Source of the DNA: Rhodanobacter sp.
Lineage (GTDB): Bacteria > Pseudomonadota > Gammaproteobacteria > Xanthomonadales > Rhodanobacteraceae
DNA: 64,000 nt
Assembly: GCA_040371205.1 (NCBI GenBank)
Contig: AP031382.1
Coordinates: 2,229,562 to 2,293,561 of the forward strand
Direction: 5' to 3'
Below the pieces are notes generated by a model. The model saw only the letters and a list, made by a program, of their open reading frames with translations. It was not told where the DNA came from and made no database searches. Below, piece by piece: positions 1-64,000 of this stretch (its first letter is position 1; every line of letters begins with the position of its first letter). The translations under genes and the position numbers were made by a program.

Positions 1-1482
1 TCCGCCGCCGTCGTCGCTGACCTCGATCACTATGGAACCGGAATCGTGGTAGGCGTTCAGCCCCACCGCCCCCTGCGCGGGCTTGCCGCGGGCGGCGCGC
101 TGCTCGGCCGACTCGATGCCGTGGTCGATGGCGTTGCGCACCAGGTGGGTGAGCGGATCGGCGATCTTTTCCACCACGGTCTTGTCCAGCTCGGTGTCGC
201 CGCCCGAGGTTTCCAGCCGGATGTCCTTGCCGATCTCGCGGGCGGTGTCGTACACCACGCGCTGGAAGCGGCTGAACGTGGTGCCGATGCGCACCATGCG
301 CAGCTGCAGGGCGCTGTCCCGTACCGCCTCCACCAGATTGGTGAGCAGGAAGGAACGTTCCTTCAGTTCGTCGTCGCGCATGCGGCGCGCGACCAGGCCG
401 ATGCCGGCGCCGGCCACGATCAACTCGCCGACCTGGGCGATGAGCTGGTCGAGCTTGTCGGCGTCGACGCGGATGGAACGGTTCTCCGGACGCTGCTCGA
501 TGGCCTGCTTCTGCCGCGCCAGCGCCGCTTCCACCACCGGCGCCACGGCCGCGCCCTGCTCCAGCAGGATGTCACCCAGCGCGCGCTGCGCCGACTGGGG
601 CGCCTGCGCCATCTGCACGGCTTGCGCATCCAGCGCGGCGTCGAGTTCGGCCGCGGTCACCGAGCCGCAGCGCACCAGCATCTCGCCCAGTTGCACCGGA
701 TCGTCGGGCAGCCCGCGGATCAGCCGCACGTATTCGGAGATGCGGCTGTGCGGTGGCAGGATGCGCAGCTCCAGGTCGTCGCGCACGAACTCGAACACGC
801 CCTCGATGGCGGCCTTGTCGGCGTCGCTGGCGAAAGCGATCTCGAAGCCGAGATAGCAGGTTTCCGGATCCATCGCCTCGGCCTCCGGCATGGCGTCGGA
901 CAGGATGGCGATGCCGGCGATGCGGCCGATGCGTTCGAGGTAGCGCAGAAAGGCGAGCGGGTCCATGCCGTCGCGCAGTACGTTGGGGCCGAAGCGCAGC
1001 GACAGGTGCCACAGATCCCGGCTCGCCACCTCGCCAGTGCCTGCCTCGGCCGCATCGGCCATGGCCTCGCTGTCCGCAGCTTGCGGCGCTTCCGGCGCGG
1101 CATCGAGGTAACCGCGCAGGCTGGCGACCAGCGTCGCACCCTGCTCGCCGGCCAGCGCATCGGCATCGCCCGCCGCCGCATCGACCAGCGCGCCGATGTG
1201 GTCGCGACAGGCCAACAGCAACGCCACCAGTTCCTCGTCCAGCGGCAGCTCGCCGTTGCGCGCGCGATCGAGCACGCTTTCCGTCACATGGGTGAAGGCG
1301 ACGATATCGTCCAGCCCGAACAGGCCCGACGAACCCTTGATGGTGTGGGCCGCGCGAAAAATCGCGTTGACTGCTTCGGACGTGTCTTCCGCCTGTCCTA
1401 CCGAGAGCAGGGCGGACTCCATGTCTTCCAGCAGTTCGCGGCTCTCGGCGATGAAGGTCTGCAGCGCCTGCTCCAGTTCCAT
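1..1482 (-). CDS. cheA: Chemotaxis histidine kinase CheA, C-terminus outside window
   Basis: Sensor kinase of the chemotaxis array: it autophosphorylates a His in its HPt domain and passes the phosphate to CheY. The window holds the first 494 residues. The HPt domain has AAHTIKGSSG with phospho-acceptor His46. Around residues 155-260 lies the block beginning WHLSLRFGPNVLRDGMDP that is typical of CheA between HPt and kinase core. It is followed by the dimerisation region (RSIRVDADKLDQLIAQVGEL) and the ATPase N box (HLVRNAIDHG), and the sequence ends at the G1 box (VSDDGGG). The start ATG lies one base after the stop of the STAS gene, so the two are surely co-transcribed. The remaining kinase part, the CheW-like domain and probably cheW/cheB/cheR lie beyond the left edge. 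The family is certain; its pathway (flagellar or other) is inferred from the upstream sigma-28 promoter. Confidence 0.95.
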   Translation of the reverse strand, partial: MELEQALQTFIAESRELLEDMESALLSVGQAEDTSEAVNAIFRAAHTIKGSSGLFGLDDIVAFTHVTESVLDRARNGELPLDEELVALLLACRDHIGALVDAAAGDADALAGEQGATLVASLRGYLDAAPEAPQAADSEAMADAAEAGTGEVASRDLWHLSLRFGPNVLRDGMDPLAFLRYLERIGRIAGIAILSDAMPEAEAMDPETCYLGFEIAFASDADKAAIEGVFEFVRDDLELRILPPHSRISEYVRLIRGLPDDPVQLGEMLVRCGSVTAAELDAALDAQAVQMAQAPQSAQRALGDILLEQGAAVAPVVEAALARQKQAIEQRPENRSIRVDADKLDQLIAQVGELIVAGAGIGLVARRMRDDELKERSFLLTNLVEAVRDSALQLRMVRIGTTFSRFQRVVYDTAREIGKDIRLETSGGDTELDKTVVEKIADPLTHLVRNAIDHGIESAEQRAARGKPAQGAVGLNAYHDSGSIVIEVSDDGGG

Positions 1483-1483
1483 G

Positions 1484-1780
1484 TCAGTCGGCCTCCACGG
1501 CATCGGCGTGCTCGCGGGCGCCGAGACGTTCGTCCAGTTGCAACTGCCCCAGCATTTCGGCGACGGCCGGGCTCTGCGCCACCACGCGCAGTTCGCCCTG
1601 CCGCGCCAGCACCTCGCGCCGCGCCAGCAGCAGCAATTGCAGGCCCGTGCTGTCGATCTCGGTCACCGCTGAAAGATCCAGCTCAAGCAGGCCGCCGGCC
1701 AGCGCAGGATCGAGCAGCACCGACTTGAGTTCGGCAGCCCGGTAAATGCTCATTTCGCCTTCGATGCAGACCACTGACAT
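1484..1780 (-). CDS. STAS-domain protein in chemotaxis operon
   Basis: Small cytoplasmic protein (98 aa) made of a single STAS domain, the fold of anti-anti-sigma factors such as SpoIIAA. The conserved segment EIDSTGLQLLLLA contains the DSTG motif; Ser44 is the position phosphorylated by partner kinases in this family. The start is the ATG at 1780 preceded by CGGAGACAAGGC. It sits between cheY (57 bases upstream) and cheA (1 base downstream), so its role is tied to the chemotaxis complex, but no anti-sigma kinase or phosphatase partner is visible in the window. STAS proteins in che operons have been seen in other proteobacteria; their mechanism there is not something I can infer from sequence. 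Confidence 0.88.
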   Translation of the reverse strand: MSVVCIEGEMSIYRAAELKSVLLDPALAGGLLELDLSAVTEIDSTGLQLLLLARREVLARQGELRVVAQSPAVAEMLGQLQLDERLGAREHADAVEAD

Positions 1781-1837
1781 GCCTTGTCTCCGTATCCGTC
1801 ACGCATCACGCCCGATCAGATCTCCCGTCCGCCACCT

Positions 1838-2206
1838 TCACGCCGGGCAGAGTTTGCGCACCGCCCCCAGCAACACGTCCGGCTTGAACGGCTTGACGAC
1901 CCAGGCCTTGGCGCCGGCAGCCTGTCCTTCCTGCTTCTTCTGTTCGGTGAATTCGGTGGTCAGCATGATCACCGGCGCGAAGCGGTACTCTGGCTGCTGC
2001 TTCACCGTGCGCACGAAGGTGAGCCCGTCCATGTTGGGCATGTTCACGTCGCTGATGATGAGGTGCACCTTGCGTCCGTCCAGCTGCGCCAGCGCGTCCA
2101 GACCGTCGCAGGCCTCGATCACGTCGTAGCCCTCGCTTTTCAGCGCGATGGAAACCACCTGCCGCAGCGAGGCTGAATCGTCGACGATCAGAATGGTCCG
2201 TGGCAT
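1838..2206 (-). CDS. cheY: Chemotaxis response regulator CheY
   Basis: Single receiver domain of 122 residues, the normal CheY length, with no output domain. All receiver residues are present: the acidic pair Asp9-Asp10 (IVDDSASLR), phospho-acceptor Asp53 (IISDVNMPNMDG), the Thr switch at 83-84 (MLTTE) and Lys105 (VVKPFKPD). The ATG at 2206 has AGGAGC 8-9 bases upstream, and the gene begins 12 bases after the chemoreceptor stop. It is expected to be phosphorylated by the CheA encoded two genes downstream. Whether it binds the flagellar motor or acts as a phosphate sink cannot be told from sequence. Confidence 0.93.
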   Translation of the reverse strand: MPRTILIVDDSASLRQVVSIALKSEGYDVIEACDGLDALAQLDGRKVHLIISDVNMPNMDGLTFVRTVKQQPEYRFAPVIMLTTEFTEQKKQEGQAAGAKAWVVKPFKPDVLLGAVRKLCPA

Positions 2207-2218
2207 GCCGCCCTGCTC

Positions 2219-3421
2219 CTAGAAGAAAGTGATGTCGTCGCCGGCGTCCACCAGCTTGCCGGCCTCGTGGTTGCGGTGCTCCTGGCGCGTGGCGTAGGAG
2301 TGCTCCAGGTCGGCGCGCAATTGCGACCAGTCGATGGCGGCAAGCCGACCCTGCTCGCGCCAGGCCTGCTCGCTGCGCGCCAGGCAAGCCGGAAACGCGC
2401 GGATGTTGTCGCGCACGTGGCTCAAGATCTGGCCGACGCGATCCTGGAACTGCAGCAATACCAGCGCTTCGGACACTTCGCCGCGGATGTCCACGCCGGT
2501 GCGACGCAAGCGGTCGGCCGCACCGGACAGGTTGCCGGTGGCGCCGCGGAAGTCGTCGAGCACGCGGTCGATGGCCGTTTCGGCCATGCCCACCGACGCC
2601 GCATCCTGTCGCGCGAAGGAATCCGCCGCCGCGATCGCGGCGTGGATGGCGTCGTTGATGGCAGTCACCTGTGCACCCATCTCGCGGCCGGTTTCGCCGG
2701 AGATGGCGGAAAGCTTGCGCACTTCGTTGGCGACCACGGCGAAACCGCGCCCGGCCTCGCCCGCGTGCGCCGCCTCGATGGTGGCATTGAGCGCCAGCAG
2801 ATTGGTCTGGTGGGCGATGTTGGCGACGGATTCGGCCATCTCGCTCAGGCGCTCGACGAATTGCGCCAGGTTGCCCACGTCGCCCAGCATCTCCTTGCCG
2901 CGGCCATGCGCGGCGCGCAACGAACCGGTGACTTCGCGCAGGCTGGCTTCGCTGCGGGCGAACATGCCGGCGAGCCCTTCCGCGCCGTCCGCCGACTGCG
3001 CGGACTGGTTCGAGGCGTCCACCGCCTCGCCCAGCTTGTCCACGATGCCGGAAAAGCGGCCGGACAATTCCACGATGGCCTGCTCGCAGTCGCCGCGCAC
3101 GCTTTCCACCTGGCGCGCCCAGGTCGAGGTGATTTCCCGCTCCACGGCGTCGAGCCCGCTGAAGAACGCTTCCACCTCGCGGTGATGCCCTTGCCGTATC
3201 GCCTCGGGTGCGCGTCGCCAAGCGACGACGACGCCCGCGGCGAAGCCGACGGCCACCAGCAGCATGGCGCCGAGCACCGCCCAGGAAAAGCCGCGCGTCA
3301 GCGGCAACAACAACGCCAGCGCCGCCACCGCCCACGGCGCGTAACGGTCGAGGCGACGGCGATAGAACGGCAAAAACCTCGCCCACAGGGCGAGGAGCTT
3401 GTCCTTGATGCGATTTCCCAT
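2219..3421 (-). CDS. Methyl-accepting chemotaxis protein without periplasmic sensor domain
   Basis: Chemoreceptor of 400 residues. Two hydrophobic segments lie back to back (about residues 28-45 and 47-68, separated by only a few residues), so there is no periplasmic ligand-binding domain. The rest is a cytoplasmic helical signalling region with the hairpin tip [35 protein letters not shown] split over about residues 200-235, which binds CheA and CheW. The protein ends DAGDDITFF; acidic tails ending in TFF occur on some proteobacterial receptors, but the function of this one is unknown. The start ATG at 3421 was chosen because GAGGAGGAG lies about 11 bases upstream; an in-frame start at 3484 lacks such a site. 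It is the first gene of the operon with cheY, the STAS gene and cheA. Confidence 0.9.
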
Positions 3422-3541
3422 GATCGCAGACGCTCCTCCTCGGCTACTTGCGCGAACAACCGTGCAGCAACGCGTGTTGCCCATGACTGCGGCACCCGTC
3501 GCGGGCAGCGACCCAAGCGCAAACCCACGGACATGCGAGCC

Positions 3542-3568
3542 TTAACGGCCAGTTGGCAAATTGCTTTA
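3542..3568 (-). promoter_or_regulatory. Sigma-28 (FliA)-type promoter of the chemotaxis operon
   Basis: Read on the minus strand the sequence is TAAAGCAA, 11 bases, GCCGTTAA. The FliA consensus is TAAAGTTT-N11-GCCGATAA, so the spacer is exact and 12 or 13 of 16 element positions match. The predicted transcript would start near 3535 and leave about 115 untranslated bases before the chemoreceptor ATG at 3421. The first three bases of the -35 element are the stop codon of the FMN reductase gene. Not experimentally supported. Confidence 0.75.
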
Positions 3569-4123
3569 GCGCAGACTCCTGTGGACCCACATCACATAGC
3601 GGTCCATGAAGGACTGCAGAAACTTCCGCGTGCCTTCGTTGACGATCTGGCCGTCCGGATCGATCGGCCCATCGTCCTTGAACTGCACGAACACCTCGGG
3701 TTGCGCCAGCACCGCCACGTCGAGGAACACCAGCGAGTTGCGCAGGTGCTGCTGCGCCAACGCGCTGCCGATGGCGCCAATGGAAGCGCCGATCACCGCA
3801 CCCGGCTTGCCGGCGAAAGAATTGGTGCCCCAGGGGCGCGAACCGAGGTCGAGGGCGTTCTTCAGCACGCCGGGCATGCTGCGGTTGTACTCCGGCGTGA
3901 CGAACAACAGCGCGGCGGCAGACTCGATCTGCCGCTTCAGGCGCTTCGCCGCCTCCGGGTAATCCGCATCGAAATCCTGGTTGTACAGCGGCAGATCGTC
4001 GAGGCGCAGGTACTCGAAGGCGAAGTCCGGCGGCGCCAGCCGCTCCAGTGCCTTTGCCAGGCGCAGGTTGATCGACGCCTTGTGCAGGCTGCCCACCAAG
4101 ACTGCCACCCTGATTGTGTCCAT
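3566..4123 (-). CDS. NAD(P)H-dependent FMN reductase, flavodoxin-like
   Basis: Cytoplasmic flavoprotein of the NADPH-dependent FMN reductase family (ChrR/SsuE-like), which reduces FMN, quinones or similar electron acceptors with NAD(P)H. About 185 residues, normal for the family. Diagnostic parts are the phosphate-binding loop VGSLHKASINLRLAKAL near the N-terminus and TPEYNRSMPGVLKNALDLGSR (split by the FMN-binding turn) near residue 80. ATG at 4123 is preferred because GGTGGAG is 9 bases upstream; a GTG five codons earlier has no such site. The stop codon overlaps the -35 element of the chemotaxis promoter downstream. The physiological substrate is unknown. Confidence 0.88.
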   Translation of the reverse strand: MDTIRVAVLVGSLHKASINLRLAKALERLAPPDFAFEYLRLDDLPLYNQDFDADYPEAAKRLKRQIESAAALLFVTPEYNRSMPGVLKNALDLGSRPWGTNSFAGKPGAVIGASIGAIGSALAQQHLRNSLVFLDVAVLAQPEVFVQFKDDGPIDPDGQIVNEGTRKFLQSFMDRYVMWVHRSLR

Positions 4124-4232
4124 GCTCGGATGCTCCACCGGTGAAAGGAGGTTTGCAGCGGCGTTGCGTACTGATGGCGCACGGAGCCATCAGCCGTGCG
4201 TGCGCGGAACCGGCGCGCGCACGGCCACAGGA

Positions 4233-4640
4233 CTACTTCGCCTGCAGGGTTTCCATGACTTGCTTCGCGTCGGCATGGGCGGCGTCCAGCGTGGTTTCCT
4301 TCAGGCCTCGCTCGGCCTGTTCCAGCGCCACATTCAGGCGATCCAGGACCGCGGCGTCGCCCTTGGCATCCATGATGGCGCCGTGGCCCATGCCCTTGCA
4401 GGGGTCCTCCGCCTTGGCGTCGAAGCCCTTGCCCGACGGCCCGACCAGGCAGTTCACCACGTGGTGCAGATGCGCGTGCGCCATCGCCAGGCTGGCCGCC
4501 TCCATCGCCATGCCGGCATGGGCGGCGGCCGTCGCGACCTGCTTCGACGCGGCGCCGTTCGCGTCCGCCGCCTGCGCGGCCAGCGGCAGGACGAGCGCCA
4601 GCAACAGGCCCGGCAGGGCATGCGTGAGATGTTTCGTCAT
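4233..4640 (-). CDS. Small secreted protein rich in His, Met and Ala, family unrecognised
   Basis: A 135-residue protein with a clear Sec signal peptide (MTKHLTHALPGLLLALVLPL, cleavage after AAQA). The mature part is helical and alanine-rich and has a cluster of potential metal or redox ligands: MAHAHLHHVVNCLVGPSG and, 15-20 residues on, DPCKGMGHGAIMD, giving two cysteines and several histidines and methionines. I do not recognise the family. The ATG at 4640 has CTGGAG about 9 bases upstream. It is transcribed divergently from the methyltransferase gene. A role in metal binding or periplasmic stress is only a guess from composition. Confidence 0.7.
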   Translation of the reverse strand: MTKHLTHALPGLLLALVLPLAAQAADANGAASKQVATAAAHAGMAMEAASLAMAHAHLHHVVNCLVGPSGKGFDAKAEDPCKGMGHGAIMDAKGDAAVLDRLNVALEQAERGLKETTLDAAHADAKQVMETLQAK

Positions 4641-4786
4641 GGCACAACTCCAGAACGTCAAGGCAGGCGCCGCAGCCTGGCGACTATGGCGCGACAAATG
4701 TGACGAAAGCGGAAAGAGCCCCGAAACCGGCGGACAGGGCGGCTGCGCTACGATGCGCGCCCACCCACCATCACGGACCGCCTGCC

Positions 4787-5632
4787 GTGCCGCACTACAC
4801 CGGCCCCCTGCTCACCCGCGCCACCGCGCTGGCGCTGCTCGCCGCACGCGATGCCGGCGACGCCGAATGGCATGGTTCGCTGGATCTGGGGCGCAGCACC
4901 GGCATCGCGTCGCTGCAGGCGGACGGCTGGCTTTGGCGCGGCGAACGCTACCCTTGGCCCACCAGCGTGCCGAAGGAGCGCGCCATCCACTACTGGGACG
5001 GCGAGGACTTCGCCGCGGCGGCGCGCTACGCCGGCGCGCTGATCAAGCTGGTGCCCACCGAGTGGGACGTGCCCACCTTCGAGATCGACGGCATCAAGAT
5101 GCTGCCCACCTCGAAGGCGTCGCCGCTGGACGACGCACGGCGCAAGGTGGCGCTGGTCGAGCCGCGCGGCAAGACGGTGCTGGATACCTGCGGCGGCCTG
5201 GGCTACTTCGCCGCCTGCTGCCTGGAGGCCGGCGCGGCGCGCATCCACTCCTTCGAGAAGAATCCCGATGTGCTGTGGCTGCGCACACTCAACCCGTGGT
5301 CGCCCGACCCCGCGGCACCGGCCAGCGGCGGGCGCCTGATTCTCGCGCACGCCGACGTGTCGCAGGCCATCGCGCAGGTGGCCGACGCCTCGGTGGATGC
5401 CTTGCTGCACGATCCGCCGCGCTTCGGCATCGCCGGCGAGCTGTATGCACTGGCGTTCTACCGCGAGCTGGCGCGCGTGCTGCGCCGCGGCGGCCGGCTG
5501 TTCCACTACACCGGCAGCCCGAACCGGCTCACCAGCGGCCGCGACGTGCCGCGCGAGGTGGCGAAGCGGCTGGAACAGGCCGGCTTCGAGGCGAAACCGG
5601 CGCTGGACGGGGTACTCGCCACCCGGCGCTGA
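4787..5632 (+). CDS. Predicted SAM-dependent methyltransferase (COG2521-like)
   Basis: Class I Rossmann-fold methyltransferase of about 281 residues. The SAM-binding motif I is VLDTCGGLGYFAACCLEAGA near residue 135; an acidic end of strand 2 follows (HSFEKNPDVL), and a DALLHDPPRFG segment resembles the catalytic DPP(R/F) loop of related enzymes. The N-terminal ~120 residues form an extra domain. Similar proteins are annotated as predicted methyltransferases related to spermidine synthase folds; the substrate is not known. The start is uncertain: I take the GTG at 4787, but a GTG at 4700 is in frame and no strong ribosome binding site separates them. Stop is 3 bases from the convergent esterase stop. 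Confidence 0.75.
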   Translation: MPHYTGPLLTRATALALLAARDAGDAEWHGSLDLGRSTGIASLQADGWLWRGERYPWPTSVPKERAIHYWDGEDFAAAARYAGALIKLVPTEWDVPTFEIDGIKMLPTSKASPLDDARRKVALVEPRGKTVLDTCGGLGYFAACCLEAGAARIHSFEKNPDVLWLRTLNPWSPDPAAPASGGRLILAHADVSQAIAQVADASVDALLHDPPRFGIAGELYALAFYRELARVLRRGGRLFHYTGSPNRLTSGRDVPREVAKRLEQAGFEAKPALDGVLATRR

Positions 5633-5635
5633 ACG

Positions 5636-7231
5636 TCACAGGTGCGCGTCGGGCGCCATGCGCTGCAGGAACTCGTAACGCGCCGCCTTGCGGTCGACGA
5701 AGCCGTGCGTGTCCGCGCCGATCACCTGGCGCAGCAGGCCGCCGTCCTTCGCGGCCACCGCAGGCCAGTGCGGCAGGCCCGTGCCGTTGGGATTGCCGGT
5801 CTTGATGAAGTTGGCCCAGTAGCCTTCCATCGTGGCGGAGACGCGGTGGTCGGTGGCCGTCCACGCGTAGACCTTGTTGCCGGCCAGGTTGCCCAGCGCG
5901 TACTCGATCTCGCCGCTGTGCACCGCGCCGGTGCCCGGGCCGGCGCTGCCGTCGCGCTTCGCCGGGCGCGGCTGCTCGAAGTAGTAGTAATAGACCGGCG
6001 CGTCGCCGGTGCGGTATTGCCAGTCCATCCAGCGCCAGGTGGAGAAGGCGATGAACTGGTCGCCAGACAATGCGGTGCCGGAGGATTTCACTTCGGCCTG
6101 ATCCTTGCCCGGATAGAGCTTGAGCGCCTCGTCCACGTGCGCCGCGCCGAACATCTTCAACACCGCGGCGCGGTAGTTGGCCGGCGTGGGCGCCTGCTGG
6201 CCGAGCAGTCCCGCGTAATAGCCTTCCTGCGAGTTGGAACCGACCAGCAGCGGAATGTGCGCCTGCTCGCCGGCGGCATAGATGGCCTCGGGCGAACGCG
6301 GCAGGAACCAGCCGTCGATGGTCGGGTTGAAGCTGTCGCTGTCCGAGTCGCCCAGCGCTTTCAGCAGGTCGGCCGCCGGCATCGCCCGCAGCTCGGCCAG
6401 CGTATGGGCGCCGACCTTGTGCATGAAGTTCTCGCCGCGCCGCTCGGCCAGTGCGAACGGTTCGGGCTTGAGGTTGCCCAGCAACCCGCCGCTCTCGCCG
6501 ATCGCGCGCTGCATCAGCCCTTTCGACAAGGGCGAGGCCATCAGCGCCGACACCGCCATCGAACCCGCCGACTCGCCGCCGATGGTGACCTTCGCCGGGT
6601 CGCCGCCGAACGCGGCGATGTTGTCGTGCACCCACTGCAGCGCCGCCGTCATGTCGAGCAGGCTGTAGTTGCCGGCGGCGTGCTGCGGCGACTCGGCGGC
6701 CAGCGCGGGCAAGGCGAGCAAGCCGAACACGTCGAGGCGGTAGTTCACCGTGACGGTGACGATGCCGCGCCGCGCGAGGCTGGCGCCGTCGTAGCGCGGC
6801 TCCGAACCGTCGCCCGCCAGCATGCTGCCACCGTAGAAATACACCAGCACCGGCAGCTTGCCGTGCTCCCGGTGCACGGGCGTCCACACGTTGAGGTAGA
6901 GGCAGTCCTCGCTCATGCCGTTGGAGCGGAACACCATGTCGCCGTACAGCGGCCGCTGCATGCAGCGCGGGCCGAAGCGGTCGGCGGCGCGCACGCCGCT
7001 CCATGCGGCCGCCGGTTGCGGCGGCTTCCAGCGCAGCGCGCCCACCGGCGGCGCCGCATAAGGAATGCCCTTGAACTCGTCGAGACCGGCCTTGGCGTCG
7101 TGGATGCCGGACAGCATGCCGTCGGCAACCTTTGCAGTGGGCGGCGCATCCGCGGCGATGCCGGACGGCGCGGACAGCGCCATCGCGATGCCGAACAAGG
7201 CACAGCAGGAACCCGGAACGATCTTGCGCAT
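5636..7231 (-). CDS. Secreted carboxylesterase, type B
   Basis: Alpha/beta-hydrolase of the carboxylesterase/lipase type B family, 531 residues with an N-terminal signal peptide (cleavage near residue 26, SGIAADA), so it acts in the periplasm or outside. The nucleophile elbow is TIGGESAGSMA with Ser221. The oxyanion loop is YFYGGSMLAGD near residue 135 and the family signature EDCLYLNVW is at about 109-117. Acid and His of the triad lie further on, with the His likely in the GAVHSGEIEYALGN segment. Such enzymes cleave carboxylic esters including aromatic or acetylated plant-derived ones; the substrate is not predictable. It is a single gene converging on the methyltransferase gene. Confidence 0.92.
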   Translation of the reverse strand: MRKIVPGSCCALFGIAMALSAPSGIAADAPPTAKVADGMLSGIHDAKAGLDEFKGIPYAAPPVGALRWKPPQPAAAWSGVRAADRFGPRCMQRPLYGDMVFRSNGMSEDCLYLNVWTPVHREHGKLPVLVYFYGGSMLAGDGSEPRYDGASLARRGIVTVTVNYRLDVFGLLALPALAAESPQHAAGNYSLLDMTAALQWVHDNIAAFGGDPAKVTIGGESAGSMAVSALMASPLSKGLMQRAIGESGGLLGNLKPEPFALAERRGENFMHKVGAHTLAELRAMPAADLLKALGDSDSDSFNPTIDGWFLPRSPEAIYAAGEQAHIPLLVGSNSQEGYYAGLLGQQAPTPANYRAAVLKMFGAAHVDEALKLYPGKDQAEVKSSGTALSGDQFIAFSTWRWMDWQYRTGDAPVYYYYFEQPRPAKRDGSAGPGTGAVHSGEIEYALGNLAGNKVYAWTATDHRVSATMEGYWANFIKTGNPNGTGLPHWPAVAAKDGGLLRQVIGADTHGFVDRKAARYEFLQRMAPDAHL

Positions 7232-7285
7232 GGGGGACGGCCTCGGTCGATGGCGAAGTCCTAGATCGTAATCGCTGACGGCGAC

Positions 7286-7771
7286 TCAGCCCACCGCTTT
7301 CTTCAACAACGCCGCGATGCGCTTCTCCACTGCGGCGTCGATGGCCTTCAGCGCGAACGCGGTGGACCACATGGCGCCATCGTCGAGTTTGGCGCTGTCG
7401 TTGAAGCCCAAGGTGGCGTAGCGGTCCTTGAACTTCTGTGCGTCCTTGAAGAAGCAGACGACCTTGTCGTCCCTGGAGTAGGCGGGCATGCCGTACCAGG
7501 TTCTCGGCACCAGCGCCGGAGCATGGATCTTGACCAAGGCATGCACCCGCTCGGCCATGGCGCGGTCGGACGCGGCCATCTTGGCGATTGCCGCCATCAC
7601 TTCGCGTTCGCCGTCCTGCCGGGTCCGGTCCGCGCGTGCCTGTGCCTTCAACTCCTGCGCATAGGCCTTCATCGCGGCCTTTTCCTCGGCGCTGAAGGTG
7701 GCGGCCTTGCCGGGCGAAGGGGCAGCCTTGCCAGGGATCTTCTTCGCAACTTTCTTGGCAGCGGGACTCAT
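7286..7771 (-). CDS. DUF1801 / YdhG-family protein
   Basis: Small cytoplasmic protein (161 aa) with a lysine-alanine-rich N-terminal tail of about 30 residues ([15 protein letters not shown]) and a DUF1801 core. The recognisable core segment is [19 protein letters not shown] followed by [17 protein letters not shown]. Relatives include YdhG and frataxin-fold proteins, some proposed to bind iron; the function is not established. The ATG at 7771 is chosen because AAGGAGT lies about 7 bases upstream. The basic tail could contact nucleic acid, but this is inference from composition. It is transcribed divergently from pyrC. Confidence 0.8.
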
Positions 7772-7939
7772 TGCAGACTCCTTGGCATGGGGAATCGAAG
7801 AGCCCAGCGTATCGCGGCAAGGCATGGGCATGCGATTCCGGAATGCAGTCGGAGGACATGCAGCCCCGGCCATTCATCGAACCGGTCATCGCACGTCCGC
7901 GATACCATGGCGCCCCCGCTCCGCCTGCCGAACCGCCCC

Positions 7940-8977
7940 ATGACCGCTACGCGCCTGACTCTCACCCGCCCCGACGACTGGCACCTGCACCTGCGCGACG
8001 GCGCGGCTCTGGGCTCGGTGGTGGCGGACACCGCGCGGCAGTTCGGCCGCGCCATCGTGATGCCCAACCTCAAGCCGCCGGTGGCCACGCTGGCGCAGGC
8101 CGAGGCCTACCGCGCGCGCATCCTCGCCGCGCTGCCGGCGGACACGCGCTTCCAGCCGCTGATGACGCTGTACCTCACCGAGGCCACCACACCGGAGGAA
8201 ATCGCGCGCGCCAAGGCCAGCGGCATCGTCCATGCGGTGAAGTACTACCCCGCCGGCGCCACCACCAACTCGCAGGCCGGCGTGCGCGACCTGGCAAACG
8301 TGTATCCCGTGCTGGAGGCGATGGAGCAGCAGGGATTGCCGTTGCTGATGCACGGCGAGGTCACCGATCACAGCGTGGACATCTTCGACCGCGAGCAGGC
8401 GTTCATCGACCGCCACTTGATCCCGCTGCGCGCGCGCTTCCCGAACCTGCGCATGGTGCTGGAACACATCACCACGCGCGCCGCGGTGGAATTCGTGCGC
8501 GAGGCGCCGGCACATGTGGGCGCCACCATCACCGCGCACCACCTGCTGCTCAACCGCAACGCGATCTTCGAGGGCGGCATCCGCCCGCACCACTACTGCC
8601 TGCCGGTACTGAAGCGCGAAACGCACCGCACGGCGCTGATGGAGGCTGCCACCGGCGGCGACCCGCATTTCTTCCTCGGCACCGACAGCGCACCGCATGC
8701 GCAGGAAACCAAGGAAGCCGCCTGCGGCTGCGCCGGCATCTACACCGCGCACGCCGCCATCGAGTTCTACGCCGAAGTCTTCGAGCAAGCCGGCAGGCTG
8801 GACCGGCTCGAAGCCTTCGCCAGCTTCCACGGCCCGGACTTCTACGGCCTGCCGCGCAACACCGACACCGTCGTGCTGGAGCGCACGCCGTGGACGGTGC
8901 CCGACGTCCTGCCCTTCGGCGACAGCCAGTGCGTGCCGTTCCGCGCAGGCCAACAGGTGGCGTGGTCGCTGGCCTGA
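7940..8977 (+). CDS. pyrC: Dihydroorotase
   Basis: Third step of de novo pyrimidine synthesis, cyclising N-carbamoyl-L-aspartate to dihydroorotate. The 345-residue length fits the class II (E. coli-type) enzyme. Visible metal and substrate ligands are HLHLRDG near residue 17, the carboxylated lysine in [14 protein letters not shown], His in LMHGEVTD, His in [13 protein letters not shown] and the catalytic Asp in GTDSAPH. The start is placed at ATG 7940, which aligns with the normal beginning before [14 protein letters not shown]; an ATG 11 codons upstream is in frame and neither has a strong ribosome binding site. It stands alone, apart from other pyr genes. Confidence 0.95.
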
Positions 8978-8991
8978 ACCCTCCCATGGAA

Positions 8992-9019
8992 ACGGGCGCC
9001 GCATCGCTGCGGCGCCCGT
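8992..9019. terminator. Hairpin between convergent pyrC and chitinase genes
   Basis: A 12-bp perfect stem (ACGGGCGCCGCA with its complement) around the loop TCGC lies between the two convergent stop codons. No T-run follows on either strand, so it is a weak intrinsic terminator at best, possibly acting for both genes. Confidence 0.5.
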
Positions 9020-9060
9020 GCTGAAACGCCCGCTCCGGCAGCAGCCGGCGGCGGGACGGC

Positions 9061-10659
9061 TTACCTCCCCAGGTCGCTCAGGAAGCTCTTGGTGTACTGC
9101 AGCGGCGTGGTCGAAGGCACGGAGTTGCAGGTAGGCGAAGCGGTGCTCTGGCTGCACGGCGTGTCGCGGTCCAGCGACCAGAAGTGGATGCCGGCCAGGC
9201 CGTTGGAAACGGCATAGCTGGTCAGCGTGCCGGCGTTGGCGATGCTGAAGTTCTCGCTGGACACGTCGTTGACGCCGATCATCGGGGTCAGCTCGATCTT
9301 GTTCGGCGAGATGCCGTAGGTGTGCTCCAGGTTCACCGCGGCCTGGATCGCCGTCTGCGCCATGTCGCACGAGCCGTTCGACACCACGCACACGCTGGAA
9401 CTGGCCGCACCGTAGTCCATCGTCATCAGGTTGATGGTGTAGTTGGTGAGCGTGGACGCCTTCACCGCCTTCACCACCATGTCGCCCAGGCTGTTCACGC
9501 CGCCGTAGCTGCCGTCGGACGCGCCCAGCGTGGCCACGGTGAAGGAGAAGCGCAGGTTGGGGTACAGCGACTGGCCGTACACCGCGGCGGCCACCAGGTT
9601 GTTGATGTCGGCCTGCGACTGGCCGCCTTCGATGTCGAAGTCCACGCCCACCATCTGCGGCGACATGTAGCGCGACAGGAAGGTGGCGAAGTTCGCGGTG
9701 CTGCCGCAGGTGAAGGTACCGGCCTGGCCGCCGGTGGACACCACATACGGCAGGCCCGCGCTGGACAAGGCCGGGATGTTGGCGCTGGCGAAGCTCGCAC
9801 CCGGCACGCCGCCCCAATTCTCGCTGCCGCATTCGCCGGTGGCGAAGGCCAGCGTGATCGCACTGAGGTTGCTCACATAATTGGAATAGAGGCTGCCCGA
9901 ACCCACCACCGGAATCGACGAACCCGTCGCCGCGGCAGTCTGCATGGTGTCGGTGTTCCAGTTCATATTGATCGTCACGTCCTTGTACGGGCTGAACAGC
10001 AGGCTGGCACCCGTGCCCGGCGGATTGGCCGTGCCGCCACCGGTACCGCCCGTACCGCCGGTGCCACCGCTTCCACCGGAACTGCCGCCGCTGCCGCCGC
10101 TCGTACCGCCGCTGCCGGAAGAGCTGCCGCCGGTGCATGCACCCTGCGACGTCCAGGGTTCGCCCGAACCGGTAGCGCCGCTGTTGGTCGCCGGATCGTT
10201 GCCCTGCGTCCACCAGTTGGCGACGTAGTTGTTGCCGTTCTCGCTGGCGACGGCACCGCCGTTGTAGGCCGTGGTCGAATTCCACGCCGCCGCGCAGGTA
10301 CCGCCGGAACCGCTGGAGCTGCCGCTACCGCTGGACCCGGAGCCACTGGACCCCGAACCGCCGCACGCCCCCTGCGACGTCCAGGGTTCGCCCGAACCGC
10401 CGGGGCCGCTGTTGGTGGCCGGGTCGTTGCCCTGTGTCCACCAGTTGGCGACGTAGTTGATGCCGTTCTCGCTGACGACGGCACCGCCGTTGTAGGCCGT
10501 GCTTGAACTCCACGCCGCGGCACAAGCCGTTGCGGTTTGCGCGTGCACCGACTGCACGGGCGCCAGCGTCATCAGGCTCATGGCCATCGCGCCGCCCGCA
10601 GCGGTACCGATGGCATGAATCGCCGTGCGTATACAGACAACCGACTTCTTCAGATGCAT
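9061..10659 (-). CDS. Secreted GH18 chitinase with two N-terminal chitin-binding modules
   Basis: Exported endo-acting chitin hydrolase, 532 residues. Order of parts: signal peptide 1-40 (cleavage VHA-QT); first chitin-binding type 3 (CBM5/12) module about 45-99 (CAAAWSSSTAYNGGAVVSE, with the aromatic NWWTQGNDP); a short Gly/Ser linker; second module about 121-175, nearly the same; a Gly/Ser/Thr linker to about 215; GH18 barrel to the end. The catalytic motif is GVDFDIEG with Asp340, Asp342 and Glu344 as acid, of the DxDxE form seen in archaeal-type bacterial chitinases, the usual first Asp-Gly being replaced by Val-Gly. ATG 10659 has AGGAGA upstream. A GACAACGTTGTC palindrome lies 153 bases upstream and is shared with the divergent GH3 gene. 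Confidence 0.93.
   Translation of the reverse strand: MHLKKSVVCIRTAIHAIGTAAGGAMAMSLMTLAPVQSVHAQTATACAAAWSSSTAYNGGAVVSENGINYVANWWTQGNDPATNSGPGGSGEPWTSQGACGGSGSSGSGSSGSGSSSGSGGTCAAAWNSTTAYNGGAVASENGNNYVANWWTQGNDPATNSGATGSGEPWTSQGACTGGSSSGSGGTSGGSGGSSGGSGGTGGTGGTGGGTANPPGTGASLLFSPYKDVTINMNWNTDTMQTAAATGSSIPVVGSGSLYSNYVSNLSAITLAFATGECGSENWGGVPGASFASANIPALSSAGLPYVVSTGGQAGTFTCGSTANFATFLSRYMSPQMVGVDFDIEGGQSQADINNLVAAAVYGQSLYPNLRFSFTVATLGASDGSYGGVNSLGDMVVKAVKASTLTNYTINLMTMDYGAASSSVCVVSNGSCDMAQTAIQAAVNLEHTYGISPNKIELTPMIGVNDVSSENFSIANAGTLTSYAVSNGLAGIHFWSLDRDTPCSQSTASPTCNSVPSTTPLQYTKSFLSDLGR
10143..10536 (-). repeat. Tandem duplication encoding the two chitin-binding modules
   Basis: The coding DNA for the two CBM5/12 modules repeats with an offset of about 228 bases (blocks starting at 10143 and 10371). 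Long runs are identical at the nucleotide level, including third codon positions, for example CCTGCGACGTCCAGGGTTCG at both starts. This indicates a recent duplication or gene conversion within the gene rather than ancient modules. Confidence 0.85.
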
Positions 10660-10811
10660 GAAAGCGTCTCCTGTGCTTTGTTGCGTCATTGAGGCGAAAG
10701 GTGGTTTCCGCGGCAAACGGCGCGTGCTCCCTGATCGTGTCCCCCTGGATCGAATAGCCCAGCCCGCACGATTGCCGCAACCGCGACAGGGCTGTCCGGG
10801 CGTCACCGGAT

Positions 10812-10823
10812 GACAACGTTGTC
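10812..10823. promoter_or_regulatory. LacI-type operator candidate, chitinase side
   Basis: Perfect 12-bp palindrome GACAACGTTGTC, preceded by T. The central CG with symmetric arms is the usual form of LacI-family operators. The identical site occurs at 11031-11042. The regulator itself is not in this window. Confidence 0.6.
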
Positions 10824-11030
10824 CAATAAATCAGATCCGTTCTGTGACGCTCTTTGCGAACATACAACGTCATTTGCGCACGTTCTTGCGAACCATCGCA
10901 TCAGGAATATCCCGCTTAGCAGCAGCAAATTGAAATAAATCCTTCATTCGAAGGAAATCCATCATGCTGCAATGCATCTAGATCGTTTCAAGCGTTTACA
11001 CATACGCGACGACATGACAGGACTTTTTCT

Positions 11031-11042
11031 GACAACGTTGTC
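11031..11042. promoter_or_regulatory. LacI-type operator candidate, GH3 side
   Basis: Second copy of GACAACGTTGTC, here extended to TGACAACGTTGTCT, 189 bases before the GH3 start codon. Together with the site at 10812 it suggests that both secreted glycosidases answer to one regulator. Confidence 0.6.
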
Positions 11043-11230
11043 TTACGTGCTACGCAAACGGCATCCGACAGGACACCGAAGCCTGGATCCCGTCCATGGC
11101 CGCAGGGATGCCGACCGCAGCACCCCGCTCCAGCCGCCGCGATCCCGGAGACACGCATTGGACGCCCAGTGCGCTTGTCATCCCGCGCCGCCTGTGCGCA
11201 TGCTTGCCCGGAGACCACGAAGGAAACGCC

Positions 11231-13495
11231 ATGACACTTCGCAAGACGAGCCTTGCCGCCCTGATCGGCGCGACGCTGTTGGCCATTGGCGGAACCTGCG
11301 CCGCCGCCGGCGCAGGCAGCGACGCACGTCCATGGATGAACCCCAGGCTGACGCCCGACCAGCGCGCCGATCTGGTGCTGAAGGCGATGACGCAGGACGA
11401 GAAGTTCCGCCTGATCCGCGTCGACTTCGGCGACACCGAAAACGGTCATGTGATGGCGCCGGGCGCGCTGGGTTCCGCCGGCTACGGCCCGGCCATCGCG
11501 CGGCTCGGTCTGCCGGCCATCCAGGAAAGCGACGCCGGCCTCGGCGTGGCCAAGCCGCTGAAGCTGGGCGCCACCGCCCTGCCCTCGGGGCTGGCGACGG
11601 CCGCCAGTTTCGATCCGGCGGTCGCCTATGCCGGCGGCGCGATGATCGGCAGCGAAGCGCACCGGCGCGGCTTCAACGTGATGCTGGCGGGCGGCGTGGA
11701 CCTGGTGCGCGATCCGCGCAACGGCCGCAACTTCGAGTACGCGGGCGAAGACCCGCTGCTGGCCGGCGTGATCGTCGGCAACGCCATCGCCGGCATCCAG
11801 AGCCAGCACCTCGTCTCCACCATCAAGCATTACGCGCTCAACGACCTCGAGACAGCCCGCAACACGCTGAGCGCGAACATCGGCAAGGCCGCCGCGCGCG
11901 AATCCGACCTGCTCGCCTTCGAGATCGCCATCGAAACCGGCCACCCCGGCGCGGTGATGTGCTCCTACAACCGCGTCAACACGGTCTATGCCTGCGAGAA
12001 CGGTTGGTTGCTCGACGACGTGCTCAAGCACGACTGGCACTACCCCGGCTACGTGATGTCGGACTGGGGCGCGGTGCACAGCGGCGCGAAGTCCGCGCTG
12101 GCCGGACTGGACCAGGAATCCGCCGGCGAGACCTTCGACAAGGAGGTGTACTTCGACAAGCCGTTGCGCGCCGCGGTGGCCTCCGGCGAGGTGCCGCAAT
12201 CGCGCATCGACGACATGGCGCGACGCATCCTGCGCAGCCTGTTCGCGGACGGCGTGATGGATCACCCGGCGACGCAATCGCCGATCGACTTCGCCGCCGA
12301 CCGCAAGGTGGCGCAGCGCGCCGGGGAAGCCGGCGCGGTGCTGCTGCGCAACCGGGATGCGCTGCTGCCGCTGGCCGCCGCGCAATCCGTGGCGGTGATC
12401 GGCGGCCACGCCGACAAGGGCGTGCTGACCGGCGGCGGTTCCTCGGCGGTGCAGTCGCCGCAGGGCAACGCCGTGCCGGGCCTGCCGCCGAAGGAATGGC
12501 CGGGGCCGCGCATCTACCAGCCTTCCGCGCCGCTGGCTGCGATCAAGCAACGCGCACACGGCGCGGTGCGCTACGCCAGCGGCGACGACATCGCCGCCGC
12601 CGCGAAGCTGGCCGCGCAGTCGCAGGTGGCCGTGGTGTTCGTCGAACAGTGGGCGGCCGAGAGTCTGGACGCGCCGCACCTGACCTTGCCCGGCAACCAG
12701 GACGCACTGGTCGACGCCGTGGCCAAGGCCAACCCGCACACCATCGTGGTGCTGGAGAACAACGGCCCGGTCGCCATGCCGTGGCTGGACAAGGTCGATG
12801 CGGTGCTCGAAGCGTGGTATCCCGGCGCGGCCGGCGGCGAAGCCATCGCGCGACTGCTGTACGGCGAGGTCGACCCCGCCGGCCGGCTACCGCTGACCTG
12901 GCCGCGCGACGAATCGCAGCTGCCGCGACCGCAGATACCCGGTGCCGCGCTCACCGCGATGGGCCAACCGCCGCAAGGCCAACCGGCACAGGACGTGGAC
13001 TACGACATCGAAGGCGCCGACGTCGGCTACCGCTGGTACCAGCGCAAGCACTTCGAACCGCTGTTCCCGTTCGGCTACGGCCTCAGCTACACCCACTTCG
13101 ACTACAGCGGCTTCGCGACACACGCGGCCAACGGCAAGCTCACCGCCTCGTTCACCGTGACCAACCGCGGCCAGCGCGCCGGCGTGGATGTGCCGCAGCT
13201 CTACGTCACCCTGCCCGGCGCAAACCCGGTGCGCCGGTTGGCCGGCTGGTGCCGCGTCGACCTCAAGCCCGGCCAGTCCGCCCGCCTCACGGTTGCCGCG
13301 GATCCGCGCCTGCAGGTGAACTTCGACAGCCACGACCAGCAATGGCAGCGCCCTGCCGGCGCCTACCTGCTGCAACTCGGCCATTCGGCCACTTCGTTCC
13401 AGGGCGAAGGCCGGGTGACGCTCCCGGCCGCCACCTGGCCTGCGGATGCGGCGCCCAAGGGCGCGCCACAGCCCTGCGCGGCCGCCGCGCCGTAA
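11231..13495 (+). CDS. Secreted GH3 glycosidase, beta-glucosidase (BglX) type
   Basis: Exo-acting glycosidase of 754 residues with a signal peptide (MTLRKTSLAALIGATLLAIG, cleavage near residue 25-28). The GH3 N-terminal barrel shows RDPRNGRNFEYAGEDPLLAG (split before residue 180), KHYALNDLETAR near 199-210 and the nucleophile Asp278 in YVMSDWGAVHSG. The C-terminal GH3 domain and a final fibronectin-III-like domain (from about residue 630, FGYGLSYTHFDYSGF onward) complete the BglX layout. The motif KHYALND, not KHFPGHG, separates it from NagZ-type N-acetylglucosaminidases, so cellobiose-like or other beta-glucosides are more likely than chitin fragments. ATG 11231 has AAGGAA upstream. Its promoter region shares a palindrome with the divergent chitinase. 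Confidence 0.92.
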   Translation: MTLRKTSLAALIGATLLAIGGTCAAAGAGSDARPWMNPRLTPDQRADLVLKAMTQDEKFRLIRVDFGDTENGHVMAPGALGSAGYGPAIARLGLPAIQESDAGLGVAKPLKLGATALPSGLATAASFDPAVAYAGGAMIGSEAHRRGFNVMLAGGVDLVRDPRNGRNFEYAGEDPLLAGVIVGNAIAGIQSQHLVSTIKHYALNDLETARNTLSANIGKAAARESDLLAFEIAIETGHPGAVMCSYNRVNTVYACENGWLLDDVLKHDWHYPGYVMSDWGAVHSGAKSALAGLDQESAGETFDKEVYFDKPLRAAVASGEVPQSRIDDMARRILRSLFADGVMDHPATQSPIDFAADRKVAQRAGEAGAVLLRNRDALLPLAAAQSVAVIGGHADKGVLTGGGSSAVQSPQGNAVPGLPPKEWPGPRIYQPSAPLAAIKQRAHGAVRYASGDDIAAAAKLAAQSQVAVVFVEQWAAESLDAPHLTLPGNQDALVDAVAKANPHTIVVLENNGPVAMPWLDKVDAVLEAWYPGAAGGEAIARLLYGEVDPAGRLPLTWPRDESQLPRPQIPGAALTAMGQPPQGQPAQDVDYDIEGADVGYRWYQRKHFEPLFPFGYGLSYTHFDYSGFATHAANGKLTASFTVTNRGQRAGVDVPQLYVTLPGANPVRRLAGWCRVDLKPGQSARLTVAADPRLQVNFDSHDQQWQRPAGAYLLQLGHSATSFQGEGRVTLPAATWPADAAPKGAPQPCAAAAP

Positions 13496-13691
13496 CGAGC
13501 ATCGGTATATGGCCACGACAGGTGTCTTGTCGCCGAGACATCGGCTGTAGAGAGCGCCATCGCGGCCGATACGCCTTCACATGGGCTATCCGGGGCGGAC
13601 GGCAAGCTGACTGGCACGGATGCAGCTTGCGCGCCCGTCGGCGGGGCCGATGTTGCCTGCAGACAGAGACCATCCGGAGACCGGGGTATAT

Positions 13692-16637
13692 GTGAGAGGG
13701 CGTCGATTCGCGTACATCGCATGGCTGAGCTGGTGCTGCATTGCGACTGCGCCCGCGGCGGCGGCGACTGCGGCCGCATCCGAGCAGGCCGCACCGACGC
13801 ACATCCGCGTGGTCGCCCCCGGCGACTACCCGCCCTACCTGTTTCTAGATGCCGACGGCAAGGTCAGCGGCTACGTGGCGGATCGCTGGCGGCTGTTCGA
13901 AAAGCACACCGGCATCGCTGTCGAACTCGATGCGATCGACTGGAACGCCGCCAAGCAGGACGTGCTGACCGGCAAGGCCGACGCGATCGACATGGTCTAC
14001 CGCACCCATGCGCGGGAATCCTCGTTCGATTTTTCCGCGCCCTACCTCACCGTGCCGCTGGGCGTCTATGTGGGCTCGCCGGACACCGGCGTGCTCGACA
14101 CGGCCTCGCTGCACGGCCTGACGGTGAACGTGGGCCGGGGCGGCGCCTGCGCGAAGATACTGTCGGGGCTGGGCAACGTCGGCCTGCGGCAATTCGACGA
14201 ATACGAAGACGCGGTGCAGGCGGCGATAAACACCGAGCCGCACATCTTCTGCATGGACGAATACCGCGCCTACCACTACCTCAACAAGATCGGTGCCCAA
14301 GCGCGCTTCCATCGTGCGTTCGTGCTCGACGACGGCCACTTCCACGTGGCCGTGCGCAAGGGCAACATCGCGATGCTGCAGCTGATCGAGCGCGGCATGG
14401 CCAGCATCACGCCCGCGGAGAGCCGTACCCTGGACGAGCGCTGGCGGGACGAGCCGCCGGCGCTGGCACCCTACGGGCGCATCGCGGCCTTCGCGCTGGC
14501 CATCGCGTTCGCGCTCGGCATGCTGATGCTGGCGTGGATCTGGGCCTTGCGGCGCAGCGTGGCCGCACGCACGCGTGAACTGCAGGCGGGCCAGGCCAAA
14601 CTGCGCGCGCTGTTCGACGCCAGCCCCGACGCGATGTGGGTGAAGGACCTGCAGGGCATCTACCGCGAGTGCAACGACCGCGTGTTCGAGTTGCTGCGGG
14701 TGGAGCGCAACGAACTGCTTGGCCGCAGCGATGCCGAACTGTTCCCCGCGGCGCAGGCGACCGAAGTGCGCGACATGGACGCCCGCGCGGCCAACCATGG
14801 CACCCGCGACACCTATGAGCTGTCCACCGAGTCCAGCGACGGCAGGCGCTTGCAGTTCGAGGTCATCAACGTCCCGCTGCTCGATGCCGGCGGCACGCCC
14901 TATGCCACGCTGGGCGTGGCGCGCGACGTCACCGAGCGCAAGCGCGCGGAGGCCGAACTGCGGCTGGCCGCGGCGGCCTTCGAGTCGCAGGACGCGCTGC
15001 TGGTGATGGATGCCGACCATGTCATCCAACGGATCAACCAGGCTTTCACCACGCTCACGGGCCATACCCCCGATACCGTGATCGGCCACCGGGTGAACCT
15101 GCTGCGCTCGCGCTACCACGATGCCTCGTTCTACGACCAGTTGTGGGCACAAGTGGCGCGCAGCGGCGCCTGGCACGGCGAGTTGTGGCTGCAAGCCGCG
15201 CAAGGCGAACCCAAGGCCGCGCGGATGACCCTGTCGCATGTGCTCGACACCGACGGCCGGGTAAGCCACTACGTCTGCTCCATCGTCGACCTGACGCGCG
15301 AACGCGAGGCGTACGCCAGCATCGACCGCATGACCTACTTCGACCCGCTCACCGACCTGCCCAACCGCTATTTCCTGCATGCCCGCCTGCAACACCTGCT
15401 GGAGCGCGCCACCGGCGGCGCCTTGCTGCTGGTCGACCTCGACCATTTCAAGCGGATCAACGACCTGCGCGGCCACGCTGCCGGCGACCGGCTGCTGGCG
15501 CTGATCGCGCAACGCCTCCGGCACGCGCTGGACGAGCGCCCCGTGCTCAGCCGCCTGAGCGGCGGCACCTTCGCGCTATTGGATATCTGCGCGGACGGCG
15601 AAGCGATGTCGCCCGCACGGGCCTGCGAGAGCGCCAGGCACCTGCGCCACGTCCTGCGCGAGCCGTTCCTGCTCGACGGCACGCCGGTGACGGTCACCGC
15701 CAGCATCGGCTGGACCCTGCTCGCGCCGGGCCAGGGCACCGCCGAATCGGTGCTCAAGGAGGCGGAGCTGGCGATGTACCACGCGAAGGCCGCCGGCCGC
15801 GACCGGGCCGGCCGCTACGAGCCGGCGATGCAGGACGAACTGGCGCGGCACGAGGCGCTGGTCAACGACCTGCACGAGGCGATTGCCGGCCATGCGCTGG
15901 AACTGCATTACCAGGCGCAGACGAACCGGCACGACGACCTCGTGGGCGCCGAGGCGCTGCTGCGCTGGACGCGCCGCGACGGCACCAGCGTACCGCCGGA
16001 CGCGTTCATTCCCATTGCCGAGGAAAACGGCCTGATCCTGCCGCTGGGGAACTGGGTGCTGCGGCAAGCCTGCGCGCAACTGGTCGCCTGGGCCGGCGAT
16101 GCGCGCCGCAGCAAACTGTCGCTCGCGGTCAACGTGAGCGCACGGCAGTTCGCCCAGTCCGACTTCGTCGACAGCGTGCGCGACGCGCTGGCCGCCACCG
16201 GCGCCGACCCGACGCGGCTCAAGCTGGAAGTCACCGAAACGGCGATCCTGGACGACCTCGACGATTCCGCCGTGAAACTCGCACAAGTGCGCGCACTCGG
16301 CATCCATGTCTCGCTGGACGACTTCGGCACCGGCTATTCCTCGCTGGCCTACCTCTCGCGCCTGCCGCTGGACCAGCTCAAGATCGACCAGTCCTTCGTG
16401 GCACGCCTGCCGGACGATCCCAACGACGCGATGGTGGCGCAGACCATCATCACGATGGGCCAGGGGCTGGGCATGGAAGTGATCGCCGAGGGCGTGGAAA
16501 CGGAGGCGCAGCGGCAATTCCTGCTGGCGCACGGCTGCGACGCGTTCCAGGGCTTCCTGATCTCGCGGCCGATGCCGCTGGCCGGCTTCGAAGCCCTGCT
16601 CGCCCAGCACGAACCTCCGACAGCGGCGGAGCGGTAA
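13692..16637 (+). CDS. Periplasmic-sensor PAS-GGDEF-EAL protein, probable c-di-GMP phosphodiesterase
   Basis: Inner-membrane signalling protein of about 981 residues. Parts in order: signal segment; a periplasmic solute-binding domain of the SBP_bac_3 type (IRVVAPGDYPPYLFLDADGK onward, to about 255) that should sense a small molecule; a membrane helix (about 264-286); two PAS domains (about 300-420 and 424-540); GGDEF; EAL. The GGDEF signature reads LSGGTFALL, so cyclase activity should be lost. The EAL domain keeps its catalytic set: AEALLRW, NVSARQF, EVTETAI, LDDFGTGYS, LKIDQSF, AEGVET, FQGF. It should therefore degrade c-di-GMP. The start is uncertain: the GTG at 13692 begins a good signal sequence, while in-frame ATGs lie at 13620 and 13650. 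Confidence 0.9.
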   Translation: MRGRRFAYIAWLSWCCIATAPAAAATAAASEQAAPTHIRVVAPGDYPPYLFLDADGKVSGYVADRWRLFEKHTGIAVELDAIDWNAAKQDVLTGKADAIDMVYRTHARESSFDFSAPYLTVPLGVYVGSPDTGVLDTASLHGLTVNVGRGGACAKILSGLGNVGLRQFDEYEDAVQAAINTEPHIFCMDEYRAYHYLNKIGAQARFHRAFVLDDGHFHVAVRKGNIAMLQLIERGMASITPAESRTLDERWRDEPPALAPYGRIAAFALAIAFALGMLMLAWIWALRRSVAARTRELQAGQAKLRALFDASPDAMWVKDLQGIYRECNDRVFELLRVERNELLGRSDAELFPAAQATEVRDMDARAANHGTRDTYELSTESSDGRRLQFEVINVPLLDAGGTPYATLGVARDVTERKRAEAELRLAAAAFESQDALLVMDADHVIQRINQAFTTLTGHTPDTVIGHRVNLLRSRYHDASFYDQLWAQVARSGAWHGELWLQAAQGEPKAARMTLSHVLDTDGRVSHYVCSIVDLTREREAYASIDRMTYFDPLTDLPNRYFLHARLQHLLERATGGALLLVDLDHFKRINDLRGHAAGDRLLALIAQRLRHALDERPVLSRLSGGTFALLDICADGEAMSPARACESARHLRHVLREPFLLDGTPVTVTASIGWTLLAPGQGTAESVLKEAELAMYHAKAAGRDRAGRYEPAMQDELARHEALVNDLHEAIAGHALELHYQAQTNRHDDLVGAEALLRWTRRDGTSVPPDAFIPIAEENGLILPLGNWVLRQACAQLVAWAGDARRSKLSLAVNVSARQFAQSDFVDSVRDALAATGADPTRLKLEVTETAILDDLDDSAVKLAQVRALGIHVSLDDFGTGYSSLAYLSRLPLDQLKIDQSFVARLPDDPNDAMVAQTIITMGQGLGMEVIAEGVETEAQRQFLLAHGCDAFQGFLISRPMPLAGFEALLAQHEPPTAAER

Positions 16638-16687
16638 CCGCGCTGACCGGCGACGGCCATGCCGCCCGTCCCGGTTTGCCCGCTGTT

Positions 16688-17032
16688 TCAGATCGCCGCG
16701 GTGACCACGATCTCCACCTTCCAGCCCGGCCTGGCCAGCTTCGCTTCCACGGTGGCCCGCGCCGGCCCCTGCCCCGGCACCACCCATGCGTCCCACACGC
16801 GGTTCATGCCCGGAAAATCGGCGATATCGGCAAGGAAAATCTGCGCGCGCAGGATGCGCGTCTTGTCGCTGCCCGCCTGCGCCAGCAGCGCGTCGACAGC
16901 CGCCAGCACCTGACGCGTCTGACCTTCGATGTCCGCGCCTTCGTCCTCGGCCACCTGGCCCGCAAGGTAGACCACGCCGTTATGCAGAGTGGCCTCGGAC
17001 ATGCGCGGGCCGGCGTCGATGCGTTGGATCAT
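16688..17032 (-). CDS. RidA-family enamine/imine deaminase
   Basis: Small cytosolic protein (114 aa) of the RidA/YjgF family, which hydrolyses reactive enamines and imines made by PLP enzymes. The conserved parts are LAGQVAEDEGADIEGQTRQVL, the substrate-carboxylate-binding Arg in GPARATVE and the Glu in KVEIVVTAAI at the end. Length is slightly under the 128 residues of E. coli RidA, and it may belong to a related subgroup. ATG 17032 has CGGAGC about 8 bases upstream. It converges with the EAL gene. Confidence 0.88.
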   Translation of the reverse strand: MIQRIDAGPRMSEATLHNGVVYLAGQVAEDEGADIEGQTRQVLAAVDALLAQAGSDKTRILRAQIFLADIADFPGMNRVWDAWVVPGQGPARATVEAKLARPGWKVEIVVTAAI

Positions 17033-17259
17033 GGGAAAGCTCCGTGAGGGAAACGGGAAAACGACACCGGACACTGCCATCGTCCCGCAGCCGGCCGTCA
17101 TGACGAATGGTTCAATCGAAAGCACGCCCGATGGACAGTCCCGCCGACGTGAACCGGTGCGCGCCGCCGCGGCGCCCGGCGTCGAGGCACGCGCAAGGCG
17201 GGCCATACCTCAAGCAAAGCCGCCAGGCAGGCCAACGATGCATCGTTTCTTGCGCCAGC

Positions 17260-17766
17260 TCATCCGCCGGTCTCGGTGGCCGACCGTAGCCCCCGCCTGG
17301 CCAAGGCCACCATGGAAGCCGCATCGCCTGCGCCTTCCAGCACCAACGCGCGCTCGTCGACGGCCGGTTCCTCCAGCGTCGCCAACTGGCTGTCGAGCAA
17401 GGCGAGCGGCATGAAGTGCTGGCGCCCCCTCATCCGGCGCGCCAGCTCGTCGCGCGCCACGCGCAGGTAAAGCAGGCGCAGCGACGGATCGGCCTGGCGC
17501 AACACGTCGCGGTAAGCGCGGCGCAGCGCGGAACACGCCACCACCACGCCTTGCCCGCGATGCGCAGCGATCGCCGCGGCAATCGCCGCCAGCCATGGCT
17601 GGCGGTCGGCGTCGTCCAGCGGGATGCCGGCGCGCATCTTGGCGATGTTCGCGGCGGGATGAAGTTCATCGCCTTCCACGAAACCCACGCCGCACGCTCT
17701 CGCCAGAGCGGCGCCGACATGGCTCTTGCCACTGCCGGAAACGCCCATCACGACGATGGTCGGCAT
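17260..17766 (-). CDS. gntK: Gluconokinase
   Basis: Phosphorylates gluconate to 6-phosphogluconate, feeding the Entner-Doudoroff and pentose phosphate pathways. The 168 residues match the small GntK-type P-loop kinase. Walker A is GVSGSGKS (residues 8-15), followed by the family segments EGDELHPAANIAKMRAGIPLDD (split over residues 31-52) and ACSALRRAYRDVLR. The C-terminal stretch HFMPLALLDSQLATLEEP is the typical end of gluconokinases. The start ATG at 17766 begins MPTIVVMGVSGSGKS as in relatives; a longer in-frame extension upstream has no conserved content. No gluconate transporter or regulator lies beside it. Confidence 0.9.
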   Translation of the reverse strand: MPTIVVMGVSGSGKSHVGAALARACGVGFVEGDELHPAANIAKMRAGIPLDDADRQPWLAAIAAAIAAHRGQGVVVACSALRRAYRDVLRQADPSLRLLYLRVARDELARRMRGRQHFMPLALLDSQLATLEEPAVDERALVLEGAGDAASMVALARRGLRSATETGG

Positions 17767-18222
17767 CAAGCGCACCGGCAAGGCTCGCCCTCCGGCAGGC
17801 GGGATGCCGCACCGAACGATGCGCGGATTCCGCGCACGCCCATCGGCATGCAATATCTCGATGGTTTCAACATGACGCGCCCACTCGAACTGCAAAATCC
17901 CGGCCGTGCCTCGGCGCACTTTGTACACCAAAGCACGCCCAGCAGGCATGGGAACTCTCACCTGCGCTTTCCTTTCGATGCAGAGTCGGAACCGGCACGC
18001 CGGCGACGTGCGCACCTCATCGGCGCAAATCCGCGAAGCAGCGCCCCGTGGAAGCCACCTGCCTCCTCAGCATGGAGCAAAGCTCATGCAGCGAACGTCG
18101 GATTCCCCTGCTGGAACCGACCGGCACGTGGGTGCGCGGGTGATGCGGCCACGACGCGGCAGGCATGCCCCGCTTGAGAAAGCGTACTTAGCCCAGATGC
18201 TGGTAGCGCCAGGACTCCTCGC
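17767..18222. other. Gene-free gap between gntK and mtfA
   Basis: 456 bases between divergent genes with no open frame that has both a ribosome binding site and recognisable content. It presumably carries both promoters. I see no repeat, tRNA or strong terminator in it. Confidence 0.5.
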
Positions 18223-18987
18223 GTGTGGGCCATGTTCGAGAAATTCAAAAGCTGGCGCGTGCGCCGCATCGTCGCCAGACACCCGATCGCCGAGCCGTTG
18301 TGGCGGGCTGCGTTGCATCGCTGCGCCCCGGCCCGCCGATTGGGCGCCTCCGACCAGGCCGCGTTGCGCGTGCTGGTCACCCTGTTCCTGGAGCGTAAGT
18401 CGCTGGAGCCGGTGCAAGGGCTGGAGCTCGGCGACGCCGACCGCGTGCTGCTCGCCGCCCACGCCTGCGTCCCGATCCTGAAGCTCGACCTGGACTGGTA
18501 CGAAAGCTGGCACAGCGTCATCGTGTATCCGCATGCGTTCGTGCCCCACCGCACGCGAACCGACGAAGCGGGCGTGGTCCACCACACCCACACGGCGCTG
18601 GCCGGCGAGGCCTGGGGTCGCGGACCGGTGATCCTGTCGTGGGCCGACGTGCTCGATGCCGGCAGGCAGCCGGGACACAACGTGGTCATCCACGAGATGG
18701 CGCACAAGCTCGACCTGCAGAACGGCGCGGCCAACGGCTTCCCGCCGCTGCACCGGCGCATGGACCAACGCGTGTGGACCCGGGTATTCACCGGCGCCTG
18801 GGAACACCTGCGCGAAGAGCACCGCAAGGGCGCTCCCATCCCGATCGACCCCTACGGCCTGGAAAACCCCGCCGAATTCTTCGCCGTGCTCAGCGAGCAG
18901 TTCTTCGAGGCGCCGGCCGCACTGCGGGAGCATCTCCCGGAGGTCTTCCGGCAACTGGAGCTGTTCTATCGGCAACACCCCTACTGA
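18223..18987 (+). CDS. mtfA: MtfA-family zinc peptidase
   Basis: Relative of E. coli MtfA, a zinc aminopeptidase-like protein that binds and removes the glucose repressor Mlc and so affects sugar uptake. The 254 residues show the zinc motif NVVIHEMAHKLD near residue 160, the preceding segment GRGPVILSWADVLDA and the downstream metal-ligand region NPAEFFAVLSEQFFE. The start is either GTG 18223 (AGGA 8 bases upstream) or the ATG three codons later; the GTG has the better spacing. Whether an Mlc homologue exists in this organism cannot be seen here. Its neighbour gntK also belongs to sugar metabolism, which may be coincidence. Confidence 0.88.
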   Translation: MWAMFEKFKSWRVRRIVARHPIAEPLWRAALHRCAPARRLGASDQAALRVLVTLFLERKSLEPVQGLELGDADRVLLAAHACVPILKLDLDWYESWHSVIVYPHAFVPHRTRTDEAGVVHHTHTALAGEAWGRGPVILSWADVLDAGRQPGHNVVIHEMAHKLDLQNGAANGFPPLHRRMDQRVWTRVFTGAWEHLREEHRKGAPIPIDPYGLENPAEFFAVLSEQFFEAPAALREHLPEVFRQLELFYRQHPY

Positions 18988-19126
18988 AGCCGCGCACACG
19001 TGCGTTTCGTTCCGCCTTGCACAGGCAAACGCGCAGGATCGGGCGTCGATGGCAAGCAGCCCCGCCCAGCCGGCGCATGCGCCGAGTGCGCTAAAGTCCT
19101 GCTTCATGCGTGTTCAGGGGCTCCCC

Positions 19127-20518
19127 ATGCGAATCGTGCCACCTCTTGCGGCCGCCCTGCTGGCCATCGGCTCCGCCGCGGCTGCACAGGTTCCGCCGCC
19201 GCCCACCGAACACCCGCAACTGCGCGAGATCGCCGACCAGGTGCAACCGCAGGCGCTGCAGGCCACGCTGGAGACGCTGGTCGGCTTCGGCACCCGGCAC
19301 ACGATGTCGACGACCACGTCGGACCATCGCGGCATCGGCGCCGCGCGCCGTTGGGTGAAAGCACGCTTCGAGGCGATCTCGCACGACTGCGGCGGCTGCC
19401 TGCAGGTGGTGACGCCTGCGCAGACAGTCACCGGACCGCGCATTCCCACGCCCACCGAGATCATGGACGTGGCCGCGATCCAGCGCGGCAGCAGCGACCC
19501 GGACCGCGTCATCATCATCACCGCGCACCTGGACTCGCGCGTCACCGATGTGATGAACGCGACCGCCGACGCGCCCGGCGCCAACGACGACGGCTCCGGC
19601 ACCGCCGCCGTGCTGGAGGTGGCGCGCGTGCTGTCGAAGTACCGCTTTCCGGCCACCCTGGTCTACGCCTCGCTGTCCGGCGAGGAACAAGGCCTGTATG
19701 GCGGCAAGCTGATGGCGCAGTACGCACGCGCGCAGGGCTGGCAGGTCGAGAGCGACCTCAACAACGACATCGTCGGCAACATCCAGGGCATTGACGGCGT
19801 GGTCGACAACACCCGCGTGCGCGTGTTCTCCGAAGGCACCAAGAGCACGGAGACACCGCAGCAGGCCGCCTACCGCCGCTACTTCGGCGGCGAGGTGGAC
19901 TCGCCGTCGCGCAACGTCGCACGCTTCATGGCCGGCCTGGCGGAGCAGTACCTGACCGACTTCCAGGTGCAGATGATCTACCGCACCGACCGCTTCGGCC
20001 GCGGCGGCGACCAGGTGCCGTTCCTCGCTGCCGGCTATCCGGCGGTGCGCCTGACCGAGCCAAACGAAAACTACCGCCGCCAGCACCAGGATCTTCGGGT
20101 CGAGCAAGGCATCCACTACGGCGACGTGCTGTCCGGCGTCGACTTTCCCTACCTCGCGCAGGTCGCGCGCTTGAATGCCATCACCATGGCGGCCATGGCC
20201 TGGGCACCGGCACCGCCCGGCGATGTCACGGTCAAGGGTGCGGTCGAGCCCGACACCACGCTGGGATGGAAGCGCTCGCCCGGCGCCTACGGCTACCGCG
20301 TGTGGTGGCGCGATACCACCGCGCCGCGCTGGCAGTATCACCGCTGGGTCGGCGACACCGGCACGACGACGCTCAAGGACATCGTGATCGACAACGACTT
20401 CTTCGGCGTCAGTGCGGTGTCGAAGGACGGCTACGCCAGCCCGGTGGAATTCCCCGGCTTCGCCGGCAGCTTCGTCTCGCCGGCGCCGGACAAGGAGGAG
20501 GCCGGCAAGTCGAAATAG
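19127..20518 (+). CDS. Secreted M28-family zinc aminopeptidase-like protein
   Basis: Exported peptidase of 463 residues with a signal peptide (MRIVPPLAAALLAIGSAAAA). The co-catalytic zinc ligands of family M28 are visible: His and Asp in IIITAHLDSR, Asp in GANDDGSGTAAVLE, Glu-Glu in SGEEQGLYGG, Asp in LNNDIVGN and a late His in VEQGIHYGDVL. The last about 100 residues (from DVTVKGAVEPDTTLGWKRSP) form a fibronectin-III-like domain. Specificity is not predictable; relatives are aminopeptidases. The ATG at 19127 has AGGGG 8 bases upstream and directly begins the signal peptide; an ATG 7 codons earlier is in frame. Confidence 0.9.
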   Translation: MRIVPPLAAALLAIGSAAAAQVPPPPTEHPQLREIADQVQPQALQATLETLVGFGTRHTMSTTTSDHRGIGAARRWVKARFEAISHDCGGCLQVVTPAQTVTGPRIPTPTEIMDVAAIQRGSSDPDRVIIITAHLDSRVTDVMNATADAPGANDDGSGTAAVLEVARVLSKYRFPATLVYASLSGEEQGLYGGKLMAQYARAQGWQVESDLNNDIVGNIQGIDGVVDNTRVRVFSEGTKSTETPQQAAYRRYFGGEVDSPSRNVARFMAGLAEQYLTDFQVQMIYRTDRFGRGGDQVPFLAAGYPAVRLTEPNENYRRQHQDLRVEQGIHYGDVLSGVDFPYLAQVARLNAITMAAMAWAPAPPGDVTVKGAVEPDTTLGWKRSPGAYGYRVWWRDTTAPRWQYHRWVGDTGTTTLKDIVIDNDFFGVSAVSKDGYASPVEFPGFAGSFVSPAPDKEEAGKSK

Positions 20519-20528
20519 CGCGGCGGGC

Positions 20529-21635
20529 TCAGCCCACCGCCTGCGCACCGGCGGCGAATGCATCGGCGGGCAACAGCACCACGTGGTTGCCGCCCTGCTC
20601 CTTGGCCTGGTAGAGCGCGCGGTCGACCCGCTGCAACACGCTGTCGAAATCGTCCGCGTCGTCGACCAGCGTGGCCCCGAACGAGGCGGTGACCTGGCAC
20701 ACCGGCGCGATCGACAGGCGCGCGATCGCCGCCTGCAGGCGTTCCGCCACCAGATGCAGGCCGGCCGCATCGATGTCCGGCACGATCACCAGGAATTCCT
20801 CGCCGCCCCAACGCGCGATGCTCTCGTCGCTGCGCAGCAGGGCCTTGCAGCGCGCCGCGATCGCTTTAAGCACCTGGTCGCCGACCGGGTGGCCGTGGGT
20901 GTCGTTGATCGACTTGAACCGGTCCACGTCCAGCATGATCACGCCGGCTGCACGAGTACCGTCGAACAGCTCCCCGAGCAGGCGCTCGCCCAGGCGCCGG
21001 TTGTGGATGCCGGTGAGCGGATCGCGATGCAGGATCACTTCCATGCGCGCACGCTCCTGCGCCATCCGCTTGATCGTGCCGGCCAGTCCACGCTGCACCG
21101 GCAACAGCACCACCACCATGAGGCTGACCGGCCCGTACGCCATCAGCAGGCTGAGGCCGCGCGGCGCCCACATCTCGCGCGGGTGAAGCAGCAGGTAGAC
21201 GAGCACCGGCAGCGCGATCAGCAGCCAGCAAAGCAGCGCCAGCGCAAAGGCCACGCGGCCGGGAATGAAGATCATCACCATCACCAGCAGCATCACGAAC
21301 AGCGACGACACCGGCGGCAGTATGGCGATCAGTTCGACCTCGGGTGCCGCCATCGCCTGGGCGGTGTACAGCCAGGCCGGCGCGATCAGCGCCAGCGCCG
21401 CGACCACGAGCGCCACCCGCACGATGCCCTGCAACCACCACGGGCGCAGCCGCAGCGCAACGATCAGGCCGCCGCAAATCGCCGTAACGACGGGCGGAAC
21501 GATCAGGTCCAGCGGTCGGTGAACCGGCCCCAGACAATGGATCAGCGTGGCGCAGAGGCCCGCCACCATCATCAGCGACAGCATGGCCAGCACGGCGACG
21601 CGGACATAGCTGTCATCGGCGACTGGCTTGGTCAT
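20529..21635 (-). CDS. Membrane diguanylate cyclase
   Basis: Makes c-di-GMP from two GTP. The 368-residue protein has six predicted membrane segments in residues 12-190 (for example VRVAVLAMLSLMMVAGL and LFVMLLVMVMIFIPG) and a C-terminal GGDEF domain from about residue 205. The active site is intact: RWGGEEFLVIV, DVDRFKSINDTHGHPVGD, DPLTGIHNRR. The residues before GGEEF read LLRSDESIA, so the RxxD inhibitory site is not in the usual place and product inhibition may be missing. ATG 21635 is the start that begins just before the first helix. It converges with the M28 gene and is divergent from the membrane protein at 21781. Confidence 0.92.
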   Translation of the reverse strand: MTKPVADDSYVRVAVLAMLSLMMVAGLCATLIHCLGPVHRPLDLIVPPVVTAICGGLIVALRLRPWWLQGIVRVALVVAALALIAPAWLYTAQAMAAPEVELIAILPPVSSLFVMLLVMVMIFIPGRVAFALALLCWLLIALPVLVYLLLHPREMWAPRGLSLLMAYGPVSLMVVVLLPVQRGLAGTIKRMAQERARMEVILHRDPLTGIHNRRLGERLLGELFDGTRAAGVIMLDVDRFKSINDTHGHPVGDQVLKAIAARCKALLRSDESIARWGGEEFLVIVPDIDAAGLHLVAERLQAAIARLSIAPVCQVTASFGATLVDDADDFDSVLQRVDRALYQAKEQGGNHVVLLPADAFAAGAQAVG

Positions 21636-21780
21636 GTCCGTGAATCTGGGAAATTCGGCAGCCAGTGTAACGCCCTGCAAAGCCCGGGCAGGTGTTGCAA
21701 GCCTGCGCCGGGCGATGGATTGATCCATGATAGGGCAGATCAAATCGACCGCCCGCCCGGGCCGACCACGGGGAGCCGAC

Positions 21781-22449
21781 ATGGAAACGTCCGCACTGAC
21801 CTTCGTATCGCTGAACGAACGCATTGAGGCGCTGCCCGCGCCGCCATCCCAACGCGTGCGCTCCAGCCGCAAGCAACGATGGGGCATCGCGCTGTTCGCG
21901 ACGGCTGGCAGCTTGGCGTTGATCGTCGCGAAAGTACACTCGGCCAGACCATGGCTGATCTTCGTGCTGCCGGTGCTGCTTGCCGTCGAGCTTGTCGGAT
22001 TCACCCTCATGCTCATCGCCGCGCTGCCCGACCTCATCGAGTTCAAGCTCGGGTTCGCCGCGCAACGTCGCGAATTCGCCGAAAGCCTGGACTTCGACAT
22101 GCCGCATCACGAGGCCACCATCGCCTGGCTCAGCACCTATCCACGCGAGCGGCTGGAGACCATGCGCGACTTCGCCGCCTACCGTATCGAGCGGTTCCGC
22201 AGCAAGCTGCCCCTGGCAACGGGAGGCATCGAAAAGCTCGGCATGCTGCCCGTGCTCGCCGCTCTGGTGGTCCAGTTCAAGGACGCGGACTGGCCGCCGC
22301 ACCCGAGCGGCCTGCGGATCGTCCTGTTCGCCGTGCTGATGCTCTCCTACTGGCTGTGCATGGCCCTGCTCAGCCTGCGCTTCAGGCTGGAACTGTATGG
22401 CGCCTTGTTGGGCAAGGCACTCGACAAGAAGATGCCCGGCACGCTTTGA
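21781..22449 (+). CDS. Four-helix inner-membrane protein, family unrecognised
   Basis: 222-residue protein with two pairs of hydrophobic helices (WGIALFATAGSLALIVAKV, LIFVLPVLLAVELVGFTLM; later LGMLPVLAALVVQF and IVLFAVLMLSYWLCMALLSL). Between the pairs is a charged cytoplasmic-looking stretch, FKLGFAAQRREFAESLDFDMP. I do not recognise a family. The ATG at 21781 has GGGGAG about 6 bases upstream. It is followed 81 bases later by trxC on the same strand, but with its own ribosome binding site and no obvious functional link. Confidence 0.75.
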   Translation: METSALTFVSLNERIEALPAPPSQRVRSSRKQRWGIALFATAGSLALIVAKVHSARPWLIFVLPVLLAVELVGFTLMLIAALPDLIEFKLGFAAQRREFAESLDFDMPHHEATIAWLSTYPRERLETMRDFAAYRIERFRSKLPLATGGIEKLGMLPVLAALVVQFKDADWPPHPSGLRIVLFAVLMLSYWLCMALLSLRFRLELYGALLGKALDKKMPGTL

Positions 22450-22530
22450 GCATCCGCGCTACGCCGCGTTTGATCCGCAGCGCACCGACCCCATGTAGCC
22501 GGCATCGCAACCTCTGTCGCGAGGCATCCC

Positions 22531-22968
22531 ATGAGCGACCCGCTGCATCTCGTCTGTCCGCATTGCCAGGCGGTGAATCGCGTGCCGACCGAACGGCTAG
22601 ACGCGGCACCCGCCTGCGGCCAGTGCCACCGACCGCTATTCACCGGCCATCCGCTGGCCGTCGACGAAGCCGCCTTCCAGAAACATCTGGCCCGCGACGA
22701 TCTTCCCGTACTGGTGGATTTCTGGGCCACCTGGTGCGGCCCCTGCCAGATGATGGCGCCGCATTTCGCGCAGGCCGCCCGCCAACTCGAACCGCACGTG
22801 CGCCTGCTCAAGGTCGACACCGATGCGGAACAAGCGTTGGGCGCACGACTCGCCATCCGCAGCATCCCTACCCTGGCGCTGTTCAAGGGCGGACGCGAGG
22901 TGGCGCGCCAGGCGGGCGCGATGCAAGCCGCGGGCATCGTGCAGTGGGTGCGCGCGCAAGGAGCCTGA
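22531..22968 (+). CDS. trxC: Thioredoxin 2
   Basis: Cytoplasmic disulfide reductase of 145 residues. It has the N-terminal zinc-binding extension that distinguishes thioredoxin 2 from thioredoxin 1: two CxxC pairs, VCPHCQAVN and ACGQCHRP. The thioredoxin domain follows with active site WATWCGPCQMMAP and the cis-Pro in RSIPTLALF. In E. coli this gene is induced by OxyR under peroxide stress; no OxyR site was identified here. It converges on the PNGase A-like gene with only 12 bases between stops. Confidence 0.95.
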   Translation: MSDPLHLVCPHCQAVNRVPTERLDAAPACGQCHRPLFTGHPLAVDEAAFQKHLARDDLPVLVDFWATWCGPCQMMAPHFAQAARQLEPHVRLLKVDTDAEQALGARLAIRSIPTLALFKGGREVARQAGAMQAAGIVQWVRAQGA

Positions 22969-22980
22969 CGGCGCGCCTAC

Positions 22981-24846
22981 CTACTTCGAACGGGTCGGCG
23001 ACAGAGCCAGCGGCATCAGCCAGGGATGGCCGGGACGCGAACGGACGTCCAGACGATTCCCGCCGCCGGGGCATCCGCCGCCTTCGCTTGCGGCGACCAG
23101 GCGCTCGTCGCGCGACTGGATGCCGGTGCGGTAGCAACTGCCCAGCGAGTCGCTGAAGGCCACCTGCTCGCTGCCTGTCTCGTCGTGCGCGAAACGGCTG
23201 CGGTCGAGCGGGTCGGGAATGGTCTTGCCGTCGGCGCGGTCGCGGGTGGCGAGGCTCTCGTCCAGCACGGCGTGGTAGTCCGCGCCCCGCGCACCGGTGC
23301 GGCGCGTCTCGATGCGATGACCCTGCTTCATCGCCACCTGCGCGGTGAAGTCCTGTCCCGTGGTCACCATGGTCTTGCGCGAGGAGAGAAACAGCGGATC
23401 GCGCTGCTGCACCGTGTAGCCGTCCAGATGCCGGCCGTCCAACGTGCGCTGCACCGCCAGCGACATCGTGCTCAGTTGGTCGATGGTCTCGTCGTAGCGC
23501 TTGTCGTCCGGCCGCGCGAAGGTCTGGTGGTTGTGGAAGCCGCCGGTGTAGCGCACGGTGGTATCGAGCACGCCGCGCGGCGTGTGCAGGCGGCCGGCGA
23601 TCACGTAGGACTGGGCCTGGTCGGTATCGATGGTGCCCACGATGCGGCCCGCGGCATCGGCATGCAGCGTGTCGCGCACGGTCAGCCCCGCCGGCTGCTG
23701 CGCGGCCAGCGTGTCCTGCGTGAGTTCGCCGCGCAACTCGCCGGCCTGCGGATCCTGGTAGACCAGCAGGTTGGCCGCGACATTGAAGAAGTGGTCGGCG
23801 CCCGGCACGCGCACCGCCACCGTGTGCGGCAGGCCGTCGTCGAACAGGCCGGCGAACGGCGTCAGGTCCACCCGCGCCGGGATGAAATCCGTGGTCTGGA
23901 TCGCCGGCGTCGGCAGCCACAGATGCGGCGCCACACCGCCGGTGAAGATCCACGGGTAGACCGGCGCCAGCCCGGCCGGCTTGCCGTCCACCAGCACTTC
24001 CACGCCGCGGAAGCTGCCGCCGTCGCAGGCTTCGAACGATTCCAGCGAGTAGTCGCGGGTCTTTTCCAGATAGGCCCGGTCGACGCAGGTATACCAGCGC
24101 TCGTCGTGCGCCTGGCTCTGCGCGACCACGTCGAGGTAGGCGCGCTCCACGTTGCGCGGGAAGGTGATCCGGCGCGACAGGCTGTCGTCCGAATGTTCCA
24201 GCGGCGTCTGCTCGCCACGCGGGTCGCTGCCCAACCGATAGACGCGGTCCGCCGCCGCAGCCGCCGGCTGCCCCTTGCCCGCCGGATAGAACAACAGGCG
24301 CGCGTCCACGTAGATCGGCTGGTTGGTGCTGGGGCTCACCCAGTTGTTGAGGATCATCTGCCCCGCCTGCGCCTGCTTGAACAGCGCGGCGTAGTCGGTG
24401 AGGTCGCGCTCCACGTGCCAGTGCTGCGCCACGTCCGGCTCGGGTTCGATGGTGGTGCCGAAATAGAGGTTCACGCCACCCAGCCAGAGCGCCACGGTGC
24501 GGTCGAACTGGCGACCGGCCGGCACCGAGAAATCCGCCTCCAGCACCACCTTGCTCCAGCCGCCCGCACAGCCCTTGGGCGGCGTGAAGTCGAAACGGTG
24601 CGGGCGCGCCGCCATCGACGAACCATCGCCCTGGTCGTCGAACGCCTCGTGATCGAACACCGTCACCGCGCACGGCTTGCCCGATGGCCGCGACACCGGC
24701 GGCTCGGCCGTGGCCACCACGCGCGAACCGATCTCGAACCGCGCCGCGGGAGCGGCCTGCAGGGTCATTGACGGAACCATGCCCATCGCCAGCAGGGCCA
24801 TCGCCCCCGGCAGCCCGAGCAGCCTCGTGGTTTTTTTCCGTGTCAC
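22981..24846 (-). CDS. Secreted PNGase A-family peptide-N-glycosidase homologue
   Basis: Predicted amidase that releases whole N-glycans from glycoprotein asparagines, 621 residues with a Sec signal peptide (cleavage near residue 31, LQAAPAA). It matches the plant/fungal PNGase A family: ITFPRNVERAYLDVVAQSQ and DERWYTCVD near 227-256, FRGVEVLVDGKPAGLAPVYP followed by WIFTGGVAPHLWLP near 279-312, and DLTPFAGLFDDGLPHTVAVR followed by ADHFFNVAANLLVYQD near 327-365. I recall acid-active members of this family being characterised from Terriglobus and from Rhodanobacteraceae such as Dyella and Rudaea. The start is a GTG at 24846 with GGGAG 11 bases upstream. It is divergent from an ester hydrolase gene over 260 bases. 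Confidence 0.85.
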   Translation of the reverse strand: MTRKKTTRLLGLPGAMALLAMGMVPSMTLQAAPAARFEIGSRVVATAEPPVSRPSGKPCAVTVFDHEAFDDQGDGSSMAARPHRFDFTPPKGCAGGWSKVVLEADFSVPAGRQFDRTVALWLGGVNLYFGTTIEPEPDVAQHWHVERDLTDYAALFKQAQAGQMILNNWVSPSTNQPIYVDARLLFYPAGKGQPAAAAADRVYRLGSDPRGEQTPLEHSDDSLSRRITFPRNVERAYLDVVAQSQAHDERWYTCVDRAYLEKTRDYSLESFEACDGGSFRGVEVLVDGKPAGLAPVYPWIFTGGVAPHLWLPTPAIQTTDFIPARVDLTPFAGLFDDGLPHTVAVRVPGADHFFNVAANLLVYQDPQAGELRGELTQDTLAAQQPAGLTVRDTLHADAAGRIVGTIDTDQAQSYVIAGRLHTPRGVLDTTVRYTGGFHNHQTFARPDDKRYDETIDQLSTMSLAVQRTLDGRHLDGYTVQQRDPLFLSSRKTMVTTGQDFTAQVAMKQGHRIETRRTGARGADYHAVLDESLATRDRADGKTIPDPLDRSRFAHDETGSEQVAFSDSLGSCYRTGIQSRDERLVAASEGGGCPGGGNRLDVRSRPGHPWLMPLALSPTRSK

Positions 24847-25107
24847 GATCGTCGCGGCTCCCGTGGATGGCTGGCATGACCCTCGTGGCGATGGCCGCCG
24901 CAGCGACAGTTGGCGGCAGGCCCATCCCGCGATGCTTGAAGCCCTATCCTGCCGGCCGCGCGGCCAACTTCCAAGCGTTTCTCTCCGAGCGCCGAGCAGG
25001 CTGCGACAAACTCCCGCCGCACCGTCCAGGCCAACGACCCGCACTGACGATCGGATTCGGCCGTGGTAGTTTGCCCTCCGCAACCACCACCAAGAGACCC
25101 CTCGCCC

Positions 25108-27042
25108 ATGAAGACTGCCGCCTTGAACCCGGCGCTCGTTTCGCTCGCCTTTCTGCTGCCGGCGATGGCTTTCGCGGCGCCCACCGCCGTCCAGGATGCG
25201 TCGAAGGTCACCCCCGACATGATCCAGACCGCGTCGGACATCCCGGCGCATTGGCAGACGCCGGAGGGCGACTACGACTACATCAAGCGCGACGTGATGA
25301 TCCCGATGCGCGACGGCGTGAAGCTGCACACGGTGATCATGATCCCGAAGGGCGCGCACGACCGTCCGATGCTGCTGGAGCGCACGCCGTACAACGCCAG
25401 CGGCTTCGTGGTCAGCAACAGCCCGCACATGGCCGACGCGGTGTGGTCGGGCGACAAGGACTGGGCCAACGCCGGCTACATCCTGGTGTGGCAGGACGTG
25501 CGCGGCAAGTACGGCTCGGACGGCAACTACATCATGACGCGCCCGCCGATGGGCCCGCTCAACCCGACCAAGACCGACGACACCACCGACGCCTGGGACA
25601 CCATCGCCTGGCTGGTGAAGAACGTGCCGCAGTCCAACGGCAAGGTCGGCATGATCGGCTCGTCCTACGACGGCTGGACGGTGGCGATGGCCCTGCTGCA
25701 CCCGCATCCCGCGCTCAAGGTCGCCGCGCCGGAAAGCCCGATGATCGACGGCTGGATGGGCGACGACTGGTACCACTACGGCGCCCTGCGCCAGATCAAC
25801 CTCGACTACTTCACCGACCAGATGACAACCAAGGGCTCGGGCGAAGCCGTGCCGCGCGAAAACTACGACGACTACACCAACTTCCTCGAAGCCGGCTCGG
25901 CCGGCGACTACGCCGTCGCCCACGGCTTCAAGCAACTGCCGTGGTGGAACCGCTTCTCCGCCCACCCCGCCTACGACGCCTTCTGGCAGTTGCAGGCGCT
26001 GGACAAGCTGCTGCCCGAGCATCCCTCCGACGTGCCCACCATGTGGCTGCAGGGCCTGTGGGACCAGGAAGACATCTACGGCGCGGTGCACGCGTGGGAG
26101 GCGCTGGACAAGGCCGGCCATGGCGCCAACAACCACCTCGTGATGGGCCCGTGGTGGCACAGCCAGATCAACCGCGACGGCTGGAACCTCGGGCCGCTGA
26201 AGTGGCCGGGCAACACCACCGCCGAGTTCCGCCAGCAGGTGATGATCCCGTGGTTCGACCACTACCTGCGCGGCACGCCGCTGGCCAAGCCGCTGCCCGA
26301 GGCGATGATCTACAACGCGGTCGAGCAGCGCTGGGACAGCTTCAACGACTGGAAACCGGCCAGCGCGCAGTCGCTCACCCCGCTCTACCTGCAAGCGGAC
26401 ATGGGCCTGGGCTTCGAGCAGCCCGGCGGCGGCGGCGACAGCTACGTGTCCGACCCGGCCAAGCCAGTGCCCTACCTGCCCCGTCCGATCCAGGCCAACG
26501 ACGAGGACCGCTGGCGCACCTGGCTGGTGCACGACCAGCGCTTCGTGGCGGATCGCGCCGACGTACTCTCCTACACCACGCCGGTGCTGACCAAGACCGT
26601 GACCGTGCAGGGTGCGCCGATCGCCGACCTGTTCGCCAAGACCACCGGCACCGACGGCGACTTCGTGGTCAAGCTGATCGACGTCTACCCCGGCACCGAC
26701 GCCACCGATCCGGCGATGGGCGGGTACGAGCTGCCGGTGTCGCTGGACATCTTCCGCGGCCGCTACCGCAAGAGCTTCGCCGATCCGTCGCCGATCCCGG
26801 CGAATGTGGTGCAGGAATACAAGTTCCGCCTGCCCACGATCAACTACGAGTTCAAGCCGGGCCACCGCATCATGGTGCAGATCCAGTCCAGCCTGTTCCC
26901 GCTGTACGACCGCAACCCGCAGACCTGGGTGCCCAACATCCTGTTCGCCAGGCCCTCGGACTACAAGAAGGCCACGGTGACCATCGAGCACGGCACGGAC
27001 GGCAAGAGCGCGGTGCTGCTGCCGGTGGTGGCGAATCCCTGA
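25108..27042 (+). CDS. Secreted alpha-amino acid ester hydrolase
   Basis: Serine hydrolase of 644 residues (signal peptide 1-23) of the CocE/glutaryl-7-ACA acylase group. From memory it resembles the Xanthomonas citri alpha-amino acid ester hydrolase along its whole length: YIKRDVMIPMRDGVKLHTVI, WQDVRGKYGSDGNYIMTRPP, ESPMIDGWMGDDWYHYGA and QSSLFPLYDRNPQTWVPNI. The triad is Ser186 in GMIGSSYDGW, Asp319 in GLWDQED and His351 in GPWWHSQ. The C-terminal jelly-roll domain follows. These enzymes hydrolyse esters of alpha-amino acids and can acylate beta-lactam nuclei; the natural substrate is unclear. ATG 25108 begins the signal peptide. A strong terminator follows at 27074. Confidence 0.93.
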   Translation: MKTAALNPALVSLAFLLPAMAFAAPTAVQDASKVTPDMIQTASDIPAHWQTPEGDYDYIKRDVMIPMRDGVKLHTVIMIPKGAHDRPMLLERTPYNASGFVVSNSPHMADAVWSGDKDWANAGYILVWQDVRGKYGSDGNYIMTRPPMGPLNPTKTDDTTDAWDTIAWLVKNVPQSNGKVGMIGSSYDGWTVAMALLHPHPALKVAAPESPMIDGWMGDDWYHYGALRQINLDYFTDQMTTKGSGEAVPRENYDDYTNFLEAGSAGDYAVAHGFKQLPWWNRFSAHPAYDAFWQLQALDKLLPEHPSDVPTMWLQGLWDQEDIYGAVHAWEALDKAGHGANNHLVMGPWWHSQINRDGWNLGPLKWPGNTTAEFRQQVMIPWFDHYLRGTPLAKPLPEAMIYNAVEQRWDSFNDWKPASAQSLTPLYLQADMGLGFEQPGGGGDSYVSDPAKPVPYLPRPIQANDEDRWRTWLVHDQRFVADRADVLSYTTPVLTKTVTVQGAPIADLFAKTTGTDGDFVVKLIDVYPGTDATDPAMGGYELPVSLDIFRGRYRKSFADPSPIPANVVQEYKFRLPTINYEFKPGHRIMVQIQSSLFPLYDRNPQTWVPNILFARPSDYKKATVTIEHGTDGKSAVLLPVVANP

Positions 27043-27073
27043 TCCGCAACCTGTCAGCGCAACCGCAAGACCG

Positions 27074-27108
27074 CAAAGCCCGGCCCGCACAGCGCGGGCC
27101 GGGCTTTG
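27074..27108 (+). terminator. Intrinsic terminator after the ester hydrolase gene
   Basis: Perfect 15-bp stem (CAAAGCCCGGCCCGC and its complement) with loop ACAGC, ending in CTTTGTTCATTTC on the + strand, 32 bases after the stop codon. Confidence 0.85.
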
Positions 27109-27398
27109 TTCATTTCGCTCCGGAAACAGCTCTCCCTTGCCGGCTTCGTGGCCATGCCAAGCGGCATCCAGTGGGCCCGTCACCACGCGCCGAATAGCCG
27201 CGCGGCTTGCCGGGGCGGCGTGGAACACACCCGCTTCGCATGCGCCGGAAGGCATGCGACCATGCCCGGGTCGCCCGATGCACTGGACGACATGAGCTGC
27301 TCTTGCCGAGCCGGCATCGCGACGACGGATGCAGGCCTCCCGTGGATCGCGGGATGCGCGGCGACGCAAGGGTGGAGTTCAACCCAAAGGGGAGAATC
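27109..27398. other. Gene-free gap before the DUF2846 lipoprotein
   Basis: 290 bases after the terminator with no supported gene. An open frame runs through it into the lipoprotein gene but has no conserved content before the lipoprotein start. It presumably contains the lipoprotein promoter, which I could not pin down. Confidence 0.45.
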
Positions 27399-27836
27399 AT
27401 GTTCAAGAAGCTATTGCCGGCATGCATGCTGGCGGGTGTACTTGTGGTTTCCGGCTGCGCAAGCGTGCCGATGGCCAGCCAGAGCGCGGATGCGCAAGCC
27501 AAACTGTTCGCGCCTTCCGCCGACAAGGCGACGGTCTACATCTACCGCAACGAGGAGTTCGGCGCGGCGGTGAAGATGCCGGTGCTCATCGACAACATGT
27601 CGGTGGGCGATACCGCCGCCAAGACCTACATCGAAAAACAACTGCCGCCGGGCCCGCATACGATCACCTCGAAGTCCGAGAAGGACGCCTCGCTCACCAT
27701 CAACATGCTGGCCGGCCAGATCTACTACGTCTGGCAGGAAGTGAAGATGGGCATGTGGGCGGCCGGCTCGGCGCTGCATGTGGTCGATGCGGACAAGGGG
27801 CAAGCCGGCGTGCGCGAATCCAAGCTGGTCCAGTGA
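27399..27836 (+). CDS. DUF2846-like lipoprotein
   Basis: 145-residue lipoprotein with signal peptide MFKKLLPACMLAGVLV and lipobox VVSGC (lipidated Cys near residue 19). The mature part has the DUF2846 pattern: ATVYIYRNEEFGAAVKMPVL, then IDNMSVGD, LPPGPHTITSKSE and GQIYYVWQEVKMG. The residue after the lipidated Cys is Ala, so sorting to the outer membrane is expected. Function is unknown for the family. ATG 27399 has GGGGAGA 5 bases upstream, and a terminator follows at 27873. Confidence 0.85.
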   Translation: MFKKLLPACMLAGVLVVSGCASVPMASQSADAQAKLFAPSADKATVYIYRNEEFGAAVKMPVLIDNMSVGDTAAKTYIEKQLPPGPHTITSKSEKDASLTINMLAGQIYYVWQEVKMGMWAAGSALHVVDADKGQAGVRESKLVQ

Positions 27837-27872
27837 TCGTCCTTGCCGCTGCGTGACGGCGGCTTCGTCACG

Positions 27873-27908
27873 AGGCCCGGCCTGCGCCTGCCGCAGGCCG
27901 GGCCTTTT
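27873..27908 (+). terminator. Intrinsic terminator after the DUF2846 gene
   Basis: 14-bp perfect stem (AGGCCCGGCCTGCG and complement) with loop CCTGC, ending CCTTTTGC on the + strand, 36 bases after the stop codon. Confidence 0.85.
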
Positions 27909-28024
27909 GCGATGCGGGCGACGCAATCCACGGCGCCGACGGACAGCGCCGCACGCCGATGCAGCCAGCCGCTATGCTTCGGGGACACGGCGCGGGGGCG
28001 CCGGCCATCAGGGGAAGCAACACC

Positions 28025-28924
28025 ATGGCGACACGATCGAAAGGTGCGGGTGCCGGCATCGGCTGGCTGACGAATGGCATCCGTGCAGGCTTCGGACATC
28101 CGAAACTGTTGTTCGGCGGTGCCGCGCTGCTGACCGTGGCGTGCCTGCTGCCGTCGTTGATCACGATGCCGATGCAATTCCTCGCGATGCGCGGCGGCAC
28201 GCCGCCAAGCAGCGCAACCTCGGCCGCGATCATGCTGATCTCCGTCCTGTACGGGCTGCTGGTCGTCCCGCTCTACGCAGGCTACCTGCAACTGGTCGAT
28301 GCCGCCGAAACCGGTCGACCCGCACGCGTCACCGACATCTTCAGACCCTATCGAGAAGGCGAAGCCTTGCGCCTGATCGGACTCGGGCTGCTGAACCTGG
28401 TGATCTACATCGGCGGCATCGCCCTCATCGTCTTCGCCACCGGACGGGGCCTCGTCGGCTGGTACCTGCAAGCCAAGGTGGCGCAGATCAACCATCAACC
28501 GCCGCCAGCCCTGCCGGACGGCTTCTGGACCACCATGGCCCTGCTGATGGTGTTCGCGCTCTGGATGATGGGCTACTACGCGATCAGCCTCGGCCAGGTG
28601 GCGCTGAACAAGCGCGGCGTGTTCGGCGCCGTCGGCGACGGCCTCAGCGGCGCGCTGAAGAACGCCCTGCCGCTGTTCACCTTCGCGCTGTGCTCCTTCC
28701 TTGTTTGGCTCGGCGTGATCGTCGTGTTCGCAATCGTGGCCCTGCTGCTGATCCTGCTCGCCGAACTGGTCAGCCACTGGCTGACGGTGGTGCTGCTCGT
28801 CCCGCTGTATATCGGGCTGCTGCTTTTCATGTTCAGCACGATGTTCGGGGTGACGTATCACCTGTGGCGCGACGTTTGCGCCGATGACGTGGGCAACGTC
28901 GCGCCGCCGCCGCTGATCGCCTGA
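28025..28924 (+). CDS. Polytopic membrane protein, BPSS1780-like
   Basis: 299-residue inner-membrane protein with about six helices, among them LLFGGAALLTVACLLPSLI, AIMLISVLYGLLVVPLYAG, LLNLVIYIGGIALIVFA, MALLMVFALWMMGYYAISL and a long pair near 230-280. Between helices 2 and 3 is LVDAAETGRPARVTDIFRPY, the kind of loop seen in the BPSS1780 membrane family (Duf2189/YciC-like architecture). No catalytic residues are evident. ATG 28025 has AGGGGA 9 bases upstream. It appears monocistronic. Confidence 0.72.
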   Translation: MATRSKGAGAGIGWLTNGIRAGFGHPKLLFGGAALLTVACLLPSLITMPMQFLAMRGGTPPSSATSAAIMLISVLYGLLVVPLYAGYLQLVDAAETGRPARVTDIFRPYREGEALRLIGLGLLNLVIYIGGIALIVFATGRGLVGWYLQAKVAQINHQPPPALPDGFWTTMALLMVFALWMMGYYAISLGQVALNKRGVFGAVGDGLSGALKNALPLFTFALCSFLVWLGVIVVFAIVALLLILLAELVSHWLTVVLLVPLYIGLLLFMFSTMFGVTYHLWRDVCADDVGNVAPPPLIA

Positions 28925-29510
28925 GCGCCACCACCGGAAGAGGCGCGGCGCACACCGCGCCACAGGGCTGCGCCAGCCTGCCGCGCGGCCAAGGACTCCA
29001 GGAACAGCGCATTCAGACCGATGCGGAGAGCATCGCCGCAATGGAGCAGGCCTCATTGGACATCGACCAGTCCTGCAACGATACGCGGAGTGGAAAGTGA
29101 AGCGCAGGACACCCGCCGTAAGGCAAGGTCTCCAACGACCGGGGAGTCCCGTTCATCGCGCTGAAAAAGGCCGCCAAGCCTTAACCGCTGGCGAACGCGG
29201 CAAGCCGGGAACCGCGTCATCCGCCAACATCATCCGATCCCCAGGCTAAATGCGGCACTGCTGACCGGTGCTCGCCCTCCCGCTACGTGATTGCCGCTAC
29301 GGCATGCCGTCTACATACGGTGCCGGACTTGCCGAGACGGCAACGACGCAGCTCCAAGCCCCATGCGCCAGACTGGCCAGCTGTCGCGTGTCCAGGCTGG
29401 CCAATCGAAGCTTCCTTCATGCTCGATAACCGGCACCAACACGCCTTGCCGCATCCGTAGCAAGCTCCCATGCAAGAATCAGAAGCAGTGGGCAGCCGCG
29501 CTTTTCCGCT
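28925..29510. other. 586-bp gap with possible remnants of decayed coding sequence
   Basis: No complete gene is supported. Composition is less GC-rich than the neighbourhood. Two short stretches read like natural protein but lack starts: one ending at 29100 (frame ending IAAMEQASLDIDQSCNDTRSGK, split here for length) and one ending near 29183 (VSNDRGVPFIALKKAAKP). They may be ends of decayed genes, or chance. A 62-codon minus-strand frame at 29283-29471 is Cys-rich but has no ribosome binding site. Confidence 0.35.
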
Positions 29511-30314
29511 TCATGGCGCCAGTATCCGTTGCGCGAGCGCATGCCAGGCCGGCGTATCCCACAACAGATACATGGGAATGGTGGAAAGCAGGAACAGCGC
29601 CAGCCAGATCGGATAAACCCTGGGCACAGTCCGGTGCCCGATCACGTCCCACAGCAGCATCGGCGACACGGCGAGCAGCACGTAGAGATCAAGCGAGAGC
29701 GGGCTGGCGGGCACGGTGGACGGCAACCACGCGAGCCGACCGATCGCCGCCTGCAGGGGAATGGCCGTCGCCAGGAACATCATCCGCTTGTGGAAGCCGG
29801 GGTCGCGCCGCAGCGCATGCAAGGCCAAGCCGATGCACACGGGGAAAAGGATGCCGATGCGGAATTGAACCAACGCGAGATTGTCCAGGAAATGCAGCGT
29901 CTGCCGGAGCCTTGCCTGGATGGGCGGCGGTGCGGCCCGGGCTCCGTTCCAAACCTGCTGGTAAATCGTGGGAACGAGGATGAAGCCAACGACGATGATC
30001 GCCGGAAGCAGCCCCAATGCCAGCCGCCCCAGCCGCATGTGCCGGTCGCGCCGCCCCGTCGCCATCAGCCAGGACTGCGCAAGCAGCAGAAGCAGAAAGG
30101 CTCCCATCAGCACGGCATGCACATGCAGGATCGGCGGGAACGGCGGCATGGCCCCCGCCCGCACCATTCCCACCATGGCGATCGAATCCGGAACGAATCC
30201 GGCCAAAGTGATGGCGATGAAGAAAACCGCCATGAAGACCCAAATCCAGCGGTCGATCACCAAGGCAAACGGCCTGGCGGGCAAATAAAGCGCTTGTTCG
30301 TCGTTCGCGGCCAT
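29511..30314 (-). CDS. Seven-helix membrane protein, family unrecognised
   Basis: 267-residue inner-membrane protein with about seven helices (WVFMAVFFIAITLAGFV, HAVLMGAFLLLLLAQSWLM, LALGLLPAIIVVGFILV, LFPVCIGLALHAL, LDLYVLLAVSPMLLW, IWLALFLLSTIPMYLLW). Histidines flank helices (ILHVHAVLMG, RRDRHMRLGRLA, GFHKRMMF), a layout compatible with haem or quinone binding but not proof of it. I do not recognise a family. ATG 30314 is preceded by AGGGGGC. It stands alone between two long gene-poor gaps. Confidence 0.75.
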   Translation of the reverse strand: MAANDEQALYLPARPFALVIDRWIWVFMAVFFIAITLAGFVPDSIAMVGMVRAGAMPPFPPILHVHAVLMGAFLLLLLAQSWLMATGRRDRHMRLGRLALGLLPAIIVVGFILVPTIYQQVWNGARAAPPPIQARLRQTLHFLDNLALVQFRIGILFPVCIGLALHALRRDPGFHKRMMFLATAIPLQAAIGRLAWLPSTVPASPLSLDLYVLLAVSPMLLWDVIGHRTVPRVYPIWLALFLLSTIPMYLLWDTPAWHALAQRILAP

Positions 30315-30940
30315 CACACGCCCCCTGTCGGTTCTTTTCACAACGGATTGCCCATCCAGGATCGGCACGAAGCAGTTCGTCGTGCCGGCAACGCGGACAT
30401 CCCCGATGGACATGCTCCGCCGATGCCCCGCCCTGAAATCGGGGAACCCGGCGTCCGTCTCTGCTCAAAGCTGGCACTTCGCCATCACCGCTCCGCCGGC
30501 CCTCTCCCCGAGCCACTCCCCCGACCGAAAGCCCTTCTTCCTCGACGCCGATGCAGGCCCAGCCGCCAGCCCCCGGCCTTGTCGGCGACGCCCTATTTCT
30601 CGCACCCGAAACAAGGCGAGGCATCCGCGTGCCCCGATCATGGTGAGCTTCCTGCAGCGGCTCCGCAACAGCCGTCGGGAAGACCGAAAGCTGGCATGGG
30701 TAATCGGAATGTCGAAGGCGCGGTCGAACGATTGAGTCGCCCATCCAACTCCGCCAGTACGGCCAGCGACCGCGATCCAGCATCGAGCCTCAAGACGTTC
30801 GGCTCCGCCGCCCGCTCATGCCCGGAGTTGTGCGCGCACCGCGGCTCGTCCACAGTGGGCAACCAACCGGGGGCACACAGTGAAGCACCCCCAACGGATT
30901 CGACAACCACGCGCCCCGCTCGGGACGCACCGGGGGAACC
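30315..30940. other. 626-bp gap before the amidase gene
   Basis: No supported gene. A 31-codon frame starting near 30638 (MVSFLQRLRNSRREDRKLAW...) has a natural-looking composition but no ribosome binding site and is not annotated. The amidase promoter and that of the membrane protein gene at 30314 must lie in here. Confidence 0.4.
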
Positions 30941-32749
30941 ATGAAGACTCGTCGCGATTTCCTCACCCAGGCGCCGTTGGGCCTGCTGGGTGCCGTGGTG
31001 GCTGGTGGCGCGCTGGCACAGACCGGACAGACTCCGGCGCCCGCCACGCCGCCGCCCGGTTCGCCCGGCGCGTTCAACACCGCGCCACCGGTGGGGCCGA
31101 AGCTGACCACGACCACCTTCGTGGAGGCAGAGAAGCTGGCCCAGGTAACGATGACCGAGGCACAGCGCGCCATGGCGGTGGCCAACTGGCCCACCTCGAT
31201 GGCTGCGCTGCTGGAGCGCCGCACCGGCCCACGCACCGTGGCGCTGAAAGAAGGCCTGGCCCCGGCCACTACGTGGTTCCCGGCGATGGGCCGCGTGCAC
31301 GTCGGCCCCGCGCATGACCGCTTCCTGCCGTCCAAGGTGGCGGCCACGCCGCTGCCGGCGAAGGACGAGGACATCGCCTACGCCTCGGTCGCCCAGCTCG
31401 GCGCGTGGATCCGCGCGCGCCAACTCACCTCCACCCGGCTCACCAAGATCTACCTCGCACGCCTGAAGCGCTACGACCCCGAGCTGCGCTGCGTCATCAC
31501 GCTGTGCGAGGAGCACGCGCTGAAGCAGGCCGCGCAGGCTGACAAGGAGATCGCCGCCGGCCACTACCGCGGCCCGCTGCACGGCATCCCGTGGGGCGCG
31601 AAGGACCTGCTCGACACCGCCGGCATCGCCACCACCTACGGCGCCGAGCCGTTCCGCCATCGCGTGCCGAAGGACGACGCCGCGGTCGTGCGCAGGCTCA
31701 ACGAAGCGGGCGCGGTGCTGGTGGCCAAGCTCAGCCTGGGCGCGCTGGCGCTCAACGACATCTGGTTTGGCGGCCAGACCATGAACCCGTGGCTGCTCAA
31801 GGAAGGCGCCTCCGGCTCCAGCGCCGGCCCGGCCGCCGCCACCGCCGCCGGCCTGGTGGCGTTCGCCATCGGCAGCGAAACCCAGGGCAGCATCATCAGC
31901 CCGTGCATGCGCTGCGGCACCACCGGCCTGCGCCCCACCTACGGCCGCGTGCCGCGCACCGGCGCAATGACTTTGTGCTGGACGATGGACAAGCTCGGCC
32001 CGATCGCCCGCTCGGTGGAAGACACCCTGCTGGTGCTCGACACCATCCGCGGCACCGACCCCGGCGACACCGCCAGCGTGCCTGCGCATCTGGACTATGA
32101 CGCGGCCGCGTCCGTCCATGGCCTCAAGGTCGGCTACTTCCCCGCGTGGATGAAGGAGGCGCCGGCCACCGACCTCGACCGCGCCGCGCTCGGCCAGCTG
32201 CGCGCACTCGGCCTGGTGCCCACGGAAGTGTCCCTGCCCGACTGGCCCTACGACGACCTCAACCTGCTGCTGTTCGCCGAATCCGCCGCCGCCTTCGAGG
32301 AACTCACCCTCTCCGGCGCCGCCGACCGGATGCACGTGCAGACGCCGGACGGCTGGCCCAACCTGTTCCGCGAATCGCGCTTCCTCTCCGCCGTGGACTT
32401 CGTGCAAGCCGACCGCATGCGCCGCCGGGTGGCCATGGAGATGGAGCGCGTGATGGGCGAGGTGGACCTGCTGCTGGTGCCCTCGCTGCGCGACGAGATG
32501 ATGGTGATCTCCAACATGACCGGCCAGCCTTCGCTCACCCTGCGCACCGGCTTCGTCGAGGTGAACCAGGTGCGCAGCGACTGGGCGCCCGACCCGAACC
32601 ACCCGTTGCCCAAGCTCGACAAACCGCACCGCGTACCCTACGGCGTCACCCTGATCGGCCGGCTGTTCGAGGAAGGTACGCTGGGCCGAGTGGGCCGCGC
32701 GCTGGAGGCGAAGGTGGCGGTGGCCGGGGAGCGGCCGGCCGGGTTCTGA
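30941..32749 (+). CDS. Tat-exported amidase-signature hydrolase
   Basis: Amidase of 602 residues carrying a twin-arginine signal (MKTRRDFLTQAPLGLLGAVV, cleavage near ALA-QTG), so it is exported folded. The Ser-cisSer-Lys triad is visible: Lys in PWGAKDLLDTAG, cis-Ser in EGASGSSAGPAAATAAG and the nucleophile Ser in GSETQGSIISP. The first about 130 residues after the signal form a Pro- and Thr-rich tail plus a helical region not shared with short amidases. Homologues are annotated as Asp-tRNA/Glu-tRNA amidotransferase subunit A-like, but export rules out the GatA role. Substrate unknown. ATG 30941 has GGGGGAACC directly upstream. Confidence 0.9.
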   Translation: MKTRRDFLTQAPLGLLGAVVAGGALAQTGQTPAPATPPPGSPGAFNTAPPVGPKLTTTTFVEAEKLAQVTMTEAQRAMAVANWPTSMAALLERRTGPRTVALKEGLAPATTWFPAMGRVHVGPAHDRFLPSKVAATPLPAKDEDIAYASVAQLGAWIRARQLTSTRLTKIYLARLKRYDPELRCVITLCEEHALKQAAQADKEIAAGHYRGPLHGIPWGAKDLLDTAGIATTYGAEPFRHRVPKDDAAVVRRLNEAGAVLVAKLSLGALALNDIWFGGQTMNPWLLKEGASGSSAGPAAATAAGLVAFAIGSETQGSIISPCMRCGTTGLRPTYGRVPRTGAMTLCWTMDKLGPIARSVEDTLLVLDTIRGTDPGDTASVPAHLDYDAAASVHGLKVGYFPAWMKEAPATDLDRAALGQLRALGLVPTEVSLPDWPYDDLNLLLFAESAAAFEELTLSGAADRMHVQTPDGWPNLFRESRFLSAVDFVQADRMRRRVAMEMERVMGEVDLLLVPSLRDEMMVISNMTGQPSLTLRTGFVEVNQVRSDWAPDPNHPLPKLDKPHRVPYGVTLIGRLFEEGTLGRVGRALEAKVAVAGERPAGF

Positions 32750-32957
32750 GCTGGCACTGCAAGCAAATGGCTCCCAGGCCGTCTGCATGCTGGAGCGAGG
32801 TGTGATGCCATACCAATTGCGGTTGACGGAACCCGCTGAACGGCATCGAAGCGGGCTCGGAGCTCTCGCACGCCAACCAAGGCGGATGCGGCAAGACACC
32901 CGCGCGGCCCTTCAATCCTCGCAAGGCGCGTATCCAACAACCTCAACACAGCGATGA

Positions 32958-32990
32958 CGCCGTGATCCCGGCTTCGGCTGGATCACGGCG
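32958..32990. repeat. Inverted repeat downstream of the amidase gene
   Basis: An 11-bp perfect stem (CGCCGTGATCC and complement) around CGGCTTCGGCT. No T-run follows, so a classic terminator is unlikely; it sits in the 299-bp space between the convergent amidase and HDOD genes. Confidence 0.5.
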
Positions 32991-33048
32991 CTTAATCGGC
33001 AGGGCCCGTGCCCTGCTTCGGGAAATGAACCCGGCCCGGATGGGCCGA

Positions 33049-33867
33049 TCAGGAGAGCACTTCGGTGAAGGCGCGGTTGGCCTCGATCACCTTGGGCAGC
33101 GCCTTGAAGATCGGGTCGAGGTCGAGGTCGCTGGTGAGCGGCCCTTCGACGGCCTGGCGGGCTTCCTCGGTTGGGCCGTCGTAACGATCCAGCGCGTCGG
33201 CGATCAACACGGCCTGCGCGATAAGACGCGCAAGCGCTTCGCCGGAAGGCGCCTGCGCGGGACGCGCCTGGAAGGCGATGGCATGCTGGATCACGCCAGG
33301 CAGCTTCCAGCGTCGCGCCAGTTCCGCGCCCACTTCGGGATAACCGAAGCCCAGTTGCAGGGTTTCCTCGGCGGCATGGCCCGCCGAGGAGGCGCTCGTG
33401 GCGAGCGCGCCCACGTGCTGGGGGGCGGCCGCCTGGATGAGCAGCTCGCCGATGTTGTGCATCATGCCGCAGGTGAACGCCGTCTCCGGGTCCACGCCAT
33501 GCGGCTTGGCCAGCAGCCGGCTGATGCTGGCCACCTCGAAGCTGTGCCGCCAGAAACCCTTGATGTCGAAATTGCCCTTCACCTGGAACGCGCCGGTGAC
33601 GCCGGAGGCGAGCACCAGGATCCGCAGCATGCCGAAGCCCACGCGCATCGCCGCATCCTCGACGCTGGTCGAGTCGCGCCCGCCGCGATAGTGCGCCGAG
33701 TTGGCGAGGCGCAGAAGCTTGGCGGCAATCACCGGGTCCAGCTCGATGTTGCGGGCCAGGCTGTCGAGGTTGGTTTTGGGATCGTCGAACTGGCGAATGA
33801 GATCCTGCGCCACTTTGGGAATCGTCGGCAACGCGTGCAGTTGGTCGAACAGATCTTCGAGCTTCAT
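33049..33867 (-). CDS. HDOD-domain signalling protein
   Basis: Cytoplasmic single HDOD-domain protein, 272 residues. HDOD domains are catalytically inactive relatives of HD phosphohydrolases found in bacterial signalling, often tied to chemotaxis or c-di-GMP output. The N-terminal signature LHALPTIPKVAQDLIRQFDD, the segment LDPVIAAKLLRLANSAHY, and GMMHNIGELLIQ, where the canonical HD is replaced, are seen. ATG 33867 has GAGGTG just upstream; an in-frame start 16 codons earlier does not. It appears monocistronic. Partner unknown. Confidence 0.88.
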   Translation of the reverse strand: MKLEDLFDQLHALPTIPKVAQDLIRQFDDPKTNLDSLARNIELDPVIAAKLLRLANSAHYRGGRDSTSVEDAAMRVGFGMLRILVLASGVTGAFQVKGNFDIKGFWRHSFEVASISRLLAKPHGVDPETAFTCGMMHNIGELLIQAAAPQHVGALATSASSAGHAAEETLQLGFGYPEVGAELARRWKLPGVIQHAIAFQARPAQAPSGEALARLIAQAVLIADALDRYDGPTEEARQAVEGPLTSDLDLDPIFKALPKVIEANRAFTEVLS

Positions 33868-34091
33868 GATCACCTCATGGTGGTAAGTCGTCGACGATTC
33901 GCGGGGCAAGGCCATGCCTTGGCCTTCCCCGACATTAGAGCAAGAAAAAAGACGCCTGGGGCGCCCCCCCTAACCGGCCATGCCCCCGCGCCGGATACCC
34001 GGACAGTGCCGGATTGCCATGATCTTCGTTCATCCCTGCAACATCCTTGATGACCTGACCCAGCGAGCCGTGCGCCGCTTCGATCCATTGC

Positions 34092-34382
34092 CTACGCGGC
34101 AATCCGCTCGATCTTTTCGATGGCCTTGCCTAGCGTGCGGTGTGCCTCTTCCAGGTCGTAGTCCGCCTGCAGGCCAAGCCAGAACCGCTCGCTGGTGCCC
34201 AGGGCGGCGGCCAGGCGCACGGCCGTATCCGCCGTGACGCCGCGCTTGCCGAGCACGATCTCGTTGATACGGCGCGGCGGCACGCCCGCAGCGCGCGCCA
34301 GCGCGTTCTGGCTGATATCCATGGGCATGAGGAACTCTTCGAGCAGTACTTCGCCGGGATGGATGTTGGGCAGGGTGTTCAT
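34092..34382 (-). CDS. higA: HigA-type antitoxin, XRE family
   Basis: 96-residue helix-turn-helix protein of the HigA/VapI group, the antitoxin and autorepressor of a type II toxin-antitoxin pair. It begins NIHPGEVLLEEFLMPMDIS, the typical HigA start, followed by the HTH (QNALARAAGVPPRRINEIVL) and TADTAVRLAAALGTSERFWLG. The order is toxin first, antitoxin second, as in higBA; 16 bases separate higB stop from this ATG. Its likely operator is the dyad at 34688-34725. Confidence 0.9.
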   Translation of the reverse strand: MNTLPNIHPGEVLLEEFLMPMDISQNALARAAGVPPRRINEIVLGKRGVTADTAVRLAAALGTSERFWLGLQADYDLEEAHRTLGKAIEKIERIAA

Positions 34383-34398
34383 GGTCGACTCGTTTGCG

Positions 34399-34680
34399 TC
34401 AGTGGTAATCGACGATTTCCACGTCGTGGGCGTCGCCGTCGATCCAGCGAAAGCAGATGCGCCATTGGTCGTTGATGCGGATGCTGTGCTGACCCTTTCG
34501 GCTGCCCTTGAGCGCCTCCAGTCGGTTGGCCGGCGGTATGCGGAGATCGTCCAGCGAGGCGGCGTTGTTGAGCATGCGCAACTTGCGGCGGGACACTAAC
34601 TGAATATCGACCGGCAAGCGCCGGGAGGGCGTTCCGCCCCAGATCTTTTCAACTTCCTTGTCGGCAAAGTTCCTGATCAC
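34399..34680 (-). CDS. higB: HigB-type toxin, RelE superfamily
   Basis: Ribosome-dependent mRNA endonuclease toxin, 93 residues. It starts IRNFADKEVEKIWGG, the standard HigB N-terminus, and has the core KGSRKGQHSIRINDQWRICF followed by a D-V-E-I-V-DYH end. The likely start is GTG 34680 by family comparison; a GTG at 34698 is in frame but lies inside the promoter dyad. All core features seem intact, so the pair is probably functional. Confidence 0.88.
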   Translation of the reverse strand: MIRNFADKEVEKIWGGTPSRRLPVDIQLVSRRKLRMLNNAASLDDLRIPPANRLEALKGSRKGQHSIRINDQWRICFRWIDGDAHDVEIVDYH

Positions 34681-34687
34681 GGGAACA

Positions 34688-34725
34688 CCATAACGCACAC
34701 CGTCATATGACGCAAGCCGTTATGG
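34688..34725. promoter_or_regulatory. Nested dyad at the higBA promoter
   Basis: Two inverted repeats share one centre at 34706.5: outer arms CCATAACG (34688-34695) and CGTTATGG (34718-34725), inner 12-bp palindrome CGTCATATGACG (34701-34712). 14 of 19 position pairs are complementary. The site lies just upstream of higB and is the natural candidate for HigA binding. It adjoins the terminator of icmF. Confidence 0.65.
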
Positions 34726-34754
34726 CAAAGGCCCGCCTGACGGCGGTCCTTTGC
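34725..34754 (-). terminator. Intrinsic terminator after icmF
   Basis: On the minus strand GCAAAGGACCGCC, loop GTCA, GGCGGGCCTTTGC: a 13-bp stem with one mismatch, 22 bases past the icmF stop codon, with TTT inside the 3' arm. It probably separates icmF from higBA. Confidence 0.7.
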
Positions 34755-34775
34755 TCATTCCATGGTCCGTTGGGC

Positions 34776-37700
34776 TCACATGTTGCGCCGGTATTCCCCG
34801 CCCACGTCATACAACGCATGACTGATCTGCCCCAGCGAGTGTGTCTTCACCGCCTCCATCAGCGCGTTGAACACGTTGCGGCGCTCGCGGGCGGTGTTCT
34901 GCAGGTAGGCCAGGCCGTGCCCATGTCCTTCGACTCCGCTCGCCTGCGGCGAGCTACGCTCAGGACGAACGGATGCATCTTCATCCGTGGAATCGGTGCC
35001 ATGCGCATGTGAGGTCTCGCCTGCCGGCGCCAGCGCATTGCGCGCCTTCTGGAACGCCTGCACGTTAGCGATCTGCTGGCCCTTCTCTTCTTCCGTCGAG
35101 CGGATCAACTCGATCTCGGTGGCGATCTCGCCGCCGTGGTCCCTGGGCAGGAAGGTGTTGACGCCGATCAGCGGCAGGCTGCCGTCGTGCTTCTTGTGCT
35201 CGTAGTAGAGGCTCTCTTCCTGGATCTTGCCGCGCTGGTACATGGTGTCCATGGCGCCGAGCACGCCGCCGCGCTCGCTGATGGCCTCGAACTCCTTGTA
35301 GACGGCCTCTTCCACCAGGTCGGTGAGTTCTTCGACGATGTAGCTGCCCTGCCAGGGGTTCTCGTTGAAGTTGAGGCCCAACTCCTTGTTGATGATCATC
35401 TGGATGGCCACGGCGCGGCGCACGCTTTCTTCGGTGGGCGTGGTGATGGCTTCGTCGTAGGCGTTGGTGTGCAGGCTGTTGCAGTTGTCGAACAACGCGT
35501 ACAGCGCCTGCAGCGTGGTGCGGATGTCATTGAACTGGATCTCCTGCGCGTGCAGGGAGCGGCCACTCGTCTGGATGTGGTACTTCATCATCTGGCTGCG
35601 CGGGCTGGCGCCGTAGCGCTCGCGCATGGCGCGGGCCCAGATGCGGCGGGCGACGCGGCCGATCACGGTGTATTCCGGGTCCATGCCGTTGGAGAAGAAG
35701 AACGACAGGTTGGGCGCGAAGTCGTCGATCTTCATGCCGCGCGCGAGGTAGTACTCAACGATGGTGAAGCCGTTCGACAGGGTGAAGGCGAGCTGGCTGA
35801 TCGGGTTCGCACCGGCTTCGGCAATGTGATAGCCGGAGATCGACACCGAGTAGAAGTTGCGCACCTTGTGGTCGACGAAGTACTGCTGGATGTCGCCCAT
35901 CATGCGCAGGGCGAATTCGGTGGAGAAGATGCAGGTGTTCTGCGCCTGGTCTTCCTTGAGGATGTCGGCCTGCACGGTGCCGCGCACGCTGCTGAGCGTC
36001 TCGGCCTTGATGCGGGCGTAGGTCTCCGCGTCCACCAACTGGTCGCCGGTGACGCCGAGCAGGCCGAGGCCGAGACCTTCGTTGCCCTTGGGCAGCTCGC
36101 CGGAGTACTGCGGGCGGCCGTGTGGGAACATGGCGGTGATCTGCTTTTCCGCCGCGGCCCAGCGCGCGGGATCGGCCTTGAGGTACTTCTCCACGTTCTG
36201 GTCGATCGCGGTGTTCATGAACATCGCGAGGATGATGGGCGCGGGGCCGTTGATGGTCATGGAGACCGAGCTGGTTGGCGCGGACAGGTCGAAGCCGGAG
36301 TACAGCTTCTTCATGTCGTCCAGCGTGGCGATGTTGACGCCGGAGTTGCCGATCTTGCCGTAGATGTCGGGGCGCGGCGCCGGGTCTTCGCCGTACAGCG
36401 TCACCGAGTCGAACGCGGTGGAGAGGCGCGTGGCCGCACCGCCCTGGCTCAGGTAATGGAAGCGGCGGTTGGTGCGCTCGGGCGTGCCCTCGCCCGCGAA
36501 CATGCGGGTGGGGTCCTCGCCGCTGCGGCGGTAGGGGTACACACCGCCGGTGTAGGGGTAGTGGCCGGGCAGGTTTTCCTTGCCGAGGAACAGCAGCTGG
36601 TCGCCCCAGCTCTCGGTCTTGGGCGGCGCCACTTTCGGGATCTTCTGGTGGCTCAGGGATTCACGGTAGTTCTCCACGCGGATGGTCTTGTCGCGCACCT
36701 TGTATTCGTTGACGTCCTTGGTCACCGATTCGCGCAGCGTGGGCCAGTCGCGCAGCAGGTGGATGGACTCGTGGCTGAGCTCCTTGAGCGCGGCGTTGTA
36801 GCGCTGGCGGAGCAGCAGCAGGGTGCGGTCGACGACGTGGGGCGCTTCGACTTCGCCCGCCTTTGGCGAGCTACGCTCAGCGTGAACGGCTTCTTGGGCA
36901 TCCGCGCCCTCCCCCGTTCGTCCTGAGCGTAGGTGCGCAGCACCGGAGTCGAAGGACCCGTGCAAATCGTCGCTGTGATACAGCTCCAGCGGCTTGGGCA
37001 GCTTGTCGTCGGCCAGCTCCTTCAGCGATTCATAGTAGTGCTGCGCCTTGCTGGCGGCTTCCGACTGGTGCGCGATGGAGGCATTGATGCCGCGCCCCTG
37101 CTCCGCGATCTCGGCGAGGTAGCGCACGCGGCTGCCGGGGATCAGCACGGTGGCGCGCGGCTCCTTCAGCGTGGTGTCGATCTGCGGCGTCCACTTGTCC
37201 GCGGGCAGGTGCAGCTTGTCGCGCATCAGCCGGCACAGGTTGGCGAACATCCAGGTGACGCCGGGGTCGTTGAACTGGCTGGCGATGGAGGGATACACCG
37301 GCACGTCCTCGTCCTTGACGGCGAAGGCGGTGCGGTTGCGCTTCCACTGCTTGCGCACGTCGCGCAGGGCGTCTTCCGCGCCGCGCTTGTCGAACTTGTT
37401 GAGCACGACCAGTTCGGCGAAGTCGATCATGTCGATCTTCTCCAACTGGCTGGCCGCGCCGTAGTCGCTGGTCATCACGTAGACCGGGAAATCCACCAGA
37501 TCGACGATCTCGGAATCGCTCTGGCCGATGCCGGCGGTTTCCACGATCACCAGGTCGTAGGGCTGCGCCTTGAGGAAGTCGATGCAGTCGTGCAGCACCT
37601 CGTTGGTGGCGGCGTGCTGGCGACGGGTGGCCATGGAGCGCATGTAGACGCGGTGGCTGCGCAGCGCGTTCATGCGGATGCGGTCGCCCAGCAGCGCGCC

Positions 37701-38453
37701 GCCGGAGCGGCGGCGGGTGGGGTCGATGGCGAGCACGGCGATGCGCATCTGCGGGAAGGCGTGCAGGAAGCGCAGCAGCAGCTCGTCCACCACGGACGAC
37801 TTGCCCGCGCCGCCGGTGCCGGTGAGGCCGAGCACGGGCGTGGCCTTGCCGGCCAGCTTCCACTGCTTGCGCAGGTGGTCGAGGTCGGTGGCGGCGAGCT
37901 TGCCCTCTTCAATGGCGCTGAGCATGTGGCCGATGGAGATCTCGTCGTCCACGCTGACCTTGGAGGCGGCGGTGTCGGGCGCGCGCTGCGCGGCGGCGCG
38001 GCTGGCGCGCTGCATCACGTCCTCGATCATCTCGGTGAGGCCGAGCTTCATGCCGTCGTTGGGGTGGTAGATACGCTCCACACCGTAGGCCTGCAGCTCC
38101 TTGATCTCCTCCGGCGTGATGGTGCCGCCGCCGCCGCCGAACACGCGGATGTGCGCGGCGCCGCGCTCCTTCAGCATGTCCACCATGTACTTGAAGTACT
38201 CGACGTGGCCGCCCTGGTAGGACGACAGCGCGATGGCGTCGGCGTCTTCCTGCAGCGCGGCGCGCACCACGTCTTCCACCGAGCGGTTGTGGCCCAGGTG
38301 GATCACCTCGGCGCCCTGCGCCTGGATGATGCGGCGCATGATGTTGATCGCCGCGTCGTGGCCGTCGAACAGGCTGGCGGCAGTGACGAAACGCAGCGGG
38401 GTGGTCTCGGCCTGGGGGGCGCCGGCGGGGACGTGCTTGGCGGGGGAACTCAT
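34776..38453 (-). CDS. icmF: Fused isobutyryl-CoA mutase IcmF with in-frame repeat insertions
   Basis: Adenosylcobalamin enzyme that interconverts isobutyryl-CoA and n-butyryl-CoA, with its G-protein chaperone fused in; 1225 residues. Order: B12-binding domain with cobalt-ligand His32 (FDGHDAAIN); MeaB-like GTPase with Walker [10 protein letters not shown] (212-220) ; mutase barrel to the end. Substrate-selecting residues are those of IcmF, not methylmalonyl-CoA mutase: Phe652 in TRMFAGEG and Gln838 in [11 protein letters not shown], where methylmalonyl-CoA mutase has Tyr and Arg. Compared with IcmF as I know it, there are two extra Ser/Gly/Glu-rich stretches, both encoded by REP-like DNA: one in the linker before the mutase domain, one about 40 residues before the C-terminus. 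The reading frame stays open through both. Often annotated as methylmalonyl-CoA mutase. Confidence 0.93.
34926..34972 (-). repeat. REP-like GTAG-hairpin element, copy A, inside icmF
   Basis: Minus-strand sequence GTTCGTCCTGAGC, then GTAG, then stem CTCGCC-GCA-GGCGAG, then CGGAGTCGAAGGA. It is translated in the icmF frame as [16 protein letters not shown]. Same orientation and same frame as copy B. Confidence 0.8.
36845..36889 (-). repeat. REP-like GTAG-hairpin element, copy B, inside icmF
   Basis: Minus-strand sequence GTTCACGCTGAGC, GTAG, stem CTCGCC-AAA-GGCGGG (one U-G pair), then CGAAGTCGAAG. Translated in the icmF frame as [16 protein letters not shown]. Confidence 0.78.
36913..36957 (+). 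repeat. REP-like GTAG-hairpin element, copy C, inside icmF
   Basis: Plus-strand sequence CCGTTCGTCCTGAGC, GTAG, stem GGTGC-GCA-GCACC, then GGAGTCGAAGGA. It is inverted relative to copies A and B and only about 23 bases from copy B. On the minus strand it is translated in the icmF frame as [16 protein letters not shown]. Confidence 0.8.
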
Positions 38454-38781
38454 GGCGACTCCGACATCATGTGCTTGAACCGGACAATTCTAACGGGGGG
38501 CGGCGTGAAGGGCTTGCTGCAGCGCATGTACCGGGGCGTATGGCGATGGATCCGCGGCACCAACAGGTGGCCGCCGGTTCCCTCGCCATGCGGGTTGCCT
38601 GCATACTCGGCGGCAACGGTGCAGCGCCACGGGCGCCTGCCAGGGGACAAATCCGCACGACCACGGCGATGGCCGCCCTGCCCTGACGGCTGCGCCCAAA
38701 GGCGCGAGGCATGCGCACGGGAAACCCGCGCCCTCGTCGCGCAGGGCCGATCGACTTCCACGCAACCCAAGGAACGCACGC
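38454..38781. other. Divergent gap between icmF and the TonB-C-like gene
   Basis: 328 bases with no supported gene. No cobalamin riboswitch features (B12 box) were recognised upstream of icmF. It should contain both promoters. Confidence 0.45.
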
Positions 38782-39624
38782 ATGAAGAAGACACTGTTCG
38801 CTGCGCTGCTCGCCATAACGGCGGCGGCTGCCCAGGCCAGCACCCTCAAGGACGTCGAGTCTTCCGCCGTGGTCAACGGAACCCTCGTGCTGGCGAAGGA
38901 CGGCACGGTCGAGACCGCCGTGATCGACACCCCTGCCAAGTACGGGCAGCCCATCGCGGACATGGTCCGCAAGGCCGCGCTGCAATGGCGCTTCCATCCC
39001 GTGCTGCGCGACAACCAGCCGGTGGTCGCCAAAGCCAGCATGCATGTACGGGTAGTGCTGAAGAAGATGCCCGACGGCAACTACAACGCACGCATCAAGG
39101 GGGCCAGCTTCGGCGACTACTTCACAAATTCGACCGATGCGCTACGCATGACCGAGCGTAGCAAGAAGATCTTCCCGCATTTCCCCGAAGCCGCGGTTCG
39201 CAACAACGTGCCGGGAACGGTGTACCTAGCGTTGCACGTGGATCGCAGCGGTCATGTCATCGACGCCGTTGCCGAGCAAGTCGACCTCAACAGACTCGGC
39301 ACAGACAGTGAACTCCAGCATTACCGCAAGATCCTGGCCGATGCTGTTCTCGATGTGGCGCGCAAATGGACTTATATCCCTCCCACAACGGGCTACCTAG
39401 CCAAGCAGGACAGCTGGACCGTCCATACTGCGATTTCGTTCAGCAGGGTGGATTCCGACCTACCTTGGGAAGGTGGCGTGTGGCAAACCTATGTCCCCGG
39501 CCCGTACACCCCGGCGCCGTGGGTCGACAAGCCCGACGTGAATGCTACCGACACTCTCGCCGATGGCGAGCTGCAGACGGATGGTGCGGGTCCGAGCTTG
39601 CTCGCTCCGCTCAACCACGGCTGA
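38782..39624 (+). CDS. Secreted TonB C-terminal-like protein
   Basis: 280-residue protein with signal peptide MKKTLFAALLAITAAAAQAS. Two segments resemble TonB C-terminal folds: TVETAVIDTPAKYGQPIADM followed by ALQWRFHPVL (about 43-75), and FPEAAVRNNVPGTVYLALHV with DRSGHVIDAVAEQ and ARKWTYIPP (about 135-200). Unlike TonB there is no N-terminal anchor that would remain, and no Pro-rich spacer, so it is probably a free periplasmic protein rather than an energy transducer. ATG 38782 has AAGGAA upstream. Function unknown. Confidence 0.78.
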   Translation: MKKTLFAALLAITAAAAQASTLKDVESSAVVNGTLVLAKDGTVETAVIDTPAKYGQPIADMVRKAALQWRFHPVLRDNQPVVAKASMHVRVVLKKMPDGNYNARIKGASFGDYFTNSTDALRMTERSKKIFPHFPEAAVRNNVPGTVYLALHVDRSGHVIDAVAEQVDLNRLGTDSELQHYRKILADAVLDVARKWTYIPPTTGYLAKQDSWTVHTAISFSRVDSDLPWEGGVWQTYVPGPYTPAPWVDKPDVNATDTLADGELQTDGAGPSLLAPLNHG

Positions 39625-39711
39625 CGCGCTGCAGCGCCCGTCCGCAAGGGCGGGCGCATCGACGCGCAGCGCGACGCCCTTGCGATGCGGTGGTTGCCGC
39701 TGTCCCGGCGA

Positions 39712-40773
39712 TCAGCCGCCCGGCGTGTCGACCGAACTCCAGGTGGGCACCCAGCTCTTGCCGCCGTCGGTGGAAATGGCCCAGTCCTGCCGGCAGGAGG
39801 TCGCGCCGATCTCCGACCAGGTGTTGCGGGTCAGCACGGTCTGGCCGTCGACCTCGTCCAGGCCGACGAAGCTGGCCGTGCCGTTTTCGAAAGTGCCAAC
39901 CATCGGCGGGTTCAGCGTGCCGGTCCTGCTGTTTGCGAAGTAGACCCGCCACTGCCGGGTCTTGCGGTCGTACAGGCGCAGCGCCAGATCCTCGACACGG
40001 CCATCGGGGCCGTCGACTTCGAGCTGGCCGATGTTGGCCCAGTCGTCCCACAAGCGATACACCACGTGGGTGCCGTGCAGATCGCTCCACGCACCGGGTG
40101 CGGACAACGGATGCGGCACGGCGCGTATCTTCGTCGTCCAGCGTCCCATGTTGAAATCGAAGCCGTGCTCCGGCCCGCTGCCCGGCACATGACGCACTTC
40201 GTAGTCGGGCGCTTTCTGCAGACGGGTGAGCTGGGCGACGAAGTGGGTGACCCAGGTCTTGCCGCCGTCGACGGACGAGGCGATCTCGTAGCGGTAGGAG
40301 TCCGGCGTGATGTCCGACCAGATGTCGCGTTCGAAGACCTTCTTGCCGTCGACGTCGGTCCAGCCGTAGAACACGCCGCGTCCATCCGCGAACGCGCCGT
40401 AGGACGGCTCCTGCATGACGCCGTCGCCGCTGCCGGCGAAATGTTCGCTCCATTGCCCGGATTTCGGGTCGTAGAGGAACAGCGTCAGGCCCTGGAAGTG
40501 GCCTCCGGATCCGGAGGCCTCGATCTTCTCGATGTTGGCGCGCCCGTTCCACAAGGGCTGGTCGATCACGGTGCCGGTGAACTTGCGCCACGCGCCGACG
40601 CCCGAGGCGGTGACGTCGCGGCTCTGGATGTGCGTGCGCCAGGTGCCGAAATGGAAATCGAAGGCGTGCGGCTGGTCGACCGCCGGCGCCGTGCCGGCCG
40701 CCGCCGACGACGGCCATCCCATCGTCAGCGCCAGGGCGAGCAGGCCCGTCCGTATCATCGTTTTTGCTTGCAT
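39712..40773 (-). CDS. Secreted protein of two tandem DUF1579-like repeats
   Basis: 353-residue exported protein (signal peptide to about residue 26) composed of two similar halves of about 160 residues. Each half starts with a matching block (AFDFHFGTWRTHIQ at about 37 and GFDFNMGRWTTKIR at about 205), followed by LWNGRANIEKIE / LWDDWANIGQLE, LTLFLYDPKSGQWSEHFAGS / LALRLYDRKTRQWRVYFANS and ISTDGGKSWV near the end. This is the pattern of small beta-barrel (lipocalin-like) DUF1579 domains, usually single. No catalytic residues are obvious. ATG 40773 was chosen as the start of the signal peptide. It follows the outer-membrane-type gene by 44 bases and likely forms an operon with it. Confidence 0.75.
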   Translation of the reverse strand: MQAKTMIRTGLLALALTMGWPSSAAAGTAPAVDQPHAFDFHFGTWRTHIQSRDVTASGVGAWRKFTGTVIDQPLWNGRANIEKIEASGSGGHFQGLTLFLYDPKSGQWSEHFAGSGDGVMQEPSYGAFADGRGVFYGWTDVDGKKVFERDIWSDITPDSYRYEIASSVDGGKTWVTHFVAQLTRLQKAPDYEVRHVPGSGPEHGFDFNMGRWTTKIRAVPHPLSAPGAWSDLHGTHVVYRLWDDWANIGQLEVDGPDGRVEDLALRLYDRKTRQWRVYFANSRTGTLNPPMVGTFENGTASFVGLDEVDGQTVLTRNTWSEIGATSCRQDWAISTDGGKSWVPTWSSVDTPGG

Positions 40774-40817
40774 GGCGTTGGTTCTCTCGAGGGACACAGG
40801 GACGGTGCGGGATGCCG

Positions 40818-41789
40818 TCAATGGACGTAGTTGATCGCGATGGCCGGCGTGAGCGAACGCGTGGCGTCGTGCCCGCCCACGATCACGCGCGCGCCCAGCA
40901 GCACGCCGAGGTTCGCGTTGAAGCTGTATTCGACGGCGGGCGCGTAGCCGTAGGCATCGCTGGAACCCAGGCGCAGGTGCGTGGGCACGGGCAAGGCATG
41001 GATCGGATCGGTACTGCCGTCGATGCGGCTGGCGGCGCCGTGGCTGCGGAACAGGTCCAGCGCCAGCACCCAGCGGCGGGTGAGGCTGTATTCGAACGAG
41101 GTGCCGATGTAGAACGCGTCGCCCGGCCGCGCCGTGCCGCGGAAGCCGGGCGCGGTGCCGTAGACGCTGGCGCCGCTGACGCCGGCATCGCCGTTGAAGG
41201 TACGCGTGAGGTTGAGCCGCACGCGCAGCAGGCGGCCGTCCGGCATCCAGAAATAGCTCTGCGCGTTGAGGCCCAGCGTGGTGGCCCAGGCGCCGCCGCC
41301 CATGCCGTCGCTGGCGCGCGCCAGGCGGTCGTAACGGCCGGTGGGCACGGTCTCCTGCAGCAGTACGGCGAGCGTGGGCAGCCAACTGCCCTCGCGGAAG
41401 CGGACAAGCCGGTACTGCGCCTGCAGGATCTGGTCGCCGAGGCCGATGCCCGAACTGTCCGGCCCGCGGCTCATGCGGTTGTAGCCGACGATGGGGATCA
41501 GCCCCACGGTGAGCCGGTCGGTGAGTCCGTACAGCACATAGGCGCGCGAGCCGAAGGCGTCCGTGCCTTTCGAGGTCACGTCGTAGAAATACGGTTCGAT
41601 CAGCACGTGTCCGCGCGGCAAGGTCTCCGCGGAATTGGCCAGCATCGGGCCGGTCCACCAGGCGTCGCCCAGCGACTGGCGCGGCGGGCCGGCGTCCTGC
41701 GCCGCGGCCCGGCCGATGCCCAGCAGCACGCCGAATAGCGCCGCGACGGCGCACAGCGCCCGCCGTCGCTTCGTCGACCGTTCCAGCAT
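40818..41789 (-). CDS. Outer-membrane beta-barrel-type protein (transporter-like)
   Basis: 323-residue secreted protein (signal peptide with RRRALCAVAALFGVLLGIG, cleavage near AAAQDAG). After it come many alternating amphipathic strands such as GHVLIEPYFYDVTS, LTVGLIPIVGYNRMS, LRVRLNLTRTF, AFYIGTSFEYSLTRRWVLALDLF and LGVLLGARVIVGG, as in MetA-pathway/phenol-degradation-like outer membrane proteins. The protein ends INYVH, not in the usual aromatic residue. ATG 41789 is used; a GTG four codons earlier is in frame. First gene of a probable two-gene unit, divergent from a MocR regulator. Confidence 0.72.
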   Translation of the reverse strand: MLERSTKRRRALCAVAALFGVLLGIGRAAAQDAGPPRQSLGDAWWTGPMLANSAETLPRGHVLIEPYFYDVTSKGTDAFGSRAYVLYGLTDRLTVGLIPIVGYNRMSRGPDSSGIGLGDQILQAQYRLVRFREGSWLPTLAVLLQETVPTGRYDRLARASDGMGGGAWATTLGLNAQSYFWMPDGRLLRVRLNLTRTFNGDAGVSGASVYGTAPGFRGTARPGDAFYIGTSFEYSLTRRWVLALDLFRSHGAASRIDGSTDPIHALPVPTHLRLGSSDAYGYAPAVEYSFNANLGVLLGARVIVGGHDATRSLTPAIAINYVH

Positions 41790-41837
41790 GACCACCGGCA
41801 CCCCCGCCCTTCGTTCGCCGGGTGCAGACTAGGCAAG

Positions 41838-41888
41838 CAAGTGGCTCGAACGAATAGCCACCCGTCAAGAACACGGCATGACCACTTG
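41838..41888. promoter_or_regulatory. Inverted repeats between the MocR gene and its divergent neighbour
   Basis: CAAGTGG (41838-41844) pairs with CCACTTG (41882-41888), and within it GTGGCT (41841-41846) pairs with AGCCAC (41856-41861). The 110-base divergent region makes these candidate binding sites for the MocR protein. Confidence 0.4.
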
Positions 41889-41899
41889 AGGGGATCGTG

Positions 41900-43378
41900 A
41901 TGAAGCGCGGCTCCACCAGCCTGTTGCCGTCGATCGCGCTCGACGGCAACGGACCGATCTACCTGCAATTGGCCGAATGGTTCCGACGCGCCATCGCCGA
42001 TGGCCGCCTGCGCCCCGGCCAGCGCGTGCCCTCCACCCGCGCGCTGGCCGACCAGCTTGGCGTGTCGCGTCTGCCGGTGCTGGGCGCCTACGAGCAATTG
42101 CTTGCCGAGGGTTACCTGGAAAGCTTCATCGGCGCCGGCACCTGCGTGGCCGCGGCGATTCCGCACGAAGGCGCAACGACGCCGCGAAAGCAGGCTGACC
42201 GTGTGCCGAGCGCACCGGCAGCGGCACCGCGCCGTGCCGCTGCACGGGTAGCGGCGATGGCCTCGCCGCCGCAAACCTGGCTGGAGAGCCAGGGCGCGTT
42301 CCGCGTAGGCGTGCCCGCACTCGACCAGTTTCCGCACGGCGTCTGGTCGCACCTGCTGAGCCGTCACGCACGCCACGCCGGTATCGATGCGCTGGTCTAC
42401 GGTGCCCCTGAGGGATACCTGCCGCTGCGCGAGGCCATTGCCGAATATCTGGCGACGGTGCGCGCGGTGCATGCCGACGCCGGACAGATCCTGGTCACCA
42501 GCGGCGCCCAGCAGGGCCTGCAGATCTGCGCGCACGCCCTGCTCGACCCCGGCGACCGCGCCTGGATCGAGGAGCCGGGATATTCCGGCGCCCACCAGGC
42601 GCTGGCTGCGGCGAATGCCGTTCCGGTGCTGGTGCCGGTGGATGCGGACGGGCTGGACGTGGCCGCGGGCATCCGCCTTGCGCCGGCGGCGCGGCTGGCC
42701 TACGTCACGCCCTCGCACCAGTTTCCGCTCGGCGCCACGATGAGCGCGGCACGGCGCATCGAACTGCTGCAATGGGCGACGCGCACGGGCAGTTGGATCG
42801 TCGAGGACGACTACGACAGCGAATACCGCTACGGCAACAAGCCCATCGCCGCGCTGCAAGGGCTGGATGCCGATGCGCGGGTGATCTACGTGGGCACCTT
42901 CAGCAAGGTGCTGTTCCCCGCGTTGCGGCTGGGCTACCTGGTGGTGCCGAAGGACCTGCTGCCGATTTTCCGCGCGGTGCGGGATGCGCTGGACACCTGC
43001 TCGCCGATGTTGCCGCAGCGTGCGCTGCACGACTTCATCCGCGAAGGCCATTTCGCACGGCATATCCGCCGCATGCGCATGCTGTACGCGGCGCGGCGCG
43101 CGGCGCTGCAGGCGGCGATACGCCAATACCTGCCCGACGCGCTGCAAGTGATCGGCGCCGAGGCGGGCATGCAGCTGACCGCGCTGCTGCCGGCGGGAAC
43201 GGACGACGTGGCGCTGTCGCGGCGTGCGGCCGAGGCTGGCGTGTCGGTGCGGCCGCTGTCGCCTTGCTACCACGGCGCGGCCAAGCGCAGCGGGTTGATC
43301 CTGGGTTACGGCAGCGTGGACGAGCCGGCCATCGCGGAAGGCGTGCGCCGTCTGCGGCATGCCTTGACCCGGCACTAG
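41900..43378 (+). CDS. MocR/PdxR-type transcriptional regulator
   Basis: 492-residue fusion of an N-terminal GntR winged helix (IYLQLAEWFRRAIADGRLRP, PSTRALADQLGVSRLPVLGAYEQL) and a class I aminotransferase-like domain from about residue 130. The PLP-binding lysine is in VGTFSKVLFPALRLGY, and the domain also keeps VEDDYDSEYRY and HQFPLGATMS. MocR proteins use PLP or related ligands to control the neighbouring divergent genes, so the outer-membrane-type gene at 40818 and the repeat protein at 39712 are the likely targets. ATG 41900 has GAGGGG upstream; a GTG one codon earlier is possible. Confidence 0.92.
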   Translation: MKRGSTSLLPSIALDGNGPIYLQLAEWFRRAIADGRLRPGQRVPSTRALADQLGVSRLPVLGAYEQLLAEGYLESFIGAGTCVAAAIPHEGATTPRKQADRVPSAPAAAPRRAAARVAAMASPPQTWLESQGAFRVGVPALDQFPHGVWSHLLSRHARHAGIDALVYGAPEGYLPLREAIAEYLATVRAVHADAGQILVTSGAQQGLQICAHALLDPGDRAWIEEPGYSGAHQALAAANAVPVLVPVDADGLDVAAGIRLAPAARLAYVTPSHQFPLGATMSAARRIELLQWATRTGSWIVEDDYDSEYRYGNKPIAALQGLDADARVIYVGTFSKVLFPALRLGYLVVPKDLLPIFRAVRDALDTCSPMLPQRALHDFIREGHFARHIRRMRMLYAARRAALQAAIRQYLPDALQVIGAEAGMQLTALLPAGTDDVALSRRAAEAGVSVRPLSPCYHGAAKRSGLILGYGSVDEPAIAEGVRRLRHALTRH

Positions 43379-43493
43379 CGGACAGCCCCCCGGCCCGAAC
43401 CTGAACGCGCGCCACGCCGTGCGTCAACACGCTTCCGCCGACCGGCGTTTTCCGTACTGCACGCCGCCTTTCGCGGCGACCATGGAGAACATG

Positions 43494-43838
43494 ATGAATC
43501 GCAAGTCTTCCATCCGGATACTGTCTGCCGCCTTGGCACTGGCTTGCGCCGGCTTTATCGCCATACCGGCCGCGCAGGCGCAGGTATCGGTCGGCGTGGG
43601 CGTGAACGTCGGCATCGGCGTACCGCCGCCGCCGCCGCGCTACGAGCCGGCGCCGGCGCCGCGCTTCGGTTACGTCTGGGCGCCCGGCTACTGGATGTGG
43701 AACCCGCGCCAGCATCGCCACATCTGGGTGGGCGGACGCTGGGTACGCGCACGCCCCGGCTGGCGTTACCTGCCGCCGCACTGGGTGCACGGCCCGCACG
43801 GCAACTGGCGTTTCCGCGACGGCTACTGGACGCGCTGA
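43494..43838 (+). CDS. YXWGXW-motif secreted protein 1
   Basis: 114-residue exported protein (signal peptide to about residue 31, AAQAQ). A Val/Gly and Pro-rich stretch (VGVGVNVGIGVPPPPP) leads to tryptophan- and tyrosine-rich repeats: YVWAPGYWMWNPRQ, HIWVGGRWVRARPGWRY, HWVHGPHGNWRFRDGYW. This is the YXWGXW repeat family, of unknown envelope function. The start at 43494 is chosen because GGAG precedes it by 5 bases; ATGs at 43482 and 43491 are in frame. Confidence 0.82.
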   Translation: MNRKSSIRILSAALALACAGFIAIPAAQAQVSVGVGVNVGIGVPPPPPRYEPAPAPRFGYVWAPGYWMWNPRQHRHIWVGGRWVRARPGWRYLPPHWVHGPHGNWRFRDGYWTR

Positions 43839-43851
43839 ACGCGCAACAACC

Positions 43852-43884
43852 TGCGATGGCGAGGGCGCTGCCCTCGCCATCGCA
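43852..43884 (+). terminator. Strong hairpin after YXWGXW gene 1
   Basis: 14-bp perfect stem (TGCGATGGCGAGGG and complement) with loop CGCTG, 13 bases past the stop. No T-run follows, so termination may be partial. Confidence 0.55.
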
Positions 43885-43968
43885 CCGGTCGCCTCTAGAC
43901 TCCAGCAGCCTTCGCGGTACGGCAATACCGCGCAGCCGCACCGCCATATCAACCGAGGGAAGAACACC

Positions 43969-44331
43969 ATGCCGTCACTTCGTCTTGCCGGTCTGTTGAC
44001 CGTCGCTGTCGCCACCCTGTCCGCCGCGGGTTGCGTGGTGGAACCGCCGCCGCGCCCGCATCGGGTGGTCTACTACGCACCACCGCCGCCCCAGCCGGTG
44101 GTGGAAGTCATCGCGCCGCAGCCCCCGCCGCCGCCCGTCGAGGTCGTGCTGCCGCCGCCCCGCCCCGGCTATGTCTGGGCACGCGGCTACTGGCGCTGGA
44201 ACGGCCGCCGCTACGTCGGCGTGGCCGGCCACTGGGAAGCTGTCCGTCCCGGCTACCACTACGTGCATCCGCACTGGGTGCAGCATCGGGACGGCTGGCA
44301 CTTCAACGCCGGCGTGTGGGTCAGCGGCTAA
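43969..44331 (+). CDS. YXWGXW-motif lipoprotein 2
   Basis: 120-residue lipoprotein: signal peptide ending in the lipobox SAAGC (Cys near residue 22), a Pro-rich spacer (PPPPQPVVEVIAPQPPPPP) and the repeats GYVWARGYWRWNGRRYVGVA, GHWEAVRPGYHYVHPHWV, GWHFNAGVW. It resembles the upstream neighbour and is probably an old duplicate with a lipid anchor in place of a cleaved signal. ATG 43969 has GAGGGAAG upstream. Function unknown; the aromatic repeats suggest binding to a sugar or envelope polymer. Confidence 0.84.
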   Translation: MPSLRLAGLLTVAVATLSAAGCVVEPPPRPHRVVYYAPPPPQPVVEVIAPQPPPPPVEVVLPPPRPGYVWARGYWRWNGRRYVGVAGHWEAVRPGYHYVHPHWVQHRDGWHFNAGVWVSG

Positions 44332-44409
44332 GGCCGGCGCAGCCTTTGCGATCATCCTCAAGATCGCGAAGATCCAGCGGGCGGCCATCCACGGCCGCAC
44401 GGTTCAAGG

Positions 44410-44436
44410 AAACGGCCCGGGCATTCCGGGCCGTTT
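44410..44436 (+). terminator. Intrinsic terminator before recC
   Basis: 11-bp perfect stem (AAACGGCCCGG and complement), loop GCATT, ending GTTTCATTT on the + strand. It separates the YXWGXW gene from recC. Confidence 0.8.
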
Positions 44437-44499
44437 CATTTGGCGCGCGCACATGGCGCCATCGCAGACGGCGAGACGAAAGCTAGGCAAAATCTGCGG

Positions 44500-47400
44500 A
44501 TGCCTTCGCCCTCGCCCCTCACGGAAGATCTCCAGCCCGGCCTGATGGTCGTGCACGGCAACCGCCTGGAAGACCTGCGCGACCTGCTGGCAGCATGGCT
44601 GGCGCGCGCACCGCTGGCGCCGCTGGAAGACGAGCTGATGCTGGTGCAGAGCAACGGCATCGCGCAGTGGCTGAAGCTGGCGCTGGCGCGCCCGCGCGAG
44701 GCCGGCGGCATGGGCATCAGCGCGGCGGTGGACATGCAGCTGCCCGGCCGCTTCCTGTGGCGCGCGTACCGTGCCGTGCTGGGGCGCGAAGCAGTGCCGG
44801 CGGATTCGCCGTTCGACAAGTCGCGGCTGGCCTGGCGCCTGATGCGCCTGCTGCCCGCACAACTAGGCGACGAAGCCTTCGCGCCGTTGCGCCACTTCCT
44901 TGGCGCGGGCCGCGTCGATGCGGCGCGGCTGTTCCAGCTTGCGCAACAGGTCGCCGACCTGTTCGACCAGTACCAAGTCTATCGCGCCGACTGGCTGGAC
45001 GACTGGGCGCATGGACGCGACGAGTTGCGCGATCCGCGTGGGCAACGATTGCCATTGCCCGCCACGCAACGCTGGCAGGCGCGACTCTGGCGCGCGCTGC
45101 TGCGCGACGTGGGCAGCGCGCAGCAGCACAGCCACCGCGCCGCCGTGCATCGCGCCTTCCTCGCGCGCGCCGCCGCGCTGGAGGCGCGCCCGGCCGCCTT
45201 GCCGCGGCGCATCGTGGTGTTCGGCATTTCCTCGCTGCCGCAGCAGACGCTGGAGGCGCTCACCGCGCTGGGCCGCGTGTGCCAGGTGTTCCTGCTGGTG
45301 GCCAACCCGTGCCGGCACTACTGGGCCGACATCGTCGAGGACCGCGAACTGCTCACCGCCGAGCGGCATCGCCACACCGCCAAGCCCGGAGCGCCGACCA
45401 CGCCGCAGTACGAGGAATTGCACCTGCATGCGAACCCGCTGCTCGCCGCCTGGGGCAAGCAGGGCCGCGACTACATTCGCCTACTCGACGGCTTCGACGC
45501 GCCGGAGCGTTACCGCGCACGCTTCGCCGCACTGGGCCGCGACATCGACCTGTTCGCCGATCCCGGCCGCGACACGCTGTTGCACCAGGTGCAGCAGGCC
45601 ATCCTCGATCTCGAACCGCTGCCCACCGATCCCGCGCAACGCCGCGCATGGAACGCCGGCGACGAATCGCTGCGCTTCCACGTGGCGCACAACCCGCAGC
45701 GCGAAGTGGAGGTGCTGCACGACGAACTGCTGGCGCTGTTCGAGCGCGCCGCACGCGAAGGCCGGCCGCTGGTGCCGCGCGACGTGATGGTGATGGTGCC
45801 GGACATCCAGACCTATGCGCCGCACGTGCAGGCCGTGTTCGGCCGCATCCCGCCCGACGACCCGCGCCACCTGCCGTGCAGCATCGCCGACCGTCCCGCG
45901 CGCGGCAGCGCGCCGTTGCTGGTGGCGCTGGAACAGCTGCTGCGCCTGCCCGAATCGCGCTTCGCCGCGGGCGACATCCTCGACCTGCTCGATGCGCCCG
46001 CATTGCGCCGCCGCTTCCGCCTCGACGAAACCGAGCTGCCGGTGCTGCGCCGCTGGATCGAAGGCGCCGGCATCCGCTGGGGCCTGGACGGCGCGCAGAA
46101 AGAGAGCCTCGGCCTGCCGCCGGAACAACAGAACACCTGGCGCTTCGGCCTGCGCCGCATGCTGCTGGGCTACGCGGTGGGCGACGGCGCCTCGCTGCAC
46201 GGCATCGCGCCGTATGCCGAGGTCGGCGGCCTCGACGCCGCGCTGGTCGGTCCGCTCGCCCTGCTGCTGGATCGGCTGGAACACTGGTGGCGCGTGCTGG
46301 CCGTGCCGGCCACGCCCGCGCAATGGATCGAGCGCCTGCGCCAGCTGCTGGCGGACCTGTTCGACGCCGGCCGCGACGACGACGATGCGCTCGCCCTGCA
46401 GCGCCTCGACGATGCATTGGAAACATGGGGGCCATCCTGCCTCGACGCCGGCTTCGACGACGCGCTGCCGCTGGCCGTGGTGCGCGAGCACTGGCTGGCC
46501 GCGGTCGACGAGAGCCGCCTGTCGCAGCGCTTCCTCGGCGGCGCGGTGAGCTTCGGCACACTGCTGCCGATGCGCGCGATCCCGTTCCGCGTGGTCTGCC
46601 TGCTCGGCATGAACGATGGCGACTACCCGCGCCGCCTCGACGCACCCGATTTCGACCTGATGGCGCTGCCGAAACAGCAACGCCCCGGCGACCGCTCGCG
46701 CCGCGAGGACGACCGCTACCTGTTCCTCGAGGCCCTGCTCTCCGCCCGCGATGCGCTGCACGTGAGCTGGGTGGGCCGCAGCGCACGCGACAACGCCGTG
46801 CTGCCGCCGTCGGTGCTGGTGGGCCAGTTGCGCGACTACCTCGCTGCCGGCTGGCGCTGCGCGGATGCCGCCGACCTGCTTGCCGCGCTCACCACCGAGT
46901 ATCCCTTGCAGGCCTTCAGCCCCAGCTATTTCGATGCTGCAAGCGACCCGCGCCTGTTCACCTATGCCGCCGAATGGCAGCGCGCACGCCAGCCCGCCTC
47001 GCGCAGCGACGATGCGCCGCTGCCCGCGTGGCAACCGGAAGGCTCGATCGACCTCGGCCTGCTGCAACGTTTCCTCCGGTCGCCCGCGAAAACCTTCTAC
47101 GCCGAACGCCTGGGCGTGCGCTTCGACGAACACGACGACGCCGATGCGGAGCACGAGACCTTCGCGCTCGACGGGCTCGAACGCCACCAGGCCACCGACG
47201 CCTTGCTGCGCAGCGTCCTCGCCGCCGGCACGGGCGCGCTCGCTTCGGCCGCGCAACGCCTGCGCGAACAGGGTGGCCTGCCGCCCGGCACCTTCGGCAT
47301 GCTGGCGCTGCAGCCCATCGAACAGGCCGCAGGCGCTGCCGGCCATGCGTGGCGCGCACTGGACGCACGCTGGCCGCACGCCGCCGACGTGCGCGAACTG

Positions 47401-47979
47401 CGCCACGAGGCGCATGGCCTGTGCATCGAGGATTGGCTGGGCGACCTGCGCGAAGACGGCGCAGGCGGCCATGCGCGCGTGCTCGCCACGGCCAGCACAC
47501 TGGCGAAGGACGGCCTCATGCGCCACGACAAGCTGCTCGACGCATGGGTGGCGCACCTGCTCGCCAATGCCAACGCGTTGCAACTGGCCAGCCATGTCGT
47601 CGGCCCGGACACCACGCTGACGCTGCCGGCGTTGACGGTCGACGAGGCCGCCGCGCATCTCGATGCACTGTGTGCCGCGCTGCACGCCGGCATGCAGTCG
47701 CCGCTGCCGATCGCTCGCAGGACGGCGTTCGCCTGGCTGCGCGTCGAAACGGCCAACCGGGACGCCGCACCCGACAAGCAGAAAGATCCCGCCCACGCAG
47801 CCGGGCAAAGCTATGACCACGCCGAACACCGGCACGGCCACGGCGAAGTGGACGACGACGCCTGCCTGCAGCGCGAATGGCCGGATTTCGACACGCTGCA
47901 TCGCGCGGGCTTCGAACGGTGGCTGCACCTGTACCGGCCGCTGCTCACCGCAACATGCAGCGACGGGGGCAACGCATGA
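44500..47979 (+). CDS. recC: Exodeoxyribonuclease V gamma chain RecC
   Basis: Chi-recognition subunit of the RecBCD double-strand-break repair machine, 1159 residues. Characteristic parts: the N-terminal MLVQSNGIAQWLKLALA, HYWADIVEDRELL, the segment HVAHNPQREVEVLHDELL near residue 400, DVMVMVPDIQTYAPHVQAVF, and FRVVCLLGMNDGDYPRRLDAP followed by GDRSRREDDRYLFLEALLSAR near 730. A His-rich acidic stretch (YDHAEHRHGHGEVDDD) near the C-terminus is unusual. ATG 44500 aligns with the expected N-terminus. The stop overlaps the recB start (ATGA), so the genes are translationally coupled. Confidence 0.95.
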   Translation: MPSPSPLTEDLQPGLMVVHGNRLEDLRDLLAAWLARAPLAPLEDELMLVQSNGIAQWLKLALARPREAGGMGISAAVDMQLPGRFLWRAYRAVLGREAVPADSPFDKSRLAWRLMRLLPAQLGDEAFAPLRHFLGAGRVDAARLFQLAQQVADLFDQYQVYRADWLDDWAHGRDELRDPRGQRLPLPATQRWQARLWRALLRDVGSAQQHSHRAAVHRAFLARAAALEARPAALPRRIVVFGISSLPQQTLEALTALGRVCQVFLLVANPCRHYWADIVEDRELLTAERHRHTAKPGAPTTPQYEELHLHANPLLAAWGKQGRDYIRLLDGFDAPERYRARFAALGRDIDLFADPGRDTLLHQVQQAILDLEPLPTDPAQRRAWNAGDESLRFHVAHNPQREVEVLHDELLALFERAAREGRPLVPRDVMVMVPDIQTYAPHVQAVFGRIPPDDPRHLPCSIADRPARGSAPLLVALEQLLRLPESRFAAGDILDLLDAPALRRRFRLDETELPVLRRWIEGAGIRWGLDGAQKESLGLPPEQQNTWRFGLRRMLLGYAVGDGASLHGIAPYAEVGGLDAALVGPLALLLDRLEHWWRVLAVPATPAQWIERLRQLLADLFDAGRDDDDALALQRLDDALETWGPSCLDAGFDDALPLAVVREHWLAAVDESRLSQRFLGGAVSFGTLLPMRAIPFRVVCLLGMNDGDYPRRLDAPDFDLMALPKQQRPGDRSRREDDRYLFLEALLSARDALHVSWVGRSARDNAVLPPSVLVGQLRDYLAAGWRCADAADLLAALTTEYPLQAFSPSYFDAASDPRLFTYAAEWQRARQPASRSDDAPLPAWQPEGSIDLGLLQRFLRSPAKTFYAERLGVRFDEHDDADAEHETFALDGLERHQATDALLRSVLAAGTGALASAAQRLREQGGLPPGTFGMLALQPIEQAAGAAGHAWRALDARWPHAADVRELRHEAHGLCIEDWLGDLREDGAGGHARVLATASTLAKDGLMRHDKLLDAWVAHLLANANALQLASHVVGPDTTLTLPALTVDEAAAHLDALCAALHAGMQSPLPIARRTAFAWLRVETANRDAAPDKQKDPAHAAGQSYDHAEHRHGHGEVDDDACLQREWPDFDTLHRAGFERWLHLYRPLLTATCSDGGNA

Positions 47980-50900
47980 ACGCAGCCGCACCGCTGTCAC
48001 CACTGCGCCTGCCGCTCTCCGGCATCCAGCTCATCGAGGCCAGCGCCGGCACCGGCAAGACCTGGACCATCGCCGCGCTGTACCTGCGCCTGGTGCTGGG
48101 CCACGGCCGCGCCGAAGCGCTGCTGCCCGCGCAGATCCTGGTGATGACCTTCACCAAGGCCGCCACCGCCGAACTGCGCGAACGCATCCGCGAGCGGCTC
48201 GCCGAGGCCGCCGGCGCTTTCCGCGGCCAACGCGAAGCCGACGACTTTCTGCGCGAACTGGTCAACGAATACCCCGACGACGCAGCCCGTGCCTCCGCCG
48301 CGCGCAGGCTGGAACTGGCCGCGCAATGGATGGACGAGGCCGCGGTATTCACCCTCCACGGCTGGTGCCAACGCATGTTGGCGCAGCACGCCTTCGACAG
48401 CGGCGAGGCGGTGGGCGAGCAGGTCATCGCGGATGAAGGCGAGCTGCTCGCCGAAACCGTGCGCGACTACTGGCGGCGCTTCTTCTTTCCGCTGGAGCGC
48501 GATGCGGCCGCCTTGGTCGCGAAGCAATGGCAGGAGCCCGACGAGCTGCAGCGCGCGGTCAAACCGCTGTTGGCCGGCACGCCCGAGACCTTGCGGCTGG
48601 GCGGCCAACCGCTGCCGGACATCGCCGACCCTGCCGCCCTGCTGCACGCGGCCGCCGCATCCCTGCATGACGCCGAAGCGCATGCGCGTGCGCTGTGGTG
48701 CGAACACGGCGCCGACATTGCACAAGGGCTGCGCGACGCAATGACGCAAGGCGTGCTCAACGCCGCCAGCTACAAGCCCGCCACACTGGCTGCCGACCAC
48801 GCCGCCTTCGACGCGTGGAACGGCGTCGACGAACTCGCCAAGGCGAAGACCCTGGAACGCCATTCCACCACAAAGTTGCAGGGCGCCACGCGCAAGCACC
48901 AGGTCACGCCCGCGCATGCCTTCTTCACCGCCATCGACGCCGTGCTGGCGGCGCAGAAGGAAGCGGAAGCGCTGCAATCGCTGCTGCTCGCCCACGCCGC
49001 CCGCTGGATCGCGCAACACCTCGACGAGATGCGTCGCGCACGCGCCGTACTCGGCTACGACGACATGTTGAAGCGCCTCGCCGCCGCCCTGCACGGCGCC
49101 AACGGCGACGCGTTGGCGCGCACCATCGCCGCGCAGTATCCGGTGGCGCTGGTGGACGAATTCCAGGACACCGATGCGCTGCAATGGCAGAGCCTGCAGC
49201 GCATCCACGCCGCGCGCGACGACACCGCACTGCTGCTGATCGGCGATCCCAAGCAGGCGATCTACGGCTTCCGCGGCGCGGACATCCACACCTACCTGCG
49301 CGCCCGCGAAAGCGCCGCGCAGCCGCACTGGACGCTGGGCACCAACCACCGCTCCACCGTGGCCCTGATGCAGTCGGTGAACCGCGTGTTCGAACGGGCG
49401 GACCGGTGGCCGGATGGCGCGTTCGGTTTCGGCAAGCAGTTGCCCTTCATCCCGGTGCATGCGAAGGGCCGCAAGGAAATCCTGCAGCTCGATGGCGCAG
49501 CGTTGGCCGCGTTGCAGATGGCCGTCCATCCGTCCGGCATTCCCTTGAGCACGGGCGCGTGGCGCGACAGCATGGCGGCCCATGCGGCGGCGCAACTGGT
49601 CGTCTGGCTGGATGCGGCGCAGACAGGGCGCTGCGGTTTCCGCGCCGAAGACGGCAGCTTCGCACCGCTGCAAGCCGGCGACATCGCCATCCTCGTGCGC
49701 GATCGGGCGGACGCCGCCGCGATGGCCGACGCATTGCGCCGGCGCGGCCTCGCCCACGTCTATCTCTCCGACCAGCAGTCGGTGTACGCCAGCGACGAGG
49801 CCGGCGACCTGCTGCGCTGGCTGCATGCCTGCGCGAACCCCGGCGACGACCGCATGATGCGCGCCGCGCTGGCCACGCCAACCATGGCGCGCAGCCGCGC
49901 CGAACTCGCCAGCCTCGACGCCGGCGACGCCGCGCGCGAGACCTGCGACGAACACTTCCGCCAGTCGCACGCACTGTGGCAACGCCACGGCGTGCTGGCG
50001 ATGCTGCACGAACTGCTGCACCGCTTCGACCTGCCCGCGCGCCTGCTTGCCCGCGATGGCGGCGAGCGCGCGCTCACCAACCTGCTGCACCTGGCCGAGC
50101 TGCTGCAGCAGGCCGCCACCGGGCTGGACGGCGAGCATGCGCTGACCCGCTTCCTCGCCGCGCAGATCGCCAACCCCGGCAGCGGCGAAAGCGCGGATGC
50201 GCAACTCGTGCGGCTGGAAAGCGAGGCCGCCCTGATCAAGCTGGTGACGGTGCACAAGTCCAAGGGCCTGGAGTATCCCGTGGTGCTGCTGCCCTTCGCC
50301 TGCGGTTTCCGCGAAGTCGACGCGGGCGGCATCGTGCGCACGCGCGACGCGCAAGGCCGCGCGCAGCTCGACCTGCAACCGGACGACGACGCCCTGCGCG
50401 CCGCCGACCGCGAGCGCCTGCAGGAAGACCTGCGCCTGCTCTACGTGGCGCTCACCCGCGCGCGCCACGCCTGCTGGATCGGCGTGGCCAACCTCAGGCA
50501 CGGCAACCGTAAGGACTCGGACCTGCACAAGTCCGCGTTCGGTTACCTGCTCGCCGGCGGTGAGCCCATCCCGCCGGACGAGCTACCGGCGCGCGTGCGC
50601 ACGCTGGCCGGCGCGGACACGCCCATCGAGATCGTCGAACTGGCCGAGGCTGCCGACGAGCGCCGCCACCGCAGCGACACGACCGCCACCCTCGCCCGGC
50701 CCGCGCGCCGCTTCGCGCTGAAACCGGCTGAGCCTTGGTGGATCGCCAGCTACAGCGCGCTGGCGCATGGCGATGACAACACCGCACCACGCCTCGCGCC
50801 CGAGACCGCCGGCCAGTCCACGCTTGCCGAGAACGTCGCCGCAAGCAACGCGGAAGCCAGCGGCATGGACGCGCAAGGCATCCACGCCTTCCCTCGCGGC

Positions 50901-51626
50901 GCCAGCGCCGGCACCTTCCTGCACGACCTGCTGGAGAGCTGCGCCGACGAGGGCTTCGCACGCGCCGCCGCGCCTTCCGCCAGCCTGCGCGACACCATCG
51001 CGCGACGCTGCCAGGCGCGCGGCTGGCAGGCGTGGATCAAGCCGCTGACGGCCTGGCTTCCCACGTTGCTGCACACGCCGCTGGCCCTGCCCGCCGGTGG
51101 CGCGATGCCGCTGGCCGCGCTTGCCGATACCGCACGCTACCGCGCCGAACTGGAGTTCTGGTTCGAGGCCCACCAGGTCGATGCCGCCGTGCTGGATCGC
51201 CTGGTCACCGCGCACACGATGGACGGTGCGGCGCGACCGGCACTGCCGCCGAACCGCGTCAACGGCATGCTCAAGGGCTTCATCGACCTGGTGTTCGAGC
51301 ACGAGGGCCGCTGGTACGTGGCCGACTACAAATCCAACTGGCTGGGCGGCCATGCCGGCGCCTACACCGCCGAGGCCATGCGCGACTCGGTGCTGCAGAG
51401 CCGCTACGACCTGCAGTACGCGATCTACACGCTGGCGCTGCACCGCCAGCTCAGGGCGCGTCTGCCCGGCTACGACTACGAACGCCACATGGGCGGCGTG
51501 CTCTACCTCTACCTGCGCGGCGTGGATGGCGAAGGCCACGGCGTGCACCACGAGCGCCTGCCGTTCGCGCTGGTCGATGCGCTGGATCGCCTGTTCGCCA
51601 CCGGAGACATCGCCGATGCCGCGTGA
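47976..51626 (+). CDS. recB: Exodeoxyribonuclease V beta chain RecB
   Basis: 3'-5' helicase and only nuclease of RecBCD, 1216 residues. The helicase has Walker A in EASAGTGKTWTIAAL near residue 25, motif Ia MTFTKAATAELRERI, motif II VDEFQDTDALQW, GDPKQAIYGFRGADI, TNHRST and motif VI LLYVALTRARHACWIG. The C-terminal nuclease keeps its metal site: GFIDLVF and VADYKSN (the Asp, Asp-x-Lys pattern). The start ATG overlaps the recC stop, and the end overlaps the recD start by 11 bases. Confidence 0.96.
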   Translation: MNAAAPLSPLRLPLSGIQLIEASAGTGKTWTIAALYLRLVLGHGRAEALLPAQILVMTFTKAATAELRERIRERLAEAAGAFRGQREADDFLRELVNEYPDDAARASAARRLELAAQWMDEAAVFTLHGWCQRMLAQHAFDSGEAVGEQVIADEGELLAETVRDYWRRFFFPLERDAAALVAKQWQEPDELQRAVKPLLAGTPETLRLGGQPLPDIADPAALLHAAAASLHDAEAHARALWCEHGADIAQGLRDAMTQGVLNAASYKPATLAADHAAFDAWNGVDELAKAKTLERHSTTKLQGATRKHQVTPAHAFFTAIDAVLAAQKEAEALQSLLLAHAARWIAQHLDEMRRARAVLGYDDMLKRLAAALHGANGDALARTIAAQYPVALVDEFQDTDALQWQSLQRIHAARDDTALLLIGDPKQAIYGFRGADIHTYLRARESAAQPHWTLGTNHRSTVALMQSVNRVFERADRWPDGAFGFGKQLPFIPVHAKGRKEILQLDGAALAALQMAVHPSGIPLSTGAWRDSMAAHAAAQLVVWLDAAQTGRCGFRAEDGSFAPLQAGDIAILVRDRADAAAMADALRRRGLAHVYLSDQQSVYASDEAGDLLRWLHACANPGDDRMMRAALATPTMARSRAELASLDAGDAARETCDEHFRQSHALWQRHGVLAMLHELLHRFDLPARLLARDGGERALTNLLHLAELLQQAATGLDGEHALTRFLAAQIANPGSGESADAQLVRLESEAALIKLVTVHKSKGLEYPVVLLPFACGFREVDAGGIVRTRDAQGRAQLDLQPDDDALRAADRERLQEDLRLLYVALTRARHACWIGVANLRHGNRKDSDLHKSAFGYLLAGGEPIPPDELPARVRTLAGADTPIEIVELAEAADERRHRSDTTATLARPARRFALKPAEPWWIASYSALAHGDDNTAPRLAPETAGQSTLAENVAASNAEASGMDAQGIHAFPRGASAGTFLHDLLESCADEGFARAAAPSASLRDTIARRCQARGWQAWIKPLTAWLPTLLHTPLALPAGGAMPLAALADTARYRAELEFWFEAHQVDAAVLDRLVTAHTMDGAARPALPPNRVNGMLKGFIDLVFEHEGRWYVADYKSNWLGGHAGAYTAEAMRDSVLQSRYDLQYAIYTLALHRQLRARLPGYDYERHMGGVLYLYLRGVDGEGHGVHHERLPFALVDALDRLFATGDIADAA

Positions 51627-53592
51627 CGATCTGCTCCAGCGTGCGCTGGAACAACAGCGCCTGCGTCCGCTGGACGTAGCCTTCGCGCGCTTCCTCGCCG
51701 AACGCGATGCGCAGCTCGCACCCGCGTTGCAATGGCTGGCTGCCCTGCTCAGCCGGCAACTGGCCGACGGCCATCTCTGCCTCGATCTCGACCTGCTGCC
51801 CACGCTGGCGCAGGAACAGGACTGGCCGGAGGAATGGCGCGCGCGCGCCGATGCGCTGCAGGAAGGCGGCCCCCTGCACCTGCCCGCCTCGCCGCTGCTC
51901 GCCGACGATGACGGCCTGCCGGCCGACGCGCCGCTGGTGCTGGACGGCACGCGCTTGTACCTGCGCCGCCACTGGAACCACGAACGCAGCGTGGCGAGCG
52001 GCATCCTTGCCCGCGTGGCGCGCAGCGAGGCACCGCCCGCACACTTCGCCGCCGAACTCGCGCGGTTGTTCCCCGAGGCCAGCTCGCCCGACTGGCAGCG
52101 CATCGCCTGCGCGCTCGCCGCGCGCGGCGCCTTCGGCGTGATCACCGGCGGCCCCGGCACCGGCAAGACCACCACCGTGGTGCGCCTGCTCGGCCTGCTG
52201 CAGACGCTGCATCTGCGCGAACACCCGCGGCCGTTGCGCATCCGCCTCGCCGCGCCCACCGGCAAGGCCGCGGCGCGGCTCAACGCGTCGATCTCGCTGC
52301 AACGCGCGCAGCTCGCCGTGGACGATGCCGTGCGTGCGGCCATCCCCTCCGAGGTGCTCACTTTGCACCGCCTGCTCGGTGCACGGCCCGACACGCGCCG
52401 TTACCGCCACGACCGCAACAATCCGCTGCATGTCGATGTGCTGGTGATCGACGAAGCCTCGATGGTCGACCTGGAAATGCTCGCCGCGGTGCTCGACGCG
52501 CTGCCGGCGTCGGCGCGGCTGGTCCTGCTCGGCGACAAGGACCAACTCTCCTCGGTGGAAGCCGGCGCGGTGCTCGGCGACCTGTGCCGCCGCGCGGAAG
52601 CCGGCCACTACGATGGCACCACCGCGCGATGGATCGCCAGCACAAGCGGCGACGACATCGCGGCCTTCGTGCAAACCGACGCGCAGCCGCTCGACCAGCA
52701 CATCGCCATGCTGCGCGTCAGCCACCGCTTCGACGCGACCAGCGGCATCGGCCGCCTGGCGCAGGCGGTGAACGCGGGCGACGCGCCCGCTGCGCTGACG
52801 CTGCTGCAGACACCCACGCCCGACCTCGCCTGGCAACGCGACGTCGATGCCGCCGCGCTGGCGACCTTGGCCATCGACGGCTCGTCCACGCCAGACGGCA
52901 GCGACGCCTGCGGTTACCGCCACTACCTCGAATGGCTGCACGCGCACCGTCCCGCCAGCGATGCCGGCGAAGCCGCGCATGCCGACTGGGCACGTGGTGC
53001 GCTGCAGGCTTTCAACCGCTTCCAGTGGCTGTGTGCGCTGCGCCACGGGCCGCACGGCGTGGACGGAGCGAACCGGCTGATCGCCACGGCGCTGCGCGCA
53101 CGCGGCCTGATCGAAGGCGATCACGGCCTGGACCGCGCCGGCTGGTACGAAGGCCGCCCGGTGCTGCTCACCCGCAACGACTACAGCCTGGGGCTGATGA
53201 ACGGCGACGTCGGCCTCTGCCTGCGCCTGCCCGCCGCCGGGGCCGGCGGTCGCATGCGGCTGATGGTGGCCTTCCTCGCTGCCGCCGCGGATGATGCGGG
53301 CGGCATGCGGCTGCGCTTCGTGCCGCCCGCACGGCTCGCCGAAGCGGAGACCGCCTGGGCGCTGACGGTACACAAATCGCAGGGCTCCGAGTTCGGGCAC
53401 GCGGCCCTGCTGCTGCCGCCCGATCCAGGCAACGCGCTCAGCCGCGAACTGCTCTACACCGCGATCACCCGCGCCCGCCACCGTTTCAGTCTGGCGGGCG
53501 ACGCCACCATCGTCGAGGGCGCCATCGCCCGCCGGACCCGGCGCCACTCCGGCCTGGCCCAGCGGCTTGCGCCCCACCCTGCCGCCCCGTAA
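51616..53592 (+). CDS. recD: Exodeoxyribonuclease V alpha chain RecD
   Basis: 5'-3' helicase subunit of RecBCD, 658 residues. Visible motifs: Walker A ITGGPGTGKTTTVVRLL near residue 178, LAAPTGKAAARLN, LTLHRLLGARP, Walker B VIDEASMVDLEML, LLGDKDQLSSVEAGAVL, VSHRFD and the final helicase motifs ALTVHKSQGSEF and LLYTAITRARH. ATG 51616 lies inside the end of recB. The stop is 18 bases before tRNA-Thr, leaving little room for a separate tRNA promoter outside recD. Confidence 0.95.
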   Translation: MPRDDLLQRALEQQRLRPLDVAFARFLAERDAQLAPALQWLAALLSRQLADGHLCLDLDLLPTLAQEQDWPEEWRARADALQEGGPLHLPASPLLADDDGLPADAPLVLDGTRLYLRRHWNHERSVASGILARVARSEAPPAHFAAELARLFPEASSPDWQRIACALAARGAFGVITGGPGTGKTTTVVRLLGLLQTLHLREHPRPLRIRLAAPTGKAAARLNASISLQRAQLAVDDAVRAAIPSEVLTLHRLLGARPDTRRYRHDRNNPLHVDVLVIDEASMVDLEMLAAVLDALPASARLVLLGDKDQLSSVEAGAVLGDLCRRAEAGHYDGTTARWIASTSGDDIAAFVQTDAQPLDQHIAMLRVSHRFDATSGIGRLAQAVNAGDAPAALTLLQTPTPDLAWQRDVDAAALATLAIDGSSTPDGSDACGYRHYLEWLHAHRPASDAGEAAHADWARGALQAFNRFQWLCALRHGPHGVDGANRLIATALRARGLIEGDHGLDRAGWYEGRPVLLTRNDYSLGLMNGDVGLCLRLPAAGAGGRMRLMVAFLAAAADDAGGMRLRFVPPARLAEAETAWALTVHKSQGSEFGHAALLLPPDPGNALSRELLYTAITRARHRFSLAGDATIVEGAIARRTRRHSGLAQRLAPHPAAP

Positions 53593-53610
53593 AATCGGCG
53601 GCTCGCCATC

Positions 53611-53686
53611 GCCGGAATAGCTCAGTTGGTAGAGCGGCGCATTCGTAATGCGTAGGTCGCAGGTTCGACTCCTGTTTCCGGCACCA
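53611..53686 (+). tRNA. tRNA-Thr (anticodon CGU)
   Basis: Full cloverleaf: acceptor GCCGGAA pairs with TTCCGGC, D-arm AGCTCAGTTGGTAGAGC, anticodon stem GCGCA/TGCGT with loop TTCGTAA, T-arm with GGTTCGACTCC, discriminator A and an encoded CCA. The anticodon CGU reads ACG. It resembles E. coli thrW closely. Confidence 0.95.
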
Positions 53687-53694
53687 AGACACCA

Positions 53695-53724
53695 CAAAAG
53701 GCCCGCCTGACTGCGGGCCTTTTG
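53695..53724. terminator. Bidirectional terminator between tRNA-Thr and ispH
   Basis: 12-bp perfect stem CAAAAGGCCCGC / GCGGGCCTTTTG with loop CTGACT. Four T residues end the 3' arm on both strands, so it can stop the tRNA transcript and the convergent lspA-ispH transcript (ispH stop at 53743). Confidence 0.85.
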
Positions 53725-53742
53725 TCGTCTGGCCGACTGGAA

Positions 53743-54702
53743 TCAGCCTTCCGCTGCGCCGCTGGCGAACAGGCGCAGCTCCTTGGGCAGGGCGAAGGTG
53801 ATGGTTTCCGGCTCGCCGTCCAGCTCGCGCACCGCGCCGGCGCCCCAGGACTGCAGGCGGGAGATCACGTCGCGCACCAGCTTCTCGGGCGCGGAAGCGC
53901 CGGCAGTGAGGCCGATGCGCTGCACGCCGTCCAGCCATATGCGCTCGATGTGTTCGGCGCCGTCGATCAGATAGGCGCGCACGCCCTGCTTCTCGGCCAG
54001 CTCGCGCAGGCGGTTGGAGTTGGAGCTGTTGACCGAGCCGACCACCAGCACCAGGTCCACTGCGTCGGCGAGCCGGCTCACGGCATCCTGGCGGTTCTGC
54101 GTGGCGTAGCAGATGTCGTCCTTGCGCGGCCCCTCGATGTCGGGGAATTTTGCGCGCAGTGCGGCGATGATCGCCTTGGTGTCGTCCACCGACAACGTGG
54201 TCTGGGTGACGTAGGACAGCAGGTGCGGGAATGCCGGCGCCAGCTCCGCCACGTCATCCACCGACTCCACGAGCAGGATCTCGCCGCTGTTCGCGGCGTT
54301 CCACTGGCCCATGGTGCCTTCCACCTCGGGATGGCCGGCGTGGCCGATCAGCACCACGCTGCGGCCCACGCGGCCGAGCCGCGCCACTTCCATGTGCACC
54401 TTGGTGACCAGTGGGCAGGTGGCGTCGAACACCTTGAGTCCGCGCTGCCCCGCCTCGCCGCGCACGGCCTGCGACACGCCGTGCGCGCTGAAGATCACCG
54501 TGGCGCCGTCGGGCACCTCGTGCAGCTCCTCCACGAACACCGCGCCGTCGCGGCGCAGCTTGTCCACCACGTAGCGGTTGTGCACCACCTCGTGGCGCAC
54601 GTAGATCGGCGCGCCGTAGGCCTCGAGCGCGCGCTCGACGATGGCGATGGCGCGATCGACGCCGGCACAGAAACCGCGGGGATTGGCGAGCAGGATGTCC
54701 AT
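53743..54702 (-). CDS. ispH: 4-hydroxy-3-methylbut-2-enyl diphosphate reductase
   Basis: Last step of the MEP isoprenoid pathway, an iron-sulfur enzyme giving IPP and DMAPP. The 319 residues hold the three cluster cysteines at the E. coli positions: Cys12 ([11 protein letters not shown]), Cys96 ([11 protein letters not shown]), Cys198 ([11 protein letters not shown]). The substrate-binding [19 protein letters not shown] and [12 protein letters not shown] are also present. ATG 54702 is 28 bases after the lspA stop, and gene order ileS-lspA-ispH is the classic gammaproteobacterial one. Confidence 0.96.
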
Positions 54703-54730
54703 GGGCGTATCGCGAAAGGTCAGGCGCGGA

Positions 54731-55228
54731 TTATCGCACGCCGTCCTGCGCCTTCCCGCCGAACAGGCCGAACGCCACCAGCAGCACCGCGCCCACCGTG
54801 ATGCCGCAGTCGGCAAGGTTGAACACGGGGTAGTGCCAGTCGCGGTAGTACACGTCGATGAAGTCGGTGACCTGGGCCGCGTGCAGGCGGTCGATCAGGT
54901 TGCCGATGGCACCGCCAATGACCAGCGAGAGCGGCAGCGCGGTGCGCCAGTCGCGCCGCGCGGTACGCGCCAGCCATACCACCAGCACCGCGCCGATCGC
55001 CAGCGCCAGCGCCACGAAGAACCAGCGCTGCCAGCCGCCGCCCCGGGCGAGGAAACTGAAAGCGGCGCCGGGGTTGTAGGTCAGCGTCCAGTTGAGGAAG
55101 CCGGGAATCACCGGATGCGGAACACCTACCTGCAACGCGGCCAGCGCCCACCACTTGCTGAGCTGGTCGATGGCGATGACGAAGGCGGAAAGCAGCAGCC
55201 AGGGCAAGGCGTTGGGTTTGCGGGTCAT
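54731..55228 (-). CDS. lspA: Prolipoprotein signal peptidase
   Basis: Inner-membrane aspartic protease that cleaves lipoprotein signal peptides. 165 residues with four helices. Conserved blocks: [42 protein letters not shown] (split) and the second catalytic Asp in [15 protein letters not shown] 55228 is used; a GTG two codons earlier is possible. The 170 bases between it and ileS carry a repeat element. Its substrates include the lipoproteins encoded at 27399 and 43969. Confidence 0.95.
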
Positions 55229-55251
55229 GGGCACACCAGTTCCGATGGTTG

Positions 55252-55388
55252 TCTCCCTCTCCCCTTCGCGAAGAGGGTTGGGGTGAGGGGCCGAACTTGC
55301 GGCGAGGAAGGATCGAAGCAGATAGCGGGAAAGCTTTCCGCAAGCACCCGCCCCTCACCTCGATCCTCTCCCCGGAGGGGAGAGGAGA
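55252..55388. repeat. Pair of inverted CT/GA-rich repeat elements between ileS and lspA
   Basis: TCTCCCTCTCCCC (55252-55264) is the complement of GGGGAGAGG(G)AGA at 55377-55388 apart from one missing G, and GGTGAGGGG (55282-55290) is the complement of CCCCTCACC (55351-55359). Each half also folds by itself: CTTCGCGAAG palindrome in the first, CCTCTCCCC-GGA-GGGGAGAGG hairpin in the second. The motif resembles dispersed intergenic repeats common in Xanthomonadales genomes. Confidence 0.7.
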
Positions 55389-55398
55389 AAAAGCACGG

Positions 55399-58260
<2,862 letters not shown>

Positions 58261-58443
58261 CGGGTGCCTCGGTGGTTTCGCCCCAAGGCCCGGCAAGGCC
58301 CGAAGCGCAGCGGTTTGACTGCCCGCCGCGCGCGGCGGCAGGCGCTCGCGCTGCGGGCGGATGCCTTCAGATAATAATGATCGCCGCGACGGCGTTGGCA
58401 CGCCCGCGGCAGATGCAGTTCGGATTGGACTTGTCGCGGGACG

Positions 58444-59397
58444 TCATGCGCGGGCCAGTACCGGATTCATGCCCAGGATTTCCCGGGCCGAGCGCGCATC
58501 ATGATTCATCTGCGCCTTCAGTGCATCCAGCCCGTCGAATTTCTGCTCGTCGCGCAGCTTGGCGACGAACTCCACCGCCATGCGCCGGCCGTAGAGATCA
58601 CCCTCGAAATCGAACAGGTGCGTCTCCAGCAGCGGCCGGCTGACCTGGTTCGCCGTGGGCCGCACGCCCAGGCTGGCCACGCCCGGCCAGCTGCACTCGC
58701 CCTCGCCCAGCCCGACGCGCACGGCGAAGATGCCCTGCACCGGGCTGATCCGCTCGCGCAGATGCACGTTGGCGGTGGGGAAGCCCAGCGTGCGGCCGAG
58801 CTGGTTGCCGTACTCCACCTTGCCTTCGATCACGAACGGACGGCCGAGCAAAGCGGCAGCGGCGGAAAAATCGCCCGCCCCCAGCAGCTCACGCACGCGG
58901 CTGGCCGAAACGCGGGCGCCGTTCAGCAGGATGGCCGGCATCACGCAGCCGGCGAAGCCGGCCTTTTCGCCCAGCTCGCGCAACAAGGCCACGTCGCCCT
59001 CGCGCTTGTGCCCGAAGCGGAAGTCCGCCCCCACCCATACTTCCCTGGCGGCCAGCCGCTCGACCAGGATGCGCTGCACGAACTCCCTGGCGGACATCGC
59101 CGCCAGTTCGGCGTTGAAGCGCAGCATGTGCACCTGCCCGAAGTCCGCAGCGGCGAAGCCGAGCAGTTTTTCGCGCACGCTCGAAAGGCGGGGCAACGGC
59201 TCGGCGGAGAAATAGGTCCGCGGCAACGGCTCGAACGTCACCGCCGCCGCCGTGCAGCCAAGGGAGCGCGCGCGCCGCTGCACCTGTGCGAACAAGGCCT
59301 GGTGCCCCCGGTGCAGGCCATCGAACGCGCCGATGGCCACCACGCTGCCGCCGGGAGCGAGACAGGGACCTGCAATGTCGCGGGAAAGTTTCGTCAT
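58444..59397 (-). CDS. ribF: Bifunctional riboflavin kinase / FMN adenylyltransferase
   Basis: Makes FMN and FAD from riboflavin. 317 residues: N-terminal nucleotidyltransferase with VAIGAFDGLHRGHQALF, TFEPLPRTYF, GADFRFGHKREGD, and C-terminal flavokinase with GNQLGRTLGFPTANVHL, GVRPTANQVSRPLLETHLFDF (split) and LRDEQKFDGLDALKAQM. ATG 59397 is the start matching family length. Located between murJ and ileS, the usual place. Confidence 0.96.
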   Translation of the reverse strand: MTKLSRDIAGPCLAPGGSVVAIGAFDGLHRGHQALFAQVQRRARSLGCTAAAVTFEPLPRTYFSAEPLPRLSSVREKLLGFAAADFGQVHMLRFNAELAAMSAREFVQRILVERLAAREVWVGADFRFGHKREGDVALLRELGEKAGFAGCVMPAILLNGARVSASRVRELLGAGDFSAAAALLGRPFVIEGKVEYGNQLGRTLGFPTANVHLRERISPVQGIFAVRVGLGEGECSWPGVASLGVRPTANQVSRPLLETHLFDFEGDLYGRRMAVEFVAKLRDEQKFDGLDALKAQMNHDARSAREILGMNPVLARA

Positions 59398-59511
59398 CGG
59401 ATCAGTATATCGGGCCGCCCCCGACCTCGCCGCCAAGGGGAACCAGGCTCTGGTGGAAAGTGCGGCCGTGGATGGCCGCTGCGTGATCTTTGCGGCCGGG
59501 GACGATCGCAA

Positions 59512-61119
59512 TCAACCGGCCCGCAGATCCCTCACCCTCAGCCCCGCCGCGAACAGCGCCGCGACATAGGTCGCCCCGCCCGCGACCACCAGCACCGCAA
59601 GCCGCCAGACGCGGGTCAAGGTGGCGGCATGGCCCCAGTCCGGCCACAGCCAGCGGCCGAAAAGCAGTACCGCCGCCATCGCCGCACAGGCCAGCACCAG
59701 ACGGATCCAGTGGCGCAGCCAGCCTGGCTGCGGCTGGTACACGTCAGCCCGCTTCAACCAGTGCCACAACAGCGCGAAATTGAGGTAGCTGGACAGCGCG
59801 CTCGCGATGCCCAGCGCCAGGTGCAGGCCGGGCACCTGCGCGATGCCGGCCAGCCAGTTGGCCTGGCGTGCGGCCGGCGTCGCCCACATCTCGAACAGGA
59901 TCACGATGAACACGCCGTTGAACAGCATGTTCACCACCATTGCCGCCACGCCTGCACGCACCGGCGTTTTCGTATCCTGCCGCGCATAGAACGCCGGCAA
60001 CAGCACTTTCACCAGCGCATAGGCCGGCAAGCCGCAGCACAGCGCCAGGATGGACAGCGTGGACATGCGCGTGTCGAAAGCGTTGAAACGGCCATGCTGG
60101 AACAGCGTGCTGACGATGGGACCGCCGAGCAGCAACAGCGCGCACATCGCCGGCACCGAGATCAGCAGAGTGAGCCGCAAGCCCCAGTCCAGCGCGCGTG
60201 CGAAACCCTCGCGATCCGTGTTCACGTGATGGCGCGAGAGCGACGGCAGCACCACCGAACCCAGCGCCACGCCAAACACGCCCAACGGAAGTTCGAGGAA
60301 GCGGGTCGACAGCGACAGCCAACTCTGCGAACCGGTGACCAGCAGCGAAGCGATCACCGTGTCCAGCAGCAGGTTGATCTGCGCCACGGAAGAACCGAAC
60401 AACGTGGGCACCATCAACTTGAGGATGCGCTTGACCTCGGGGTTGCTCCAACCCCAACGCGGCCACACCAGCAGGTCGAGCTTGCGCAGCGCCGGCAACA
60501 GGAACAACACCTGCAGCACGCCGGCCGCCAGCACGGCCCAACCCATCGCCATGATCGGCACGGCCAGGCGCTTCGAAAGCCACAACGCGCCCACGATCAT
60601 GCAGATGTTGAGGATCACCGGCGCCAGCGCCGGCAGCGCGAAGCGGTGGAAACTGTTGAGCACGCCGGCCGCCAGCGCGGTCAACGACACGCACAGCAGG
60701 AACGGGAATGTCAGCCGCAACAGCGCGATGGTGAGATCGAACTTGTGCGGCTCGTCCAGCGCACCCGGCTCGAACACCGTGGCCACCTGCGGCGCGAAGA
60801 TCAGTCCCAGCGCGGTGACCACCAGCAGCACCGCGCCCAGCGTGCCGGAGACGCGCGACACCAGCCGCCGCAGATCCTCGTGCGCCCCTTTCTCTTTCAC
60901 CTCGGTGAACACCGGCACGAAAGCCGTGGAGAACGAGCCCTCGGCGAACAGCCGGCGCATGAAGTTGGGGATGCGGAAAGCCACCCAGAAGGCATCGGTG
61001 ACGGCATTGGCGCCGAACACCACGTTCAGCGACATGTCCCGGACCAGCCCGAGCACGCGCGATACCATCGTCATGCTGCTGAACGACAGCAGCCCGCGGA
61101 ACATGCTGGGAGACTTCAT
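59512..61119 (-). CDS. murJ: Lipid II flippase MurJ
   Basis: Inner-membrane flippase of the MOP superfamily that moves lipid II outward for peptidoglycan synthesis. 535 residues, about 14 helices. Conserved starts: SMTMVSRVLGLVRDMSLNVV, GANAVTDAFWVAFRIPNFMR, RLFAEGSFSTAFVPVF. Charged cavity residues within helices (for example the Arg in VSRVLGLVRD and the Arg in FRIPNFMRRLF) are kept. ATG 61119 begins MKSPSMFRGLLSF. It diverges from rpsT and leads the murJ-ribF-ileS-lspA-ispH series. Confidence 0.96.
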   Translation of the reverse strand: MKSPSMFRGLLSFSSMTMVSRVLGLVRDMSLNVVFGANAVTDAFWVAFRIPNFMRRLFAEGSFSTAFVPVFTEVKEKGAHEDLRRLVSRVSGTLGAVLLVVTALGLIFAPQVATVFEPGALDEPHKFDLTIALLRLTFPFLLCVSLTALAAGVLNSFHRFALPALAPVILNICMIVGALWLSKRLAVPIMAMGWAVLAAGVLQVLFLLPALRKLDLLVWPRWGWSNPEVKRILKLMVPTLFGSSVAQINLLLDTVIASLLVTGSQSWLSLSTRFLELPLGVFGVALGSVVLPSLSRHHVNTDREGFARALDWGLRLTLLISVPAMCALLLLGGPIVSTLFQHGRFNAFDTRMSTLSILALCCGLPAYALVKVLLPAFYARQDTKTPVRAGVAAMVVNMLFNGVFIVILFEMWATPAARQANWLAGIAQVPGLHLALGIASALSSYLNFALLWHWLKRADVYQPQPGWLRHWIRLVLACAAMAAVLLFGRWLWPDWGHAATLTRVWRLAVLVVAGGATYVAALFAAGLRVRDLRAG

Positions 61120-61241
61120 GCGTGTGGAGTATCCGGAATCTGGCCGATCATGGGCGCACAGTCTGCCAGCCGGCGCGGGCAAGTTCACCGCCGGAACATG
61201 GCCGATTGCGGGCGGCAACGCATTCCGCACCGCCTAAATGC

Positions 61242-61270
61242 TTGACGCTTGGGCGAATCACCCGCATAAT
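61242..61270 (+). promoter_or_regulatory. Sigma-70 promoter of rpsT
   Basis: TTGACG (61242-61247), a 17-base spacer and CATAAT (61265-61270), only one mismatch per element to the consensus. It ends 46 bases before the rpsT start codon. Confidence 0.85.
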
Positions 61271-61315
61271 TCGCCTCTTTCTTCAACCTGCAACCCGCGA
61301 TTCGGGAGTTCTACC

Positions 61316-61579
61316 TTGGCCAACATCAAGTCCGCGAAGAAGCGTGCGCGCCAGTCCGAGCAGCGCCGCCTGCGCAACATCAGCGCCCGCTCCATGGTGC
61401 GCACCGCGCTGAAGAAGGTCGTCAAGGCCATCGAGGCCAAGGACAAGGCTGCCGCCGTGGAAGCCTTCGCCGCCGCCCAGCCGGTGATGGACCGCTACGC
61501 CTCGCGTGGCCTGATCCACAAGAACAAGGCTGCCCGCCACAAGAGCCGCCTCAACGCGAAGATCCGCGAACTGGCGTAA
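61316..61579 (+). CDS. rpsT: Ribosomal protein S20
   Basis: Small-subunit protein of 87 residues, [20 protein letters not shown]... to LNAKIRELA, which binds 16S rRNA. No ATG is available at the right place: the start is TTG at 61316 with GGGAG 7-8 bases upstream. E. coli rpsT also starts with UUG, where the weak start takes part in autogenous control. Transcribed alone, between a clear promoter and a strong terminator, divergent from murJ. Confidence 0.96.
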
Positions 61580-61601
61580 GCCATCCGCATCGCGCGTCGC
61601 G

Positions 61602-61628
61602 AAAAAGCCGGCCCATGCCGGCTTTTTT
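61602..61628 (+). terminator. Intrinsic terminator of rpsT
   Basis: 11-bp stem AAAAAGCCGGC / GCCGGCTTTTT with loop CCAT and six T residues, 22 bases after the stop codon. The A-run on the 5' arm lets it act on both strands; radA ends at 61709 from the other side. Confidence 0.92.
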
Positions 61629-61708
61629 GTTGCCCGCCGCCAGCACGCCGCTAGCCACGCGGCGGCGATCACGGCAGGCGCCCCACTCCGCCCGCAACAG
61701 CGGGCACA

Positions 61709-63085
61709 TCAACGGCAGGCGTCGATCGCCTGCGCCAGCCGCTCCACGCCCACCACTTCCAGCTCGCCGACACGCCCCGACTTCGGCGCGTTCGCCTTCG
61801 GCACGATGGCGCGGCGGAAGCCGTGGTGCGCGGCCTCCTTCAGGCGCTCCTCGCCGTTCGGCACCGGACGGATCTCGCCGGACAGGCCCACCTCGCCGAA
61901 CGCGACCGTCTTTTCCGGCAGCGGCCGGTCGCGCAACGAGGACAGCACCGCCAGCAGCGCCGGCAGATCGACGGCCGTTTCCTGCACGCGGATGCCGCCC
62001 ACCACATTGATGAACACGTCCTGGTCGTAGGCCGCCACGCCGCCGTGCCGGTGCAGCACCGCCAGCAGCATCGCCAGGCGATTCTGCTCCAGGCCCAGCG
62101 CCACCCGGCGCGGATTGCCCAGGCTGGACTGGTCGACCAGCGCCTGCACCTCGACCAGCAGCGGCCGCGTGCCCTCGCGCGTCACCATCACCGCGCTGCC
62201 CGGCGTGGGGCCGGCATGCGCGGAGAGGAAGATCGCGGAGGGGTTCGGCACCTCGCGCAGGCCCTTGTCGCCCATCGCGAACACGCCCAGTTCGTTGACC
62301 GCGCCGAAGCGGTTCTTGAACGCGCGCAGCACGCGGAAGCGGCTGCCGGACTCGCCCTCGAAATACAGCACCGCGTCCACCATGTGTTCCAGCACGCGCG
62401 GACCGGCGATGCCGCCTTCCTTGGTGACGTGGCCGACCAGGAACACGCTGGTGCCGGTTTCCTTGGCGAAGCGCGTGAGCTTGGCCGCCGATTCGCGCAC
62501 CTGCGACACCGAGCCTGGCGCGGCGGTGAGCAGCTCGGTCCAGATCGTCTGGATAGAATCGATCACCAGCACGCGCGGTCTGGCCGCCACCGCCTGTTCG
62601 AGGATGCGTTCGATGCAGGTTTCGGCCAACGCCTGCAACGGCGCCAGCGGCAGGCCGAGGCGTTGCGCGCGCGCGGCCACCTGCGCCAGCGACTCTTCGC
62701 CGGTGACGTAGACACTGGACAACTGCGTGCCCAGCGTGCCCAGCATCTGCAGCAGCAGGGTGGACTTGCCGATGCCAGGGTCGCCGCCCACCAGCACCAC
62801 CGAGCCTTCGACCAGGCCGCCGCCCAGCACGCGGTCCAGCTCGCCGATGCCGGTGAGCGTGCGCGCTTCGGCCGTCACCGCCACCTCGGTCAACGGCATC
62901 ACCTGGCTGGCGCCCGCCGCCTTGCCCGCATAACCGCCACGTGCCGCACCGGCCGACTTCACCGCTGGCTGCAGCACGATCTCGGACAAGGTGTTCCACG
63001 CACCGCACTCGGCGCACGAGCCCTGCCACTTGGGATGCTCGGCACCGCAATCGGTGCACACGTAGGCGGTCTTGGCCTTGGCCAT
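61709..63085 (-). CDS. radA: DNA repair protein RadA
   Basis: RecA-related branch-migration helicase, 458 residues. It has the N-terminal zinc finger (YVCTDCGAEHPKWQGSCAEC), Walker A GGDPGIGKSTLLLQ near residue 95, the RadA-specific KNRFGAVNELGVF and the C-terminal Lon-like domain (VFINVVGGIRVQETAVDLP, FGEVGLSGEIRPV). ATG 63085 directly precedes AKAKTAYVCTDCG. It lies downstream of alr on the same strand with 123 bases between; co-transcription is possible. Confidence 0.96.
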   Translation of the reverse strand: MAKAKTAYVCTDCGAEHPKWQGSCAECGAWNTLSEIVLQPAVKSAGAARGGYAGKAAGASQVMPLTEVAVTAEARTLTGIGELDRVLGGGLVEGSVVLVGGDPGIGKSTLLLQMLGTLGTQLSSVYVTGEESLAQVAARAQRLGLPLAPLQALAETCIERILEQAVAARPRVLVIDSIQTIWTELLTAAPGSVSQVRESAAKLTRFAKETGTSVFLVGHVTKEGGIAGPRVLEHMVDAVLYFEGESGSRFRVLRAFKNRFGAVNELGVFAMGDKGLREVPNPSAIFLSAHAGPTPGSAVMVTREGTRPLLVEVQALVDQSSLGNPRRVALGLEQNRLAMLLAVLHRHGGVAAYDQDVFINVVGGIRVQETAVDLPALLAVLSSLRDRPLPEKTVAFGEVGLSGEIRPVPNGEERLKEAAHHGFRRAIVPKANAPKSGRVGELEVVGVERLAQAIDACR

Positions 63086-63208
63086 GGGGACTCCGGGATG
63101 GATGACGGCGTGCGGCTTCCGCGTCCATGTGATGACGGCGGAAGCGATCCTTGCAAGCTTAGCCGCTGCCCATCGCAAGACACGAGACGCGATGGCCGCG
63201 TCGCGTTG

Positions 63209-64000
63209 TCAGTCTTCGTCCTCGACGAACAGCACGCGGCGCGTCATGCCGCAGGTGAGGTCGTAGCTGATGGTGCCGGCGTGGGCCGCGACGGTTTCCG
63301 CCGGCAGGCCGTCGCCCCACAGGGTGACGCGATCGCCCACCTTGGCCTGCGGCGCCTCGCGCAGATCGAGCGTGACGAGATCCATCGAGACGCGGCCGAT
63401 CAGCGGCACCAGCCGATCGCCCACCCGCACCGGCGTGCCGCTGGCCGCGCTGCGCGGGTAACCGTCGCCGTAGCCGATGGCGGCGACGCCCACCGGCATG
63501 TCCTCGGGACAGGTCCAGGTGCCGTTGTAGCCGATGCGCTCGCCCTTGGCCGTCCGGTTGATCGCGATCAGCCGGGTGGACAGCGTCATCGCCGGACGGA
63601 AGCCGAAATCCGCGCCGCTCTTGCCGTCCACCACCGACAGGCCATAGAGCATGCCGCCGGTGCGCACCCAGTCGGCGCGCGCCTCGGGCCAGCCCAGCAC
63701 GGCGGCCGAGTTGGACAACGAGCGCGGCCCGTCCAGGCCGCGCGTCGCTTCGTTGAAACGCACGATCTGCGCACGCGTGACATCGCCGCCGAACACTTCC
63801 GACTCGGCGAAGTGCGTGAGCAGGCCGATCTCGGGATCGATGCCGGCTATCGCCGCCAGCCGCGCGTGCACCTCGCCCACGCGCTCGGGCGCGAAGCCCA
63901 GCCGGTGCATGCCGCTGTCGATCTTCAGCCACACCCGGAGGCGGCCGCGCGTCGCGCTGGCTTCGGACAGCCAGGCCAGTTGCGCCTCGTGGTGGATCGC
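63209..64000 (-). CDS. alr: Alanine racemase, N-terminus outside window
   Basis: PLP enzyme making D-alanine for peptidoglycan. Only the last about 263 residues are in the window; the PLP lysine lies beyond the right edge. Present parts: VWLKIDSGMHRLGF, LTHFAESE, SNSAAVLGWPEA, RTGGMLYGLS, the catalytic Tyr in AIGYGDGYPRSA and GRVSMDLVTLDL. The gene is minus-strand, so the missing part is at higher coordinates. In E. coli-like genomes alr often follows dnaB; here radA is downstream. Confidence 0.95.
   Translation of the reverse strand, partial: AIHHEAQLAWLSEASATRGRLRVWLKIDSGMHRLGFAPERVGEVHARLAAIAGIDPEIGLLTHFAESEVFGGDVTRAQIVRFNEATRGLDGPRSLSNSAAVLGWPEARADWVRTGGMLYGLSVVDGKSGADFGFRPAMTLSTRLIAINRTAKGERIGYNGTWTCPEDMPVGVAAIGYGDGYPRSAASGTPVRVGDRLVPLIGRVSMDLVTLDLREAPQAKVGDRVTLWGDGLPAETVAAHAGTISYDLTCGMTRRVLFVEDED

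Follow-up and report, generated by a model that had tools for sequence, protein, structure and literature searches.

The icmF gene and its REP-like elements

The window, the whole stretch of 64,000 nucleotides from Rhodanobacter sp. that was analysed, carries on its reverse strand the gene icmF (34776..38453, -), recognised from its open reading frame and Pfam matches, which encodes a fused isobutyryl-CoA mutase of 1225 residues with a B12-binding domain, a MeaB-type G domain and a mutase domain. The Pfam domains (MM_CoA_mutase, MeaB and B12-binding) lie in one uninterrupted ORF; the best solved relative of the protein is 4xc6, and the nearest named IcmF among the matches listed is that of Rhodanobacter lindaniclasticus. 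Alignment of 129 IcmF sequences (hereafter rows) showed three variable segments, referred to as site A (near residue 415), site B (residues 495-541) and site C (residues 1143-1182).

Site B holds an inverted pair of REP-like elements. Element 1 (36917..36957, +; 41 nt) is antisense to icmF and is read as 14 residues, element 2 (36842..36886, -; 45 nt) has the same sense as the gene and is read as 15 residues, and a spacer (36887..36916, no strand assigned) separates the two. An earlier note on this DNA had described two opposed hairpin elements inside icmF, together with their stems and peptides and an unbroken frame, and these points are confirmed: the single ORF with its domains remains open through the elements, that is, they are in-frame protein-coding (RPE-like) palindromes with an open frame in an otherwise intact protein. 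The insertion is likewise in frame as described. Between the same flanks the linker spans 45 residues here and 9 in genomes G002 and G003 and locus L065, so that about 36 residues have been added. A third copy in the same gene, absent from the earlier note, lies in frame in the C-terminal region (element 3; 34925..34969, -; 45 nt) and is read as 16 residues (about 1161-1176).

The arms of the inverted pair are 19 nt long, with 84 % complementarity and a separation of 24 nt, and the folding of the pair beats all shuffles (z -4.2 as RNA and -3.9 as DNA; 0/200 each). Folded alone as DNA, three single elements are unremarkable (z -0.5 to -1.5), and the third copy together with four flanking bases gives a z of -2.75.

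The solved IcmF of C. metallidurans aligns to the query up to residue 472 and resumes at residue 565, 34 residues replacing 92. A section of the paper on that structure describes a linker joining the G domain and the mutase domain, and site B probably falls within this linker. An AlphaFold model of residues 151-1225, which is weak throughout (mean pLDDT 60, pTM 0.40), represents residues 501-538 as coil (pLDDT 33-42) flanked by two helices, and the inserts at sites B and C both appear as low-confidence coil; as pLDDT is below 50 in 412 of the 1075 modelled residues, many of them within folded domains, such low values are not specific to the inserts.

The repeat and its copies in the genomes

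The consensus of the genome copies reads TTCGyCCTGAGCGTAG, followed by a variable stem-loop and rAGTCGAAGGrC. A genome search with the element, which the earlier note had proposed, did find further copies: with the pattern TTCGTCCTGAGCGTAG and up to two mismatches, 17 sites were obtained in the own genome (G000) and 68 in the relative G010, against 3 in each case for the reversed-pattern control. Across 15 genomes of the genus the number of sites ranges from 1 to 68, G010 having the most. Such unlinked copies, together with the short linker of G002, G003 and L065, identify the element as a dispersed mobile palindrome.

The outer arms of the repeat covary. A pattern fixing the conserved blocks was used to parse 57 distinct elements, and pairing of their 5-bp outer arms reaches 94.7 % of positions, compared with a mean of 82.6 % and a maximum of 86.7 % over 1000 shuffles in which the arms were redealt among the elements; GTCCT/AGGAC, GCGCT/AGCGC and GTGTT/AACAC are examples of covarying arms. 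The GTAG foot, regarded as a hallmark of REP sequences, holds in so far as an unpaired GTAG adjoins the stem in 46 of the 57 elements (GCAG in 8, GTCG in 2 and GTGG in 1). It is, however, internal and not terminal, because covarying arms lie beyond it; 12 nt sit on its 5' side, 5 of which covary with the 3' end of the element.

The placement of the copies was assessed with a heuristic coding test based on codon-position GC, applied to the first 30 of 67 listed sites in the own genome and 30 of 68 in G010. Three of the 20 elements checked in the own genome are in icmF, one is a chance coding hit (L195) and 16 lie outside coding-like frames, while among the 45 elements checked in G010 two are in icmF and two (L233 and L235) in short doubtful frames. 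icmF is therefore home to all convincing in-gene copies among the elements checked in the two genomes, and in a systematic 604-kb sample that includes the window, three of seven copies are coding, all three being the icmF copies. In the own genome, a fragment of a CCCTCTCCC-type repeat (L159, 8224-8244) also lies within a coding-like frame about 1490 codons long, which may be another gene containing a translated repeat.

The 68 sites of G010 include 21 inverted pairs of neighbours no more than 150 bp apart. In 19 of these 21 doublets the plus copy precedes the minus copy, at a distance of 63-125 bp; in icmF the order is reversed and the heads face each other.

Recurrence, turnover and reading frame at the linker

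IcmF was sought in 61 genomes, 56 of which had a match and 49 of which were used; G015 (split ORF) and G007, G030, G042, G046, G051 and G052 (partial or unretrieved matches) were left out. The further 80 rows are named loci, the best 80 among the matches listed, and three pairs among the 129 rows are near identical. Site B is 36-58 residues long in 33 of the 129 rows and 4-6 residues long in the eight rows of the most distant clade of the midpoint-rooted tree. Recognised repeat families occur at this site in 34 of the 129 rows, a count based on peptide motifs composed after the inserts were seen and missing at least one copy elsewhere in the gene (L071, site C). The families at site B include the REP of the window, VIPAKAG (ATTCC..GGAAT), CCCTCTCCC..GGGAGAGGG and others; the families of added peptide are REP, VIPAKAG..LDSGLRRND, PSPSGRGTEGEG..PLSRGERG, VGAxxAA and others.

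Independently of the family names, a folding z below -2 was obtained for 31 of the 44 long inserts at site B, as against 3 of 44 controls (median z -4.4 and +0.3, respectively; Wilcoxon p 4e-9), and the other 13 are no better than z = -2. Long inserts from the three sites have matches outside icmF in 22 of 85 cases and same-length icmF controls in 0 of 85 (B 16/44, A 6/33, C 0/8), in a pool of 1.47 Mb selected without regard to repeat content; as each named genome supplies at most about 14 kb, the figure is a minimum. An earlier result (32/85, controls 2/85) was discarded since its pool held loci that had been retrieved by the repeat itself. Only two of 52 repeat places outside icmF lie within coding-like frames.

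Hits of the V family, summed over both strands so that some places are counted twice, number 238 in G023, 45 in G001, 42 in G013, 24 in G006, 7 in G012 and 1 in G000 (control 0). The S family, whose palindrome is counted once, gives 120 hits in G014, 79 in G021, 72 in G005, 67 in G010 and 17 in G000 (control 0 or 1), and the G family has 71 BLAST matches in G013, 76 in G010 and 0 in G000. These counts confirm that V, S and G are repeats of the genomes that carry them in icmF.

Two other kinds of site-B insert were observed. L069 has a 99-residue in-frame insert composed of several copies, whole or truncated, of the window's REP. A segment of about 50-57 residues, GERR..RRK, is found in L076, L085, L089, L092, L095 and L143 (Arenimonas, Dokdonella and relatives); it is mostly non-palindromic and apparently inherited. 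Considered at one stage as a repeat family, it was dropped because in five of its six rows folding does not go beyond z = -2 (L092 reaches -3.0) and because it looks inherited.

With GERR..RRK excluded, mapping of site B on a FastTree core tree, built with the variable sites removed, requires at least 26 presence changes and at least 32 state changes (28 and 35 over 40 rows when the segment is included), the exact number being uncertain because some genus nodes are weakly supported. The same turnover is seen among the genomes whose IcmF core DNA lies 5-7 % from the own gene: site B contains V in G013 and G001, half a V in G008, nothing in G003 and G002, and the same REP pair in G010. The alignment of homologues, also proposed in the earlier note, thus finds the pair to be absent from five of these close relatives and common to G010; as G010 is not the nearest row to the own gene on the tree, recombination or loss is needed as well. 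G013 has three different families, one at each of its three sites.

A function of the inserted segment has to be considered at this point. The palindromes might be kept as mRNA hairpins that slow the ribosome for co-translational folding, or their length might tune communication between the G domain and the mutase. The strong hairpins retained in 31 of the 44 long inserts and the concentration of convincing in-gene copies in icmF are consistent with such a role, as is the comparison of the own gene with that of G010, in which 2 of 90 positions are changed in the peptide-coding arms and 6 of 27 in a spacer stretch of 27 nt. However, the IcmF cores of the two genomes differ by 6.3 %, so the conservation of the arms is not clearly above the gene average; moreover, the IcmF frame is open in G002, G003 and L065 with their short linker and in G008 with half an element, and the most distant clade manages with its 4-6 residues. 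We regard a functional linker of this kind as unlikely. Much the same can be said of the idea that the linker is a dedicated landing segment, whose disordered, hairpin-encoding insert would be useful as an mRNA pause or a tunable chaperone-mutase spacer; it seems an improbable one. Nucleotide-level selection on the element arms was also considered separately, and the contrast between 2/90 and the core difference was not decisive.

Since searching by peptide motif is biased towards a single frame, the search for reading frames was redone on DNA. The 15 forward REP copies at sites B and C all share a phase; so, within their own groups, do all 8 V copies at site B and the reverse REP copies of all 5 rows previously known as carriers. 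A further reverse REP hit with one mismatch, in G041, has a different phase, perhaps by chance. The S family occurs at icmF in three phases (8 and 2 copies at B, 1 at C), and a single preferred frame is therefore limited to REP and V. Even with counts that are not all independent, some copies sharing descent, the single phase of these two families points to selection on the peptide. A ranking by disorder agrees with this: of 33 family-bearing rows in which several frames are open, 22 use the frame that most promotes disorder, with a mean normalised rank of 0.17 and 0 of 20000 random draws as low, in a test that assumes independent rows and uses hand-entered propensity values. Ranking of the used frame by hydropathy in the family-bearing rows gave no signal (p 0.17).

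We favour, with a probability of roughly 70 %, a reading in which insertion of palindromes is filtered by selection for an in-frame, disordered linker peptide. The pair is a REP-like doublet that inserted into the segment connecting the G-protein and mutase parts of IcmF, and this linker, along with two other segments of the protein to a lesser degree, is a recurrent acceptor of several palindrome families in the Xanthomonadales (Lysobacterales). The elements probably land widely across the genome, without targeting, and copies within genes would survive almost only if they are in frame, free of stops and add a disordered, exposed peptide without disturbing a folded neighbour. The IcmF linker satisfies these conditions, and its elements are rapidly gained, lost and replaced; the passage is probably neutral, and the peptide presumably persists in the mature enzyme. 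That icmF holds every convincing in-gene copy among the elements checked in the two genomes is not accounted for by permissiveness alone.

The moving enzyme and comparison with known systems

The earlier note had read the elements as REP sequences of the type moved by RAYT transposases. The in-frame translation of a dispersed hairpin repeat into protein is upheld, but the link to a RAYT gene is not. A search with the Y1 transposase profile PF01797 gave nothing in the own genome or in G010, the genome richest in repeat sites of the 15. Across the genus there are 13 Y1_Tnp matches, distributed over 8 of the 15 genomes, and CTGAGCGTAG, with one mismatch allowed, is absent from the retrieved flanks of all 13, one of which is truncated at the end of a contig. 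Mobilisation as GTAG REPs or REPINs by a RAYT that has since been lost is a possibility, if a doubtful one, which concerns the mover and is compatible with insertion followed by selection. It would agree with the GTAG preceding the short stem in most elements, with the frequent doublets of G010 and with the loss of such transposase loci, which is mentioned in a part of PMC3733652, but it sits poorly with the internal position of the GTAG, with the lack of Y1_Tnp in the own genome and G010, and with the 13 Y1 matches of the genus, none of which adjoins the repeat. On the latter two grounds RAYT as the mover was left unproven.

A Y1_Tnp gene does lie about 2.7-5.5 kb from icmF in G001, G005, G006 and G009, the flanks of these genes carrying the terminal repeats GTGAACCTGACCCC or GGGGTCAGAGTGCACTTT, and the arms GGGGTCAGAGTCACTTT of the site-A inserts of G006 and G009 nearly match the repeat GGGGTCAGAGTGCACTTT of the nearby gene. 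A transposase might thus prefer the locus, for instance by local hopping from a Y1 gene a few kb downstream of icmF. We consider targeted insertion very unlikely, however, given that the own genome and G010 are devoid of PF01797 matches, that the REP, V and S sequences differ from the Y1 repeat, that insertion points vary within the linker, and that copies of the site-A type (the K type) are found on other contigs too. Local hopping from the icmF-near Y1 gene as the source of the REP was rejected, since the flanks of that gene carry a different terminal repeat.

The site-A inserts of G006 (L026, 3649-3759) and G009 (L029, 3664-3792) are miniature inverted repeats, and G009 has five further paired copies of this type. 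Genome counts of the K family (13 in G009, 5 in G006, control 0) are more modest than those of V, S and G, and the pattern was not found in the own genome. When seven Y1 loci were checked for inverted repeats, L145, L146, L147, L148 and L153 were found to be flanked by other terminal repeats, and L152 and L247 had no terminal repeats of that kind. In L145 (2371-3072 and 4405-4626) and L146 (2051-2895), icmF-near Y1 genes lie beside duplicated coding fragments and short direct repeats.

Searches of the literature did not find IcmF in this role, the gene list in the supplement of PMC3733652 being outside their scope, and a text search of papers for the repeat strings gave none about such repeats by title among the matches listed. 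The portions of PMC3733652 (2013) concerned with intragenic REPs describe GTAG and CGTC REPs translated in frame within known proteins, propose flexible linkers and loops as tolerant places, and report that recB of X. campestris and X. oryzae bears different REPs at about one site; the word 'mutase' is absent from its main text, the list of affected genes being in its supplement. In-frame translated short palindromes and the idea of a tolerant linker are common to those cases, as so described, and to ours, whereas here a single metabolic enzyme has its linker occupied, across many genera, by several families, some without GTAG. The principle of in-frame palindromes is therefore known, and a multi-family hot spot in one enzyme appears to be new. 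The site-A inserts of G006 and G009, which are not of the window's family, resemble neighbouring Y1 terminal repeats and in this respect the TIRYT elements (TIRs of tyrosine transposases) treated in a part of the same paper, which also mentions Rickettsia palindromic elements (RPEs) inserted in frame in ORFs likely encoding functional proteins.

RPEs are like the present elements in being in-frame palindromes in ORFs and unlike them in the organisms concerned and, presumably, in sequence. They occur in many genes, while the elements here, in the two genomes checked and doubtful cases aside, are genic only at icmF. REPIN doublets associated with RAYT are inverted doublets of hairpin repeats with tens of copies per genome; ours are also inverted doublets in tens of copies, but in icmF the heads face each other, opposite to 19 of 21 doublets in G010, and no RAYT is linked to them.

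Much of the variable linker sequence of IcmF in this group is translated repeat DNA, which is relevant to alignments and to studies of linkers. Palindromes becoming protein have been reported over many genes; IcmF is a replicated natural experiment within one enzyme, offering several families, many changes on the tree, close relatives with a short linker and a solved relative (4xc6), and it makes it possible to measure directly the rate of insertion, the filtering by frame and the tolerance of the linker, and to test whether such segments stay neutral or acquire a role.
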